A stretch of DNA of 64,000 nt from an uncultured Bacteroidia bacterium (GTDB lineage Bacteria > Bacteroidota > Bacteroidia > Bacteroidales > Prolixibacteraceae): contig CAIXZH010000119.1 in the NCBI GenBank assembly GCA_903923905.1, forward strand, positions 1 through 64,000, in the 5' to 3' direction. The position numbers and the translations under genes are program-made. Position 1 is the stretch's first letter. Each line of letters opens with the position of its first letter. Under the pieces are notes generated by a model. That model saw only the letters and a program-made list of their open reading frames with translations. It searched no databases and had not been told where the DNA came from. Of the stretch, positions 1 through 64,000 are shown in pieces.

Positions 1-147
1 CCTGTATTTGTGCCCTATTTGTGCAGAATAAACCATTTTTTATTTCCGATTGACTTTCATGATTATCATTGTGAAGTTTTTCAAAAATAGGTAGGGTAGA
101 CCATGGTTATCCCTATTTCGGTATAAATCATTAATAGTGAATTGAAA
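1..147. other. Upstream region of first gene
   Basis: AT-rich, with no ORF I can support. The first 31 bases hold an imperfect tandem duplication (CCTGTATTTGTGC followed by CCTATTTGTGC). I see no clear TAnnTTTG promoter that I would defend. It presumably carries the promoter of the downstream flavoprotein gene. Confidence 0.3.
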
Positions 148-1239
148 ATGAAGAATTTGAACATTGGAGGTTATAAAATTTCCCTCCCTATTATTCAGGG
201 GGGAATGGGAGTTGGTATTTCTTTATCCGGTCTTGCCTCTGCTGTTGCCAATGAAGGTGGTGTGGGTGTTATTTCTCCTGCAGGGATTGGGTTTCTGTAC
301 AAGAAACATTCTCCTGACTACCTTGAAAATTGTATTTTCGGCCTTACGGAAGAGATACGGAAAACCAGGGAAAAGACCTCCGGAATCATTGGAGTCAATA
401 TTATGGTCGCGTTGTCCAATTATGTTGATTTGGTAAAAACATCGATAAAAGAGGGGGTGGATATCATATTCTCAGGAGCTGGTTTGCCTCTCGATTTACC
501 TAAGTACCTCACATCCGAATCCAAAACATGTCTTGTTCCGATTGTTTCATCAGCACGGGGAGCAGCTTTGATTTGCAATAAGTGGAAAGCCAACTACGAC
601 TACCTTCCTGATGCTATTGTTGTTGAGGGGCCCAAAGCGGGCGGGCATCTTGGCTTTAAAGTGGAACAGCTTGAAGATGAGAATTATAAACTCGAAAAAC
701 TTATCCCTGAAGTAATTGCAGTAGCGAATGAAATTGGCGAAAAATATGGATGTGTAATTCCGGTTATTGCTGCCGGCGGAATTTATACCGGTGAGGATAT
801 TGATAAATTTTTGGAAATGGGGGCTGCAGGGGTACAAATGGGCACCCGTTTTGTCACAACTGTGGAATGTGATGCCTCAGACAAATTCAAACAGGCATAC
901 ATTCACGCCCGTCAGGACGACGTAAGAATCATCAAGAGTCCGGTGGGTATGCCTGGAAGGGCAATTTCCAGCGAATTTCTGGACGAAGTTGAAGCCGGAA
1001 CCAAACAGCCTAAATTTTGTCCGGTAAATTGCATCAAAACCTGTGATATAAGTACTGCCCCTTATTGTATAATTGCCTCACTTTCAGCTGCTCTCAAAGG
1101 AAACTTTAAACATGGATATGCTTTTGCGGGAAGCAACGTCTGGCGCACCGATAAAATTATTACTGTCAAGGAATTATTTTCTTCCCTCGTTCAGGAACTT
1201 AATGAATATAGAAATAAGCTTAGCCTGGCATTAGCCTAA
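148..1239 (+). CDS. Nitronate monooxygenase / FabK-like FMN oxidoreductase
   Basis: TIM-barrel flavoprotein of the 2-nitropropane dioxygenase (NMO)/FabK family, predicted cytosolic and FMN-binding. Seen: the N-terminal PIIQGGMGVG motif, a central EGPKAGGHLG motif, and the phosphate-binding IPVIAAGGI then GVQMGTRF near residues 210-235, all typical of the family. The track starts at TTG 142; I prefer ATG 148 (MKNLNIGGYK). Near the C-terminus is a tight C-x3-C-x3-C-x7-C cluster at about residue 291, absent from classic NMO and E. coli-type enzymes but familiar in anaerobe homologues; it might bind metal or Fe-S. The substrate (nitronate, enoyl-ACP or another) cannot be settled from sequence. 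It is a single gene followed by a terminator. Confidence 0.8.
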   Translation: MKNLNIGGYKISLPIIQGGMGVGISLSGLASAVANEGGVGVISPAGIGFLYKKHSPDYLENCIFGLTEEIRKTREKTSGIIGVNIMVALSNYVDLVKTSIKEGVDIIFSGAGLPLDLPKYLTSESKTCLVPIVSSARGAALICNKWKANYDYLPDAIVVEGPKAGGHLGFKVEQLEDENYKLEKLIPEVIAVANEIGEKYGCVIPVIAAGGIYTGEDIDKFLEMGAAGVQMGTRFVTTVECDASDKFKQAYIHARQDDVRIIKSPVGMPGRAISSEFLDEVEAGTKQPKFCPVNCIKTCDISTAPYCIIASLSAALKGNFKHGYAFAGSNVWRTDKIITVKELFSSLVQELNEYRNKLSLALA

Positions 1240-1265
1240 TATATCTGATTTCTGAAATCACATAG

Positions 1266-1302
1266 AAAAGATGAGCAAGTTGAATTGTTCATCTTTTTTT
1301 TT
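1266..1302 (+). terminator. Rho-independent terminator
   Basis: AAAAGATGAGCAA pairs with TTGTTCATCTTTT (13 bp, one G-U) around a 6-nt loop and runs into a long T tract. It lies 26 bp after the flavoprotein stop codon. Confidence 0.8.
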
Positions 1303-1566
1303 ATATTTTTGACCATTCCATTTGGTCTTTAAAAATCAGGGTATTATCAATCAAAATAGCCATTTTTGAGTAACACCAATCGGAACGAGTTTCTTCATCA
1401 GGCTATTGGCTTCACTAATCTTTGATCCCATTTAGCTATTAAAAGTAAATTAGAGCAAATGAAACCCTTATCTGCCAAAGCTTTGAAAAGAACGAAGTAT
1501 AATCCAATGAGGGTTCCATACGTACCAACAATCTAAATATTAACACTATAAATTAAATTTTTACGA

Positions 1567-3177
1567 ATGAATTATTTAAGTATGGTAAGTAAGAAAGTTC
1601 ATCTTTTGTTGACAATCTTAGTAGTCTTTCAGCTAATTGGTAAAGCCCAGGATGTTCAGACACAGGCTATTAAATATGGACGAGTTTTGAATTTGATTGA
1701 AAATTTTTATGTCGATACCACCAATATCAGTAAATTGACGGAACATGCAATAACTGAAGTCCTATCCTCGCTTGATCCCCATTCTGTCTATATCTCAAAG
1801 GATGAAGTCGCTGAGATGAATCAACCCCTGGAAGGTAATTTCGAAGGTATCGGAATCTCTTTCAATATCTATCACGATACACTTATGGTTATGACCACTA
1901 TCCCCGGGGGACCCTCCGAACTTGTCGGACTTAGACCCGGAGATCGGATTGTGAAAGTTAATGAGAAGAATATTATTGGTATTGGACTTAAAAATCAGGA
2001 TGTTTTTAAATTATTGAGGGGTGATAAAGGGACTAAAGTTAACCTCTCAATTCTGCGTAAAGGGGAAAAATCTACTCTTGAGTTTACTATCGTCCGCGAT
2101 AAAATCCCTATCTACAGCCTGGATGCATCTTTTATGTTGAATAAAGAGACGGCTTATATTAAACTTAATAAATTTGCTGCCACAACAATTGCCGAATATA
2201 AGGAGGCAATGACGGTTCTAAATAATAAAGCGAAAATCAGGAATCTGGTTTTGGATCTGCGCGGAAACGGCGGTGGATTCCTTGGGGCTGCCTATGATCT
2301 TGCGAATCAGTTTCTTGAAGAAAAAAAATTAATTGTTTACACTGAAGGTATCCATAGTTCTCGCAGAGATTATTACTCGACTACCCGGGGTGATTTTATT
2401 GATGGTAATCTGATTGTTTTAATTGATGAAGGTTCGGCATCAGCCTCTGAAATTGTTTCAGGAGCGATTCAGGACTGGGACAGAGGGGTACTTATAGGAC
2501 GCCGTTCGTTCGGTAAAGGGTTGGTTCAACAGCCATTCCCTCTCAGTGATGGCTCTTTAATCCGATTGACCACTGCCCATTATTATACTCCGGCAGGACG
2601 AAATATCCAGAAACCGTATAAAGATGACATTAAGAATTACAGGAATGAGTACTTTAAACGATATGAAAAAGGTGAAATGTTTAGTAAGGACAGCATCTCA
2701 TTTCCCGATTCCATGATGATGAAAACACTGGTTACCAAACGAAAAGTTTATGCCGGTGGCGGGATTATGCCCGATATCTTTGTTCCGATGGATACCTCAA
2801 TGTATTACCGGTATTTTAATAACCTGGTTAGAAAGAATGTATTATTCCCGTTTGTAGTTGGGTTTATCGATAAAAACAGAGACGACCTTAAAGTGAATTA
2901 TAAATCTTTTGAAGATTTCAAACATAATTTCCGTGTTAAAGATGACATGATGGAAGAATTGATTAAAGCAGGAGAGAAAGAAGGTATCAAAAGAGATGAT
3001 GAGAGTTTGAAAGTTTCAGGAGTTATTATCACAAGACAAATCAGAGCCCTGGTTGCCAGGGAGCTCTATGATTCGAGCTCTTATTATCAGGTAATGATCG
3101 AAGACGACAAGGAGGTTGGGAAAGCATTGGAAGTACTTTCTGATCAAAAAGGCTTTAACCATTATTTGAATAAATAG
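1567..3177 (+). CDS. S41 family C-terminal processing protease (CtpA/Prc-like)
   Basis: Exported serine protease of the tail-specific/C-terminal processing family, expected to trim envelope proteins. Seen: an N-terminal hydrophobic signal segment (residues 8-27), a DPHS-containing helical region, a PDZ domain at about 85-170 (GVRPGD-like LRPGDRIVKVN), then the S41 core. The catalytic Ser lies in GSASASE at about residue 292 and the general-base Lys in SFGKG at about 317, the usual 25-residue spacing. The roughly 150-residue C-terminal extension after the protease core is normal for Bacteroidota members. It stands alone, 47 bp upstream of pnuC; co-transcription is possible because I see no terminator between them. 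Confidence 0.93.
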   Translation: MNYLSMVSKKVHLLLTILVVFQLIGKAQDVQTQAIKYGRVLNLIENFYVDTTNISKLTEHAITEVLSSLDPHSVYISKDEVAEMNQPLEGNFEGIGISFNIYHDTLMVMTTIPGGPSELVGLRPGDRIVKVNEKNIIGIGLKNQDVFKLLRGDKGTKVNLSILRKGEKSTLEFTIVRDKIPIYSLDASFMLNKETAYIKLNKFAATTIAEYKEAMTVLNNKAKIRNLVLDLRGNGGGFLGAAYDLANQFLEEKKLIVYTEGIHSSRRDYYSTTRGDFIDGNLIVLIDEGSASASEIVSGAIQDWDRGVLIGRRSFGKGLVQQPFPLSDGSLIRLTTAHYYTPAGRNIQKPYKDDIKNYRNEYFKRYEKGEMFSKDSISFPDSMMMKTLVTKRKVYAGGGIMPDIFVPMDTSMYYRYFNNLVRKNVLFPFVVGFIDKNRDDLKVNYKSFEDFKHNFRVKDDMMEELIKAGEKEGIKRDDESLKVSGVIITRQIRALVARELYDSSSYYQVMIEDDKEVGKALEVLSDQKGFNHYLNK

Positions 3178-3224
3178 CCAGTCAAAATTTTTGTTTTCGG
3201 GCAGATTAGCCTAATTGATACTTT

Positions 3225-3836
3225 ATGGATTTATTTTTTGATTGGGCTTTTTCAAATAAAATCGAATTAGCAGGTACTATTTTTGGATTATTGTCGGTCT
3301 GGTTTTCGATCCGACAGAGTTTAATTACCTGGCCGACCGGAATACTTACCTCATTTTTATACTGTGTGGTATTTCTTGAGTCAAAGTTTTATGCAGGAAT
3401 GGTTCTGCAGCTATATTATTTATTAATCAGCATTTATGGTTGGTGGAACTGGACGCATGGTGGGCAATCCGATTCAGGCGATACTAAATTAATCGTAAGC
3501 AGATCCAGTAGAAATCTATGGATCAGGCTCTTTAGTTTAAATTTGCTATTTTTATTTTTAATCTATTTCTTGTTAAGGAGATATACCGATTCGCCTATTG
3601 CTTTCGGAGATGCATTTACCACTTCGCTAAGTATTATTGCAACCTGGATGTTGGCTCGTAAGAAAATAGAGCATTGGATCGTTTGGGTGTTTATTGACTT
3701 GGTCTCTGCATCTTTATATCTTTACCGAGGCCTTTATCTGACGGTTTTCCTTTTTTTGGTTTATACGGGAATGGCTGTGGTTGGATTTTATGAGTGGCAA
3801 AAGGAACTTAAAAAGGTGAGCCATGTTGAAGAATAG
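3225..3836 (+). CDS. pnuC: Nicotinamide riboside transporter PnuC
   Basis: Inner-membrane facilitator for nicotinamide riboside, of the SWEET-like PnuC fold with about seven membrane helices. The ORF is almost entirely hydrophobic segments with the family signatures WPTGI near residue 36 and a YGWWNW motif near residue 71. Its 203-residue length is usual. The 3' end overlaps the next gene by 14 bp; that gene encodes a NadR-type riboside kinase. This argues that the imported substrate is nicotinamide riboside, trapped by phosphorylation, rather than thiamine, which related PnuT proteins carry. No riboswitch is evident in the short upstream gap. Confidence 0.92.
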   Translation: MDLFFDWAFSNKIELAGTIFGLLSVWFSIRQSLITWPTGILTSFLYCVVFLESKFYAGMVLQLYYLLISIYGWWNWTHGGQSDSGDTKLIVSRSSRNLWIRLFSLNLLFLFLIYFLLRRYTDSPIAFGDAFTTSLSIIATWMLARKKIEHWIVWVFIDLVSASLYLYRGLYLTVFLFLVYTGMAVVGFYEWQKELKKVSHVEE

Positions 3837-4371
3837 CCTCATCCAGGTTGTGATTACCGGACCTGAATCGACTGGGAAAACAGCCCTGGCCAAGGCTCTT
3901 TCAGAAAAATGTGGTTCTCTTTGGATACCTGAGTACGCAAGGCAATATGTGGAGAATCTGGATCGTCATTACAACTTTGATGATGTAGTTGCCATCGCTG
4001 AACATCAAATTGTGGAGGAGGAAGCCTATGCCTCAGAGGTTAACCAGGGAGTTTTATTCTTTGATACCTGGTTAATCATAACAAAAGTATGGTTTGACCT
4101 GGTTTTTGGGAAATGTCCGGAGTGGATTACGGAGCATATCCAATCCTCAAAAATTGATCTGTTTTTGATTTGCGATACTGATTTGCCTTGGGTTGCAGAT
4201 GCCGTGAGGGAGAATGGCGGAGAAAAAAGGGAGCAGCTATTACGAATCTATTGCAATGAGATTAGATCCTTTGGCTTTCAGTATGAAATTATTACCGGGT
4301 TCGGGCCGGCCAGAATGGAGAATGCTTTAAAAGCGCTCTCAAAACACGGATTGAACCTAACCTCTGATTAG
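3823..4371 (+). CDS. NadR-like ribosylnicotinamide kinase (AAA P-loop)
   Basis: Predicted kinase converting nicotinamide riboside to NMN for NAD salvage. Seen: a Walker A motif GPESTGKT at residues 12-19, the EYARQYV motif that marks the kinase domain of NadR, and an FFDTWLI segment resembling the Walker B region. At 182 residues it is only the kinase module. The nucleotidyltransferase and HTH domains of enterobacterial NadR are absent, so adenylylation must be done by another enzyme. The start overlaps pnuC by 14 bp, implying translational coupling. Confidence 0.9.
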   Translation: MLKNSLIQVVITGPESTGKTALAKALSEKCGSLWIPEYARQYVENLDRHYNFDDVVAIAEHQIVEEEAYASEVNQGVLFFDTWLIITKVWFDLVFGKCPEWITEHIQSSKIDLFLICDTDLPWVADAVRENGGEKREQLLRIYCNEIRSFGFQYEIITGFGPARMENALKALSKHGLNLTSD

Positions 4372-4433
4372 GTTGTTAATTACTTTGATCATTTGATGGA
4401 TGAAACTTTATTTAATTACAAAATCATATTGAG

Positions 4434-5369
4434 ATGAAAATTTCAGAAAGCATAATCGATTTAGTTGGTAGGACACCATTGGTAAGGTTAAACCGGATGA
4501 CCGAAGGTCTTGATTGTGAAATTATCGTAAAACTTGAATCACAAAACCCGGGAGGCTCAGTTAAAGACAGATTAGGCTTTGCAATGATAGATGATGCCGA
4601 AAAAAGAGGACTAATTAACAAGAATACGGTAATTATTGAGCCTACAAGCGGGAATACCGGAGTTGGTCTCGCTTTTGTTTGTGCCGCGAAAGGGTACAAG
4701 CTTAAAATTGTCATGCCAGATTCTGTAAGTGTTGAACGGAGAATGATTGTTCAGGCTTATGGTGGCGAGGTTATTCTTACTCCGGGGAAGGATGGGATGA
4801 AAGGAGCTATAGCGAAAGCTGAGGAGTTAAAATTGGGTAATCCCGGAAGCTTTATCCCAATGCAGTTTAATAATCCTGCAAATCCTGAAATGCACCGCCA
4901 GACAACGGCTCTGGAGATTTGGGAAGATACTGATGGCAAGGTGGATATATTCGTTGCAGGTTCTGGGACAGGAGGAACTATTACCGGAGTTTCAGAGGTG
5001 ATCAAAGCAAAAAAGGACTCTTTTTATTCTGTTGTGGTTGAACCAGAGGAATCTCCGGTACTGTCCGGAGGTAATCCTGGACCTCATAAGATCCAGGGAA
5101 TTGGTCCGGGTTTTATTCCACAGGTGATGAATACCTCTTCCTACGATGAAATTTTAACGGTTTCGGCATATGATTCTTTTGAGACTGCCCGAAAATTAGC
5201 TAGTTTGGAGGGGATTTTTTGTGGAATCTCTTCAGGCGGAAATGTATATGCAGCTCTTCAACTGGCCAAACGTCCGGAGAATAAAGGGAAAATGATTGTA
5301 ACCATTATATGTGATACCGGGGAGCGTTATCTGAGTACTCCCTTATTTGCCTATGATAATGAAAAATAA
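4434..5369 (+). CDS. cysK: Cysteine synthase A (O-acetylserine sulfhydrylase)
   Basis: PLP enzyme making L-cysteine from O-acetylserine and sulfide. Seen: N-terminal [16 protein letters not shown]-binding Lys44 in GGSVKDR, the phosphate-cup TSGNTG at 71-76, and [10 protein letters not shown] near residue 180. Length (311) is typical of CysK. Its 3' end overlaps the serine acetyltransferase gene, so the two enzymes of cysteine synthesis, which often form a complex, are coupled. CysM is a less likely alternative. Confidence 0.95.
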
Positions 5370-6294
5370 AGAGCAAGTGGAAACTGAAAGATGGACAGCG
5401 GAGACCGTTAAATCACTGGTTGATGCCAGTTCGTTTGATATCCTGGTGCATAGGCACCGGACAGGAGAGTCTATGCCCTCTACCAAGAAATTAAAGGGAA
5501 TTGTTGACCGGGTACGTCAGATTATTTTTCCAGGCTATTTCGGAGAGATTAACCTGAAGTCGGATACTCTATCCTATTATGTGGGGGTTTTGGTGGATGA
5601 AGTCTATGAGTTGATTGCAGAACAGATATTCTCGGGTTTGTGCTTTATTTGTGAGGGTGAATCAGATCGTGATTTAGCAGGGAAACGGGTAACGGCTGAA
5701 AGAATTGCCTTTGAATTTGTGAATGGACTCTCAGAACTCCGACGGGTTCTCATAACGGATGTTAATGCTGCTTACCTTGGTGATCCGGCGGCTAATAGTG
5801 TCGGTGAGGTCATTTTCTGCTATCCGGCTATCCGGGCGATATCGAACTACAGGATCGCTCATAGCCTTTTTAAGTTAGGAGTTCCGCTGATCCCCCGAAT
5901 TATCACTGAAATGGCACATTCAGAAACGGGTATCGATATTAATCCGGAAGCTGTTATCGGCGATAATTTTACAATAGATCATGGAACAGGTGTCGTGATC
6001 GGATCTACGAGCATAATCGGAAATAATGTGAAACTCTTTCAGGGAGTAACTTTGGGAGCCAAGAGTTTCCCTTTAGATGAGAGCGGAAACCCGGTAAAAG
6101 GTATTCCCAGGCATCCTGTAGTGGAAGATAATGTGATCATCTATTCCAATGCTACCATACTGGGACGGATAACCATCGGACACGATTCGGTTATTGGCGG
6201 AAATATATGGGTTACCAGTGATCTTCCCCCATATTCCAGGGTTGTACAGACAAAGACGCGGAATGCCGACTTTTTTAATGGTGGAGGAATTTAA
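5353..6294 (+). CDS. cysE: Serine O-acetyltransferase (EpsC/CysE type)
   Basis: Supplies O-acetylserine for CysK. The C-terminal third is a left-handed beta-helix with hexapeptide repeats ([31 protein letters not shown]), preceded by an alpha-helical N-terminal region of about 170 residues. This is the longer EpsC-like layout found in Bacteroidota. The track opens at TTG 5347; ATG 5353 or ATG 5359 inside the end of cysK is more plausible, giving an overlap of about 11-17 bp. The catalytic His is probably that in the DHGTG motif. Confidence 0.93.
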
Positions 6295-6419
6295 TCCATT
6301 ATTTTAATCCGCATAATGAACTACTTTTGTCGTCACAAACTGATTAGCCTAGAGAAGATCAAGTTGTGCATTGCCAACGACTAAAGTTGTTTATATTCAG
6401 TAAAGTAAAAGTAGTATCT

Positions 6420-7580
6420 GTGAATAAGTTTAAAATAGTTGCCAAAACATTTGCCGGACTTGAAGAAGTTTTGGCAGGTGAAATCCGGGCATTAGGGGCA
6501 GAATCCGTATCTGTCGAACGACGGGCAGTCTCATTTATGGGCGATCAGACCCTGATGTACAAGGCTAATTTTCATCTTCGTACCGCATTGAAGATTTTAA
6601 AGCCAATTGCCGAATTTGAAGTGGGCAAACGCGATGAGCTTTATGAACAGACAAAAAAAATACCGTGGAGCAAATACCTGGCTCTTGGAAAATCGTTTGC
6701 TATCGATAGTACCGTTCAATCCGAAATGTTTGTCAACACAATGTACGCTTCCCTGAAGGTGAAGGATGCGATTGTCGATCAATTTCGTGAAGAAACCGGC
6801 AAACGCCCATCGGTAAATCCTGAAAATCCGGATGTCCGGATTAATGTTTACCTAATGGGGAATCATTGTATCCTTTCGCTCGACAGTTCAGGGGAATCAC
6901 TGCATAAAAGAGGATACCGGGTTGGACAAGGAGATGCCCCTCTGAATGAAGTCCTTGCAGCAGGGATGATCCTGTTGACCGGCTGGCATGGCGAAAAGGA
7001 TTTTTTGGATCCGATGTGCGGATCGGGAACGTTACTGATTGAAGCTGCATTGATTGCAAAAGGAATACCTCCTGGCATGTATCGCAAATCTTTTGGCTTT
7101 GAACAATGGCCAGATTTCAATGAAACCCTCTTTTCTGAAATCTGCAATGGCGATTACGAAAAAGAGACCAAATGCAAAATTTCCGGTTCCGATATTTCAA
7201 TAAAAGACATAGCCATTGCAAGAGCTAATATTAAAAGCGCAAGCTTGTCGAAGGTAATTGAGCTTTTGGTTGAAGATGTAATTGATCTTAAACCTACTTC
7301 ATCGAGTGGAATTATTATAACTAACCCCCCATATGGAGAACGGATGAAACCTCAGTCAATTGTGGAATTGTATGCTTCGATAGGGAATACCTTAAAAAAC
7401 AGATTTGCGGGTTTTGAGGCCTGGATCATCTCCAGTTCGCTGGACGGATTAAAGAGCATCGGATTGAAACCGGCTAAAAAAATAGAACTTTATAATGGAG
7501 CTCTGGCATGCAGTTACCGCTGTTTTGAGTTATTCAGGGGAACTCATAAGCAGGCGGTAATTATCAAAAAAGCTCAGTAG
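6420..7580 (+). CDS. THUMP-domain rRNA methyltransferase (RlmL N-domain type)
   Basis: Predicted SAM-dependent N2-guanine methylase of large-subunit rRNA (RlmL/YpsC class). Seen: an N-terminal ferredoxin-like/THUMP region with AKTFAGLEEVL at the very start, then a Rossmann methylase with motif I DPMCGSGTLLIEA and motif IV NPPYGERM, which marks N-methylation of a base amino group. The track starts at GTG 6366. The conserved family start falls at GTG 6420 (VNKFKIVAKTF), so I chose that; the first 18 residues of the longer ORF look non-coding. The RlmK half of fused enterobacterial RlmKL is absent. Confidence 0.9.
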   Translation: MNKFKIVAKTFAGLEEVLAGEIRALGAESVSVERRAVSFMGDQTLMYKANFHLRTALKILKPIAEFEVGKRDELYEQTKKIPWSKYLALGKSFAIDSTVQSEMFVNTMYASLKVKDAIVDQFREETGKRPSVNPENPDVRINVYLMGNHCILSLDSSGESLHKRGYRVGQGDAPLNEVLAAGMILLTGWHGEKDFLDPMCGSGTLLIEAALIAKGIPPGMYRKSFGFEQWPDFNETLFSEICNGDYEKETKCKISGSDISIKDIAIARANIKSASLSKVIELLVEDVIDLKPTSSSGIIITNPPYGERMKPQSIVELYASIGNTLKNRFAGFEAWIISSSLDGLKSIGLKPAKKIELYNGALACSYRCFELFRGTHKQAVIIKKAQ

Positions 7581-7838
7581 GGTAATTCTGCAAACACCAT
7601 CCTCATCGCAAGGAGGGACGAAAGAATGCACGTTGAATTAAGCAATTAATAGAATACTGCAAGGTTTGAATAATCCTGGCATCAAACACAACATTCTATT
7701 TTAGCCATCACTTAATGACAATTTCGTCCATAACTATATCGAAGGCTGAATTAAAATCCTGATTGTATCTTTTTAAATTACAGATAACCAGTCGATAAGA
7801 CTAGTTCAGATTAACCATTATAAATTAACCATTATTCA

Positions 7839-9845
7839 TTATTTATAGGGTATTTCCTGCGGCTTACCTCCCAGAAAATCATCAAATCTTGCTTTGGGTT
7901 GTCCAAAAATATTAAAAATCACTGGAGTCGTATTGTGGGGTGCAATCGGAATCCAGCTAAACCTGATTTCAAGGACATTAAAAACAAGGGATTCGTTATA
8001 AATACGTATTCCTGCACCGATTCCCCCGATGAACTGATCATCCAGAATTTTGGAGAAATCGGTTGAAAGGCAGGCTGCATCTGCAAAAAAGTAGTGCGCT
8101 ACTCTGAATCCTGCTTTTTCCCATCCCCAGAATCGAACAGTTTCAACGTTTATTTTTAACCGCTTTGTCCCCTTGGTGTCCAGAGAGAAATAGTCCCGTA
8201 CACCATACTTCCGGTTAATCATCAAATATTCCTCCTGAAAGCGATTGATTCCGCTTAATAATTCCATGTTAACAAATAACCGATATGGATGTCGGTTAAT
8301 GTAAAGGAAATTTGAAAAATAGTTGGTGCTTAGCAATATGGCACCTTGTTGTACCTGCGAATTATTAAGGAACCCTCCTAACCCCACTTGCCATTTAAAG
8401 TAAGCTCCGCCATCTAAAATATTCGCCTGCGAATAGTTAAAATGGAAATATGGCCTTGTGACGTTTGGTTCAACGTCAAGACCTACAGCCATTTCTGCAT
8501 AATGGCCATACGGAATATCTTCTGTGATTCCATAGCCATAAACCTGATTATTTTTAAATAATTCGCGTTTGCTGAGTCCTATGGCTCCAAGGATAAAATC
8601 ATGATTTCTGAAAATAGTATTCGGGTATTGGATATATGCATTGTGATAATAATTCTGATGAGAATAGCGTCCTGTTAAGATGACATTTCCCAAGGATGAG
8701 TTACTGTTTTTATTTTTAAATCGCTGCCCATACCAAAGATCTGTATTAAAATAAGACACTGCCGTATCTAACATCGTGTAGGAATAGGGGGTTTGAAAAT
8801 AATCGGAATATGCCCTATCCAGTGAAATTCCCCCGGCCCAGTCCCCTTTTGATTCTATAAACCGTTTCTCAATAAATGTATTCCACTTATTTTTACGGTA
8901 ATCATTCGTATAGCCAATTCCCGTTCTAATAAACTTTCCATCAAGGTCACTGATCTGGTATCTGAATCTGCCCCCCCATTTGGGAATTTCAGTAGGAGTA
9001 TTTTCAACCATTGCCGAAAACTGGTGGCCAATTCCGAACATATTCTGATTGGTTACCTCCCAATCGGTGGAAGTTGCACTCAGATCTCCGCTTATTCCGT
9101 ATTCCAGTCGTTCTTTGATAATCACCCGAACATCTACGGTGTCTTCATTCAACGGGGAAGGAGCTAGAATAATTGCGACATCCTCGATATATGGCAGATC
9201 CCTGATAAATTTCTCGTTTTCTGCCATGAGCTGCGGATTAACCAGGTCTCCTGAATCGAAAAGTAGCTGACCCCGGAGTTTTCGCTCTGTTGTCTTTAGG
9301 TGCATCGCATTTCCCGTTTTTTCCAGCCATCCGGAAGCTTGCCTGAGCGTGTCCAGTAAGGTTGGCCCGAACACACCCAACTGCTGAATTCGGATATTCC
9401 CTATCTTTCTTCCGGCGAAGGGGGCAAAATAAAGTGAACTATTCACTGCCATCTGCCCTTTTGAAGGCTGATCACCTTTGATGATAATCGAGAAAAAATT
9501 TCTGGCAAGAAAGTTATTCTCCCCTTTGGTTTTTAAAGCTGATAAACCGTTTCTATTTAAGAGCTCAATATTTTTATCCGATGATTTTCGTATCGTATCA
9601 CCGCAATTATCCAATGTCTTTAATTGGACATAACGGCTGCTGATATAATCATTTTCTGCCCTTTCATGAGCCGAAAAGCTATCTGTTGGACTGGAATATA
9701 GTGATGCCAGGTGGATCTGATCAGGAATCGTCGGCAAAGAATTGTCCGTTCCGCCTGATTTTGTATTTGAAGCGAAGACAATATGGTTGAAAACCAATAT
9801 TATAACTATGACAAGAAATCGGTATTTAAACAATTTTATTTTCAA
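7839..9845 (-). CDS. D15/BamA-like outer membrane protein with POTRA domain
   Basis: Secreted protein: signal segment at residues 7-25, then an unusual spacer, then at about 140-245 a region patterned like POTRA domains (ends in DTVDVRVIIKERLEYG). Beyond that come about 400 residues of alternating aromatic-rich beta-strands expected to form an outer-membrane barrel. The order POTRA then barrel matches the Omp85/D15 superfamily, but there appears to be only one or two POTRA units and no clear RGF motif. A role in outer-membrane protein or lipid assembly is possible; no specific function can be assigned. It is monocistronic and divergent from the HAD gene. Confidence 0.75.
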   Translation of the reverse strand: MKIKLFKYRFLVIVIILVFNHIVFASNTKSGGTDNSLPTIPDQIHLASLYSSPTDSFSAHERAENDYISSRYVQLKTLDNCGDTIRKSSDKNIELLNRNGLSALKTKGENNFLARNFFSIIIKGDQPSKGQMAVNSSLYFAPFAGRKIGNIRIQQLGVFGPTLLDTLRQASGWLEKTGNAMHLKTTERKLRGQLLFDSGDLVNPQLMAENEKFIRDLPYIEDVAIILAPSPLNEDTVDVRVIIKERLEYGISGDLSATSTDWEVTNQNMFGIGHQFSAMVENTPTEIPKWGGRFRYQISDLDGKFIRTGIGYTNDYRKNKWNTFIEKRFIESKGDWAGGISLDRAYSDYFQTPYSYTMLDTAVSYFNTDLWYGQRFKNKNSNSSLGNVILTGRYSHQNYYHNAYIQYPNTIFRNHDFILGAIGLSKRELFKNNQVYGYGITEDIPYGHYAEMAVGLDVEPNVTRPYFHFNYSQANILDGGAYFKWQVGLGGFLNNSQVQQGAILLSTNYFSNFLYINRHPYRLFVNMELLSGINRFQEEYLMINRKYGVRDYFSLDTKGTKRLKINVETVRFWGWEKAGFRVAHYFFADAACLSTDFSKILDDQFIGGIGAGIRIYNESLVFNVLEIRFSWIPIAPHNTTPVIFNIFGQPKARFDDFLGGKPQEIPYK

Positions 9846-9992
9846 TCAGTATCCTAACATTGAATTTGCGGTGTGATTATACAAATTTTCCCGGTCAAAA
9901 TTATAATTTAATAAAAAAAATTCAGAACTAATGTGCTAATTTGGCCGTTATATAAATTGGCATTTAAATAAGAGCAGTATTTCAATTGATTT

Positions 9993-10688
9993 ATGAGAAA
10001 ACCGGGAGCTATAATTTTCGATATGGATGGTGTACTAATTGATAGCGAACCAATTCATATTGACATCGAGAAGAAAATATTTGATAAACTTGGAATTGCG
10101 GTGTCAGCTGAAGTACATCGAAACTACCTGGGAGTTGCAGGGGATTATATGTATCAGGACCTGAAAACGAGGTTTGGTTTACCTGGTTCTTTGAGTGAAC
10201 TTCTGCATTCTGATGATGCTTTCCGATGTGATTATTTTAGGCAGCTTGAAGGGTTAACCCTTAATGAAGGGGTGTTGAATTTTATCCTGGAGATCAAACA
10301 AGCGGGTTTAAAATTGGGTGTAGCCACCTCTTCATCCCCCGCCTTGGCAGCGATCCTGCTTGAAAGATGTGACATCTTTTCCTTTTTTGATGTCGTTGTT
10401 ACCACCTTTGAAGCAGGCAAGAGTAAACCATTTCCTGACGTTTATCTGTTGGCTGCGCAGAAAATTGGTGTTGAACCAGCCGATTGTATCGTTTTTGAGG
10501 ATTCCCCCAATGGTTTATCAGCTGCCCGGGGTGCAGGTATGTTTACCATTGCCGTTCAAACAAGCAGTGTTGATGTTCGGGACCTTTTAGCCGCAAATTC
10601 TTTAATCTGTTCATTTGAGGATACCTCTCTCCTGAAAATTACCAGGTTATTCTCAGGCAATCATTCTGCCGAATTAAGCATCAAATAA
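9993..10688 (+). CDS. HAD-superfamily phosphatase (beta-phosphoglucomutase-like)
   Basis: Cytosolic HAD subfamily IA hydrolase. Motif I is FDMDGVLIDSEP (nucleophile Asp10), motif II Ser is in ATSSSP, the motif III Lys is in AGKSKPFPD, and motif IV is FEDSPNGL. An alpha-helical cap lies between motifs I and II, as in beta-phosphoglucomutase and 2-deoxyglucose-6-phosphatase. The substrate is probably a small phosphosugar; mutase versus phosphatase activity cannot be told apart. The MFS transporter starts 1 bp after its stop, so the two are one operon. Confidence 0.9.
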   Translation: MRKPGAIIFDMDGVLIDSEPIHIDIEKKIFDKLGIAVSAEVHRNYLGVAGDYMYQDLKTRFGLPGSLSELLHSDDAFRCDYFRQLEGLTLNEGVLNFILEIKQAGLKLGVATSSSPALAAILLERCDIFSFFDVVVTTFEAGKSKPFPDVYLLAAQKIGVEPADCIVFEDSPNGLSAARGAGMFTIAVQTSSVDVRDLLAANSLICSFEDTSLLKITRLFSGNHSAELSIK

Positions 10689-10689
10689 T

Positions 10690-11964
10690 ATGGTGAAGAA
10701 ATTTTTATCGAATGATGCCTTTATTGTTGTCCGCAACAAAAATTTCAGTCTATTTTTATCCTATAGGTTTTTAATCTCGGTTGCGACGCTAATGCAATCA
10801 GTAATTGTCGGCTGGCAATTATATAATATCACCAAAGATGTCCTTTCACTTGGACTAATCGGTTTGACGGAAGTGGTCCCGCAAGTTGGTATCGCATTAT
10901 TTGCCGGGCACTTCGTCGATATCTGGGACCGGAAGAAGATTATATTTTACACAACTCTTCTCCTTTTGATTGGTTCGCTTATACTAATCGTCTACAGTAT
11001 TCCATCGTTAAATATTCAGCAAGCATGGGGTGTAACACCAATCTTTGTGACCATTTTCATCACCGGACTGGTGCGGGGAATTATAAATCCGGCCAATACG
11101 GCCTTGATTGGTCAGCTCGTACCCCGGGAGGCGCTCACTGCGGCATCTACCTGGAGCAGTACGGCATGGCATATTTCCGCGGTTACAGGACCGGCAATAG
11201 GGGGATTGGTTTATGGCTTTTTTGGAATCATTCCTGCTTATTCCCTGGTTTTTATATTCTTCTTTACTGGGATCGTTATTCTTTTGTTCATTAAGAGTCC
11301 CGGAAGAGTGGTTCAGCTACAGGGAGCTGCGGAAGGTATTTTTGAACGGATTAAAGAGGGGATATTCTATGTGTTTCATAGGAAGGTATTACTGAATGCG
11401 TTTGCACTCGATATGTTTGCAGTCTTTTTTGGTGGGGCGGTGGCAATGCTACCTGTGTTTGCCTCTGATATTTTGAAGGTGGGTCCCGAGGGACTTGGGT
11501 TTCTAAGAGCCTGTCCGGCTATTGGGGCAATACTAATGTCCGTAATTCTCACCTTCAGGCCACCGGTCTCGCGCTCTGGGGCCCAAATGCTTTACAGCGT
11601 TTTTGGTTTCGGGGTTTGTATGATTGTTTTTGCCTTTTCTAAAAGCTTTTTGCTATCCGTTTTTTGTCTTTTTATGAGCGGGGTATTTGATAATGTCAGT
11701 GTTATTATTCGTGCAAGTATTCTTCAGTTATTTACTGCTGACCAGATGAAAGGACGAGTAGCTGCTGTAAACTCCATATTTATCGGTTCATCCAACGAAT
11801 TAGGGGCATTCGAATCGGGTGTTGCTGCCCGTTTTATGGGTCTGATTCCATCGGTGGTATTTGGCGGCTTGATGACTCTTATCATAGTATCTTTAACAGC
11901 CTGGAATTCTCCGACACTTCGAAAACTCGCACTTAAGGATCATGATATTATTGTGAAAGCTTGA
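10690..11964 (+). CDS. MFS transporter (EntS/MFS_3-like)
   Basis: Twelve-helix major facilitator of the enterobactin-exporter-like (MFS_3) group. Seen: a GHFVDIWDRKKI loop 2-3 signature near residue 75, many hydrophobic helices across 424 residues, and a second-half GRVAAVNSIFIGSSNELG loop typical of this group. Substrate unknown: such proteins export siderophores, drugs or metabolites. Its tight link to a HAD phosphatase suggests a sugar- or metabolite-related substrate, but that is only inference. Confidence 0.88.
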   Translation: MVKKFLSNDAFIVVRNKNFSLFLSYRFLISVATLMQSVIVGWQLYNITKDVLSLGLIGLTEVVPQVGIALFAGHFVDIWDRKKIIFYTTLLLLIGSLILIVYSIPSLNIQQAWGVTPIFVTIFITGLVRGIINPANTALIGQLVPREALTAASTWSSTAWHISAVTGPAIGGLVYGFFGIIPAYSLVFIFFFTGIVILLFIKSPGRVVQLQGAAEGIFERIKEGIFYVFHRKVLLNAFALDMFAVFFGGAVAMLPVFASDILKVGPEGLGFLRACPAIGAILMSVILTFRPPVSRSGAQMLYSVFGFGVCMIVFAFSKSFLLSVFCLFMSGVFDNVSVIIRASILQLFTADQMKGRVAAVNSIFIGSSNELGAFESGVAARFMGLIPSVVFGGLMTLIIVSLTAWNSPTLRKLALKDHDIIVKA

Positions 11965-12001
11965 TAGTCAATGCGGCCGAAGTCTGCCTCCCACGGTTAA
12001 A

Positions 12002-12622
12002 TCAAAATTTCACTAACCTCCGGCCATGATAATCGGTTGAGGGAATTAGTTTTCTGATCTCCTCAAAATTCTCCCAGGTAACCTTACCTGCAACGATAAT
12101 CTTCAGCTGATTATCTGTTATTTTTATCATTTCGGTCAAAACCTTGCTCCCTTCAATGGCAGTGGCTTCCCCACCAGAAGTCAGAATACGGTTTACTCCT
12201 ATCGCTTTCAATTGGCTGACTGCGAGCAGTAAATCATTTGTTTCATCAATAGCCTTGTGGAAAGTGACCTGCAGGGGCTGGGCAAGCTCAACTAACCGGG
12301 CCGTTCTTTCCACATCGATGGTATAATCCTGATTTAGTAACCCAAAGACTACTCCTGTAACATTTAGCTGCCGGCATATCTGGATGTCGTATTTCATGAT
12401 CTCATATTCTTCTTCTGTGTAGCAGAAATCTCCCCCGCGTGGTCTGATCATTACCATTACCGGAACATCAAGTTTTTCGGTAACCTGCTTTATGGTCCCA
12501 TAGGAAGGGGTCGTCCCGCCGCACGATAAATTTTCACAGAGCTCAATACGGGTAGCTCCGGCAGCTACTGCGGCAATTGTTTCCTGATAGGATTCAACGC
12601 ATACTTCTTTGAACAGATTCAT
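12002..12622 (-). CDS. cutC: CutC family protein (short form)
   Basis: TIM-barrel protein of the CutC family, historically linked to copper homeostasis, true biochemical role unsettled. Seen: N-terminal KEVCVESYQ, the GATRIELC motif, a VMIRPRGGDF strand, TFHKAIDE, and a C-terminal RILTSGG and IIVAGKV. At 206 residues it is about 40 shorter than E. coli CutC and ends soon after an STDYHGR motif, where the family normally continues. This may be a natural short variant. A 16-bp hairpin lies in its leader. Confidence 0.85.
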   Translation of the reverse strand: MNLFKEVCVESYQETIAAVAAGATRIELCENLSCGGTTPSYGTIKQVTEKLDVPVMVMIRPRGGDFCYTEEEYEIMKYDIQICRQLNVTGVVFGLLNQDYTIDVERTARLVELAQPLQVTFHKAIDETNDLLLAVSQLKAIGVNRILTSGGEATAIEGSKVLTEMIKITDNQLKIIVAGKVTWENFEEIRKLIPSTDYHGRRLVKF

Positions 12623-12651
12623 TTGTATATAATTTGTTTTTTAGCGGCCAA

Positions 12652-12713
12652 ATGGAATAGCCATGATGATATATTCATTTCGGTTGGTGATTTCTTAATC
12701 ATGGCTATTTCAT
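12652..12713 (-). repeat. Long inverted repeat in cutC leader
   Basis: ATGGAATAGCCATGAT and ATCATGGCTATTTCAT are complementary over 16 bp (one G-T) and separated by 30 nt. The structure ends 30 bp before the cutC start codon and has no T tract, so it is not a standard terminator. It might be a leader-RNA structure or a small palindromic repeat. The rest of this gap holds no supported gene; the 60-aa minus-strand ORF there is unconvincing. Confidence 0.6.
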
Positions 12714-12855
12714 CATAAACTAATTTGAAGTAAAAATACGAAAATTTGAAACTCTTCACCATGTTGGATCTGGCGTTATTATAAATCGCTCCATTGATCA
12801 ATCGCTTTTTTTGTAACGAAAATTTGAATAGTTTTATCAGATTAAATTTTCAATA

Positions 12856-13278
12856 ATGGAAAGGCGAAAGTTTTTTGGACGTTTAGGGCAGGGGACACTG
12901 GTTTCTTTTTTGGCAACCCCCTTATTTGCAAGAGCAAGGAAGGGTTCTTTACCGGAAAGGAATATCTGTTTGCTGAAAGACCGGGAGATCCGGCATATGG
13001 TTGTTTTTAATCTGAATCATGAGAAAGGATCGGAATTAACCCGAAAATTTTTAAAAGACGGCCAAAAAATTCTTAGTCAGATCCTGGGAGTCGATAACTT
13101 TCAGGTATTGAATCAGGTGAGTCTGAAAAACGATTTCTCGTATGGGTTCTCCATGGTATTTGCAACCAAAGCTGATTATGATTCTTACAGCAATCACCCG
13201 GATCATATTGCCTTTGTAGAGAACCGATGGAAGAAAGAAGTTTCAAAATTTATGGAAATTGATTTTAAGGTTCTGTAA
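12856..13278 (+). CDS. Exported Dabb-domain (stress-responsive A/B barrel) protein
   Basis: Small protein of 140 residues. The N-terminus MERRKFFGRLGQG followed by a hydrophobic stretch resembles a twin-arginine signal. Residues 45-138 match the Dabb ferredoxin-like fold: the IRHMVVFNLN strand, a YGFSMVFATKADYDSY strand-helix, the diagnostic SNHPDHIAFVE, and a terminal FMEIDFKV strand. Dabb proteins usually form dimers; most functions are unknown. It lies 11 bp before the CYTH gene and may be co-transcribed with it. Confidence 0.82.
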   Translation: MERRKFFGRLGQGTLVSFLATPLFARARKGSLPERNICLLKDREIRHMVVFNLNHEKGSELTRKFLKDGQKILSQILGVDNFQVLNQVSLKNDFSYGFSMVFATKADYDSYSNHPDHIAFVENRWKKEVSKFMEIDFKVL

Positions 13279-13289
13279 ATTAATCGGAT

Positions 13290-13751
13290 ATGGGAGTCGA
13301 GATTGAACGTAAGTTTTTAGTCCGGGATGAACATTGGCGTGGTTTGGGTACACCTGTTCATTATGCGCAGGGATATCTTGTTGCTGATGGCATACGGACA
13401 GTTCGCATCCGAATAGCCGGAGAAGAAGGGGTTCTGACTATAAAGGGGGAATCAAGCGGGATTAGTCGTCTGGAGTTTGAGTATCCGATTCCTGTCAATG
13501 AAGCTTTTGAATTACTGAAATTATGCGCTATACCTGTGATTGAGAAATTTAGAACAAAGGTCCTGCACGCAGATAAAATCTGGGAAGTCGATGAGTTTGA
13601 AGGGCAAAACACCGGATTGGTTGTCGCTGAGATTGAATTGAAATCCGAAGATGAACCTTTTGAAATTCCTTCCTGGATCGGCAAGGAGGTCACAGGTGAT
13701 CTGAAATATTATAACTCCAGACTGGCCATTCATCCATTCCAAAACTGGTAG
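13290..13751 (+). CDS. CYTH domain triphosphate-binding protein
   Basis: CYTH/TTM-family protein, expected to hydrolyse inorganic triphosphate or bind organic polyphosphates inside a beta-tunnel. Seen: the hallmark EIERKFLV at residues 4-11, the RVRI-type TVRIRIAG strand, LTIKG, SRLEFEYPIP, WEVDEFEG, and VVAEIELKSE with its acidic metal-binding residues. At 153 residues it is the single-domain bacterial form (YgiF/NeuTTM-like without CHAD). It starts 11 bp after the Dabb gene and ends 46 bp before the phosphatase-like gene. Confidence 0.92.
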   Translation: MGVEIERKFLVRDEHWRGLGTPVHYAQGYLVADGIRTVRIRIAGEEGVLTIKGESSGISRLEFEYPIPVNEAFELLKLCAIPVIEKFRTKVLHADKIWEVDEFEGQNTGLVVAEIELKSEDEPFEIPSWIGKEVTGDLKYYNSRLAIHPFQNW

Positions 13752-13797
13752 GTCACGATTTAAATCATATAAATTTTTCAAGCCAAAATTTCCTCTA

Positions 13798-15438
13798 ATG
13801 TTTAAAAATATTTTGACGCTTATCTTCGGATTAACCTTCCCATTGTTGGTCTTGGCTCAAGGTCATACTACACTTTCTGCAAATACTCCCCGGCTGGTCG
13901 TAGGCATAGTTATCGAAGATTTTAATCCGGATTATATTGAGCGTTTTTGGGACAGATTCGGGGATGGAGGCTTTCAACGATTGTACAGAGCCGGCTTTAT
14001 CTGTGCCAATCATCACTATGATAATCTGATACAACGGCCCTCCGTGAATATGGCAACCCTGTCAACAGGAACTTCTCCATCTCATCATGGCATCATCAAC
14101 GACAATTGGATCGACCGGCTGAAGAATAAAGAAGTTAATTCAGTAAGAGACGATTATTATACTACCGTTGGGGCAGACTCGGACGAAGGGGCCCGTTCGG
14201 CGAAGTGGCTGATGACTCCAGCACTGGGTGATCAGTTGAAACTGGTTACCAAAGGGAAGGCGAAAGTATTCAGTATTGCGCTCAATGATGTCTCAGCTGT
14301 ACTCGCTGCAGGACATGCTGCTGATGGTGCCTATTGGCTGGATAACACCTCCGGGAAAATGATTTCAAGTTCTTATTATGTCGAAACTTTCCCAAAATGG
14401 GCCTTCGACTTTAATGGATTTAAAGTTGTTGACAATTACTTTAAACTGAAATGGGAAACCTTAAAGGATAAAAACTCATATTCAGAAAGCTATTCCGGAG
14501 AAAACACCGGAGAAAACGGATATTTTGGGAAATACAAATCGTTCCCATATGACCTGGGCAAACTAAAGAAGGAATCCGGCGGAAGCTATAAAATACTGAA
14601 AACTACTCCCTGGGGAAATACAATGGTCAAAGACTTCGCCCTTCAGATGATTCCCAAAGAACAACTCGGATATGATCTGGTTCCCGATCTTCTGACTGTT
14701 GTTTTCTCTTCAATGGATTATGAAAGATATTCATTTGGCGCTTTTTCCGTTGAAATGGAGGATACCTATATCCGCCTGGACAAAGACATTGCTGAATTGC
14801 TTAAATACGTTGAAACGGGTTATGGGACCGATAATATTCTGGTTTATCTGACCGGTCTGACCAGTACCTCATATCCAGCAGATTATCTCAAAGAAAAGTA
14901 TCACATGCCGGCCGGGATTTTCAATCCGGAAAGTGCCGTCGCCTTGTTGAAATCGTATCTAAATATCAAGTATGGGGAAGCTAATTGGATTGAGTTATTT
15001 GCCAATCAGATGATATACCTTGATCATGAATTGATTGAAAAGAAGAAGATTAATCTTCATGAGATGCAACTTGCCGTTGCATCGTTTCTAAATCAGTTCG
15101 AGGGTATTGCCTATGCCAAGGCGGCATTTGAGATGGAGGCGAATAATTTTCCGGGTGGTGTGCTTGAATCTTTTCAGAATAATTTCCACATCAAACGTAC
15201 TGGCGATGTTCTGATAAAATATGAGGATGGCTGGCAACCAAAAGATAAATTTAATCCGCTCGATTACACCGAAAACAGCCAGGTTCCTTTAATCTGGTAC
15301 GGAGCCGGAATCAGAAAAGGGACCACCATGCAGCGAACCGATGCCACCGATATTGCCCCTACTATCGCCGCTTTTCTCGGAATTGCTCCCCCTTCGTCCG
15401 TAACCGGGAAGGTGATTGAAGAGGTGATCAAACATTAA
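13798..15438 (+). CDS. PafA-like alkaline phosphatase superfamily protein, probably inactive
   Basis: Secreted protein (signal peptide residues 1-20, cleavage after VLAQ) with the overall PafA/phosphodiesterase layout: VVGIVIEDFNPDYIERF at the start, the STGTSPSHHGII helix, the VEMEDTYIRLDKDIAELL segment, and the C-terminal DATDIAPTIAAFLGI. Compared with Elizabethkingia PafA as I remember it, the metal ligands are mostly gone. First Asp becomes Glu40, His309 becomes Tyr311, the Asp-His of TADHG becomes Leu354-Thr355, and the last His becomes Gln495; only Asp307 remains. Spacing between these positions is preserved, so this is substitution, not misreading. A structural or binding role is likelier than phosphatase activity. 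Confidence 0.82.
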   Translation: MFKNILTLIFGLTFPLLVLAQGHTTLSANTPRLVVGIVIEDFNPDYIERFWDRFGDGGFQRLYRAGFICANHHYDNLIQRPSVNMATLSTGTSPSHHGIINDNWIDRLKNKEVNSVRDDYYTTVGADSDEGARSAKWLMTPALGDQLKLVTKGKAKVFSIALNDVSAVLAAGHAADGAYWLDNTSGKMISSSYYVETFPKWAFDFNGFKVVDNYFKLKWETLKDKNSYSESYSGENTGENGYFGKYKSFPYDLGKLKKESGGSYKILKTTPWGNTMVKDFALQMIPKEQLGYDLVPDLLTVVFSSMDYERYSFGAFSVEMEDTYIRLDKDIAELLKYVETGYGTDNILVYLTGLTSTSYPADYLKEKYHMPAGIFNPESAVALLKSYLNIKYGEANWIELFANQMIYLDHELIEKKKINLHEMQLAVASFLNQFEGIAYAKAAFEMEANNFPGGVLESFQNNFHIKRTGDVLIKYEDGWQPKDKFNPLDYTENSQVPLIWYGAGIRKGTTMQRTDATDIAPTIAAFLGIAPPSSVTGKVIEEVIKH

Positions 15439-15457
15439 TTTTTCAGAACGGTTGTCC

Positions 15458-16012
15458 CTATTTACTGGCTAGCGGATAGTAATTGTACGAAATTATTTTA
15501 TCGATTGGCTTGCGGATTTTTGTCCGGTTTCGTGCATTTGAATAGCCCAGGGCAATAATGAGCTGTACCCTTTTTGAAGCAGGTACTGCACAGATATTCT
15601 TCACTTTGGCTTCATTAAACCAGCCAATCATGCAACTTCCAAGCCCTTCAGCAGCCGAGGCGAGGCAAATATGTTCCGCCATAATTCCAAGATCCATCAG
15701 CGGATAATGTCTCTTTTTTACCCATCCCCCAAGACTGGAAGTGATATTTGCCTCCTCTTCAATCAGAACCAGCAGCAGAGGTGCCTGTTTGGTGAAATGA
15801 TTCATTCCCAGTATCCTCTCAGAGGTGGCATCGGCAATTTTTGCCCTTATCTCCGGATTGTCGACTACAATAATATGCCAGGGTTGGGCATTGCAGGCAG
15901 AGGGGGCCATACGGGCACATTCAAGAATCCGGGCAAGTTTCTCAGCTTCTACCGGTTTATCGAGATAACTCCGGTCACTTTGACGGGTCAGAACCAAGGC
16001 TGAAAAGTCCAT
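15458..16012 (-). CDS. Nitroreductase family FMN oxidoreductase
   Basis: Homodimeric NAD(P)H-dependent flavoprotein of the nitroreductase fold. Seen: an N-terminal RQSDRSYLDKPV (usually RRSIR.F), APSACNAQPWHIIVV at 35-50 for FMN binding, a DLGIMAEHICLAS helix, GSCMIGWF, and a C-terminal RTKIRKP where most relatives have K.R. Length (184) suits the short subgroup. Substrate unknown: nitroaromatics, quinones or a cofactor are possible. It converges on the phosphatase-like gene with a 19-bp gap. Confidence 0.88.
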   Translation of the reverse strand: MDFSALVLTRQSDRSYLDKPVEAEKLARILECARMAPSACNAQPWHIIVVDNPEIRAKIADATSERILGMNHFTKQAPLLLVLIEEEANITSSLGGWVKKRHYPLMDLGIMAEHICLASAAEGLGSCMIGWFNEAKVKNICAVPASKRVQLIIALGYSNARNRTKIRKPIDKIISYNYYPLASK

Positions 16013-16030
16013 AAGGAATATTTATTTTTC

Positions 16031-16074
16031 AAATTTAAACGCAGAGAACCGCAAATTTAAACGCAGAGAACCGC
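16031..16074. repeat. 22-bp tandem duplication
   Basis: AAATTTAAACGCAGAGAACCGC occurs twice head to tail. A partial inverted copy (ACTCTGCGTT) lies near position 16126. It sits between the nitroreductase start and the end of the Kdo8N operon; no coding potential. Confidence 0.75.
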
Positions 16075-16177
16075 AGAGTTGTTGACTATTTGTCAATTCT
16101 GCACATCTTGCGTCTTTTTTACGAAACTCTGCGTTCAGAAGTTCAGGAGCTGTGATTATGCTATAAACTATTGATAT

Positions 16178-17203
16178 CTAATTTATTAAATCCAGTTTAA
16201 CCATATCCTGAATATCAAGCATTCCAATTGGAAGACCGTTTTCAGTCACAATAATATTATCGACCTGATTGGCATTAAAGATGTCTGCGGCTTTTTGTAA
16301 AAAAGAGTCGCCTTCAATTGAAATGGGGTTTGCTGTCATACATTCTCCGACTGAGGCCGTATTAATGTGATCTCCCAATTTTCGCATCTGGCGCCGGAGG
16401 TCTCCGTCGGTGAAAATGCCGGTAAGTTTGCCATCTTTAGTGACTACAGAAACTGCGCCCATTCCTGAATCTGTCATTTTCAGGAGTGCATCCAACACTT
16501 TACAATCAGTATCAACGATAGGATTTGCTTCTGAAATAACGCTCTTTACCTGAATAGTCATCAGCCGGGTATGCTGAAAGAACTGGTCTGTGCCCAATTT
16601 GGTCAGGTGATTATCCGCCAGCTTTTTCATGATGCTCCATGGGAGTGTGATATTATGTGCTCCAAGGCTTAGAGCATCCTTGATATGTTCAGGATATCTC
16701 ACAGATGAGAACATCACCTTACAATCGTAGTTATACTCTTTAATGACCGCGACAATTTGTTTTATCAGTCCAAGGGCATCATGTCCCTGATCCTGCATCC
16801 GGCCTACCAACACACATACATAATTTGCTCCGGCAGTCAGAGCCATATATGCTTGCTGAATATTGTAAACCAGGTGAAGATTGATTAAGAATCCTTCGTC
16901 GTGGAGTTTTTTACACGCTTTTACCCCTTCGAAATTGACCGGAATTTTGAAAACTGTTCTTTTCTTGTCCAATCCAAGGTTTAACAAACGATGGGCTTCG
17001 GCAACAATTTGTTCAGAAGTTTCGCCCAACGCTTCAATCATCAGCACAGGGACCATCTTCGATAATCTGATAATGGCTCCGTCGATATCGGTAATCCCGT
17101 TTTTGTGCATAAATGTAGGTGTAGTGGTAACACCGTCAATGATCCCCAGTTTCAGGGCTTCTTCAATTTCAGCAAGGTTAGCCGAGTCAAGAAAAAATTC
17201 CAT
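16178..17203 (-). CDS. Transaldolase/fructose-6-phosphate-aldolase-like domain fused to KdsD-type CBS pair
   Basis: Residues 1-220 are a class I aldolase of the transaldolase/FSA fold: FFLDSANL with Asp6, GVTTTPTFM, Schiff-base Lys86 in TVFKIPVN, GRMQDQG with Arg135, and NITLPWSIM. Residues 235-341 are a CBS pair whose GIFTDGDLRR and terminal LDIQDMVKLDLI resemble the C-terminus of arabinose-5-phosphate isomerase KdsD, where they follow a SIS domain. It is the last gene of the kdnA-kdnB-kdsA operon (6 bp after kdsA). I infer that it supplies or regulates arabinose 5-phosphate, the KdsA substrate. Changes at FSA positions 28, 109, 129 and 131 suggest altered specificity. Plain transaldolase activity is the alternative. 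Confidence 0.85.
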   Translation of the reverse strand: MEFFLDSANLAEIEEALKLGIIDGVTTTPTFMHKNGITDIDGAIIRLSKMVPVLMIEALGETSEQIVAEAHRLLNLGLDKKRTVFKIPVNFEGVKACKKLHDEGFLINLHLVYNIQQAYMALTAGANYVCVLVGRMQDQGHDALGLIKQIVAVIKEYNYDCKVMFSSVRYPEHIKDALSLGAHNITLPWSIMKKLADNHLTKLGTDQFFQHTRLMTIQVKSVISEANPIVDTDCKVLDALLKMTDSGMGAVSVVTKDGKLTGIFTDGDLRRQMRKLGDHINTASVGECMTANPISIEGDSFLQKAADIFNANQVDNIIVTENGLPIGMLDIQDMVKLDLIN

Positions 17204-17209
17204 AAATTA

Positions 17210-18052
17210 TTAGTTTAAATTTTTAGTTCTGTATTTTACTTCTATATTATGAATGTCGATCAGTGGTTTGAGAAACTCCGCAACATCGTCGATGCACATC
17301 TGGCTGGCTGCATCACATAATGCACGTGATGGATCAGGATGGACCTCAAGAAATAAGCCGTCAATGCCTGCAGCGACCCCCGCGCGTGCAAGGGTTGGGA
17401 TAAACTCCCTGGAACCTCCCCTTGGATCTGAACTAGGGATTCCATATTTGCGTATCGAATGGGTCACATCAAAGATCACCGGATAACCTGTTGACCTCAG
17501 ATGGTAAAAACTTCGGGGATCAACAATAAGATCATTATATCCAAAAGCATAACCACGCTCTGTGACCATAATGTTATAATTTCCGGCTTGTTCCGCTTTT
17601 TTCACCGGTTTAATCATATTTTCCGGGGAGAGGTACTGGGCATGTTTCAGGTTAAGAACTTTACCTGTTTTAGCCGCCTCTATCACGAGGGTGGTCTGCA
17701 TCACAAGATAAGCCGGTATCTGAATCACATCAACTACATCGGCCGCTGCTGCAATCTGATCCGGATAATGAATATCAGTGATCAGAGGAACATTGAACTG
17801 ATCCTTTATTTTCTGAAGCATTGCAAGCCCTTCATAAAGTCCGGGTCCGGAATAAAAATCGGCCGAACTGCGATTATCTTTCTGAAATGAAGATTTAAAG
17901 ATAAGCGGCAAATCGAGTTTCTCAGATAAACCAACCAGGAATTCGGCAGTGTCCATCATCGTTTTCTCATCTTCCACTACACATGGACCTGCAATCAGGA
18001 AAAGTTTGTCAGCCCCGCAGTCAATATTTCCTACTTTAATTATTTTCGTCAT
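17210..18052 (-). CDS. kdsA: 3-deoxy-8-phosphooctulonate synthase (Kdo-8-P synthase)
   Basis: Condenses phosphoenolpyruvate with arabinose 5-phosphate. Seen: LFLIAGPCVVED near residue 20, KSSFQKDNRSS, the DVIQIPAYL strand, GKVLNLKHAQYLSPENM, DVTHSIR and LEVHPDPSRALCDAASQM. The Cys in IAGPC, with the later His, Glu and Asp, places it in the metal-dependent class; E. coli KdsA has Asn at the Cys position. It is 10 bp downstream of kdnB and 6 bp upstream of the aldolase-CBS gene. The separate phosphatase KdsC and cytidylyltransferase KdsB are not in the window. Confidence 0.95.
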   Translation of the reverse strand: MTKIIKVGNIDCGADKLFLIAGPCVVEDEKTMMDTAEFLVGLSEKLDLPLIFKSSFQKDNRSSADFYSGPGLYEGLAMLQKIKDQFNVPLITDIHYPDQIAAAADVVDVIQIPAYLVMQTTLVIEAAKTGKVLNLKHAQYLSPENMIKPVKKAEQAGNYNIMVTERGYAFGYNDLIVDPRSFYHLRSTGYPVIFDVTHSIRKYGIPSSDPRGGSREFIPTLARAGVAAGIDGLFLEVHPDPSRALCDAASQMCIDDVAEFLKPLIDIHNIEVKYRTKNLN

Positions 18053-18062
18053 CCTGATTCTA

Positions 18063-19139
18063 TTACATTTTCATAAGCAGTCCGCGTAGTTTTTCCCGGG
18101 TAATAATCTTTTCCCAATCCGGTCCGCAAACATGCTGCCACATAAAAATAAGGGTTAAGGAAACATCGATCATTTGATCAATCTCATCGGGGGTACATCC
18201 GGCAGTTACACCATGGGGAATGTCAATATTATTAATTCGCATCATCTCCCTGAATTCTTTTACAGCCTCGGGATAAAATTCTTCCAGCTGATTGAATACC
18301 ACACAGTTTCCTACACCATGATGGATATTGGTTACAGTAGCCAGACCATAAGAGATAGCGTGGCAGGCTCCAACCTCTGAATAGGTTAAAGAGAGTCCAC
18401 CCAGATAAGAAGCAATCATCAGTTTCTCCTCATTTTCAGGTGAGCGGCTGTCGCTTCCTAAATAGATGTCTCTGAAAATCCGGAGAGATTCTGTTCCTAA
18501 TGAATCACCCATGACCGACTTACGATACCCGTTTAGTGCTTCAATATTATGAATATAACAATCCATCGCCGTATAAAATCGAATAGGTTCAGGAACCGTT
18601 GTAATCAATTCCGGATCGAGGACCAATTGGTCTGCTGCCGTGAAATTGCCTTTGATTCCTAGTTTTTTTACCGGACCAGTGAGTACCGTTGTCATGGACA
18701 CTTCAGCTCCGGTTCCGGAAATGGTAGGAATAACGGTGCAATGAACTCCCTTGTTCTTAATAAAATCGAGACCCTGATATTGTACAGAAGATCCTTCATT
18801 GGTAAACATCAGACGGATTGCCTTTGCATAATCCATAACTGTGCCCCCTCCGATACCCACTACGGAAACCGGCAGACCCTTATTAAGCCCTTTTATTTCG
18901 GCGACGATCTCATCGACAGTTTTTGTCTTTGGTTCGTCTATGGTATCAATCATTTTGAGAATATCCTGAGGATGAGATGGAATCCGTTTTAGAAAATCTT
19001 TCCCTTCAAAATATTTGTCTACAAGAAACAGAACGAATGAATCCTGTTCTATGCGTAATTCTCCGAGGATATCCCCGAGTTGGTCAAAACTATTCCGACC
19101 ATATAAAATCCGTCCGACTGGTTTTAAATTCCTGAACAT
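18063..19139 (-). CDS. kdnB: Kdo 8-oxidase KdnB-like iron-containing alcohol dehydrogenase
   Basis: Fe/Zn-dependent group III alcohol dehydrogenase fold: an N-terminal nucleotide-binding half with VVGIGGGTVMDYAKAI near residue 95, then a helical metal-binding half with TAMDCYIHNIEA, GACHAISYGL and IHHGVGN supplying the Asp and His ligands. In Shewanella, KdnB oxidises the 8-hydroxyl of Kdo and KdnA then transaminates it to give Kdo8N. The immediate neighbours kdnA and kdsA make that role much likelier than a generic alcohol dehydrogenase. Gap to kdnA is 7 bp. Confidence 0.9.
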   Translation of the reverse strand: MFRNLKPVGRILYGRNSFDQLGDILGELRIEQDSFVLFLVDKYFEGKDFLKRIPSHPQDILKMIDTIDEPKTKTVDEIVAEIKGLNKGLPVSVVGIGGGTVMDYAKAIRLMFTNEGSSVQYQGLDFIKNKGVHCTVIPTISGTGAEVSMTTVLTGPVKKLGIKGNFTAADQLVLDPELITTVPEPIRFYTAMDCYIHNIEALNGYRKSVMGDSLGTESLRIFRDIYLGSDSRSPENEEKLMIASYLGGLSLTYSEVGACHAISYGLATVTNIHHGVGNCVVFNQLEEFYPEAVKEFREMMRINNIDIPHGVTAGCTPDEIDQMIDVSLTLIFMWQHVCGPDWEKIITREKLRGLLMKM

Positions 19140-19146
19140 AACTGTT

Positions 19147-20340
19147 TTATTTAATTGCTTTTTTTAAAGCTGACCTCATTTTGGAGGCCAGTGTGTTTAA
19201 CTCCTCTTCACTCCAGTTTACCATAATCTGGGTCATCATCAGTCGTTGCATAATAGCATCCGATTGAGGGACCTGGAGGTTCTTATAGTCTGGTACATTA
19301 TTCATCTTCATCACCGGAAGATTGAAAATTGATTTTAACTCTTTCAAATGGCCCCATTGACGGTGATAGTGAAAATTATTCCGGTACCAATAGGATGCGC
19401 TGAGATCTTCTTTTTGAAATTCATCAAAAACCCTCGTTGCCTGATCTGCATCGGGGAGGAAAAAGGAAAGAAAGGTTGCAGAATCTCCCGCTTCGTCAGG
19501 CACGTGCCTCATCTGAATTTCGGGAAATTCCTTTAAAACTTGTTTTAGTATATTTTGATGACTCTTTTGTTTTTCAATCATATAGGGCAATTTGCGCAGC
19601 TGGGCAAGAACCACTGCAGCGCCAAGTTCTGATCCACGGAAATTATACCCGAGTATCGGATGTTGTTCTGCACCCCTTGCATTTCCGATGTGATCGTGTC
19701 CATGATCGGAATATTTATGAGCGCGGTCGTATAATTCATCATCATTGGTAGCAACCGCTCCACCTTCACCTGCAGTGATGATCTTGTAGTAATCGAATGA
19801 AAAGGCGGACATTTTGCCAAAATTTCCTAACATTTTTCCACGATAACTTCCACCGAGGGCAGGGGCAGCATCTTCAATCAGTATCAGGTTGTGTTTTTGA
19901 CAAACAGCCAGAATTTCATCCATTCTGCCCATTGATCCAAAAACCTGGACGATTAAAACAGCCTTAGTCCTTGGGGTGATTGCCTTCTCAATCCCTTCGG
20001 GACTTATACACAAAGTTTCATCAATTTCTGCAAAAACGGGAATTGCTCCGGCTAACAGAACTGCCTCGATAGGTGCAATAAAGGTATAGGGGGGAACAAT
20101 AACCTCGTCACCATATCCAATGCCACAACAAGCCAGCGAAAGTGAATCAGCTGCAGTTCCGCTGGCGCAGAAATGAGTGTGCTTAACTCCCAGGTAAGTG
20201 CTGAATTCTTGTTCGAAAGTCTTAGCTTTCCAAATTCCATTGCGTTGTGAATCATGTCCGTACCGAAATAACACTCCTGTTTCCAGTACATCCATAACCT
20301 CTTTTCGTTCCTCGTCCCCGAAAAGTTCAGTGCCTGCCAT
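19147..20340 (-). CDS. kdnA: Kdo8N transaminase KdnA-like (DegT/DnrJ family)
   Basis: PLP-dependent sugar aminotransferase of the DegT/DnrJ/EryC1/StrS family. Seen: THFCASGTAADSLSLA near residue 55, VIVPPYTFIAPIEAV, LIEDAAPALGG with the PLP-contacting Asp, the Schiff-base Lys in FDYYKIITAGEGG near residue 183, and GYNFRGSELGAAV. Length (397) is normal. As first gene of the operon with kdnB and kdsA, it is expected to transaminate 8-oxo-Kdo, using glutamate, to 8-amino-3,8-dideoxy-octulosonate. The amino group would change inner-core lipopolysaccharide charge and susceptibility to cationic peptides (known from Shewanella; inference here). Confidence 0.9.
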   Translation of the reverse strand: MAGTELFGDEERKEVMDVLETGVLFRYGHDSQRNGIWKAKTFEQEFSTYLGVKHTHFCASGTAADSLSLACCGIGYGDEVIVPPYTFIAPIEAVLLAGAIPVFAEIDETLCISPEGIEKAITPRTKAVLIVQVFGSMGRMDEILAVCQKHNLILIEDAAPALGGSYRGKMLGNFGKMSAFSFDYYKIITAGEGGAVATNDDELYDRAHKYSDHGHDHIGNARGAEQHPILGYNFRGSELGAAVVLAQLRKLPYMIEKQKSHQNILKQVLKEFPEIQMRHVPDEAGDSATFLSFFLPDADQATRVFDEFQKEDLSASYWYRNNFHYHRQWGHLKELKSIFNLPVMKMNNVPDYKNLQVPQSDAIMQRLMMTQIMVNWSEEELNTLASKMRSALKKAIK

Positions 20341-20362
20341 ATCAAATCTTTTAAACTATAAT

Positions 20363-20379
20363 AATTCAATTATTGAATT
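20363..20379. repeat. Perfect palindrome upstream of kdnA
   Basis: AATTCAAT-T-ATTGAATT, an 8-bp perfect inverted repeat centred 31 bp upstream of the kdnA start. Its size and place are compatible with a regulator-binding site, but its AT richness means it could arise by chance. Confidence 0.35.
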
Positions 20380-20592
20380 TCAAAAACAGAAGTTATGTCA
20401 GAGCGTGATATAGTCTCTTGCCTGAAATTCAGAGGTTAACCTATGACCAATTTCTCCTGTTCTTAAAAACCTGTAAAATTACATTTATTTTGAAAACAAA
20501 ACCTGAAAAATACCATTATTAAGCAGGATTGGTGCAAACAAGTGGAATGTTAATGCGATACGTACTGATCATTAGCATAATATTCTTCTGTT

Positions 20593-21492
20593 TTAAAGAA
20601 AAAATATGGCCATTCCTGAAACAGCTAAAAATGCACCGGCAATTTCTTTCCAGTTTAACCTTTCCCGAAATATTAAAACAGAAGGGATTAAGATAAAAAC
20701 AGGAACTGTTGCAATCAATGTTGAGGCAATTCCAACCGTGGTATATTGAAAGGCAAGCAGACTTAAGGAGACACCAAGAAATGGCCCGAAGAATGAGCCA
20801 ATAATCAGCGGTGTGATAGCTTTATTGTTTTTTAAAGAGTAACCGATTGAGCGCCATTCCTTAGCCAGGGTTATGATAACGATAAATCCCAGAATCCCGG
20901 TAATCACTCTGATCTCGGAAGAGGCAAAAGGATCGTAGTTTCCCATTCCCAATTTTGAAAATACGGCACCAACACCCTGACCTATTGCCCCTCCCAGAGC
21001 CAGAAGCAATCCTTTAACCGGATAATTCAACCTGGATTTATTAGTGTCGGATTCAGGACGTTTCAGAATTACGATTGCAATACCGGATAAGACCAGTAGC
21101 ATTCCCAGCCCATTTAACCAGGTAAGTTTTTCGTGAAGAATCAGAGCTCCGGCCAGAGCTGCCGTTGGGGGTGCCAGTGACATGATCAGCATCGACAATT
21201 TTGCTGACTGGTAGGAGTAGGACTTAAACAGACAATAATCTCCTGCAACAAAACCAACTAAACCTGATATCGACAGCCATTTCCATGCTTCCGGTGTAGC
21301 ATCTGAAGGTGTCCATAAACCACGCATTACTTTCGACCAGAGGAGAAACATTCCCATAGCCAGAACTAATCTGGCAATATTCACGGCAAGTGAACCAGCA
21401 CGGCGAGTGGCGAGGGAGAAAGATAATGCCGATGCAGTCCAGCATATTGCGGTAAATATTCCGGCTATTTCACCTAAATGACCTGTTTGCAT
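20593..21492 (-). CDS. EamA/DMT-family transporter
   Basis: Ten-helix drug/metabolite transporter with two EamA repeats: an N-terminal half beginning GEIAGIFTAICWTASALSF and a second half starting near KGLLLALGGAIGQG. The track ORF begins at 21627, but its first 45 residues are polar, lack a membrane segment and overlap the neighbouring gene. ATG 21492 (MQTGHLGEIAGIF) is the natural start and gives 300 residues, the usual length. Substrate unknown. It shares the kdnA orientation, but a 250-bp gap separates them. Confidence 0.88.
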   Translation of the reverse strand: MQTGHLGEIAGIFTAICWTASALSFSLATRRAGSLAVNIARLVLAMGMFLLWSKVMRGLWTPSDATPEAWKWLSISGLVGFVAGDYCLFKSYSYQSAKLSMLIMSLAPPTAALAGALILHEKLTWLNGLGMLLVLSGIAIVILKRPESDTNKSRLNYPVKGLLLALGGAIGQGVGAVFSKLGMGNYDPFASSEIRVITGILGFIVIITLAKEWRSIGYSLKNNKAITPLIIGSFFGPFLGVSLSLLAFQYTTVGIASTLIATVPVFILIPSVLIFRERLNWKEIAGAFLAVSGMAIFFL

Positions 21493-21583
21493 GCAATTTA
21501 TTGATTGGCGGCAAAAGTAACGATACCGTTTTGAATGTCCGCTGAAAAGAGGATAAATATTGGTTAGCCAGTGAATGCCGGAA

Positions 21584-21928
21584 TCATTTTCTCTTTTCCT
21601 TGTAGCTGTTGATGCCCAATATTCCATTAATCAACGAAACTAATATGCTGAAGATTATAGCTGTGAATAAACCGGATACTGAAAACCCACGGATAAAATG
21701 GTTTGCAATTAACACCATAATTCCATTTATAACTAATAAGAAAAGTCCCAGGGTTACGATTGTCACCGGGAATGTCAGGATAATCAGGATGGGTCTGACA
21801 ATAGAATTGAGCAGAGCAAGTACAACTGCAACCACAAAAGCTGCAAAGGGAGTTGAAATAACTACTCCCGGCAGGATGTATCCTACGATAATTATTGATA
21901 TTGTGCTGATAATTATACGGGTAAGCAT
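21584..21928 (-). CDS. YvlD-like four-helix membrane protein (phage holin 4_2 family)
   Basis: Protein of 114 residues with four hydrophobic segments and the family motif LLNSIVRPILIILTFPVTIVTLGLF between helices 2 and 3. Despite the Pfam holin name, these are ordinary chromosomal membrane proteins of unknown function, sometimes tied to envelope stress. It precedes the DMT transporter on the same strand. Confidence 0.82.
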   Translation of the reverse strand: MLTRIIISTISIIIVGYILPGVVISTPFAAFVVAVVLALLNSIVRPILIILTFPVTIVTLGLFLLVINGIMVLIANHFIRGFSVSGLFTAIIFSILVSLINGILGINSYKEKRK

Positions 21929-22063
21929 AATCGGGTTATTTTGGTGGATATCTCTCTGACTTCTTAAAGATATAACTATTTATTGATAAACCTCTATTGA
22001 AGATGACTTGATTTATATGGAAAAAAATACCAATTTTGGGGCTTCATAAATAATATTTTAAAT

Positions 22064-22897
22064 ATGCGTCTTATTGTTCAGTCAGAGGCAGTTGGAGTGG
22101 CTAAATGGTCTGCGTCCTATATTGTCCGGAGAATCAATGAATCGGGTAATTCAGCTTTAAAACCATTTGTGCTTGGTCTTCCAACGGGCAGCACTCCGCT
22201 TGGTACCTATGCCGAGTTGATACGGATTTACCGTGAGGGGAAGGTTTCCTTCAAAAATGTGGTCACCTTTAATATGGATGAATATGTAGGAATACCTAAA
22301 GACCATCCGCAGAGTTATTATACGTTTATGTGGGATAATTTTTTCAGTCATATTGATATCCCTGCTGAAAATGTCAATATTCTGAACGGGAATGCCTTGA
22401 ACTTAAAGGATGAGTGTGCTGATTATGAGGCAAGAATTAAAGCATTCGGGGGAATCGACCTATTTATGGGTGGTATTGGTGAAGATGGTCATATTGCTTT
22501 TAACGAACCCGGATCAAGCCTTTCATCACGTACCAGAGATAAAGCCCTTAACCAGGATACTATTTTGGTTAACAGCCGGTTTTTTGATAATGATGTGAAT
22601 AAAGTTCCAAAGTTTGCTCTTACCGTTGGAGTTGGAACAGTTATGGATTCCCGCGAAGTTCTTATTCTGGTTACCGGACATAATAAAGCCCGTGCTCTGC
22701 GGCAAGCTGTCGAAGAAGGGGTTAATCATATGTGGACCATTTCAGCCCTTCAGCTTCATCCTCATGGTTTGATTATTTGTGACGAGGCTTCAACCGTTGA
22801 ATTAAAAGTTGGAACCTACCGGTATTTTAAAGATATTGAGAAAGATAATCTCGATCCGGAATCTTTATGGAGCAGCGATAAATACCTGGGGTGGTAG
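22064..22897 (+). CDS. nagB: Glucosamine-6-phosphate deaminase
   Basis: Converts glucosamine 6-phosphate to fructose 6-phosphate and ammonia. Seen: [13 protein letters not shown] for phosphate binding, [11 protein letters not shown] with the catalytic Asp near residue 72, [17 protein letters not shown] with the catalytic His, and the C-terminal [16 protein letters not shown]. Length (277) fits the hexameric NagB type without long extensions. It stands alone on the plus strand; no nagA or transporter neighbours it here. Confidence 0.95.
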
Positions 22898-22911
22898 ATA
22901 GTTAGTAAGAA

Positions 22912-23053
22912 GGGAGAAGGCAGAAGGCAGAAGTAGAATTGCAGAAGTAGGGTGATTAAATGATAGAGACTGAGAGACTGAGCGCCAGACTGTGACTGTC
23001 TTCCAGATAATTACTTAGCCTCCCGTCGTTCCTTCTGCCTTCTGCCTTCTCCC
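22912..23053. repeat. Palindromic element with perfect 22-bp terminal inverted repeats
   Basis: GGGAGAAGGCAGAAGGCAGAAG at 22912-22933 is exactly repeated in inverse at 23032-23053. The arms themselves contain AGAAGGC units. The 98-bp centre has no ORF. It fills the convergent gap between nagB and araD and resembles a small non-autonomous element; I see no clear target duplication. Confidence 0.7.
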
Positions 23054-23061
23054 CATTCTGC

Positions 23062-23721
23062 CTAACTGAAAAAATGGTGATCCAGCAGTATTTTTTCTAC
23101 CGGACTAACATTATTTAGCACTAAAGTCCGGTAAGCCATCCTGGCCACTTTTTCGATAACAACCGTATGATCGAAAGCGCTGCTTACATCTTTTCCCCAA
23201 CAGAAGGGTCCATGACCGTAGACAAGGACACCGGGGATCCGCATGGGATCAAGATTGCGTGACAGAAACGTATTCACTATCATTTTCCCTGTTTCCAATT
23301 CCAGATTGTTCTCTACCTGTTCAATAGTCAGCGGTAACGTACAAGGAATTTCTCCATTGAAAAAATTGGCATGAGTGATGCCAAGTGGAGGAATACCTCT
23401 TCCAGCCTGTGCCCAACAAGTTGCATATTCAGAATGGGAATGAAGAATTGCACCGATATGGGTGAAATTCTTATATAATTCAAGATGAGTATCGGTATCT
23501 GTAGATGGCTTAAGTGTCCCTTCCACGATATTTCCGTTCAGATCCATCACGACCATATCCGCAGGAATCATCTCTTCGTAAGAAACCCCGGATGGTTTAA
23601 TCACCACCAGACCCTTCTCCCGGTCAATTGTGCTGACATTCCCCCAGGTATAGATAACAAGACCTTGTTCCACGAGTTTTAAACTGGCCTTATAGACCTG
23701 ATGTTTCAGGTTTTCGAGCAT
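23062..23721 (-). CDS. araD: L-ribulose-5-phosphate 4-epimerase
   Basis: Class II aldolase-fold Zn enzyme that epimerises L-ribulose 5-phosphate to D-xylulose 5-phosphate. Seen: VIYTWGNVSTID near residue 22, VIKPSGVSYEEM, the HSHSEYATCWAQ motif with two Zn-binding His near residue 95, a THANFF strand and the third His in VYGHGPFCWG. Length (219) is usual. AraD, UlaF and SgbE cannot be told apart here, and no arabinose genes adjoin it. Confidence 0.9.
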   Translation of the reverse strand: MLENLKHQVYKASLKLVEQGLVIYTWGNVSTIDREKGLVVIKPSGVSYEEMIPADMVVMDLNGNIVEGTLKPSTDTDTHLELYKNFTHIGAILHSHSEYATCWAQAGRGIPPLGITHANFFNGEIPCTLPLTIEQVENNLELETGKMIVNTFLSRNLDPMRIPGVLVYGHGPFCWGKDVSSAFDHTVVIEKVARMAYRTLVLNNVSPVEKILLDHHFFS

Positions 23722-23848
23722 GATTTTAGCAAATTTTTATTTTAATTAAATTCAGAACCTAAAGATCATAAATTTATTTCAAATTATTGCTAAAATGGTT
23801 AAAATTATTTCCAATTAATCGGATTCGATACAAATTTGTAACAATAAT

Positions 23849-23880
23849 AAAAGAGCCGGATTCTTTAATCCGGCTCTTTT
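23849..23880 (-). terminator. Bidirectional-looking hairpin terminating the M13 peptidase gene
   Basis: AAAAGAGCCGGATT-CTTT-AATCCGGCTCTTTT: a perfect 14-bp stem with a 4-nt loop and T runs on both strands. It begins 3 bp past the stop codon of the M13 peptidase. Confidence 0.88.
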
Positions 23881-23883
23881 ATA

Positions 23884-25923
23884 TTACCATATTTTAGCCC
23901 TTTTAGCCTCATCGAGGTACATCGGTTGCCCAGGCTTAATATTAAATGCTGCATAAAACTCGGGTAAATTTCTTAACGGACCAATCACCCGGTATTTTCC
24001 CAGAGAATGGGGATCTTCCTTAGTGCGACGTAAGATCTCTTTATCCCGGATATTATCTGCCCAAACATGGGCATAAGCGAGGTAAAACCGTTGGTCCGGC
24101 GTAAATCCGTCAATTGGATTGGTTTCTTTGCTTGCCAGTTTAAACGCCTGGTGTGAAATATTTAACCCGCCAAAATCAGCAATGTTTTCCCCTAAGCTCA
24201 ATTTGCCATCAGCATGAATTGAATCAATCACAATAAAACTGCTATACTGGTCGGCCAGTTCTTTGGTTTTTTCATCGAATAATTTGGAATCCTCAGGAGT
24301 CCACCATTCGGTAAGATTACCAACTTTATCGTATTTACGTCCCTGATCATCAAACCCATGTGTGAGCTCATGACCGATAACTACACCGATAGCGCCATAA
24401 TTCACTGCATCGTCACCATGAAGGAAAAAGAATGGTGGTTGAAGGATGGCAGCCGGGAATACGATTTCATTCATATCGGGAGCATAATAGGCATTCACGG
24501 TCTGAGGAGACATGAACCATTGGGTTTTATCTACCGGTTTATTAATTTTAGAGTAATTGAACGCTGTTTCAAATTGATTGGAACGAATCACATTCAGAAC
24601 ATAGGAATCGTCCACAATTTCAAGACCTGAATAGTCTCTCCACTTATCCGGGTATCCTATTTTTACATTGATAGCATGTAATTTTTCGAGTGCTTTTAAT
24701 TTGGTTTCAGGCCCCATCCATTCCAGATTTTTTATCCGTTCGCCGAGTGCAACGCGCAAATTTTCAACTAACTTAACCATTCTCTGCTTGGCTTCAGCAG
24801 GGAAGTATTTTGCTACATAAAGTTGACCAATAGCTTCGCTTAGGGCTCCGCTTGTCACTCCAAGTACCCTTTTCCACCGCGGTCTCATCTTTTCCACACC
24901 CGACATTGCTCTTCCAAAGAAGTCAAATTTCGCATTGACGAAATCATCCGAAAGATAGGATGCTGTGCTGTTGATCAGATTCCAACGCAGGTAAACTTTC
25001 CAGTCTTCAACCGGAACTTCCTTGATGACTGCGCTTACCTCTTTAATAAATAAAGGTTGGTTAAGATTAATTTCACCAGGATCGCCAACCCCCTGAGAAA
25101 CAAAATAGCGATTCCAGTTGAAAGAGGGGGATAGATCGATTAACTCCTTAGTAGTTATTTTATTATATGTTTTAATCGGATCGCGCTGTTCAAGCCGGGT
25201 CATTGAGGCTTTTGCCAGGCGGGTCTCGAGGCTCATGATGGTCTGTGCCGATTTTTTTGCCGTAGCTTCATCGTCACCCAGAAGTTTATGGAGTTTTTCG
25301 ATGTAAACCACATATTTTGTCCTTAGATCCTTGGAGCGCGCATCATCATTGATATAATAATCGCGGTCAGGCATTCCGATTCCACCCTGAGTTAGCTGAG
25401 CAATCACCATAGAACTGTTTTTGGCATCGGTTGAGCCATAAAATCCGAATAAAGGGGAAAAACCGTAGGTATGAAATCTGGCGATTTCAATTTCAACGTC
25501 TTCCATCGACTTTATCTTTTCAATTTCCTGGAAATAATGTTCTAATGGTTTGAGACCTTGTTGCTTTATCTTTAAGGAGTCCATCCCAAGATTAAAAAGG
25601 GTAGCTGTTTTATCAGCGATCGTCCCTTTTTCATTTTTCTTCGATGCTGTCTCCTTAACCAATCCATTTAATTGCTTTTCAGCTAGTTCTGCCAGTTTAT
25701 CAAAGGAGCCAAAGCGCGAGCGATCTGCTGGTAACGGATTTAGTTTTTTCCATCCACCATTGGCATAAGCGTCAAAATCGTGACCTGGATCGACTGATGT
25801 ATCCATATCTGCCAGACTAATTGCAGGAGTTGCCTTTTTTTGCGTAATATTGTTGCAGGCAATAAATATTCCAGTTGTCATAAGGCACAAGAATAATGTA
25901 ATTAATAATGATTTGTATTTCAT
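23884..25923 (-). CDS. pepO: M13 family zinc endopeptidase (PepO/neprilysin-like), lipoprotein
   Basis: Large periplasmic zinc oligopeptidase. ATG 25923 (MKYKSLLITLFL) is preferred over the track start nine codons earlier; it gives a lipoprotein signal with Cys in the GIFIAC lipobox. Seen: the zinc motif HELTH with His518, Glu519 and His522, the upstream NAYYAPDMNEIVFPA, and the third ligand in LGENIADFGGL, all signature M13 features. The full length of 679 residues is normal. Expected to cleave short peptides in the periplasm; physiological role unknown. Confidence 0.94.
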   Translation of the reverse strand: MKYKSLLITLFLCLMTTGIFIACNNITQKKATPAISLADMDTSVDPGHDFDAYANGGWKKLNPLPADRSRFGSFDKLAELAEKQLNGLVKETASKKNEKGTIADKTATLFNLGMDSLKIKQQGLKPLEHYFQEIEKIKSMEDVEIEIARFHTYGFSPLFGFYGSTDAKNSSMVIAQLTQGGIGMPDRDYYINDDARSKDLRTKYVVYIEKLHKLLGDDEATAKKSAQTIMSLETRLAKASMTRLEQRDPIKTYNKITTKELIDLSPSFNWNRYFVSQGVGDPGEINLNQPLFIKEVSAVIKEVPVEDWKVYLRWNLINSTASYLSDDFVNAKFDFFGRAMSGVEKMRPRWKRVLGVTSGALSEAIGQLYVAKYFPAEAKQRMVKLVENLRVALGERIKNLEWMGPETKLKALEKLHAINVKIGYPDKWRDYSGLEIVDDSYVLNVIRSNQFETAFNYSKINKPVDKTQWFMSPQTVNAYYAPDMNEIVFPAAILQPPFFFLHGDDAVNYGAIGVVIGHELTHGFDDQGRKYDKVGNLTEWWTPEDSKLFDEKTKELADQYSSFIVIDSIHADGKLSLGENIADFGGLNISHQAFKLASKETNPIDGFTPDQRFYLAYAHVWADNIRDKEILRRTKEDPHSLGKYRVIGPLRNLPEFYAAFNIKPGQPMYLDEAKRAKIW

Positions 25924-26075
25924 GACGGTAAGTATTTTTAGAATGCACAAAATTATCGTATTTGATTTAAATATATGTTAAGAACGATTCTTGATTACTC
26001 CTCGTTTACTGTTTTTTTTGTTTGACCTGGAGGATGATCATTTTCTTTATTTTAAAACAATATTCCACAATTTTT

Positions 26076-26585
26076 ATGCGTAAGAAAATTATTTTATCAG
26101 CCATTTTATTTGGATTATTTGGAACCTGTTTTGGCCAGCAAATTTCAACCTGGAACCAATGGAGCTGGTTAATCGGAGATTGGAAAGGGGAGGGGAGCGG
26201 ACAACCCGGACAGGGAGGCGGGACCTTCAGTTTTAAAGCCGACCTCGATCAAAAAATTCTTGTTCGGGAAAGTCACTCTGAATATCCGGCATTAGGAATT
26301 AAACCTGCAGTTATTCATGATGATCTGATGGTCGTTTATCCTGACTATTCAGGAAGTCCTGTAAAGGCAATTTATTTCGACAATGAAGGGCATACGATTA
26401 ATTATTCGGTTACCTATTCCGACAAGACTATCGTTTTGACAAGTGATAAAATCGGGAATATCCCGGTCTTTAGATTGACCTATATTCAATTGAACGATGA
26501 ATCGGTAGATACTAAATTTGAGATTTCGCAGGATGGGGTGAAATTTAATTCCTATATTGAGGGTAAAAGCAAAAAGATTAGGTAA
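26076..26585 (+). CDS. Secreted lipocalin-like/DUF1579-like beta-barrel protein
   Basis: About 169 residues from ATG 26076; the upstream 18 codons in the track, beginning at TTG, look like leader. Signal peptide MRKKIILSAILFGLFG ends near CFGQ. The mature part opens with WSWLIGDWKGEGSG, a pattern shared by nitrobindin/DUF1579-type barrels, then alternates short beta-strands. This is a fold-level guess; ligand and role are unknown. It is followed immediately by a terminator. Confidence 0.65.
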   Translation: MRKKIILSAILFGLFGTCFGQQISTWNQWSWLIGDWKGEGSGQPGQGGGTFSFKADLDQKILVRESHSEYPALGIKPAVIHDDLMVVYPDYSGSPVKAIYFDNEGHTINYSVTYSDKTIVLTSDKIGNIPVFRLTYIQLNDESVDTKFEISQDGVKFNSYIEGKSKKIR

Positions 26586-26589
26586 TAAA

Positions 26590-26622
26590 AAACCCAGAAG
26601 GTTTCTGAAACTTTCTGGGTTT
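26590..26622. terminator. Hairpin terminator between convergent genes
   Basis: AAACCCAGAAGGT pairs with ACTTTCTGGGTTT (one wobble), loop of about 7 nt, directly after the lipocalin-like stop codon and 22 bp before the end of the aminopeptidase gene. A/T runs on both sides allow it to act in both directions. Confidence 0.8.
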
Positions 26623-26643
26623 AAAATTAATTTCCAGGATCTA

Positions 26644-28020
26644 TCATTGCAACAACCCAATCTCATCAGGAGTGATTGGAATCCGATTGCCTAATATTCT
26701 GGCCCCGGTTTCAGTTACCAGAATATCGTCTTCAAGTCTGATCCCCCCAAAATCGAGGTAATCCTTTACCTTACTGAAGTTGATGAAGGTATTATTCGTT
26801 TTTTCCTTTTCCCATTGTTCAATTAATGCCGGGATAAAGTATATTCCCGGCTCATTGGTGATTACAAAATCTTTTTGCAATCTTCGGCCAAACCTCAGGT
26901 AAGCGGTCCCAAACTGGTTAATTGGGTGAATTTCATCGTCATAACCCACATGAATCTGCCCGTAATCCTCCATATCGTGAACATCAAGACCCATCATGTG
27001 TCCCAATCCATGCGGAAAGAACAAGGCATGAGCCCCATTGGCAACAGCTTCATGAACATCGCCTTTCATTAAGCCCAGCTCTTTTAATCCTGAAGCGATA
27101 ACTTCAGCTGCTTTAAGGTGAATACTTAAATAGGTTTCTCCGGGTTTGATCAGAGCTGTGGTCGTATTATTCGCCTTAAGTACAATATTATATATGTCAA
27201 GCTGCTTTTGGGTAAACTGACCACCTACGGGTATGGTCCGGGTAAAATCGGAAGCATAATGCATATTTGATTCAGCTCCGGCATCCACAATCATCAATCG
27301 CCCTTTTTCAAGTTTAAAAGAGTGATCGTGATTATGAAGGGTCTGCCCGTTTTGAGTAAGAATGGTTGGGAACGAGGTTCCACTTCCACCTGCATGTGCT
27401 ATCCCTTCAATGGTTCCTGCAATCTCCTGCTCCATCACTCCCGGTTTTGCCATCTTCATGGCGGTTACATGCATTTGATAACCTGTTTCGCATGCCTTTT
27501 CAATTTCGGAAATTTCTTCACGATCCTTGGCTGATCTCATCTCCACCATGATCCGGATAAGTTCCATTGAAGAATATGTGGAAAGTAACGATGCCTGAAT
27601 CCCGGTGATCTCCTGAAGCAGGAGTTTGTTTTCAGCCCGGTAAGGGGGAATAAAATGAATCCTATTATCCTTTAAGTGCGCGGAAGAATTGAAAAGTTCT
27701 TTAAATGGCAAAGTATTTTTGACACCAACAGAACCTGCTAAATCTTTAACCGATGGTTTTGTACCCATCCAGATGATATCTTCCATGGTGATGTCGTCAC
27801 CAAAAATGGTGTCATTGCCTGAATCAGCGTCAATTATTCCAAACAAACCCGGAATATCAAGACCGAAGAGATAAAGGAACGTACTGTCCTGCCTGAAATG
27901 ATAAGTATTGTCGGGATAATTCATCGGGGATTCTGTATTCCCCGGAATCAATACTACTCCGCTGCCCACTTTATCACGAAGCCTGTTTCGTCGTGCAATA
28001 TAAATCTGCTTTTCAAACAT
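26644..28020 (-). CDS. pepP: Xaa-Pro aminopeptidase (aminopeptidase P, M24)
   Basis: Removes N-terminal residues preceding proline; cytosolic, dinuclear metal enzyme. The N-terminal domain carries the AMP_N pattern (RNRLRDKVGSGVVLIPG, RQDSTFLYLFG). The pita-bread domain shows metal ligands in VDAGAESNMHYASDFTRT (two Asp), HGLGHMMGLDVHD (His), TNEPGIYF (Glu) and the final Glu in GIRLEDDILVT. Length (458) matches. The start codon is followed closely by typical family sequence (MFEKQIYIARR). Confidence 0.94.
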   Translation of the reverse strand: MFEKQIYIARRNRLRDKVGSGVVLIPGNTESPMNYPDNTYHFRQDSTFLYLFGLDIPGLFGIIDADSGNDTIFGDDITMEDIIWMGTKPSVKDLAGSVGVKNTLPFKELFNSSAHLKDNRIHFIPPYRAENKLLLQEITGIQASLLSTYSSMELIRIMVEMRSAKDREEISEIEKACETGYQMHVTAMKMAKPGVMEQEIAGTIEGIAHAGGSGTSFPTILTQNGQTLHNHDHSFKLEKGRLMIVDAGAESNMHYASDFTRTIPVGGQFTQKQLDIYNIVLKANNTTTALIKPGETYLSIHLKAAEVIASGLKELGLMKGDVHEAVANGAHALFFPHGLGHMMGLDVHDMEDYGQIHVGYDDEIHPINQFGTAYLRFGRRLQKDFVITNEPGIYFIPALIEQWEKEKTNNTFINFSKVKDYLDFGGIRLEDDILVTETGARILGNRIPITPDEIGLLQ

Positions 28021-28120
28021 ATCCGGGATTTTAGGTGATTTAGTTTTATTTGGTGTTCTCCATGAAAATTAGGTTTCCAATATTAATGGTTTATATATCC
28101 CTGAAGTAATCTGAAATAAA

Positions 28121-29569
28121 TTAACCGGTGATTTTAGCTGGCAATCCTGCTTTCATCACTTTTTTCTCATTTGCCGGCCTTGGAATAAACATATCGGCCC
28201 CGGTTAATCCAGCCTCCCTAATCGCTTTCAGGCAATATTCCATTCTTCCCAAATCGTTATTTGAACCATTATTTGTTCCGAAGGAGAATTTAACACCGGC
28301 TGCTTTCGCCCGCTGAATAAAGGTAATACTCGGGATTTTGAATCGCGCATTGATCTCAAGGGCAACATCATTGTCCTTAAGAACTTTAATCACCCGATCC
28401 ATCCGTTCAGGGGTCCATAGCCGGTCGTAATCAGCAGCCAGTTTCGCCGGGAGATAAGTCGGATTCGCATGAATATCCACAGGTTCCTGGCTAAGAATCG
28501 CTTCGATTTTGCTTACCAGCATATCCATAAATTGTTGTTCGTTATCAATGAATGTCTCTTCAGGAATCCAAAGCCTCATGCGGCGCCCTTTCAGGTCTGT
28601 CCAGGTCATGGCATCGGTAAAAATATAGTCGAAACGTGCAACTGCATGGGGCGAAAAGAGAGTCACCCATTCACGCCCTTCACATTGCATCGCCTTGAAA
28701 ACAGGCTCTTTACTTATGCTATTATAGTAGACATTTAAAGTTGAGTCATTGGTTACGGGAAATTTCAATCCGCAATTTGCCGCAACACCATAATTGCATC
28801 CGATTTGATGAGCATGGGTATAGGCCTGATCTATGGTAAGCCCCCCTTTCAGGTGAGTATGAAAGTCGATAAGCGGGAATTCCTGATCATTCAGCCGATC
28901 CACTATTTTGGTCAGGCTATCCTGTATTGCAGGGGAATTCTGTCCTTTTTGTTCTGACGTAAGGGGTTTTATTGTCATCTCTCCAAGCAATAATTCACCT
29001 ATACCATTGGATCTTCTGATTACGATTCTCCCTTCGCGCAGAACCCTTCCTGAAATATCACCTGCACGTTCCACATTGGCCGGCTCATCATATTCACAGA
29101 CCGTTTTGTCATTAACTAATACCTTGATATGGTTTGCTGTCACGTTAACTCCAAGGGTAAACCATTGATTGTCTGTCGCGGTCCTGACAAAGTTATTCCG
29201 GATCCTGGAAAGGCTCCCTGTTTTTTGGAGTTTCCCAATCCGGTAATCGCTGTTGTTAATCTTCACTTCATACCCGTCTGCATTGCTTGCGGCATCAGTT
29301 GCATCAAATATTAGGATACCCTCCGCACCTTGAGTAGTTTTAAGTTTTGCGGTCAGTTCAAAATTCCGAACATTGAATTGGGAGGTTATTGAGGATGATT
29401 GATTTTTAAGCAGTAATCCATCTTTTGTGATCTCCACATCATGCTGCAAACAAAATTTATCGATGTTTGAAGCATCAATTTTAGTGACCTCTCCTTGCCT
29501 CGGACCTGTCTGACAGGCATAAAACACCAATGTGATCAGGATCGTTGTAAAAATTCTAGTATGACTCAT
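28121..29569 (-). CDS. Lipoprotein with DUF1080-like N-domain fused to PHP-like hydrolase domain
   Basis: Signal segment with lipobox LVFYAC at about residue 19. Residues 30-205 form a concanavalin-like beta-sandwich of the DUF1080/3-keto-glycoside hydrolase type (GILIFDATDAASNADGYEVKI, NQWFTLGVNV, GDISGRVLREG). Residues 230-470 resemble PHP metal-dependent hydrolases: FPLIDFHTHLKGG, VDIHANPTYLP, NDVALEINARF, and VKFSFGTNNGSNN where PHP proteins usually have SDAH. I read this as an envelope-anchored sugar-binding or hydrolytic fusion. The substrate is unknown. It is single, in a 100-bp gap context on each side. Confidence 0.75.
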   Translation of the reverse strand: MSHTRIFTTILITLVFYACQTGPRQGEVTKIDASNIDKFCLQHDVEITKDGLLLKNQSSSITSQFNVRNFELTAKLKTTQGAEGILIFDATDAASNADGYEVKINNSDYRIGKLQKTGSLSRIRNNFVRTATDNQWFTLGVNVTANHIKVLVNDKTVCEYDEPANVERAGDISGRVLREGRIVIRRSNGIGELLLGEMTIKPLTSEQKGQNSPAIQDSLTKIVDRLNDQEFPLIDFHTHLKGGLTIDQAYTHAHQIGCNYGVAANCGLKFPVTNDSTLNVYYNSISKEPVFKAMQCEGREWVTLFSPHAVARFDYIFTDAMTWTDLKGRRMRLWIPEETFIDNEQQFMDMLVSKIEAILSQEPVDIHANPTYLPAKLAADYDRLWTPERMDRVIKVLKDNDVALEINARFKIPSITFIQRAKAAGVKFSFGTNNGSNNDLGRMEYCLKAIREAGLTGADMFIPRPANEKKVMKAGLPAKITG

Positions 29570-29678
29570 ATCATATTGATTTTAGCCGTTTTAATTTGAA
29601 AGACGAATATACCAAGATTATTGTTTTAAATACCAGCTGCAGAAATAATTCTTGATGAATTTCAGAAAATGAAATACT

Positions 29679-30974
29679 TCAGCTCAGGAATTTTTTTCTG
29701 AGTGCTTCGATCTCTTCCTCTCCGATTGGCTTAAGTTCTCCGATCGGGACGCCCATGGTAAGCGATTTGGCACTGAATTCCGCAACTTCCAGACGGTCAA
29801 AAGTCTGAAGCAACTTGTCTCCGGTGATCAGAATGGAATCGTTTTCAACAATTACAGCAGGTGTATCTTTGGAGATCAGGTCGAGAATCGTATCCACACC
29901 TTTGAAATGACTTCCGAATGGTACGTTGGGGACATCCTGAAGGAAAATCCAGCTTTCGGGAATTGTCCGCACATCAAATTTATGACCCGTCACGCCGAAT
30001 GCCATCAGGTAAGGGGATTGAGTCAGAATGATCGAATTGATATGAGGATTGCGCCGGTAGATCTCCTGATGCAACCAGGTGGCCCGGCTTGGGATCTTCC
30101 CGGGTTCCCGTTTTCCATCCTTGATCTGGACAATATCCTCCAGCATGATATTCCATCGGAGAACATTGGTTGGTGTAATCATGAAATCATTGCCCCGCCA
30201 GCGCACAGAAACGGTGCCATATGAGCTAATCATTAACCCCTGGTCACAGGCGCGGCGAACAATACGCGTAATCTCCTCGCGACATGCCCGTTCATCAGAA
30301 GGATGAGTCACCACCTCCATTTCAGGCAGCAGTCTTGGAATCTGGGCTTCAAAAGCATCAATCTGCTCATCTGTCAATGATTTGACCTTCCCGATTGTCT
30401 TGGCATTGATGATCGTTTTGGCACAAAACTCCAGAGTTTCGAACCGCTGATAAACATCTTTCATATCCGTTCCCCCAACGACAGTCCCATGATTCTCCAT
30501 GATGACCGCATTATAATTTTGGGCAAAAACTGCAGCAATATTTGCACCCAGCTCTTCACTTCCCGGAATTGCATAAGGGGCATATCCAATGGGTCCGCAA
30601 ACATGCTTGGCCTGAGGAATTACATTGGTGTCAGGAATAACATGCGCAATACTGAATGAAACCAATGCAGGAGGATGGGCGTGGATAATTGCCTTTAAAT
30701 CTGGACGAATTTTATAGATTGCACGGTGAAAAGGGAATTCCGAGGAGGGCTTATGTTTCCCCAGGATCGTACCGTCAGCCTTGATGCAATTGATATCGTC
30801 AGGGCCTAAAGTGCCTTTGTCAATTCCCGAAGGGGTGATCCAGATATCATCCTGATCATCAATAATCGAGATATTTCCACCGGATGTGGTGGTCATTCCG
30901 TTGCGGTAGATTCTTCCGATGATCAATACAATCTGATCGCGCGGGTGCATGAGGTCAATATCGAGTAAATGCAT
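29679..30974 (-). CDS. Tandem class II aldolase/adducin protein with degenerate second domain
   Basis: Two aldolase-II domains in one chain. The first (about 10-210) is intact: TTSGGNISI, ITPSGIDKG, IIHAHPPALVSF with two Zn-binding His, and MENHGTVVGG with the third. The second (about 225-430) keeps the shape (ISSYGTVSV, ITPTNVLRW) but the metal motif HAHPP is replaced by LTQSP and ENHG by ENDS, so it cannot bind Zn the same way. Probably a phosphosugar aldolase or epimerase with a structural second half. It starts 11 bp after the other aldolase gene. Confidence 0.82.
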   Translation of the reverse strand: MHLLDIDLMHPRDQIVLIIGRIYRNGMTTTSGGNISIIDDQDDIWITPSGIDKGTLGPDDINCIKADGTILGKHKPSSEFPFHRAIYKIRPDLKAIIHAHPPALVSFSIAHVIPDTNVIPQAKHVCGPIGYAPYAIPGSEELGANIAAVFAQNYNAVIMENHGTVVGGTDMKDVYQRFETLEFCAKTIINAKTIGKVKSLTDEQIDAFEAQIPRLLPEMEVVTHPSDERACREEITRIVRRACDQGLMISSYGTVSVRWRGNDFMITPTNVLRWNIMLEDIVQIKDGKREPGKIPSRATWLHQEIYRRNPHINSIILTQSPYLMAFGVTGHKFDVRTIPESWIFLQDVPNVPFGSHFKGVDTILDLISKDTPAVIVENDSILITGDKLLQTFDRLEVAEFSAKSLTMGVPIGELKPIGEEEIEALRKKFLS

Positions 30975-30985
30975 AATTTAGTTTA

Positions 30986-32116
30986 TTAAGATTTTGCCAT
31001 TTGACGGCGGTAATTTTCAACCTCCCAGTTGTCAATAAATTCGATCTGGGCTTTATTCATAAATTTGGGCCCCCCGAAATTATCAGATAAAAAGCTGATT
31101 TTAAGAATGTTTGAATAAACCTCCAATACATTTAAAGCCGACTTAAGGTTTTCTTCAACGGTAATAACCCCTTTCCCTTCGAGAACAAGCACTTTAGGAA
31201 GATAGCCATTAGCTTTCACGTATCCGGAGATTAATTTTCCAGCTGATTCGATCAGCTCCTGATCATTGTTACACGCCGGCAGGAACAGGTAATACGCCTT
31301 GCAATAGACGATATCATCCGGAGTGAAGGCTGTATTTGCTTTCAGAAAAGTTGCTGAGTCTTTTGCAAAAAAGTGAATCAAACTGCTTTCTCTTGCTACA
31401 GCTGTAAATCCTTCGAATCCGGAATTTATCTGTCCGATGCGCCCGGTTATTGCTGATATAAAAGGTTTTTGCTCAGTTTCTGGCAGTGCTGTTCTGACTC
31501 TTTGATTAATTTTTTCCATGATTGAAGCATACAATTCATTAATCTTGGAAATTGAATCGGCTGCAACAAATACCCCATGGTTTTCGAGGAAAATGATCTT
31601 TGGCGCCTGGCTGAATTTTGCCGTAAATGCGGCTATTTCAGTTTCTACCTTTTTAAAAAGGATATACCCCGGATCGGTATAAGGTATAAAAAGAGAATGC
31701 TCCCCGAAGAGTTCAAGACAGGAACTGGCTGCGTTATTTGAACACATCACTGCATTTACCAGGGTTGGATGGGTGTGAACCACAAATGGATAATTGATAA
31801 TTTCATGCATTGATGTTTCAACGGATGGCCGGTTGTTCCCGGCAGAAACAATGGCATTTGCGAGATCTGCTTTCACTTCTGCCTCACGTAGGGCGGCATC
31901 CTGACTATATATTTTTGAGGAGACAATTTTAAGTTTGGCGCGCGACAGGCACACAAACCCGTTTTCGTCAATGGTCTCTAGGGCTGCTCCGCTGGCTTTA
32001 ATCCAAATGAAATTATCGTCTTTATAGGAGGTGTTTCCGCCACCCGCGATGACAAAACTTTTGTCACTTCCATAACGCCTTGATGCCGCGATTAACTCTG
32101 CAAATTTCTGATTCAT
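30986..32116 (-). CDS. Class II aldolase (RhaD/YuxG N-domain-like)
   Basis: Resembles the aldolase half of the bifunctional rhamnulose-1-phosphate aldolase/lactaldehyde dehydrogenase, without the dehydrogenase half. Seen: FVIAGGGNTSYKDDNFIWIKASG at residues 21-43, ETSMHEIINYPFVVHTHPTLVNA with two metal His, and IIFLENHGVFVAA with the third. After about residue 210 the sequence is poorly recognisable. It forms an operon with the tandem aldolase gene downstream. The substrate is uncertain; a 6-deoxyhexulose phosphate is plausible. A 10-bp tandem repeat abuts its start. Confidence 0.82.
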   Translation of the reverse strand: MNQKFAELIAASRRYGSDKSFVIAGGGNTSYKDDNFIWIKASGAALETIDENGFVCLSRAKLKIVSSKIYSQDAALREAEVKADLANAIVSAGNNRPSVETSMHEIINYPFVVHTHPTLVNAVMCSNNAASSCLELFGEHSLFIPYTDPGYILFKKVETEIAAFTAKFSQAPKIIFLENHGVFVAADSISKINELYASIMEKINQRVRTALPETEQKPFISAITGRIGQINSGFEGFTAVARESSLIHFFAKDSATFLKANTAFTPDDIVYCKAYYLFLPACNNDQELIESAGKLISGYVKANGYLPKVLVLEGKGVITVEENLKSALNVLEVYSNILKISFLSDNFGGPKFMNKAQIEFIDNWEVENYRRQMAKS

Positions 32117-32120
32117 TGTC

Positions 32121-32177
32121 TTATTTCTACTTATTTCTACTTATTTCTACTTATTTCTACTTATTTCTACTTATTTC
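32121..32177 (-). repeat. TTATTTCTAC x5.7 tandem repeat at aldolase start
   Basis: Five perfect copies of the 10-mer plus a partial sixth, read on the gene strand as GTAGAAATAA. The array begins 4 bp before the aldolase start codon, so it occupies the ribosome-entry region and 5' leader. Unit length equals about one DNA helical turn. Confidence 0.95.
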
Positions 32178-32243
32178 CCTTTTTAAAATCTCAATATTCA
32201 AAGATAGCCGAAAATAGGACTTGGTCCTTCGTCCTTAATGACA

Positions 32244-32273
32244 TTTGATTTACATGATTTGTTATTACCTTTG
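32244..32273 (+). promoter_or_regulatory. Bacteroidetes-type promoter for queC-queF
   Basis: TTTG, 18 nt, then TACCTTTG, matching the TTTG-N(about 19)-TAnnTTTG consensus. Predicted transcription start near 32280 leaves a leader of about 50 nt before the queC ATG. Confidence 0.65.
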
Positions 32274-32296
32274 CGGCTTAAACAGAGGTCAAACTC

Positions 32297-32326
32297 CGTG
32301 TGCTTGAACACCACGTAAAAAACAAG
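32297..32326 (+). promoter_or_regulatory. Candidate preQ1-I-like pseudoknot in queC leader
   Basis: In the leader, CGTG (32297-32300) pairs with CACG, and loop CTTG (32303-32306) pairs with CAAG (32323-32326). The second pairing crosses an A-rich TAAAAAA linker. This H-type pseudoknot with an A-rich third loop is the architecture of preQ1-I riboswitches. It ends 6 nt before the queC ATG. The canonical conserved bases are only partly present, so this is a candidate. Confidence 0.4.
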
Positions 32327-32332
32327 TCTGAA

Positions 32333-32989
32333 ATGTCAAAAGCATTAGTAATCTATTCCGGTGGACAGGATTCAACCACCTGCCTTTTTTGGGCAAAGAC
32401 TCATTTTGATTCCGTTACCGCAATTGCTTTTAATTATGGGCAGCGACACGTATCCGAGCTGACGGCTGCAAAACAGATTGCAGATCAGGCAGGTGTTCCG
32501 CTGACTATTTTCAATCTGGACCTTCTTAGTTCTGTGTCTCATAATTCGTTAACCGATTCCAAAATGGAGGTCGAGACAGATCAGCCCGATCATCGTCCAC
32601 CAAATACATTGGTCGAAGGACGAAATATGCTCTTCCTCACCTACGCAGCTATTTTCGCGAAAGCAAATTTAATCGACAATTTGATCACCGGTGTTGGTCA
32701 GGCTGATTTCAGCGGGTATCCCGATTGCCGAAATGAATTTATTGTCTCGCTGAACCAAACACTTAATCTCTCTATGGATTTTGAATACCGGATTCATACG
32801 CCGCTGATGTGGCTCGACAAATCGGAGATCTGGAAATTGGCTGATGAACTTGGAGTGTTTGATCTGGTCAGGTTCCAGACGATAACCTGTTATCACGGAA
32901 TTCCGGGGGAAGGTTGCGGCACTTGTCCCTCCTGTAAATTGCGCCGGCGAGGTTTGTTAAACTATTTAAAATCAAAAGAAAATGGATGA
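32333..32989 (+). CDS. queC: 7-cyano-7-deazaguanine synthase
   Basis: Converts 7-carboxy-7-deazaguanine to preQ0 using ATP and ammonia. Seen: the PP-loop SGGQDSTTC at residues 10-18, FNYGQRH, the [12 protein letters not shown] motif, and four Zn-binding Cys in [17 protein letters not shown] near the end. ATG 32333 ([11 protein letters not shown]) is chosen; the track start GTG 32300 would run through the candidate leader structure and add 11 non-conserved residues. Its 3' end overlaps queF by 8 bp. Confidence 0.95.
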
Positions 32990-33452
32990 TTTGAAGAGTT
33001 TAGGGAAGTCTTCGGCCTATGAATTCAGTTACAATCCGAATATTTTGGAAACGTTCGAAAACCGGCATTCTGAAAACGATTACTGGGTAAAATTCAATTG
33101 TCCGGAATTTACTTCTTTATGTCCGATTACCGGTCAGCCCGATTTTGCAACTATCTATATCAGTTATATTCCTGATGTGAAAATGGTTGAAAGCAAAAGC
33201 CTGAAACTTTATCTTTTTAGTTTTCGCACCCATGGCGGTTTTCACGAAGATTGTGTGAATCTGATTATGAAAGATCTGATCCGGTTAATGGATCCCCGGT
33301 ACATTGAAGTTTGGGGGAAATTTACCCCTCGTGGAGGCATCAGCATCGATCCATATTGCAATTATGGTAAACCCGATACTAAGTTTGTATCAATGGCTGA
33401 ATATCGGATGACAAACCATGACCTTTATCCCGAAAAGGTGGATAACCGGTAG
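32982..33452 (+). CDS. queF: NADPH-dependent preQ0 reductase
   Basis: Reduces the nitrile of preQ0 to preQ1, the base inserted into tRNA on the queuosine path. Seen: [14 protein letters not shown] with the catalytic Cys near residue 46, the conserved Asp in that motif, and the [22 protein letters not shown] stretch that binds substrate and NADPH (E-S-K-S-L-K-L-Y). Length (156) is the short, unimodular QueF. Overlap with queC implies coupled translation. queD and queE are not in the window. Confidence 0.95.
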
Positions 33453-33613
33453 ATCAGCATGAAGACTGAATTTATTCTATCAACTTAATCTTATCATTTC
33501 TACCTGGGGAGATTGTGCCACAGGCACTAAATATGGGCAGAATGAGAATTGTCGAAGGGGTTTCGTACAGCACGAAATATTAAGCTTTAGCCTTGTTGCG
33601 ACCCATAATAAAT

Positions 33614-33773
33614 CCCTCACGGGCAATGTCATTAAGTTAGTAAATTCCTTGGTGGTTCTAAGTGTCTTCGTGACTTTGTGGCAGGAAAAATAGCCACTAA
33701 GGCACTAAAACACGAAGGTCACAAAGAAAATAAATCGACATAATCCTTAACTTAATGACATTGCCCTCACGGG
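33614..33773. mobile_element. 140-bp MITE with 16-bp terminal inverted repeats and 10-bp target duplication
   Basis: CAATGTCATTAAGTTA at 33624-33639 is exactly inverted at 33748-33763. The element is bracketed by a perfect 10-bp direct repeat CCCTCACGGG (33614-33623 and 33764-33773). Removing the element restores AAATCCC-TCAC-GGGATTT, a hairpin that followed queF. No ORF inside; the interior has imperfect inverted matches (CTTCGTGACTTTGTGGC against GCCACTAAGGC and ACACGAAGG). Confidence 0.8.
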
Positions 33774-33794
33774 ATTTTTAAATAGGTTTCTTGA

Positions 33795-33849
33795 CACTTA
33801 AATAATAAAAAAGGTGCCCTTTTGGAGCACCTTTTTTATTATTTAAGTG
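33795..33849 (-). terminator. Very long perfect-stem terminator of enolase
   Basis: CACTTAAATAATAAAAAAGGTGC and its exact inverse complement form a 23-bp stem around a 9-nt loop, ending 5 bp from the eno stop codon. The A/T-rich lower stem gives T runs in both directions. Confidence 0.88.
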
Positions 33850-33854
33850 GATAA

Positions 33855-35177
<1,323 letters not shown>

Positions 35178-35193
35178 TTAAACATTAATATTG

Positions 35194-35208
35194 CTGTCAG
35201 GCTGACAG
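35194..35208 (-). promoter_or_regulatory. Palindrome in the eno leader
   Basis: CTGTCAG-G-CTGACAG, a perfect 7-bp inverted repeat between the predicted eno promoter and start codon. It could be an operator or a small leader hairpin. Confidence 0.35.
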
Positions 35209-35246
35209 TGATTTACATAAAATAGATCAAAAATCTTTAAACCGGA

Positions 35247-35280
35247 CAAAGATAATCAATCATAGCTTGATCTGGTCAAA
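35247..35280 (-). promoter_or_regulatory. Bacteroidetes-type promoter for eno
   Basis: On the minus strand TTTG, 22 nt, TATCTTTG. The -7 box is a perfect TAnnTTTG; the spacer is slightly longer than the usual 19. It lies about 90 bp upstream of the start codon. Confidence 0.5.
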
Positions 35281-35457
35281 AATAATCAGGTTACTGTTAA
35301 GAAGAGGTTAAATTTTCAGAAGAGATTCACTATGGAATTTTATAACTGGAAAATTTTGAAAATCAGAATACATAAAAGCCCCAGGAGGGATCCGGAGGCA
35401 TTTAATTAGGTATTCCAGATAATGAGTTATCTGTTATAATATCTGATGGATAAATCG

Positions 35458-36765
35458 CTACAATCTGTTATGCTCAAGTTTTTTCTGAATTTTTCTGATA
35501 GCTGATTCAATCGGTTTCTCGGGTTCTATGACATTGTATTCTCCCCAGAAAGCACGATCGGCAAATCCTGAAATCTTATCAGCCATAACGACATTGGGTT
35601 TTATGTATTCTCCCACTTTTACCGGTTTACTTCCCTTTATTTCCCAATCTGTAACAGCCATTTCAATGGTAGATTCATAGATTGTATTAAATAGTCGCTT
35701 GTTCCACTCAATTTTGAACGTGATCTGACCCCGAGAATAACTATAATACCATTTATCCCCTTTTTCGCGGTAATCGATGCGATAAGTTGCCATAGTGGGA
35801 TAAACCTTTGCACCAAATGGTTTCTTTTTGATAAACATTTCAGATGACATTACTTTATCTGTGACATTCAGATTGAACGTGGCACGGGTAATGGCCAAGC
35901 TCTCAGTATCAATAAACAGCTTGCCAAAATAGAGTGGCTGAGAAGCAGAAGGGCGCTGTTTAAATGAAAGTACATACATTAACCGATCATTTATTTTCGA
36001 GATATTCTCTATTTTAAATTCATAATTTCCCAGCATATCGTCCGTAAATACCATTTCAGGATTTTTCATGATGTCTTCATATAAGTTGGTGTAGGGCCCT
36101 CCCTGCAGTTTAAAAGTAAGGGTGTCTAATCTGGTATAGTCGGTGCTCTTTCTGGCTTTATAAATTTGAACCAAATCTGATTTTTCAGTAGTATAGGGTT
36201 GTTTGGATATTTCAACAACAGCTTCGGATAATGAAACATAGGTTTTTCTTTTTTTGATCGTTTCACGATAAAACGCTGTCATTGAAGTAGGATCACTGAA
36301 ATAGTTTTCGGCACGTTTGTTCATTACTGCACGAATCAATAGCTCCGGATCTTTAGGAAACACCCTGATCTCATTTATGGCAATGATCAGTAATTCAAGT
36401 TCTATTTTTGTTTTCTCTGGTTTAAATTGAGAAAGATTGACAATTTTATTCTTGTACCCAATAAAGGAAACGGTAACTTTCCCTTCAATAAGGTTTTTGG
36501 GAACTTTCAAAGAAAACTCTCCATCACTATTGGTGACTGTTGCAATATTAGTTCCTTCCAGTGATAAAGAAGCAAAGGCAAGTGGAGCTCTGGATTCCTG
36601 ATCGATGACCGAACCTTTATACTGCACATAGGTCAGCGTATCGGGCTGGTTGGATTTTGGAACAGCAGAAGTGGCAAGTGGAGCATTACAAAATCCCCCA
36701 ATGATCAGTATTACCGTTGACAACATCAACACTCTGCTTCCGAATCGAAATTTATGTGTTTTCAT
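35458..36765 (-). CDS. CarboxypepD_reg-like domain envelope protein
   Basis: Exported protein with signal segment at about 10-32. Residues 50-135 are a transthyretin-like CarboxypepD_reg domain (YKGSVIDQESRAPLAFASLSL, TVTNSDGEFSLKVP, VSFIGYKNK) familiar from the N-termini of TonB-dependent receptors. The rest (140-435) resembles a Bacteroidota-specific DUF5686/lipoprotein-like beta-rich region and ends in a basic helix. It has no receptor barrel. Probably outer-membrane or periplasmic; no function can be assigned. Confidence 0.7.
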   Translation of the reverse strand: MKTHKFRFGSRVLMLSTVILIIGGFCNAPLATSAVPKSNQPDTLTYVQYKGSVIDQESRAPLAFASLSLEGTNIATVTNSDGEFSLKVPKNLIEGKVTVSFIGYKNKIVNLSQFKPEKTKIELELLIIAINEIRVFPKDPELLIRAVMNKRAENYFSDPTSMTAFYRETIKKRKTYVSLSEAVVEISKQPYTTEKSDLVQIYKARKSTDYTRLDTLTFKLQGGPYTNLYEDIMKNPEMVFTDDMLGNYEFKIENISKINDRLMYVLSFKQRPSASQPLYFGKLFIDTESLAITRATFNLNVTDKVMSSEMFIKKKPFGAKVYPTMATYRIDYREKGDKWYYSYSRGQITFKIEWNKRLFNTIYESTIEMAVTDWEIKGSKPVKVGEYIKPNVVMADKISGFADRAFWGEYNVIEPEKPIESAIRKIQKKLEHNRL

Positions 36766-36924
36766 GGCTTCAATATTTAAGATTAACTTTATACCTTAAA
36801 GACAGGTACCACCAAATAAACCCTTAATCAAAAACTTTTTTTTAAGTAAAATTCATTGCTATTTTGGTTATTGCTAATTTCACGATGATTTACAAATGAT
36901 ATTAAACAAATTTAATACTTTTAA

Positions 36925-38376
36925 ATGAAGCTATTTGTAGTCCTGATTTTAGGATTTATTTTCACCCTTGCCGCTCCTGCTCAGCCTGGATTACTGTTCA
37001 CTAGTCAAGTCCTGAAAAATGCAGGATATTCTGTCTATGCCATGGATGCAGAAAGTGGAGAAGTTTTGTATGAAACGCCGCAAGTCAGTCTGGTACCTGC
37101 TTCCGTAATGAAATTGATGACCACTGCTGCAGCACTGGAGATCCTGGGCCCTGGATTTCAATTTCATACCCAAATAGGATACTCGGGAAAAATTAATTCG
37201 AAAAGCGGTTCGCTTGACGGAGATCTGATCCTTAAAGGTGGCTGTGATCCGGCATTCTATTCCGAATATTTTCCCGAACATTACAAGGGGACCTTTGATT
37301 CCTGGGCAGAAGCTATTTTAAAGAAAGGAATTCATAGTATTCATGGAGCTTTGGTCCTCGATTTATCTCAATTGGGAGGGGCACCAGTTCCGGGTGGTTG
37401 GGTATGGGAAGATATTGGAAACTATTATGGAGCTGGAGTTTCAGCGCTTTCCTATTTGGACAATAATTACAAAATTCATTTTTCATCTGAAAAGGATGCT
37501 GGTAAGCCGGTTAAGATCAGGCGTATGGAGCCGGAAATCGGTGTGGATTTGACCAATAGGGTTTTGTCATCAACGGACAAACATGATCTTTCTGTAGTTT
37601 ATGGGGCCCCGGGTTCTTTTTCACAAATGGTTGAAGGGACTATTCCGGTGGGGAGTACCGATTTTGTAGTTAAGGCTGCGTTACCAGCTCCTCCCCAAAT
37701 CGCAGCGGATCAATTTGTTACCCTGATAAAAAAATACAGAATTACGATTTCAGGGAATATATGGAACTCCAATACTTCTAGTGCCCCATTTTTTAAACTG
37801 ATTGCTGAAAAAAGCTCACCCCAACTGAGCGAGCTGATAGTTCCGCTGAATCATGAAAGCATTAATCTATTTGCGGAACATTTATTACGCGAAATCGGCC
37901 GTGCAAGAAATGGATCGACTGATTTGCAAGTGAGTACAGAAGCATTAAAAGAGTTCTGGGCTGAAAAAAAGATCTTTACGGGAGGTTTTTACCCGACTGA
38001 CGGAAGCGGACTTTCCCGTTCCAATGGAGTTTGTACCCGCACTTTGGCCGAAGTTCTCCGTTACATGTATCTTGGTCCCAATCGGGAAGTTTTTTTCAAT
38101 TCTCTTCCGGTGGCGGGGCAAAGCGGAACGTTGCAATTTGCCTTCAAAGGGACAACCCTCGAAAATAATCTTCAGGCAAAAACCGGATCTATGACACGTG
38201 TCAGGAGTCTGGCAGGAATCTTCACCAATAAGGCAGGACGAAAGGTTATTTTTGCGATGATCACAAATAATTTTGAGGGCTCCCAGACTACAATAGGGTA
38301 TACTTTTGAAGCGTTTCTCAATGAATTGTTTGATACTGGTACACCTCCAACCAATTCAGGTAAGTCCAAGAAATAA
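36925..38376 (+). CDS. dacB: D-alanyl-D-alanine carboxypeptidase/endopeptidase (PBP4, S13)
   Basis: Periplasmic class C low-molecular-weight penicillin-binding protein that trims or cleaves peptidoglycan cross-links. Signal peptide 1-19 ends near APAQ. Seen: SxxK as SVMKLMTT near residue 62, SxN as HESINLFAEHLL near residue 312, and KTG in LQAKTGSMTRVRSLAG near residue 417, separated by the large insert domain typical of DacB. Length (483) is normal. Monocistronic. Confidence 0.94.
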   Translation: MKLFVVLILGFIFTLAAPAQPGLLFTSQVLKNAGYSVYAMDAESGEVLYETPQVSLVPASVMKLMTTAAALEILGPGFQFHTQIGYSGKINSKSGSLDGDLILKGGCDPAFYSEYFPEHYKGTFDSWAEAILKKGIHSIHGALVLDLSQLGGAPVPGGWVWEDIGNYYGAGVSALSYLDNNYKIHFSSEKDAGKPVKIRRMEPEIGVDLTNRVLSSTDKHDLSVVYGAPGSFSQMVEGTIPVGSTDFVVKAALPAPPQIAADQFVTLIKKYRITISGNIWNSNTSSAPFFKLIAEKSSPQLSELIVPLNHESINLFAEHLLREIGRARNGSTDLQVSTEALKEFWAEKKIFTGGFYPTDGSGLSRSNGVCTRTLAEVLRYMYLGPNREVFFNSLPVAGQSGTLQFAFKGTTLENNLQAKTGSMTRVRSLAGIFTNKAGRKVIFAMITNNFEGSQTTIGYTFEAFLNELFDTGTPPTNSGKSKK

Positions 38377-38388
38377 AGTGATAAAAAC

Positions 38389-38416
38389 ATAAGTGCCCCA
38401 ATTACGGAGCACTTAT
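38389..38416. terminator. Hairpin between convergent dacB and the papain-like gene
   Basis: ATAAGTGC and GCACTTAT with a 12-nt loop, 12 bp after dacB. The stem is only 8 bp and the T run is weak, so it is a tentative bidirectional terminator. Confidence 0.45.
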
Positions 38417-38455
38417 ATTCAGCTATTTTATAATTAATTATTCCAAAGGAATGAA

Positions 38456-39433
38456 TCAGTTTAAGGTTGCATAATACACATTACTCGAAGGAACGATTGT
38501 TTTGCTCATAAAAACGGTGTAAGGCATATAAAAATATCCGCCATTTCCCCATGAAGTACCCCATGAATTTTCGATTAAAAATGCTTTTAGGTTATCATCA
38601 TAACCAATAATTGGTACTGCATGTCCGCCAAGCAATCTTACTCCGGTCGCAAGTTTACCAGTACTTGTCAGCGGATTATAGGTGTAACTTGTTGTATTTA
38701 ATCCTTCAAAATAGGCATACTTGGTATTATCATATACATTAAATCCTAACATGACAGGGGTATTGCTTCTGAGAATGTTTTTAACTGCGGCAGTATCTCC
38801 TGAAATAATCATTGCATAACTTGTTTTCTTTTGGCCGATTACATAACTTAATCCTTCTGTCAATGCTGTACTGGTTGGGGCTGTCTTATAAGCCGTTGAT
38901 GTATTGCTGCTTGGATAAGTATAAGAAGTCTCTAAACAATCACCATATTTTTGAAGTGCCTGAGGTATATTCACCATTGATGCGCCATTATCGGCGGTTA
39001 TTCTTTGTTTCAGGATAAGAACACGCTCGCAGTAATAGACAAATGCCGGACTTAAAGTACTTGGCCAGGATTGATTTTTATAATAATAGAGAATCTCATC
39101 GGATTCTGCACCACAAAATGCTGTACATGAGCCAATTTGCCCCTGATCTCTTACCGGAGGAGAAACGAGTGTATATACTTTTGGGACTGAGGGAGGTGGA
39201 GTTACCCCTTTCTCAATCAGGCTTGAATTGAAAGCTTCCCTGGAATAAAGTGGCACATTCAGGATTTGATCAGGTGTGGTGGGCAAAAGACCATAGACGT
39301 GTGAACCTGTCCTGGTTATCGTGCCCGATTGCAGGTTCCCGGCACTGTTAATATCGGTTGTTTTGGAACAGCCAAATAATATGAACGTAATGAATGTAAT
39401 TGCAATTACAAAACGATTTGCTGAAGTTTTCAT
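38456..39433 (-). CDS. Papain-like (C1A) cysteine peptidase lipoprotein
   Basis: Start ATG 39433 (MKTSANRFVIAIT) gives a lipoprotein signal with Cys in ILFGCSKT; the track start 13 codons upstream spoils it. Catalytic Cys lies in RDQGQIGSCTAFCGAESDEI (papain has QGxCGSCW; here the Trp is replaced and two Cys are close), His in GGHAVPIIGYDD, and Asn in ENSWGTSWGNGGYFYMP. All three catalytic residues are present, so activity is likely. Surface or periplasmic protein turnover is the inferred role. Confidence 0.9.
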   Translation of the reverse strand: MKTSANRFVIAITFITFILFGCSKTTDINSAGNLQSGTITRTGSHVYGLLPTTPDQILNVPLYSREAFNSSLIEKGVTPPPSVPKVYTLVSPPVRDQGQIGSCTAFCGAESDEILYYYKNQSWPSTLSPAFVYYCERVLILKQRITADNGASMVNIPQALQKYGDCLETSYTYPSSNTSTAYKTAPTSTALTEGLSYVIGQKKTSYAMIISGDTAAVKNILRSNTPVMLGFNVYDNTKYAYFEGLNTTSYTYNPLTSTGKLATGVRLLGGHAVPIIGYDDNLKAFLIENSWGTSWGNGGYFYMPYTVFMSKTIVPSSNVYYATLN

Positions 39434-39705
39434 ACTGTTTTCTTTAGAGGTTAAAAAAGAAAGGACAACCATTATTAGGTGTTAATTCACTGATTATTAG
39501 CAATAAAATAAATATTGCTACCGTTTTTATACAATTTTTCCAGAGTTATCAAACCAGAATTATTTATTAAAACACAGTAGCTATCAGACCAAAAAGAATA
39601 AACAAAGATATATTAAGATGGTCAGATTTGTTCACTTTAAATAAAATAATTTTACGGCAGATATTATTTTGTTTTACATGGCTTAATATTTTAATCAGAA
39701 AAAAA

Positions 39706-39745
39706 CAGAACCTTCCTGATGTGAAATCACTTCAGGAAGGTTCTG
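39706..39745 (-). terminator. Terminator of the S9 peptidase gene
   Basis: CAGAACCTTCCTGA pairs perfectly with TCAGGAAGGTTCTG (14 bp; the stem continues with GTG/CAC inside the loop). On the minus strand it is followed by a T run. Confidence 0.85.
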
Positions 39746-39768
39746 CCTAATTTTAGTTGTTCTCGCTT

Positions 39769-41925
39769 CTATTTCTTTGGCTGAAAATCGGGATGCCCAC
39801 ATTGCCACATCACAAATGCAAACTGATCGGCGAAATTGGCAAAGGTTACATTCTTATCTTCTGTGAAATGGCCATTGTCATAGTTTACTTTCATTAGAAC
39901 AGGTTTTCCCGAGGTGGTAGCATTTTGCAATGCAGCTGCGAATTTTCCTGGTTCCCAGGCCACTACACGTGGATCATTCCAACCTCCGACACAGATAACC
40001 GCCGGATATTTTGTACCTTTCTTAACGTGTTGCACTCCGTCCATTTCGTATAATGCCTTGCATTCGACACTATCCTTTACCGTTCCAAATTCGGGAATAT
40101 TTACAGGGCCGTTGGCACCGAATTCCATTCTCATAGCATTTGCGCATCCCACATTACAAATTGCCGCTGCGAATAAGTCTGGGCGCTCAGTTATGGATCT
40201 GGATATCAGTATTCCACCGGCACTGGTTCCTGTGCCGGCTAGTTTTTGCGGTGAGGTATAACCTTTTGCAACCAGGTATTCGGCACAACTAATAAAATCT
40301 TTCCATGTGTTGGGCTTGGTCGTTTTGTATCCTCCCTTATACCATTCTTCCCCCTTTTCGCTGCCTCCGCGTATATGAGGTATTGCGATTATAACACCTT
40401 TTACAGCGAGTGCATTTTCACGGGCACTAAAATAAGGTACTGCACTATAGCCATACGCCCCATAACCGTCGAGCAAACAGGCATTTTTACCATCCATTTT
40501 AATTCCTTTCCTGAAAATAATCGAAAGAGGAATTAAAGCCCCGTCATGCCCTTTTACCTCAACTTCCTGCACCATCAAATCTTTATATGCAGCCGGATAA
40601 ACAGCGGGTTTATTGAAACTGCTTGGTGTAAGGGCATCAGTGGCTGCATCATAATTGAATTCAGTATATGGTCTGTTCCAGGAAGTAATTCCGACATTGC
40701 AATTATTTGTTTTGGTATTTATACAGTACAACCCGATCGTACCGGAATAGGGTAGCTTCACGCTGGTTGTGACTCTTGTTTTGAGATTGTATTTTGACAA
40801 ATGGTTGTTAATGCCATCGCTGTGAACTATTAAGAGATAATCTTTTGAATTGATGAAATATTCCAGGGTCTTATCCTGTTTCTCGGCAGCAATAGTTATG
40901 GCTTTTGACCAGTCAGGGTGTTTGAGGTTGGTACTGATGAGCTTATAGTTTTTAGCGTTTTTATGAGTTATTGCAAATACATCGTCCCCTATCGCCGTGA
41001 ACCCGCGAACCAACATATCGGAAGCAGTACATAAAGGCTTCCATTGAATTTTTGTGGTGCCAAGTTGTTCAATCGGCACATAATATTGAATCAATTCCGG
41101 CTGAACACTTCCAACTCCCGAGAAGAGGTAATTTCTGGAGTCTTCACTTAAGAATACATAAGGATAGACACTTGGGGCAATTTTTAATTCGGGATAACTT
41201 CCATTGCTAAAAAAATCGGCATCATTGCTTGTCGCACTTCCCACGAAATGAAGTTTTGTTTTGGAATTCAGCCTTGACTCCGGATCTTTGTTGTCAGCAG
41301 ATTTTATCCACATATAGAAGAACCCTTTGTTGTCGAATGTCCAATTCATCACGCCTGCGGTGGGATAGATTGAATCGTTAAGGAATTTCTTAGTCTCAAC
41401 ATCCATTACCTTAATAGTGGAAACTTCAGCTCCTTGTTCAGAATATCCAATTGCAATTTTTTTACCGTCATAGCTGGGTATTGCCGATTCTAAAGTGAGG
41501 GTTTTGCCTTTTATGTAAGTTTTTGGGTCAAACAGGAGTGATTCCTTCCCATTTATCCCTTGTCTAAAGTAAAGCTTTCCCACATTTTCTCCGGGTAAGG
41601 TTTTACGATAAAAGATCCTGCCGTTTTCATAGATGATTGATCCTATTCTTGGTGGCTGAGCTTTGTCGAGCTTTTTCCATTCCGCAATCAGCTCATCTCT
41701 TCCATTTAATTTATTAAGAATGGAATTGGTATACTCCGCCTGTTGTTTAAACCAGGTTACCACTTCGGGTTTTTCAATCGATTCAAGCCATCGGTAGGGG
41801 TCATTATAAGTAACCCCAAAATAAGTGTCACTGGCATCTACAGTTTTGGTAACAGGCAAAGTTGGCTGCCCAAAAGATGCCAAATAAAGACTTAAAGTAA
41901 TTCCTAAAGTAATAATTTTCTTCAT
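39769..41925 (-). CDS. Prolyl oligopeptidase family serine peptidase (S9A)
   Basis: Exported enzyme (signal MKKIITLGITLSLYLASFG) with an N-terminal beta-propeller that begins YGVTYNDPYRWLES-like and a C-terminal alpha/beta hydrolase. Catalytic Ser is in GTGTSAGGIL, where most relatives have GGSNGG; Asp is in GGWNDPRV and His in DNGHFTED. Length (718) is typical of prolyl oligopeptidases. Likely degrades proline-containing peptides in the periplasm. Monocistronic, with its own terminator. Confidence 0.92.
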   Translation of the reverse strand: MKKIITLGITLSLYLASFGQPTLPVTKTVDASDTYFGVTYNDPYRWLESIEKPEVVTWFKQQAEYTNSILNKLNGRDELIAEWKKLDKAQPPRIGSIIYENGRIFYRKTLPGENVGKLYFRQGINGKESLLFDPKTYIKGKTLTLESAIPSYDGKKIAIGYSEQGAEVSTIKVMDVETKKFLNDSIYPTAGVMNWTFDNKGFFYMWIKSADNKDPESRLNSKTKLHFVGSATSNDADFFSNGSYPELKIAPSVYPYVFLSEDSRNYLFSGVGSVQPELIQYYVPIEQLGTTKIQWKPLCTASDMLVRGFTAIGDDVFAITHKNAKNYKLISTNLKHPDWSKAITIAAEKQDKTLEYFINSKDYLLIVHSDGINNHLSKYNLKTRVTTSVKLPYSGTIGLYCINTKTNNCNVGITSWNRPYTEFNYDAATDALTPSSFNKPAVYPAAYKDLMVQEVEVKGHDGALIPLSIIFRKGIKMDGKNACLLDGYGAYGYSAVPYFSARENALAVKGVIIAIPHIRGGSEKGEEWYKGGYKTTKPNTWKDFISCAEYLVAKGYTSPQKLAGTGTSAGGILISRSITERPDLFAAAICNVGCANAMRMEFGANGPVNIPEFGTVKDSVECKALYEMDGVQHVKKGTKYPAVICVGGWNDPRVVAWEPGKFAAALQNATTSGKPVLMKVNYDNGHFTEDKNVTFANFADQFAFVMWQCGHPDFQPKK

Positions 41926-42346
41926 GGTAAATTAAGATTAAATTTAATTCAAACGGATAACTTATTTAGTTCCCTGCGTCGAAGGCATTATTTTAATTTG
42001 AACCAATCCCAACATACGGGAATTTAATTACCAGCTCATAATTAATCATATCTGCCGCTGAAACCCTTAATTAGTCAATTATAATATTCATAAACACTTA
42101 GTATAGAATAATTGTTTTAATTTTCAATAATTCTTCAGTCAATAAACTAAAGAACACTTTTACAGGGCTTTCCGGGGGTTTTAATATTTAATATCACTTC
42201 TTTACCCTGATTCAAAACCATTCTCAATTTCCCCGGATGGTTATCAAAAAACATCTTCAATTTAATTCATTAACCTTAAACATTAGTAAATCGTTAAAAT
42301 AAATATCGAATTGCATGAAATAATCTCAAATTGCTTACGATTTTAT
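41926..42346. other. AT-rich intergenic region upstream of the ilv promoter
   Basis: About 420 bp between the divergent S9 peptidase and ilv genes. It is strongly AT-rich with no ORF or repeat I can support; the S9 gene promoter must lie in its left part. Confidence 0.4.
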
Positions 42347-42376
42347 TTTGTTTTAATTATTTTATTTGTAGTTTTG
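42347..42376 (+). promoter_or_regulatory. Bacteroidetes-type promoter of the ilv-leu operon
   Basis: TTTG, 18 nt, TAGTTTTG, a good match to TTTG-N19-TAnnTTTG. Predicted start near 42383, about 90 nt before the leader peptide. A second TAnnTTTG (TATTTTTG at 42452-42459) has no upstream TTTG and would leave almost no leader before the peptide, so I rank it lower. Confidence 0.6.
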
Positions 42377-42472
42377 CCGCGGAGTTTAGTCTGAAGCATA
42401 AACATAAACTATTTCTGCTGAACAAAAATTAAATTTCAATTGTTAAGTAATTATTTTTGCATTATAGTCAAA

Positions 42473-42547
42473 ATGAAAAATATATTTTCACATAGCCTTC
42501 TACTAGTTGTCATTCTAATTCTCGTCGATATCGACAGAGGAAGGTGA
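42473..42547 (+). CDS. ilvL: ilv operon leader peptide, 24 residues
   Basis: Too short for the ORF track. ATG at 42473, TGA at 42545. The translation holds ten consecutive branched-chain codons at residues 9-18 (LLLVVILILV), plus Ile4 and Ile20; 12 of 24 residues are Leu, Val or Ile. It sits between the operon promoter and a strong terminator preceding ilvD. This is the classic design of a transcription attenuator: ribosome stalling at Leu/Val/Ile codons when charged tRNA is scarce lets the operon be transcribed. Composition, position and the RNA pairing just downstream make chance unlikely. Confidence 0.88.
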   Translation: MKNIFSHSLLLVVILILVDIDRGR

Positions 42548-42583
42548 TCTATTTGTATGCTAAGACATATGAAAGCCTTTCTC
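42537..42583 (+). promoter_or_regulatory. Antiterminator pairing of the ilv attenuator
   Basis: GAGGAAGG (42537-42544), the last bases before the leader stop codon, is complementary (one G-U) to CCTTTCTC (42576-42583), the 5' arm of the terminator. A ribosome stalled in the branched-chain codon run (42497-42526) leaves it free to pair and block the terminator; a ribosome at the stop codon covers it. GTCGATATCGAC (42525-42536), a perfect 12-bp palindrome, lies just upstream. Confidence 0.7.
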
Positions 42584-42605
42584 GAAATGAGAAAGGCTTT
42601 TTTTT
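42572..42605 (+). terminator. ilv attenuator terminator
   Basis: AAAGCCTTTCTC-GAAAT-GAGAAAGGCTTT: a perfect 12-bp stem with a 5-nt loop and an 8-T tract, 25 bp after the leader peptide stop and 27 bp before the ilvD start codon. No other gene end requires a terminator here. Confidence 0.92.
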
Positions 42606-42631
42606 AAAATGAAATTTTAAGAACTTGAAAT

Positions 42632-44464
42632 ATGAAGTTTGAACTGAGAAGCGGAACAACAACGAGTGGACGCCGCATGGCCGGAGCCAGAAGTTTATGG
42701 AGAGCCAACGGGATGAAGGAGGAGCATTTTGGTAAACCCTTAATTGCTGTTGTCAACTCATTTACCCAATTTGTTCCTGGCCATGCACATCTTCACGAAA
42801 TAGGCCAAATGGTCAAGAAACTTATTGAAGAGGAAGGTTGCTTTGCTGCAGAATTTAATACCATTGCAATTGATGACGGTATCGCCATGGGGCACGACGG
42901 AATGTTATACTCACTTCCTTCGCGCGACCTGATCGCCGATAGCGTTGAATATATGATCAATGGTCATAAGGCGGATGCGATGATTTGCATCTCAAATTGC
43001 GATAAAATTACCCCGGGCATGCTGATGGCAGCCATGCGGTTAAATATTCCCTGCATCTTTGTATCCGGTGGGCCTATGGAAGCTGGCGTGGTTGCCGGGA
43101 AAAAATACGATCTGGTTGATGCAATGGTCATGGCTGCAGATCCTTCAGTAGATGAGAGTCTGCTCTCAAAAGTAGAGCAGGAGGCTTGTCCAACCTGTGG
43201 TTCGTGTTCGGGCATGTTTACCGCTAATTCAATGAACTGTCTGACTGAGGCGTTGGGACTCTCTCTTCCAGGAAATGGCACAGTTGTTGCGACCCACTTA
43301 AACCGGAAAAAACTGTTTGAGAAAGCCGCTAAACGATTGGTGGAGATCACCTTGGATTACTATGAAAATGGAAACGAACAGGTGTTACCACGAAGTATCG
43401 CTTCGAGAGCAGCCTTCATGAATGCGATGACCTTAGATATTGCCATGGGTGGATCAACGAATACGGTTTTGCATTTACTTGCTGTGGCACATGAGGCTGG
43501 CGTAGACTTTACCATGCAGGATATAGACGCCCTTTCCCGAAAGGTCCCCTGTATTTGCAAGGTCTCCCCAAGTTCACATTACCATATTCAGGATGTGAAC
43601 CGCGCCGGTGGAATTATGGGAATTCTGGGAGAACTTGAAAGGGGCGGATTATTAAACGCTTCAGTTTCACGGGTAACTGAATCAACACTTGGTCAGGCTA
43701 TTAAGACATGGGACATACTCCGCTCAACCGCTGATCAGGATGCCCGTCAATTGTATGCCTCCGCTCCGGGGAATTTAGGTCGCAACCTGATATTGGGATC
43801 CCAGGATACCTCCTATGCTGAATTGGACACGGATCGTCAGAAAGGTTGTATACGCGATATTGAACATGCCTATACCAAAGAGGGTGGACTTGCAATTCTG
43901 TATGGTAATATTGCCCGCCAGGGATGTATTGTAAAAACTGCCGGTGTAGATCCTTCCGTTTTCAGTTTTAAGGGTGTAGCCCGGGTTTTTGAGTCACAGG
44001 ATGATGCATGTGAAGGAATTCTCAAGCGTGAAGTTAAGGCGGGAGAAGTGGTGATTATCCGCTACGAAGGGCCCAAAGGCGGACCGGGAATGCAGGAGAT
44101 GCTATATCCGACATCCTACCTGAAGGCGTCAAAACTTGATAAGGTTTGCGCTTTATTAACAGATGGCCGTTTCTCAGGAGGAACCTCAGGCCTTTCAATA
44201 GGACATGTTTCACCCGAAGCTGCCGCTGGAGGTGAAATTGCACTGGTTGAAAACGGGGACCTGATCGAAATAGATATTCCACTACGAAGAATCGAACTGA
44301 TGATTTCGGATCAGGAACTTGGGTTCCGAAAAAAAGCGCAGGAATCACGCGGGAAGATGGCCTATCAACCAACGAACAGAAACAGGGTAATCAGTAAGGC
44401 TTTAAAAGCATATGCAAGCCTGGTTGCCTCTGCAGATAAGGGAGCAGTAAGAATTATTGACTAA
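42632..44464 (+). CDS. ilvD: Dihydroxy-acid dehydratase
   Basis: Fe-S dehydratase acting in both valine and isoleucine synthesis. Seen: [19 protein letters not shown] at the N-terminus, [13 protein letters not shown] with a cluster Cys, the [20 protein letters not shown] motif with further Cys, and [22 protein letters not shown] near the C-terminus. Length (610) is typical. First structural gene after the attenuator, 16 bp before ilvB. Confidence 0.97.
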
Positions 44465-44480
44465 TTTAATTATTTGACTT

Positions 44481-46223
44481 ATGACATCTTTAACAAACGA
44501 CCAAGTATTAGACCAGGAGTCGATTGAAATAACGGGTTCTGAAGCTGTTATCCGATCTTTGATCGCCGAAGGTGTTGATACCATCTTTGGCTATCCGGGT
44601 GGTGCAATTATGCCAGTATATGATGCCCTTTATGATTACCGGCATATCCTCAGACATGTGTTGACCCGTCACGAACAGGGTGCAGTCCATGCCGCGCAGG
44701 GCTATGCCCGGGTTTCAGGCAAGGTTGGTGTCTGTGTGGCAACCTCCGGACCAGGTGCAACGAACCTGATTACCGGGATTGCCGATGCACTGATTGATTC
44801 GACCCCTTTGGTTTGTATAACCGGGCAGGTGGTTTCGGGTTTACTCGGAACTGATGCATTCCAGGAATCTGATGTAATCGGAATTACCATGCCGGTAACC
44901 AAATGGAATTACCAGATTACCTGTGCCGAGGAAATACCAGAGGCTATTGCGCGGGCTTTTTACATTGCATTAAGTGGCCGTCCGGGACCAGTTGTTCTGG
45001 ATATAACCAAAGATGCCCAGTTTGCGAAATTAAAATACTCTTATGCCAAATGCAATAGGATCCGCTCTTATGTTCCTGAACATCCGGCTGATAAATTGCT
45101 GCTAAAGAAAGCATCCGATTTAATTAATAGTGCACAGAAGCCATTTCTGCTTTATGGCCAGGGTGTAATATTGTCAGGAGGCGAAAAGGAACTGATCAGC
45201 TTCCTTGAGAAAACCGGAATACCTGCCGCCGGGACTTTGCTTGGAATAGGTGCAATTCCTACAGACCATCCCCTGAATATGGGAATGTTGGGAATGCATG
45301 GAAATTACGGACCGAATATCAAGACAAACGAATGTGATGTATTGATTGCAGTTGGAATGCGGTTTGATGACCGGGTTACCGGAAGTACCAAAACTTACGC
45401 CAAGCAGGCAAAAATAATCCATATTGAAATTGATCCGGCAGAGATCGATAAAAATATTAAGACGGATGTTGCCCTGATCGGAGATGCAAAACATACCCTT
45501 AGATTACTCTCTACACTCGTAAATGAAAATAGGCATTCCGATTGGCTGGCAGAGTTTAAGGCGGCTGAAGTTATTGAAAAACAAAAGGTTATAAATAATG
45601 ATCTGGCTCCAAAAAAGCCTGGACTAACCATGGCCGAAGTAGTTCGGATGGTATCGGATCTTACTGACAATAAGGCTGTTGTAATTACGGATGTAGGCCA
45701 GAACCAAATGGCTGCTGCCCGCTATTCAAAATTTGAGTCATCACGGAGTTGGGTTACTTCCGGTGGCTTAGGAACCATGGGTTTTGGTTTACCGGCTGCA
45801 ATGGGTGCTAAATTTGGTGCCCCTGACCGTCAGGTTGTAGTCTTTACCGGTGATGGTGGCATGCAGATGACCATTCAGGAGCTTGGAACAATCGCACAGG
45901 AGAAACTAGCCGTAAAAATTGTTATTTTGAACAATCATTTTCTGGGAATGGTAAGGCAATGGCAGGAGCTCTTCTTTGAAAAACGTTATTCGTTTACCGA
46001 GATCCTAAGCCCTGATTTTGTAAAGGTTGCAGATGCCTACGGTATTCCCGGAAATGTTGTTCACCATCGAAATGAACTCGCTGGCGCTATGAAAAAAATG
46101 TTTGACTATGATGGCCCCTACCTTTTGGAGGTGATGATTGAGAAAGAAGACAATATCTTTCCAATGGTTCCGGCAGGAAAATCAGTTTCCGAAATCATAC
46201 TCAGTTCCGATGAACTGAAGTAA
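44481..46223 (+). CDS. ilvB: Acetolactate synthase large (catalytic) subunit
   Basis: Thiamine-diphosphate and FAD enzyme condensing pyruvate with pyruvate or 2-oxobutyrate. Seen: [16 protein letters not shown], the catalytic Glu in [16 protein letters not shown] near residue 61, [20 protein letters not shown], and the TPP/Mg motif FTGDGGMQM with its downstream NN at about residues 455-480. Length (580) is normal. It starts 16 bp after ilvD and is followed 35 bp later by its regulatory subunit. Confidence 0.96.
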
Positions 46224-46258
46224 GCTTTCTATTTTGGAGAAATTTAAAACTTAAAAAG

Positions 46259-46825
46259 ATGAAACAGGAATATATTATCACAGCCTACAGCGAAAACCAT
46301 ATCGGTTTGCTGAACCGGATCACCATCATTTTCACCCGACGGAAGGTAAATATCGAAAGTCTGACCGTTTCTGAATCTGCCCTCAAGGGAATCAGTAAAT
46401 TTACCATTGTTGTCAACGAGGAAAAAGAAAAAGTGGTTAATATTGTCAAACAGATCGACAAACAGATTGAAGTTCTGAAAGCTTTTTATTATACCAACGA
46501 TGAGATGATTTTTCAGGAGATCGCCTTATACAAGGTTCCAACCTTAGCTTTAATGGAGAGTGACCAGATCGAAAAACTGATCAGGCAGCACAATGCAAGG
46601 ATACTTGAGATTACCCACGAATATACTGTAATCGAGAAGACCGGTCACAAAGAGGAAACACAGGAACTTTTTGAAGGACTTGCTCCATTTGGTGTCCTGC
46701 AGTTTATTCGGTCGGGAAGAGTGGCAATTACCCGTTCTCCAATCGAGAAATTGTCAGAGTTTCTCAAAGAGCGCGATGCCCTTTTCGAAAAACTGGAATT
46801 AAAGAAAGCATTAAGATCATTATAA
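46259..46825 (+). CDS. ilvN: Acetolactate synthase small (regulatory) subunit
   Basis: Binds the large subunit and confers activation and valine feedback. The N-terminal ACT domain begins ITAYSENHIGLLNRITIIFTRR and continues through ESLTVSESALKGISKFTIVV; a second, less conserved domain spans about 85-165. Length (188) agrees with IlvN/IlvH. The C-terminal helix with EKLSEFLKERDALFEK is a Bacteroidota-style tail. ilvH is an equivalent name. Confidence 0.93.
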   Translation: MKQEYIITAYSENHIGLLNRITIIFTRRKVNIESLTVSESALKGISKFTIVVNEEKEKVVNIVKQIDKQIEVLKAFYYTNDEMIFQEIALYKVPTLALMESDQIEKLIRQHNARILEITHEYTVIEKTGHKEETQELFEGLAPFGVLQFIRSGRVAITRSPIEKLSEFLKERDALFEKLELKKALRSL

Positions 46826-46867
46826 ATATTGAATCACAGGGATTTGTAAATTAAACAAAAATTTAAA

Positions 46868-47914
46868 ATGGCAAGAATTAATTTTGGCGGAACAGATGAA
46901 AACGTTGTTACACGTGAAGAATTTCCATTGGCTAAAGCCCAGGATGTACTCAAAAACGAAACGATCGCAATTATAGGGTATGGTGTTCAGGGGCCTGGTC
47001 AATCATTGAATTTAAAAGATAACGGATTTAATGTCATTATCGGTCAGCGTAAAGGTTCCAAGACATGGGATAAAGCCGTTGCTGACGGTTGGGTTCCAGG
47101 AGAGACTCTTTTCGAAATAGAAGAGGCCTGCCAACGTGGTACCATCATTCAGTATCTACTTTCTGATGCAGGCCAGATTACCCTTTGGCCTACTATCAAG
47201 AAACATCTGACCACAGGAAAAGCACTTTATTTTTCTCATGGTTTTGGAATCACCTACAAGGAAAGAACTGGTATTATCCCACCGGCTGACGTTGATGTTA
47301 TCCTTGTGGCTCCTAAGGGATCGGGTACCAGCCTGCGCAGAATGTTTCTTCAGGGACGCGGCCTGAATTCGAGTTATGCCATCTTTCAGGATGCAACAGG
47401 ACATGCATTTGAAAGGGTTGTAGCTTTGGGAATCGGCGTTGGATCAGGTTATCTTTTTGAGACAGATTTTAAACGTGAGGTATTCTCCGATCTGACTGGT
47501 GAACGCGGAACGCTGATGGGTGCCATTCAGGGGATTTTTGCAGCTCAGTATGAAGTATTACGGAGCAACGGACATTCACCATCTGAAGCATTCAATGAAA
47601 CGGTAGAGGAACTGACCCAGAGTTTAATGCCTTTAGTGGCTGAAAACGGTATGGACTGGATGTATGCCAACTGTTCTACAACCGCTCAACGTGGAGCTCT
47701 TGATTGGTGGAAGAAATTCCGCGATGCCAGTAAACCGGTATTCGAGGAGTTGTACAAGGAGGTTGCAGCCGGAAACGAAGCGCAACGTTCAATTGATTCA
47801 AACAGCAAGGAAGATTATCGTGAGAAACTGGAGGTTGAACTGACTGAACTGCGCGAATCTGAAATGTGGAGGGCTGGAGCAACGGTGCGTAAATTGCGCC
47901 CCGAGAATAATTAA
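46868..47914 (+). CDS. ilvC: Ketol-acid reductoisomerase
   Basis: NAD(P)H- and Mg-dependent isomeroreductase of the valine/isoleucine path. Seen: the Rossmann motif [20 protein letters not shown] near residue 35, [12 protein letters not shown] in the cofactor-specificity loop, the KGSGTSLRR segment, and metal-binding Asp/Glu in [16 protein letters not shown]. At 348 residues it is a class I-like enzyme. It lies 42 bp after ilvN and 14 bp before leuA. Confidence 0.96.
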
Positions 47915-47928
47915 AAAAACTTAGAATT

Positions 47929-49449
47929 ATGGATAATCGCGTATATATTTTCGATACAACACTACGGGACGGTGAACAGGTGCCCGGGTGCCAGTTGAAC
48001 ACTATCGAAAAGGTCGAAGTTGCAAAAGTTTTAGAGCAGTTGGGTGTTGATGTTATTGAAGCCGGGTTTCCCATCTCAAGTCCCGGTGACTTTAAGTCAG
48101 TGGTTGAAATCTCCAAGGCAGTAACCTGGCCGATCATTTGCGCGCTTACCCGTGCAGTTGAAAAAGATATAGATGTGGCTGCCGAATCGCTGAAATATGC
48201 GAAACGCGGTCGCATCCATACCGGTATCGGAACTTCTCCCTATCATATCCAGTACAAACTGAACTCCAACCCGGAGGAGATCCTGGCAAGAGCGGTAGCT
48301 GCAGTAAAGTATGCCAAGAAATATGTGGAAGATGTTGAATTTTACGCCGAAGATGCCGGTCGTTCGGACAATGTCTACCTGGCAAGAGTCATCGAAGCGG
48401 TCATCAAGGCCGGAGCAACCGTAGTGAACATTCCCGATACAACAGGTTATTGTTTACCAAGTGATTATGGAGCAAAGATCAGGTTTCTGATGGAAAATGT
48501 CTCAAATATTGACAAGGCGATCATTTCAACACACTGCCATAACGATTTGGGAATGGCTACTGCCAACTCAATCGCGGGGGTGATGAACGGTGCACGTCAG
48601 ATCGAAGTTACAATTAACGGAATAGGCGAACGTGCAGGTAACACAGCTCTCGAAGAGGTGGTCATGATCATGCGTTCACACAAGGAACTTGATTTGCATA
48701 CCAATATTAATGCAAAAAATATCTATAAGACCAGCCGTTTGGTTTCGAGCCTGATGAATATGCCGGTTCAGGCCAATAAAGCTATTGTGGGGCGCAATGC
48801 CTTCTCACACTCAAGCGGAATCCATCAGGATGGCGTGCTGAAGAACCGTGAGAATTACGAAATCATCGATCCGGTTGAAGTTGGAATCAGTGAATCTTCG
48901 ATAGTTTTAACCGCCAGAAGTGGTCGTGCCGCGTTGAAACACCGGTTGGATTTGCTGGGGATTACCCTTGAAAAGGAAAAACTGGACGAAGTTTATGAGG
49001 AGTTCCTGCTCTTAGCCGATAAAAAGAAAGACATCAAGGAAGATGACCTTTTAGTGTTGGTCGGCGAACGCGGAGGTTTGGGTGAACGCCGCATCAAACT
49101 CGACTTTTTGCAGGTCGTTACCGGAAAGAACCTTGTTCCGATGGCAACAGTAAGACTGGATATTGCAGGTGAGAAATTTTCTGCAACCGAATCCGGGAAT
49201 GGCCCTGTGGATGCAGCAATCACAGCCGTAAAAAGCATTATTCACCGTAAGGTAACCCTTCAGGAATTCCTGATCCAGGCTATCAATAAGGGGAGTGATG
49301 ATATCGGCAAGGTACATATGCAGGTAGAATATGACGAAAATATTTACAATGGTTTTGGTGCAAACACCGATATCATTACGGCTTCTGTTGAGGCATTTAT
49401 TGATGCAATTAATAAAATTGGCAATGCAGAAAAGGCTGCCGCTAAATGA
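47929..49449 (+). CDS. leuA: 2-isopropylmalate synthase
   Basis: First committed step of leucine synthesis: acetyl-CoA plus 2-oxoisovalerate. The DRE-TIM barrel begins [17 protein letters not shown] and includes the [18 protein letters not shown] metal motif and [17 protein letters not shown]. Residues 385-500 form the LeuA regulatory dimer domain, which binds leucine for feedback. Length (506) is standard. A second family member lies further down the same operon. Confidence 0.95.
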
Positions 49450-49500
49450 ACAATAGCCAATTTAAAATTGTAATATTCAGTAATCTTAATAATTATCATT

Positions 49501-50898
49501 TTGGAACCAAAAACGCTTTTTGATAAAATCTGGGACGCACATGTTGTTAAACAGGTGAAGGATGGACCCGATGTATTGTATATTGACAGGCACTTTATTC
49601 ACGAAGTTACCAGTCCTGTCGCTTTCCTGGGTTTGAAAAACCGGGGGATGAAAGTTCTCCGGCCACAAAATACAATAGCTACTCCGGACCACAATGTGCC
49701 TACCATTGAGCAGCATCTTCCGATCAAAGAAGAACTTTCGCGTCTTCAGGTTGAGGCGCTTAAGGAAAATTGTGCTGAAAACGGGATCGAATTATACGGA
49801 CTGGATCACAAATATCATGGCATCGTCCACATCATTGGTCCTGAGTTAGGGATTACCCAGCCCGGAATGACCATTGTTTGCGGCGACAGCCACACCTCTA
49901 CCCATGGAGCTTTTGGTTCTATTGCCTTTGGTATTGGAACCAGCGAAGTGGAGATGGTTTTTGCCAGTCAGTGTATCCTTCAGCCCAAACCCAAAAAAAT
50001 GAGGATCTCAGTCGAAGGGGAATTAGGCAAGGATGTTACCGCAAAAGATATTGCCCTTTATGTGATTGCCCGGATTTCAACCTCAGGTGGTACAGGACAT
50101 TTCGTTGAATTTGCCGGTTCTGCTATCCGCAGTCTTACCATGGAAGGTCGTATGACACTTTGCAATATGAGCATCGAATGTGGTGCCCGCGGTGGTATGA
50201 TTGCACCTGATGAGACTACTTTTGCCTATATCCAGGGGAGAGAATTTGCACCTAAGGGAAGTGATTGGGATCAAAAACTGGCCCAATGGAAACAGTTGAA
50301 ATCAGATGACCATGCTAAATTTGATTCGGAATTCCAATTTGATGCTGCCAATATTGAACCGATGATCACTTATGGGACAAATCCCGGGATGGGAATTGGC
50401 GTAAGCGGTACAATTCCAACCGGGAAAAATCTTACCGGCTCTGATCTGATTACTTTTACCAAGTCGTTGGAGTATATGGGTCTGAACCCAGGGGACAAGA
50501 TTAAAGGTAAAAAGGTGGATTATGTTTTTATCGGAAGTTGCACCAACGGACGGATTGAGGATTTCAGACTTTTTGCAAATTTCGTAAAGGGGAAACAAAA
50601 AGCAGATTCTGTAACTGCCTGGATCGTTCCCGGCTCGAAGAAAGTTGAACAACAAATCAGGGAAGAAGGAATTGTTGAAATTCTGGAGGCTGCCGGGTTT
50701 ACCCTGCGTCAGCCGGGTTGCTCTGCCTGTCTGGCAATGAATGAGGACAAGATTCCTGAAGGAAAGTATGCAGTTTCCACTTCGAACCGAAACTTTGAAG
50801 GACGTCAGGGACCCGGTGCCCGCACGATGCTTGCAAGTCCCCTGATGGTTGCGGCAGCTGCCGTTACAGGAGTTGTCTCCGATCCTAGAGATTTTTGA
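49501..50898 (+). CDS. leuC: 3-isopropylmalate dehydratase large subunit
   Basis: Aconitase-family subunit carrying the [4Fe-4S] cluster. Seen: [12 protein letters not shown] at the start, [24 protein letters not shown] with the first cluster Cys, and [11 protein letters not shown] with the other two. It isomerises 2-isopropylmalate, and citramalate where the citramalate pathway runs. The start is a TTG codon; no in-frame ATG or GTG fits the conserved N-terminus. It pairs with leuD 28 bp downstream. Confidence 0.96.
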
Positions 50899-50926
50899 TT
50901 AATAACGATTTTCAAATTTAGAAGTA

Positions 50927-51514
50927 ATGTCTATAGAAAAATTCCAGAAACTGGTCAGCACTGTTGTTCCGCTTCCTATCGAGAATGTGGACACCGACCA
51001 GATCATCCCCGCACGGTTTCTTAAAGCTGTAGAGCGGAAAGGATTTGGAGATAACCTTTTCAGAGACTGGCGATACAAAAAGGATGGTACACCAAACCCC
51101 GATTTTGTGATGAACAATCCCAGCTTTTCGGGTCAGATTTTAGTGGGCGGAAAGAATTTTGGAAGTGGCTCGAGCCGCGAACATGCTGCCTGGGCAATAT
51201 ATGATGCCGGGTTCAGAGTGGTTGTTTCGAGCTTCTTTGCGGATATCTTCAAAAGTAATGTATTGAATTGCGGTTTATTACCGGTTCAGGTCTCTGATGA
51301 TTTTCTCACAGACATTTTCGAAACGGTTGAGGCTGACCCTAGAGCCCAATTTGAAGTTGATCTTGAATTGCAAACGATACGTAATCTTAAATCCGGAGTT
51401 AGTGTCAAATTTGATATTAATGCGTATAAAAAAGAGTGCCTGCTTAACGGCTATGATGACATCGATTTTTTGTTGAGTTTGAAAGAAGAGATCATCGCAT
51501 TTGAAAAGGCATAA
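50927..51514 (+). CDS. leuD: 3-isopropylmalate dehydratase small subunit
   Basis: Swivelling-domain partner of LeuC. Seen: [19 protein letters not shown] at residues 16-34, [20 protein letters not shown] near residue 66, and [13 protein letters not shown] near residue 102. Length (195) is normal. It sits between leuC and the citramalate-synthase-like gene with short gaps. Confidence 0.96.
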
Positions 51515-51532
51515 TGAACTTTAGGTTCGACC

Positions 51533-53074
51533 TTGGAAATTAACAAAGAGCATATGATTTATATAATGGATACCACCCTGAGAGATGGTGAACAAACCTC
51601 GGGAGTCTCCTTTTCCGAACTGGAAAAGCTAAATATTGCAAAAATTCTTCTCGAAGAGATTCGGATTGATTATTTAGAAGTAGCATCTGCTCGTGTTTCC
51701 GAAGGTGAATTGAGAGGCGCAAAAAAAGTACTGGATTGGGCTAAAGAGGCCGGTTTTCTTGATCGTATTGAGATCCTCGGTTTCGTTGATGGCACCAAAT
51801 CACTTGAATGGATCTCAAATGCCGGTGGAAAGGTGATGAATCTTCTCGCAAAAGGTTCATTGCGTCATGTCACCCAACAACTTAAGAAAACCCCGGAGGA
51901 ACATCTTTCCGGAATAAGGGGCTCGCTGCAACTGGCAGAAAGCATGGGGATCAGGGTAAATATTTACCTCGAGGACTGGTCGAACGGGATGCGGAATTCA
52001 CCCGAATATGTCCATTTTATGCTTGATGGACTTCGCAAGGAGAAGATCGGGCGCATTATGTTGCCCGATACACTTGGAATTCTAAATCCTCTGGAGACTT
52101 TCGAATTCTGCTCTTCTATGATTCGCAAATTTCCGGATCTTCAGTTTGATTTTCATGCTCATAATGATTATGACCTGGCAGTTGCCAATGTAGACGCAGC
52201 TATACGTGCAGGAATAAAAACGGTTCATACAACTGTCAACGGGTTGGGTGAGCGTGCAGGTAATGCCCCGCTTTCCAGTGTGATCGCATTACTTAACGAC
52301 CAACTCAGGCTTCCGAATTCCATCAATGAGCGGAAACTAAGTCTGATAAGCCGAATTGTTGAGAACTTCTCGGGGATCCGGATTTCCGGAAATAAACCCA
52401 TCATCGGCGAAAATGTCTTCACCCAATGCAGTGGGATCCATGCTGACGGCGATAATAAAGATAATCTCTACTATAACGATTTGCTTCCCGAGCGATTTGG
52501 AAGAATCCGGAAATACGCACTCGGAAAGACTTCAGGTAAGGCGAACATCGCCAAGAACCTTGAGGATATGGGAATACGCCTCGATCCGGAAGACCTGGTA
52601 AGGGTAACCAATAAAGTGATCGAACTGGCGGATATGAAAGAGTCGGTCACTTCTGATGACCTTCCTTATATCCTTTCTGATGTCTTAAAGAATGAAGCGG
52701 TAAACGAGAAGATCCGGCTGCGGAATTATGCGATCGTTCATTCACTGGGACTTCGGCCAATGGCGACGGTTGCCATTGAAGTGGATGGCCTGTTTTTTGA
52801 AGAGGCTGCCTCCGGTGATGGTCAGTATGATGCTTTTATGAATGCCCTAAAACAGATTTATCATAAACAAAACAAACAGTTTCCGACACTCGTTGACTAT
52901 GTGGTGACCATTCCTCCGGGCGGTAAAACTGACGCCCTTGTTGAGACCCTCATTACCTGGGATATGGGGCGCGAATTTAAGACACGCGGCCTCGATCCCG
53001 ACCAGACAGCCGCCGCTATCAAGGCAACTATGAAAATGTTGAACATTATCGAAAATGAGAATCAGCTCTTCTAG
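51533..53074 (+). CDS. cimA: Citramalate synthase-like DRE-TIM enzyme (second LeuA homologue)
   Basis: Second member of the isopropylmalate synthase family in this operon: [21 protein letters not shown] near the start, DFHAHNDYDLAVANVDAAI metal motif, VNGLGERAGNAPLSSV, and a C-terminal LeuA-dimer-like domain from about residue 390. It diverges from the LeuA upstream in the catalytic loop. I infer (R)-citramalate synthase, because LeuCD and LeuB can carry citramalate to 2-oxobutyrate for isoleucine. A second isopropylmalate synthase or homocitrate-like enzyme is possible. The start may be TTG 51533 or ATG 51554. Confidence 0.8.
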   Translation: MEINKEHMIYIMDTTLRDGEQTSGVSFSELEKLNIAKILLEEIRIDYLEVASARVSEGELRGAKKVLDWAKEAGFLDRIEILGFVDGTKSLEWISNAGGKVMNLLAKGSLRHVTQQLKKTPEEHLSGIRGSLQLAESMGIRVNIYLEDWSNGMRNSPEYVHFMLDGLRKEKIGRIMLPDTLGILNPLETFEFCSSMIRKFPDLQFDFHAHNDYDLAVANVDAAIRAGIKTVHTTVNGLGERAGNAPLSSVIALLNDQLRLPNSINERKLSLISRIVENFSGIRISGNKPIIGENVFTQCSGIHADGDNKDNLYYNDLLPERFGRIRKYALGKTSGKANIAKNLEDMGIRLDPEDLVRVTNKVIELADMKESVTSDDLPYILSDVLKNEAVNEKIRLRNYAIVHSLGLRPMATVAIEVDGLFFEEAASGDGQYDAFMNALKQIYHKQNKQFPTLVDYVVTIPPGGKTDALVETLITWDMGREFKTRGLDPDQTAAAIKATMKMLNIIENENQLF

Positions 53075-53290
53075 GTATGGGCTGCTGGCAACTAGCGGCT
53101 TCCAATTCGCAAAATGAGAGTTTCAGTCATTTACGATTAATAATTTCCTTCGCTGAAAATGCAGATTGACAAGACAATAATTTAGAAATTAATTTTGAAA
53201 TTGAGAGATTGAAAAAGGAAAAACAAGAGACTAAAACGCACTAATTTGATAATCACTTTTTAAGTAATTGTCAGCATGGTAATTAGACCC

Positions 53291-53436
53291 TTTTTGCCCG
53301 TAGGGCATCAATTTCAATAGAAAAATAATTCAAAGAAATGCCATTGTCCGTTAGGAAATTAACAGATAAACGGTTAATTCCCTACGTGAAATTCATTTTC
53401 AGATTGTAATTTTCTAAAGAAATTGATTTCATACGG
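53291..53436. repeat. Structured palindromic repeat within the leu operon
   Basis: TTTTTGCCCGTAGGGCATCAATTTCAATAGAAAA at the left is matched, imperfectly and inverted, by TTTTCTAAAGAAATTGATTTCATACGG at the right. An inner hairpin, TAGGAAATTAAC/GTTAATTCCCTA, lies between. A further TTTGCCTACGGCA fragment sits at about 53538. The whole 570-bp gap between the citramalate-synthase gene and leuB has no ORF. It looks like a degraded miniature transposable element. Confidence 0.6.
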
Positions 53437-53645
53437 AGAAATTTAAACTATTTCTTTGCGTTTTTGTAGCTTAATGGCTATTTTTCTCGCAACAAAGCCA
53501 CAAGGGTAGTCAAATTAGTTTGTTAATTTAATATTTTTTGCCTACGGCACAATCTTAAGAAAAAAAATACGTAAAATAAATTAAGAATAAAAATATTAAA
53601 CAGTTTATCAGACATAAAACGAAAATTATAAATATCAATCTAAGA

Positions 53646-54716
53646 ATGAAGCTTAACATTGCAGTATTGCCCGGCGATGGAATCGGGCCTGAAATCATGG
53701 AACAGGCGCTACGCGTCACCAAAGTAATTTGTCAGAAATTTGGCCACGAACTGGTTACCAAAACCGCACTGGTTGGGGCGGTGGCGATCGATCAGACCGG
53801 CAATCCCTATCCGGATGAAACGCACAACCTTTGTATGAACTCTGATGCGGTACTTTTCGGGGCGATTGGTCATCCAAGGTTTGATAATGATCCTTCGGCC
53901 AAAGTGCGTCCTGAACAGGGCTTACTATCGATGCGCAAAAAACTTGGTTTGTATGCCAATATCCGTCCGGTAATTATCTTTGAATCACTGTTGGATAAAT
54001 CCCCGTTAAAGCTAGAGCGGATTCAGGGTGTTGACTTTGTGGCGATCCGCGAACTGACCGGCGGGATCTATTTTGGTCAGCCACAAGGGCGGTCTGAAGA
54101 TGGTAATACGGCGTTCGATTCCTGTGTCTACACCCGTTTGGAAGTTGAACGAATCCTGGAACTTGGTTTCCAGTTTGCAATGAAACGTAATAAGAGGCTT
54201 ACCGTAGTCGATAAGGCCAACGTACTGGCAACTTCGCGTCTGTGGCGTCAGATTGCCAAAGAGATGGAACCACAGTATCCTGAAGTGGTTGTTGATTATA
54301 TGTTCGTTGATAATGCGGCGATGCAGATTATTCAATGGCCAAAGAAATTTGATGTGATGGTTACTGAAAATATGTTTGGTGATATCCTTACCGATGAGGC
54401 CAGTGTGATCTCAGGCTCAATGGGTCTTCTTCCATCCGCTTCCATCGGGATACACACCTCAGTATTTGAACCAATCCATGGCTCTTATCCTCAGGCAGCA
54501 GGGTTGAATATCGCCAACCCATGTGCCACCATCCTTTCTGCTGCCATGATGTTCGAATATGCCTTCTCCCTGATGGAAGAGGGGGCCATGATCAGAAAAG
54601 CAGTGGAAGCTTCAATTGTGGCCGGCGCTGTAACTGAAGACCTGTGCGATGATAAATCAAAGGCTCTCAGCACATCAGCAGTTGGTGACTGGATTATTGA
54701 ATATCTGAGCAAGTAA
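53646..54716 (+). CDS. leuB: 3-isopropylmalate dehydrogenase
   Basis: NAD- and Mg-dependent oxidative decarboxylase completing the leucine path. Seen: [19 protein letters not shown], the [10 protein letters not shown] arginine-containing substrate loop, [15 protein letters not shown], the catalytic Lys in [13 protein letters not shown], and [25 protein letters not shown] with the metal-binding Asp. Length (356) is typical. Separated from the rest of the operon by 570 bp of repeat-bearing DNA, so it may need its own promoter. Confidence 0.97.
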
Positions 54717-54734
54717 TTGTAAAATAAGGCATTG

Positions 54735-54783
54735 TATAAAAACAGAAGCGACAAGGCATTGCCTTGTCGCTTCTGTTTTTATA
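54735..54783 (+). terminator. Terminator after leuB
   Basis: TATAAAAACAGAAGCGACAAGGC and its perfect inverse complement form a 23-bp stem with an ATT loop and a T run in the distal arm. It begins 18 bp after the leuB stop and ends the operon. Confidence 0.92.
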
Positions 54784-54873
54784 ATCCCCTTTTCTGAAGA
54801 ATTCCTTGGATATCTTTTGGCGTAAAGGCCAGATTATTTCCCATTTTTTCGTATATTTGAATAAAAACACCAG

Positions 54874-56850
54874 ATGAGTGGGGTTTCTTCCTCAGATCAG
54901 GGTTTTATCAACAGGCTTACCGGGATTATTCTTGCTAATCTCGAAAATGAGCATTTTGCAGTCGATGAATTAGCACACGCTTCGGGGATGTCACGCGCGG
55001 CAATCTACCACCGGTTATTGGCGGTCTCCGGAAAATCAACCACTCAATTTATTCGCGAAGTACGTTTGCAACGGGCTATGGAAATGCTTCAACAGGAAGA
55101 TATAACTGCCTCCGAAGTTGCATACAAGGTTGGATTCGGCAGCCCCGCTTATTTTAACACCACTTTCCATGAATATTTTGGCTATCCGCCGGGAGAAGTT
55201 TTGAAAAATGGACAAAAAGAGCTGGAGGAAATCAACAATTCAACGGCTGATGAACCTGCGGTGATAGAGCTGGAGCCTGGACCTGAAAGCAAAAAAAAAT
55301 CTGGATGGAATATTTTAGTTCAGCAGGTGTATATTTATAGCGGGATCTGCCTCATGATCGTCATTGGACTAATCTGGCTTATGAATAGTTCAATTATTAA
55401 AAGCTCAAATACAATTGGATACAAGCAGTTAAAAAGCTCAGAAAAAACCATTTCAGTGTTGCCGTTTAAAAATATAAGCGGTGAGGCTGGCAATCAATAT
55501 TTTGCAGATGGTGTGACGGAAAACATTCTGAATAACCTCGTTCAGATCAACGGCCTAAAGGTAGTTGCTGCAGGCACTTTAATCGGACGAACCGAAGATC
55601 CATTGGATGTTCAGAAAATTGCGAAGAAATTGGGAGTGAATTTTCTGCTAACCGGCAGTGTGCAAAAAAATGGCGACAGAGTCCGGGTCATCGTCCAACT
55701 GATCGATACCAAAAACGATCAACACATTTGGTCGCATAAATACGACAGGCAATTCTCCGATATTTTTCTGATACAGAGCGATATCGTCAGACAGGTTGCC
55801 GACCAGCTTCAGGCTGTGCTTTCTTCCGAAGAAAAGGAAAAGATTTATAAAATTTCGACCAAAAACACAGAAGCATATAAACTATATTTAATGGGGCGTT
55901 TTTTCTGGAACAAGCGGACAGGAGATAAAACAGATGAAGGACTTAAAAAAAGTATGGATTATTTCAATAAAGCTATCGAGTTTGATCCGGATTATGCGCT
56001 GGCATGGTCCGGTCTTGCAGATGCATATAATTTCCTTACAGGTGGATGGTGCAAGCCATGGCAAAAGCAGGATGAGAAGGCCAAAGCGAAACAATATGCT
56101 TTAAGGGCTCTTGAACTGGACAAAAACTTAGCTGAAGCTCATACATCCTTAGGGTTTATATTAAGCTACCAGGAATGGAAGTGGGAGGAGGCTATTAAAG
56201 AACTGACCCTTGCTATTAAGTTAAATCCGAATTATTCTTTTGCCCATCAAATTTACGCCCAATTGTTGAATATTACAGGTGATTATAAAAAGGCAGGTGA
56301 AGAGATTAACCTTGCCCTGGAACTCGATCCTCTCAATTCGACAATGCATCGTATAAGTGGAGATTTATATTATAATGAGGGAAATTTTGAAAAATCATTG
56401 AAGGAGTTCCAGGAAGCTCAGGCCATTGAAAAGAATTATACGACTGCTTATTGGGGGAGTTTTTATGCCTGTTACAGGTTGGGAAATGGCGACAAGGCAT
56501 TGGATGAATTGCGGAATATATTATTAAGGGATACCTTGACTTCAAAATACGTTGATGTGGCAGATAAAATTTATACAAAATCTGGTCTTGATGGATTAAT
56601 CGCTTGGATGATTGAAATTTTTCCGGATAAGATAGATTTATATGCAATTGCCGGAAAAAAGGAAAAGGCTTTGACTTTAATTGAAGGTAAATTAAAAAAC
56701 GATTCCGGAGATGAATTAGTGCAACTTATTAATAGACTTAATTATGCATCCCTTCGTTCCGAACCAGGATTTAAGGCAGTAATAGAAAAACTGGGATTAA
56801 CTGAATATTATCTAAAACGGCTGAATGATCCGGGCTACATCGGGAATTAA
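54874..56850 (+). CDS. Membrane-tethered AraC-HTH regulator with periplasmic TPR sensor
   Basis: Four-part architecture. Residues 5-115 are an AraC-type double HTH (FAVDELAHASGMSRAAIYHRLL, ASEVAYKVGFGSPAYFNTTFHEYFGYPPGE). Residues 150-170 are one transmembrane helix. Residues 190-320 are a FlgO/TolB-like domain (ISVLPFKNISGE, FLLTGSVQKNGDRVRVIVQL). From 330 onward come TPR repeats (DYFNKAIEFDPDYALAWSGLADAY and similar). The HTH is N-terminal, not C-terminal as in most AraC proteins, giving CadC-like topology. It lacks any histidine kinase parts and is likely a one-component signal-to-DNA switch. The ligand and targets are unknown. Confidence 0.85.
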   Translation: MSGVSSSDQGFINRLTGIILANLENEHFAVDELAHASGMSRAAIYHRLLAVSGKSTTQFIREVRLQRAMEMLQQEDITASEVAYKVGFGSPAYFNTTFHEYFGYPPGEVLKNGQKELEEINNSTADEPAVIELEPGPESKKKSGWNILVQQVYIYSGICLMIVIGLIWLMNSSIIKSSNTIGYKQLKSSEKTISVLPFKNISGEAGNQYFADGVTENILNNLVQINGLKVVAAGTLIGRTEDPLDVQKIAKKLGVNFLLTGSVQKNGDRVRVIVQLIDTKNDQHIWSHKYDRQFSDIFLIQSDIVRQVADQLQAVLSSEEKEKIYKISTKNTEAYKLYLMGRFFWNKRTGDKTDEGLKKSMDYFNKAIEFDPDYALAWSGLADAYNFLTGGWCKPWQKQDEKAKAKQYALRALELDKNLAEAHTSLGFILSYQEWKWEEAIKELTLAIKLNPNYSFAHQIYAQLLNITGDYKKAGEEINLALELDPLNSTMHRISGDLYYNEGNFEKSLKEFQEAQAIEKNYTTAYWGSFYACYRLGNGDKALDELRNILLRDTLTSKYVDVADKIYTKSGLDGLIAWMIEIFPDKIDLYAIAGKKEKALTLIEGKLKNDSGDELVQLINRLNYASLRSEPGFKAVIEKLGLTEYYLKRLNDPGYIGN

Positions 56851-56884
56851 TTGTGCTATGAAAAATTCAAATTAAACAACTGTC

Positions 56885-58808
56885 ATGAAAGGAACTAATC
56901 CCTCTGATCAGGTATTTGTTCAAAAACTCACTGAAATCATTCATGCCAATCTTGAGAATGAGAATTTTGGAGTTGATGAACTGGCCCGCGCATCGGGAAT
57001 GCCCCGTTCGTACATCTACCGGAGACTAATGGCGATCTCCGAAAAATCGACGACCCAGTTTATTCGCGAAGTCCGCTTGCAACGGGCCATGGAAATGCTT
57101 CAGCAGGAAGATACCACCGCTGCCGAAGTTGCCTATCGGGTGGGATTTAGCAGTCCTGCCTATTTCAGCACCTGTTTTCACGAATATTTTGGGTTTCCGC
57201 CCGGAGAAGTAAAAAACAGAAATATCAATGAATTGGAGGGAAACAACAGTATTATTGCAAGCGATGGGATTGATGAAGTCGAAAAACCGCTGCAAAAAAT
57301 CCAATCCGAAAAATATTCTTTTATACCGCCAGTGGCTTTCTGGCATTATTTTTCGTTTACCTTTTTTCAATAACCTGTCATTTGAAAATTTTACCATTCT
57401 CCCGGGAAACCGGTTAAAAACCGAAGATAAATCAATTGCCGTGCTGCCTTTTAAAAGCTTAAGCAGTGATCAGGAAAATCAGTATTTTTCTGAAGGAGTA
57501 ACCCGGAATATTTTATATAATCTGATTCAAATCAGTGAAATAAAAGTAATTAACAGCCCGGTAAAAGAATTGGAAGGGAATACGCTTAATCTTAAGAAAA
57601 TGGCGGGAAAACTGAATGTCCGGTTTTTTCTTTCCGGTAGTGTACAAAAATCGGGGGATCAGGTTTTGGTAATGGCACAACTTACCGATATCACTAAAAA
57701 TCAAATCATCTGGTCTGAAAAGTACCCCAGAAAACTGTCCGATATTTTTATGATTCAGCGCGATATAGCCAACCAGGTGGCAACAAATCTGCAGTCAGTT
57801 ATTGCGAAAAAAGAAAAGGAACAAATAGAAAATATACCTACCAGGAATAAAGAAGCCCATGCATATTATGTGATGGGGTATTATTTACTGGATAGGAGAG
57901 TTTGGAGAGAAAAGGAGATCAGTAGGTATATTACGCCTTTTAGAAATGCCATTGCTGCTGATCCGGAATATGCCGAAGCCTACGTGGGTCTGGCTGATGT
58001 TTATTTAACCTTCACTAGATCTCAATCTTACCCAAGACCGGAAGGCTATAGAAAGGCCAAAGAAAATGTTTCAAAAGCAATCGAACTTAATGGTAACCTG
58101 GCAGAAGCCCATACGATCCTGGGAGTAATTTTATACCGGTCAGAATGGAAATGGGAGGAAGCCCGAAAAGAGTTGGAACATGCCATTGAGCTGAATCCAA
58201 ATTATGCCCAGGCACACAGATACTATGCCGACTTAATGGATATACTACGCCAAAAGGAATTGGCACGACTCCACTGTTTTAAGGCAGCAGAACTGAATCC
58301 CATTTATCCATCCCTGATGCTTTGGAAAGCCGGCTATCTGGAAGAGGACGGCAAATTCAATGAAGCAATGGAAGAATACAAAAAATTTATTGAACTATAT
58401 CCTGAAAATTCTTCGGTTTACTGGTACTTGTTTGATTTTTACAGGAAAACCGAGGCAGAGCTAAAAGCAATTGAATCTCTGCAAAAGGCCTTTCAATTGG
58501 TTCCGGAAGACAGACCATTCGAGAATACCATAAAAGTGATTTACGACAAACATGGAATGAAAGGACTTGAAAAATGGCTAAATGAATATGGCATTAAAAA
58601 CGACGAAAAGGGGAGTTGGATGGGAACAGTCTGGTATTATAATAAAATAGGAGAGAAGGAAAAAGCCTTGAAGTGGCTGGAAAAAGCTTTTGAATGGAAA
58701 ATTCCGAACCTGCCGGGTATAAATACAGTATCAGAGCTTGATAGCCTGCGCAACGAACCCCGGTTTCAGGCATTGCTGGATAGTATGGGATTATCCAAAT
58801 ACAAGTAA
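56885..58808 (+). pseudogene. Frameshifted paralogue of the AraC-HTH/TPR regulator
   Basis: The track lists two pieces. 56885-57373 carries an HTH nearly identical in its core to the preceding gene (both contain STTQFIREVRLQRAMEMLQQED); 57228-58808 carries the SIAVLPF/TPR part. The expected transmembrane helix (FLALFFVYLFSITCHL) is encoded in the third frame between them, at about 57320-57380. Two single-base losses near the A and T runs explain the pattern. Sequencing error, true decay or programmed slippage are all possible. If real, the product would be a soluble HTH fragment plus an untethered TPR protein. Confidence 0.7.
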
Positions 58809-58923
58809 ACTACCGAAAAGTCACATGGATCGCCAAAATTAATTCTTGTAAATTCTTCGTTCCATTCTTCCATCCTTTTCATCCTTTCCATCAAGCTCTT
58901 TTTCGTTTTTGAAATCCCTTTCC

Positions 58924-58983
58924 ACGAAATTGAAAGTCGGTCATCGAAATTGAAAGCAACGGCATCGAAATCAAATGAAGTTC
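58924..58983. repeat. Degenerate tandem units of about 20 bp
   Basis: Three units starting ACGAAATTGAAAG, ATCGAAATTGAAAG and ATCGAAATCAAATG, spaced 19-21 bp. The rest of the 314-bp gap between the regulator remnant and the TonB_C gene has no ORF; a C/T-rich run (CCATCCTTTTCATCCTTTCCATC) lies just before. Confidence 0.5.
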
Positions 58984-59122
58984 AATAAAATTGAAATCTT
59001 TTGATAATGAGATTACTATGTCCTGCCTTGATTTATGTCCTTAATTTACAGGTAAGAAGGGAGGTTGCACAAATTAGCATTCGAGTAAGAATTTAAGTTT
59101 TAAACATTAAAAAATTAGAGCC

Positions 59123-59845
59123 ATGAAAACAAAAATTATTTTATTCATGTGTATGTTCAGCGCTGTCATCGCATTTGGGCAGAATCAAAAGTCAATTGAG
59201 GAGACCACCTGTACTCCGCCAAAATTTACAGGAATTAATAGCACTGTTCCCATTTTGTTGGAAGGGAAATTTCCCACAATCGAAAACTATCTTGGAAAAA
59301 AAGTGACCTATCCGGCAGTTGCCGTAAAGGAGTTGCTGCAGGGTACTGAAGTTGTGAAGTTTATTGTCACTACCAATGGGGAAGTGTCAAACATTGAGAT
59401 CGTTAACAGTGTTTCAAAGGAGATTGATGACGAAGTAACCGAAGCATTGATGACTACCAACGGGATGTGGAAGCCTGGTAATAATGACAGAACCCCTGTC
59501 GCTATGGAAAAAGAAATCTCTCTGGTATTCAGGCTGGAGGATTCACATCAAAGTTTTATTGATTTGGGTAAGAAATACTATTCACATGGAGCAGAAATGT
59601 TGTTTGCGAAGCAAAACCCTAAAAAAGCATTGAAATATTTTAACAAAGGTGTTGTTCTGTTCCCCTATGATAGATCGTTGTTAGCCTTAAGGGGGATAGC
59701 ACTTTTTGAAACCGGGGATAGAAACGGAGCCCTTCATGATTGGAACAGGGTTAAGAATCTGGGCGGATTTGAAGCAGATGGATATTCCGAAAATCTTATT
59801 TATATGAAAGGGTATGCTGAAATGAACCGGGTATTAGGGAAATAA
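59123..59845 (+). CDS. Exported TonB C-terminal-domain protein with TPR
   Basis: Signal peptide (MKTKIILFMCMFSAVIAFG). Residues 50-140 match a TonB_C fold (YPAVAVKELLQGTEVVKFIVTTNGEVSNIEIVNSV, then MWKPGNNDRTPVAMEKEISLVFRL). Residues 150-235 hold one or two TPR-like helix pairs (ALKYFNKGVVLFPYDRSLLALRG). There is no N-terminal membrane anchor or proline-rich spacer, so it is not a standard TonB energy transducer. Probably a periplasmic protein-interaction module; function unknown. Confidence 0.75.
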   Translation: MKTKIILFMCMFSAVIAFGQNQKSIEETTCTPPKFTGINSTVPILLEGKFPTIENYLGKKVTYPAVAVKELLQGTEVVKFIVTTNGEVSNIEIVNSVSKEIDDEVTEALMTTNGMWKPGNNDRTPVAMEKEISLVFRLEDSHQSFIDLGKKYYSHGAEMLFAKQNPKKALKYFNKGVVLFPYDRSLLALRGIALFETGDRNGALHDWNRVKNLGGFEADGYSENLIYMKGYAEMNRVLGK

Positions 59846-59877
59846 CGTTAAACTTGAATTAATTTTTTTGAGTAGTG

Positions 59878-59914
59878 AACGGGTGAATATTCAGGTTATG
59901 GACTGCCACCCGTT
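59878..59914. terminator. Hairpin between convergent genes
   Basis: AACGGGTG and CACCCGTT (extended to 11 bp with one mismatch) with a 21-nt loop, in the 74-bp gap between the TonB_C gene and the cyclase gene. A TTTTTTT run lies on the left side, which would serve the minus-strand transcript. Tentative. Confidence 0.4.
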
Positions 59915-59919
59915 TACTT

Positions 59920-60543
59920 TTAGCACTTAATCACCCGGGCTACCGCTCTTACCGGGGAACTGTCTGCTTCTATTTTTAGGGGGAAAGCATAAACCTCAAA
60001 GTTCGTTTCATTTAGCAGCTGCCCCAGGTTTGTAAGATTTTCCAGGATCAGAATATTATTTTTCAGCAGGATATCATGGATAGGGTAGGGGTGATGATCG
60101 GGTGAAGGCCAGTCCAGTCCGATTATTTTTACCCGCTGTGCCACTAAGAACAGGGCAAGCTCCTCATTGATATCAGGATATGTCAGGAAATATTCGGGAT
60201 TATCAATGTTTTGATCCAGACCTGAATAGAATAAGACTATACTTTCCGGAGAAATAATTTCATGGAATGCTTCCCTGAATTCAATCTTTGTTTCACCTCT
60301 TACATCAATGAATACCCCTTTCCCTATAAAATGATCTAAAGCAATTGTAGAAATAAATGGAGTAAAAGCAATTTTATGGAGTGGCCCATCGATGTGAGTA
60401 CCGACATGCATTTCAGTTGACAACCTGAAATTGGTAAATCTGTCTTCTTCAATTGTTCTGACCTGATCCAGCTGCACTGGCTCATCGCCCGGGAAAACGG
60501 GGGAATCCTTGCGAAGCGAATGGGTCAGGTCTATGAGTTTCAT
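59920..60543 (-). CDS. Cyclase-family (kynurenine formamidase-like) metal hydrolase
   Basis: PF04199-type hydrolase related to arylformamidases and polyketide-cyclase-like proteins. Seen: IDLTHSLRKDSPVFPGDEP at residues 3-21, the metal motif STEMHVGTHIDGPLH near residue 42 (H-x-G-T-H-x-D), IIGLDWPSPDHHPYPIHDILL, and a final PVRAVARV. Length (207) is normal. Kynurenine formamidase is one candidate, but there is no tryptophan-catabolic neighbour. Confidence 0.88.
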   Translation of the reverse strand: MKLIDLTHSLRKDSPVFPGDEPVQLDQVRTIEEDRFTNFRLSTEMHVGTHIDGPLHKIAFTPFISTIALDHFIGKGVFIDVRGETKIEFREAFHEIISPESIVLFYSGLDQNIDNPEYFLTYPDINEELALFLVAQRVKIIGLDWPSPDHHPYPIHDILLKNNILILENLTNLGQLLNETNFEVYAFPLKIEADSSPVRAVARVIKC

Positions 60544-60617
60544 GGGAAATGAAGGAATTAAGAATTAAGGAATTAAGAATGAAAGAACTAAGGAATAGTT
60601 AAATTTCATTCCTTCAT

Positions 60618-61409
60618 TTATATCCTCACCATCGAACTCTCCTTAACCCACCCTTTATTGCCGTCGGGGAGGCTGACATTTACCCATTCGCCCAGTTTGT
60701 CAGTCAGTTGCACGGTTACACCTTCATGAACGATAAATAATTCAGTTCCGGTCTCACTTGGCGACGACTTAACTCTTACACTGCGATCAGTAATAACTGC
60801 CGTATTATGGTTGATTAATTTCGAAGTCAGGTGAGATCCAATCGAAAATGTGATCGCGGAGAGAGAAATAGCGGCAATGGAAACCCAAAAGGCCAACCGT
60901 TTAACCCGGAATGAGCGGGATAAAAGGAATAATCCAAAAAGGGAAAGAAAGGTGAAAAACGTGATAATACTCATTGCTCCCCAGGAACTGATAGACTGTG
61001 AGTTGATCAGTTGTTTCCACCATCGGAGAAATCCAGGTTCAGGCAAGGAAACCACATTATCAATAATTTGTGTATGAGCAAGATCAAGATTATAGCGAAT
61101 ATCTTCATCGTTTGGGGCCAGCTTTTTAGCTCGTTCATAATTCAGGATAGCATAAGTAGCATTTCCCGATTTATAAAATGCATTCCCAAGGTTGAAATAC
61201 AATTCAGCTGATTCAAATCCCTGGCTCAATACATTCTGATATTTTCGAATGGCATCCTGATATTTCCCGGAATTATAGAGCTGATTTCCGGCTGAAACCG
61301 AATCGACGATTGCATTTGCCTGCCCCCTTGAAATTGTGCAGGAGAGGATTATCAGGAGTAATAAACTATATTTTCTGATTAAGGTTTTCATTTTCATTTC
61401 ATTTTTCAC
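60618..61409 (-). CDS. batE: BatE-like TPR-membrane-SH3 protein
   Basis: Domains in order: signal peptide, TPR repeats (GNQLYNSGKYQDAIRKYQNVL, LYFNLGNAFYKSGNATYAILNYERAKKL) to about residue 110, two membrane helices near 145-165 and 172-190, and a bacterial SH3-like domain from 205 (VRVKSSPSETGTELF, GEWVNVSLPDGNKGWVKES). This is the BatE layout of the Bacteroides aerotolerance operon. It ends the operon, 8 bp after batD. Confidence 0.88.
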   Translation of the reverse strand: MKNEMKMKTLIRKYSLLLLIILSCTISRGQANAIVDSVSAGNQLYNSGKYQDAIRKYQNVLSQGFESAELYFNLGNAFYKSGNATYAILNYERAKKLAPNDEDIRYNLDLAHTQIIDNVVSLPEPGFLRWWKQLINSQSISSWGAMSIITFFTFLSLFGLFLLSRSFRVKRLAFWVSIAAISLSAITFSIGSHLTSKLINHNTAVITDRSVRVKSSPSETGTELFIVHEGVTVQLTDKLGEWVNVSLPDGNKGWVKESSMVRI

Positions 61410-61417
61410 TGTTAAAA

Positions 61418-63220
61418 TCAGTTGATCTCCTTATCCATTTGACCCATCACATCACATGCCTCATCGTAAATTTCAAGCATTCTGTTATTGGCTTCTCCAG
61501 GGGCAAACCTTGCATATTCGCAGGTATCGAGGATTTGGATAAAACGGTTGATCACAATTTCTGAGGCTTTATGATTTGCTAATTCAGCGGAAGCCTTGTC
61601 TTTATTTAATTCAGCAAAAGGGATAGTCATTTTATCGCTTAAATAGCCCCAGAAAGCGCGTGTAACTGCCTCGTAGAATTTTTCCGTTGCCCCGTTCTTT
61701 AAATGCATATTGGCCTCCTTTAAACGTCTTAGTGCAACTTTGCTTGCTTTTTTGTTCTTTACACGTGCTACATTGGCATTTTCGCGGATCTGTTTTTGAT
61801 ACATTAGGTAGAGCAGCAACAATCCCAGAACTCCTGCTAAATAAATCAGATAGAAACTAAAGCTTCCAAAGAAAATTTCCCCTTTTGGTTTCAATTCACT
61901 ATTCCCCTGTTTGATGAATCGGATATCTTTGCCCAGGAATTTCACATCCTCTTTGGCAACCGAACTCATTATACCCTTGGTCGGAGTTCCATCACCCTTG
62001 GCAACATGAATTTTGAATTCCTGAGATGATTTTGTTGTATACCTGCCTGCTACAGGATCGAAATAAATAAAATTTACCGGTGGAATGGTATAATCTCCGG
62101 CAAACCTTGGCAGGAAAAGGTATTCAAATGAGATATTCCCGTTTAAGCCTTCTGCAGTTGCTGCATAGTTACTTTGTGTCTTAGGATCATAGACCTCAAA
62201 ATCAGCGGGAAGCTTAAGCTTTGGCGCATTAATCAGCTTGATATTTCCATTACCACTTACATCAATACGCAGGGTAATCGCATCGTTCTCTTTTACATTG
62301 GTTGAAGTGATCGATGAGCGAAGGTCAAACCGTCCAACTGCCCCTGAAAAATCAGCCGGACCGGCAGGTAAGGGATTTACAGTAACGATAACCGGATCAC
62401 TGGTAACCGTTACTTTCACATTGGCAAAATTATCAAAAAAATCGTCGAAAAAGCTTTTTGCCTGTTTCACCCGTTGTTGAACGATGCAGTCAATCTTGAC
62501 TTTATCAATGGTAATCGTACCGGTTTGTTGGGGGAATAATAATGTTTTCTTTAATGTCCCGACATTGTAAATTTCTCCGTTGAACGATTCCCGCTGAAGC
62601 GAGATCTGTTGCGGTAGTGCGACATCCTGAGACCAGAAACCTTCAAAGCTGGGTAAGGAAATATCTTCAAATCCATTCAGGTTAACCTTTGAGTAGATTT
62701 TAATCGTTGCCATTGCATGATCCCCTTTATAAAGATTTTTGCGGTCAACGACTAATTTTACAAAAAGATCAGATTTGGGAACAGTTCCGGGTGTTGTTGT
62801 AGGTTGTTCTGTCCCTCCCCCAGTGGGCTTGGCGGAACCTTTGACTACCTCAATGGTCAAAGAATTTGAGGTAATTGTAGTCCCGTTTACATTAATTGAA
62901 GCGGGGTTAATCGTAAATTTACCATCTTTTTTGGCCTTCAATATGAACAGGTAAGAAAATGATACTGATTGTGAACTCGTTCCGTTAATAATCTGAAATG
63001 AACTGCTTTGTGTAGTCGATGGCCCCATTAGAATTAAAAAATCAGATAATTCCGGTAATTTTAGATTCTGACCTTTTGCATTTACAGTGAAGGCTAGCCG
63101 AAACTGTTCACCAAGTTCCACCACTTTAGGTGCTTCCATTGTAAAGCTAATTTGCTGGGAAAATCCGGGCAGGCTTAAAAGTAAAACACAAACCAATAAA
63201 TAGAGATGTTTAAGTCTCAT
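61418..63220 (-). CDS. batD: BatD-like oxygen-tolerance protein
   Basis: Large exported protein: signal segment 1-21, repeated immunoglobulin-like beta domains of the BatD family (ISFTMEAPKVVELGEQFRLAF at 24-44, LFVKLVVDRKNLYKGDHAMATIKIYSKVNL near 150), and a single transmembrane helix near 450. A cytoplasmic helical tail follows (VALRRLKEANMHLKNGATEKFYEAVTRAFWGYLSDKM). Length (600) is typical. Bat proteins with MoxR ATPases and VWA proteins BatA/B affect aerotolerance or envelope stress; the mechanism is not settled. Confidence 0.92.
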   Translation of the reverse strand: MRLKHLYLLVCVLLLSLPGFSQQISFTMEAPKVVELGEQFRLAFTVNAKGQNLKLPELSDFLILMGPSTTQSSSFQIINGTSSQSVSFSYLFILKAKKDGKFTINPASINVNGTTITSNSLTIEVVKGSAKPTGGGTEQPTTTPGTVPKSDLFVKLVVDRKNLYKGDHAMATIKIYSKVNLNGFEDISLPSFEGFWSQDVALPQQISLQRESFNGEIYNVGTLKKTLLFPQQTGTITIDKVKIDCIVQQRVKQAKSFFDDFFDNFANVKVTVTSDPVIVTVNPLPAGPADFSGAVGRFDLRSSITSTNVKENDAITLRIDVSGNGNIKLINAPKLKLPADFEVYDPKTQSNYAATAEGLNGNISFEYLFLPRFAGDYTIPPVNFIYFDPVAGRYTTKSSQEFKIHVAKGDGTPTKGIMSSVAKEDVKFLGKDIRFIKQGNSELKPKGEIFFGSFSFYLIYLAGVLGLLLLYLMYQKQIRENANVARVKNKKASKVALRRLKEANMHLKNGATEKFYEAVTRAFWGYLSDKMTIPFAELNKDKASAELANHKASEIVINRFIQILDTCEYARFAPGEANNRMLEIYDEACDVMGQMDKEIN

Positions 63221-63270
63221 AATGTCCTTATATATTATTTATTAACAACAATATTCAAAATTAGTTATTC

Positions 63271-64000
63271 TTACCAGTTTTTCTCGACTTTTATTTTTTC
63301 AGCTTTCATCGCCTCAGCTTTTTTCACTTTTTCCTGAGTCTGTTTTTCATCATTCTCCAGTGCCTTCAACATCTGTTCAGCACTTTGTTTGGATATTTTA
63401 TTCTGCTGAGGTTGTTGCTGCTGGTCCTGCTTGTCCTGATTCTTATTCTGATCCTGCTTGTCTTTATCTTTATTCTCATCCTTCTTATCCTTGTTTTTAT
63501 CCTGATCTTTTTTATCCTTATCCTTGTCTTTATCCTTATCCTTTTTTTTCTGATCCTGGTCTTTCTTTTTCATTTTCATAGCATAAGCCAGGTTGTATTT
63601 TGTCTCGGGATCATTGGGATTGATCCGCAATGCCTTTTCATAGGCTTCAATACTTGGATCATACTTTTTCTGGGCGAGCAGGGAGTTTCCAAGATTATGA
63701 AGCACCATTGTTTTTTCGTGGAGATCTTTGGTCTTATCAGCGAGCTTCTCGAATTCGGAGGCTGCCTGATCGGGCTTGTTCTGTTTGTAGATGGAATTGG
63801 CAAGATTGAACTGCCAGTGGAAATCGTCCGGCTTAATCTGAAGTGCGCGACGATAGGCAACCTCAGCCTTTCCAAAACTTATGGTGTCCAGTTTTGTCGT
63901 ATCTTTAAGTCCATCACTATAATAGCCATTGCCTTCACGAACAAATTTTCGTTCTTTTTGGGCAAATGCCCCATGGGCAATGACAACAGTTAACAGTAAT
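63271..64000 (-). CDS. batC: BatC-like TPR protein (5' end beyond window)
   Basis: The track begins at an internal Met (63708), but the same frame stays open to the window edge. It reads through TPR sequence (KAEVAYRRALQIKPDDFHWQFNLANSIY) into the end of a signal peptide (LLLTVVIAHGAFAQ), so only the first few codons are missing. Two TPR units are followed by a low-complexity tail of about 85 residues rich in Lys, Asp and Gln (KDKDKDKDKDK), ending EKIKVEKNW. This matches BatC, upstream of batD by 50 bp. The plus-strand ORF of 202 aa over it is a shadow. Confidence 0.9.
   Translation of the reverse strand, partial: LLLTVVIAHGAFAQKERKFVREGNGYYSDGLKDTTKLDTISFGKAEVAYRRALQIKPDDFHWQFNLANSIYKQNKPDQAASEFEKLADKTKDLHEKTMVLHNLGNSLLAQKKYDPSIEAYEKALRINPNDPETKYNLAYAMKMKKKDQDQKKKDKDKDKDKDKKDQDKNKDKKDENKDKDKQDQNKNQDKQDQQQQPQQNKISKQSAEQMLKALENDEKQTQEKVKKAEAMKAEKIKVEKNW

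Follow-up and report, generated by a model that had tools for sequence, protein, structure and literature searches.

Lipopolysaccharide contains Kdo as an essential component, and in the known pathways the first precursor dedicated to this sugar, arabinose 5-phosphate (A5P), is made by the isomerase KdsD. The locus described here raises the question of where A5P comes from when kdsA is accompanied by a gene that joins a transaldolase-type barrel to a KdsD-like CBS pair. The window, that is, the whole stretch of 64,000 nucleotides that we analysed, belongs to an uncultured Bacteroidia bacterium of the Prolixibacteraceae.

The four-gene locus and its fusion protein

The initial annotation had described a tight packing of kdnA, kdnB, kdsA, and a transaldolase/CBS gene, and this was borne out: the four ORFs lie on the minus strand (Table 1), separated in the order KdnA, KdnB, KdsA, fusion by gaps of 7, 10, and 6 bases. 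The KdnA-like protein matched 5k8b (E=7e-135) and the KdnB-like protein matched 5k8c (E=3e-104), with the next enzyme families far behind in both cases. The molecule names of these Shewanella structures are 8-amino-3,8-dideoxy-manno-octulosonate transaminase and 3-deoxy-manno-octulosonate 8-oxidase, respectively, and homologues of both sit here beside Kdo genes, as in a Kdo8N biosynthesis operon. The kdsB gene of the same genome is on a different contig, and kdsC was found neither within the window nor next to kdsB. Among the matches listed, the nearest named relatives of the fusion (≤95%) were from Bacteroidia MAGs, several of them Mariniphaga or Prolixibacteraceae.

Table 1. Positions of the four genes and of the two parts of the fusion in the window
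Feature	Positions	Strand	Basis
DegT-family aminotransferase, KdnA-like, putative Kdo8N aminotransferase	19147-20340	minus	Pfam and PDB match
Fe-ADH family, KdnB-like, putative Kdo 8-oxidase	18063-19139	minus	Pfam and PDB match
KdsA, Kdo-8-phosphate synthase, fusion-linked KdsA clade, KDNRS motif	17210-18052	minus	NCBIfam and tree
TAL/FSA barrel (~1-216) with KdsD-like CBS pair (~217-336), Lys86; proposed A5P source	16178-17203	minus	
TAL/FSA domain of the fusion	16556-17203	minus	Alignment and structure comparison
CBS pair of the fusion	16181-16561	minus	Top three PDB matches are arabinose 5-phosphate isomerases

The fusion protein (341 aa) gave Pfam matches to TAL_FSA (6.8e-38, residues 3-216) and, over two stretches, to CBS (5.1e-17). 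Its CBS part was best fitted by the KpsF/KdsD/GutQ profiles of NCBIfam and was 25-37% identical to 20 KdsD CBS pairs, all of which scored above the IMPDH of the same genome. The protein thus has a KdsD-type CBS pair, with a TAL_FSA domain at the N-terminus in place of the SIS catalytic domain. In an AlphaFold2 model made with 44 homologues (mean pLDDT 92), the barrel aligned with the transaldolases of B. subtilis and T. acidophilum at Z ~30 (29.9 to 3r8r), and Lys86 aligned with the Schiff-base Lys, both features of the TAL/FSA superfamily PF00923. The annotated architecture, a transaldolase barrel with Lys86 followed by a KdsD-like CBS pair containing GIFTDGDLRR, was therefore correct.

The active site resembles that of TalC-type transaldolases (T. 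maritima 1vpx, B. subtilis 3r8r, T. acidophilum 3s0c) only in part. The fold is the same (Z ~30 over 210-217 residues, ~33% identity), and Asp6, Glu57, Lys86, Asn108, and Arg135 are common to both; in 85 fusion sequences, these residues were kept together with Ser167 and Arg169, Lys86 was invariant, and a single row had a gap at position 6. Unlike the TalC type, the fusion has a C-terminal CBS pair, a Kdo operon context, and a set of substitutions. None of the residues Asn28, Thr110, Ser130, and Phe132 of ordinary TalC transaldolases is present, and the donor/water-site changes N28T, T110H, S130C (Thr in five), and F132L were found in all 85 sequences; D137Q is a further uniform change. The invariance of T28 in 80 loci is partly due to selection, T28 being included in part of the seed used for the search; that of the other changed positions is not. 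By spacing, the four donor/water-site positions correspond to TalB N35, T156, S176, and F178, all of which are mutated in TalB structures according to the PDB titles, while the equivalents of TalB D17, E96, and K132 are unchanged.

The fusion also shares its fold and Schiff-base Lys with E. coli FsaA. Unlike FsaA, it carries the CBS pair, lacks the FSA residues Gln59 and Tyr131, and reached 167.3 bits against the fructose-6-phosphate aldolase equivalog TIGR00875, below the cut-off of 245.95. Leu132 stands in place of Tyr131, the position of the Tyr in TalB F178Y, and turnover of a free donor may be poor because this Tyr is missing. In the tree, all fusion TAL domains were on one side of a branch with 100/100 support; the FsaA row of the alignment and tree, an outlier in the latter, served as a yardstick only. 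An ordinary-length TAL was encoded elsewhere in all six fusion genomes tested. The fusion as the only transaldolase of its genome was thus rejected, and it is not required as the pentose phosphate transaldolase of these genomes.

Absence of KdsD and distribution of the fusion

KdsA needs A5P, and the genome of the window was searched for a SIS-CBS KdsD. In this genome (5.4 Mb, 97.8% complete), the profile search gave no match above the KpsF/KdsD cut-off, neither a SIS-CBS nor a SIS-only KdsD, and the best match of the KpsF profile was the CBS half of the fusion. The SIS proteins present were GlmS, a GlmS-like isomerase, an AgaS-like isomerase, a GmhA-like protein, and a MurQ-sized protein. Other genomes within the order yielded weaker KdsD relatives (~1e-44 to 1e-48), and the one inspected (L179) was SIS-only. 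Since the same search finds such relatives elsewhere in the order, a SIS-only KdsD would have been detected here; comparable forms match at ~1e-45, none did in this genome, and this candidate was rejected.

We then surveyed 395 Bacteroidota genomes for the fusion, KdsA, and KdsD. A full-length fusion was present in six, found without the search seed and, leaving aside the genome of the window, with 52-58% identity to the window protein; the next-best matches had 38-39% identity and no CBS part. KdsA was detected in 287 genomes and KdsD in 283, with both in 276. The 11 genomes with KdsA and without KdsD comprised the six fusion genomes and five others. Accordingly, KdsD was missing in 6/6 fusion genomes versus 5/281 non-fusion KdsA genomes (Fisher p = 6e-10, relatedness being ignored). 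The six span five families, and KdsD genomes also occur in four of those families.

Among 48 further fusion genomes, which were reached by name, KdsD was missing in 44. Three of the exceptions (Chryseolinea serpens, Sphingobacteriales 44-61, and Cytophagales Alg240-R148) have a KdsD away from kdsA; the fourth, Prolixibacter denitrificans (L179), has a SIS-only KdsD relative of ~210 aa beside the fusion in the same genome.

In five KdsA-containing genomes of the 395, neither KdsD nor the fusion was detected. Near-complete Bacteroidota genomes of this kind are G023, G200, and G272 (KdsA loci L180 and L181). Such genomes may have another A5P source, or genes may have been missed.

Gene neighbourhood and the partner KdsA

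A contig search gave at least 539 relatives (not necessarily all fusions), from which 80 loci were kept, all of them fusions; most are from Bacteroidota, and some are from Desulfobacteraceae and other MAGs. The fetched DNA contained kdsA in 65 of these 80 loci, adjacent to the fusion in 55. In the 44 full-flank loci among the matches listed, kdsA was found in 39 (adjacent in 32), a KdsC-like HAD phosphatase in 32, and kdnA in 25; the KdsC-like HAD protein scores below the KdsC cut-offs. With KdsA also present in 6/6 surveyed fusion genomes, co-occurrence and linkage of fusion and kdsA are tight across genomes, as the initial annotation would lead one to expect. For comparison, 20 KdsD genomes, chosen for kdsA-kdsD proximity, show the order kdsA-(kdsC)-kdsD. 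Fusion loci carry kdsA and kdsC-like neighbours as KdsD loci do; the fusion therefore fills the slot of KdsD.

The reading of the locus as a Kdo8N pathway module held in part. The kdnA and kdnB genes are indeed present here, and, as in the Shewanella Kdo8N pathway, their products are homologues of KdnA and KdnB, in this case encoded in one operon. However, the module is not tied to Kdo8N alone: kdnA/kdnB were found in only 45 of the 80 loci kept from at least 539 relatives, so that more than one third show neither, and unlike the Shewanella pathway this one has a fusion-type A5P source. In MAGs of Desulfobacteraceae/'Deltaproteobacteria' (L138, L141, and L099), the gene order is kdsB-kdsA-fusion-kdsC without kdnA/kdnB. 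The fusion module is thus dedicated to Kdo as such, and to Kdo8N in the lineage of the window.

In a few cases, the fusion is found apart from Kdo genes. One copy (L045) adjoins a heparinase-like gene; another, the second copy of Labilibacter marinus (L094:5117-12726), adjoins transketolase in a TAL - transketolase - TAL-CBS - phosphoglucomutase - FBPase cluster, while the other copy of this species (L093) adjoins kdsA.

The window KdsA scored above the PRK05198 and TIGR01362 cut-offs (TIGR01362, 318.9 bits versus a cut-off of 314) and keeps the NRS A5P motif (KDNRSS). The KdsA proteins of fusion genomes separate from those of KdsD genomes as a single clade (support 100/100). This clade is set off by a long branch and takes in G190, where the two genes are unlinked, as well as the proteins from Desulfobacteraceae. 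The pairwise identities of KdsA were correlated with those of the fusion (r=0.82), and the A5P-binding loop reads KDNRS[ST] in the fusion clade versus KANR[ST]S in KdsD-type KdsA, a change that may bear on the KdsA acceptor. The KdsA of L138, L141, and L099 nests within the Bacteroidota fusion clade, which suggests that the whole module was transferred between Bacteroidota and Desulfobacteraceae/'Deltaproteobacteria'.

Candidate reactions of the fusion enzyme

The initial annotation proposed an alternative, CBS-regulated source of A5P. KdsD absence together with kdsA co-occurrence and linkage gives this proposal good genomic support, and the reaction itself we infer. The fusion is likely the A5P source of its partner KdsA, and it has probably replaced KdsD in this role. 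It resembles KdsD/GutQ/KpsF in its operon slot by kdsA/kdsC, its homologous CBS pair, its complementary distribution, and presumably its product. Unlike these SIS enzymes, its catalytic domain is a TAL/FSA barrel; the mechanism therefore differs from that of KdsD, and the substrates probably do too. Points that count against this reading are the 4/48 fusion genomes that hold a KdsD or SIS-only relative, the five KdsA genomes with neither KdsD nor fusion, and the few fusion copies away from Kdo genes (such as L094 and L045).

The annotation had also stated that FSA-type enzymes can join glycolaldehyde to glyceraldehyde 3-phosphate (G3P) to give a pentose 5-phosphate, and the literature agrees. 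The preferred substrates of FsaA and FsaB are the donor glycolaldehyde and the acceptor G3P, from which they form A5P (PMC6298115), and from these substrates FsaA yields A5P alone in vitro, whereas TalB F178Y yields A5P and R5P (PMC9947464). By our own derivation, the stereochemistry of D-arabinose 5-phosphate is that of the FSA product when glycolaldehyde stands in for dihydroxyacetone. A weaker use of dihydroxyacetone would fit the fusion because the Ser equivalent to TalB S176 is lost, and FsaA A129S raises dihydroxyacetone affinity, according to the title of a reference cited in PMC6298115.

On this basis, Lys86 would bind a two-carbon aldehyde donor, presumably glycolaldehyde, as a Schiff base, and the enamine would add to D-glyceraldehyde 3-phosphate held by Arg135/Ser167/Arg169, with D-arabinose 5-phosphate released to the partner KdsA. 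In the genome of the window, the resulting Kdo would be converted to Kdo8N by KdnB and KdnA. The CBS pair may throttle the enzyme in response to an end product, for which CMP-Kdo and CMP-Kdo8N are the probable candidates; such end-product throttling via the CBS pair was proposed for KdsD. Binding of A5P in a transaldolase appears in the PDB title of 3upb (transaldolase of Francisella in covalent complex with arabinose-5-P). A5P is also reported to be a covalent inhibitor of transaldolase. The glycolaldehyde aldol route in particular is tentative, our judgement falling just on the doubtful side; no glycolaldehyde supply was identified in the cell, which counts against a route from the free aldehyde.

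That supply problem would be solved if the fusion made A5P from pentose 5-phosphates, acting on them as an epimerase (or isomerase) of the retro-aldol kind. In this scheme, Lys86 would bind C1 of ribose 5-phosphate, C2-C3 cleavage would leave a bound two-carbon enamine and G3P, and the enamine would be re-added on its other face to give arabinose 5-phosphate without free glycolaldehyde. Both C2 epimers are within reach of the TAL fold, as the two products of TalB F178Y show (PMC9947464). The phosphate-site residues are kept, and the transaldolase-like Glu57 and Asn108 with Leu132 in place of Tyr131 fit a donor retained on the enzyme. However, the enamine face would need to turn. We know of no natural TAL-fold epimerase, and we regard this reaction as possible but unlikely. 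In its fullest form, a TAL-fold R5P/A5P 2-epimerase, regulated by CMP-Kdo via the KdsD-like CBS pair, would have taken the place of KdsD, along with a KdsA clade to match, in many Bacteroidota and in some bacteria resembling Desulfobacteraceae, a speculation that is rather unlikely.

Two further explanations are improbable. If the fusion made a different aldose phosphate, its KdsA clade would make an isomer of Kdo or a sugar acid related to it, for which the long branch of that clade and KDNRS versus KANRS/KANRT at the A5P-binding loop could speak; but this KdsA scores above the Kdo8P synthase equivalog cut-off with NRS kept, and the genome also encodes genuine homologues of KdsB and KdnA/KdnB. 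It is equally hard to believe that the fusion is an ordinary transaldolase under CBS control, with A5P supplied by a moonlighting GmhA-like or GlmS/AgaS-like SIS isomerase. The TAL fold and catalytic Lys, the encoding of GmhA-like and GlmS/AgaS-like proteins in the genome of the window, and the copy in the TAL-transketolase-PGM-FBPase cluster are compatible with it, but the fusions uniformly carry other residues at donor-site positions that do not vary among the ordinary TALs in the comparison, all six fusion genomes tested have a separate TAL, and the KdsD replacement pattern would be left unexplained.

Many Bacteroidota without the usual A5P enzyme thus carry a transaldolase-type enzyme with a KdsD-like regulatory domain instead, which points to a second, unrecognised start of the essential Kdo pathway. 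A literature search, in which few subscription journals were covered, found no report of a transaldolase-CBS/KdsA link or of a Bacteroidetes KdsD alternative, and nothing on CBS with CMP-Kdo. If true, a non-homologous enzyme in the place of KdsD would clearly exemplify enzyme displacement within an essential pathway and would change how KdsD-directed inhibitors are expected to work across Bacteroidota. It would also assign a natural role to a reaction that is otherwise known only from the promiscuity of FsaA and from its use in synthetic glycolaldehyde pathways, for which a high-affinity A5P aldolase is wanted (PMC9947464).

Elsewhere in the window, the ORF at 23062-23721 looks by eye like the class II aldolase/L-ribulose-5-phosphate 4-epimerase (AraD) proteins, which as a family are retro-aldol epimerases.
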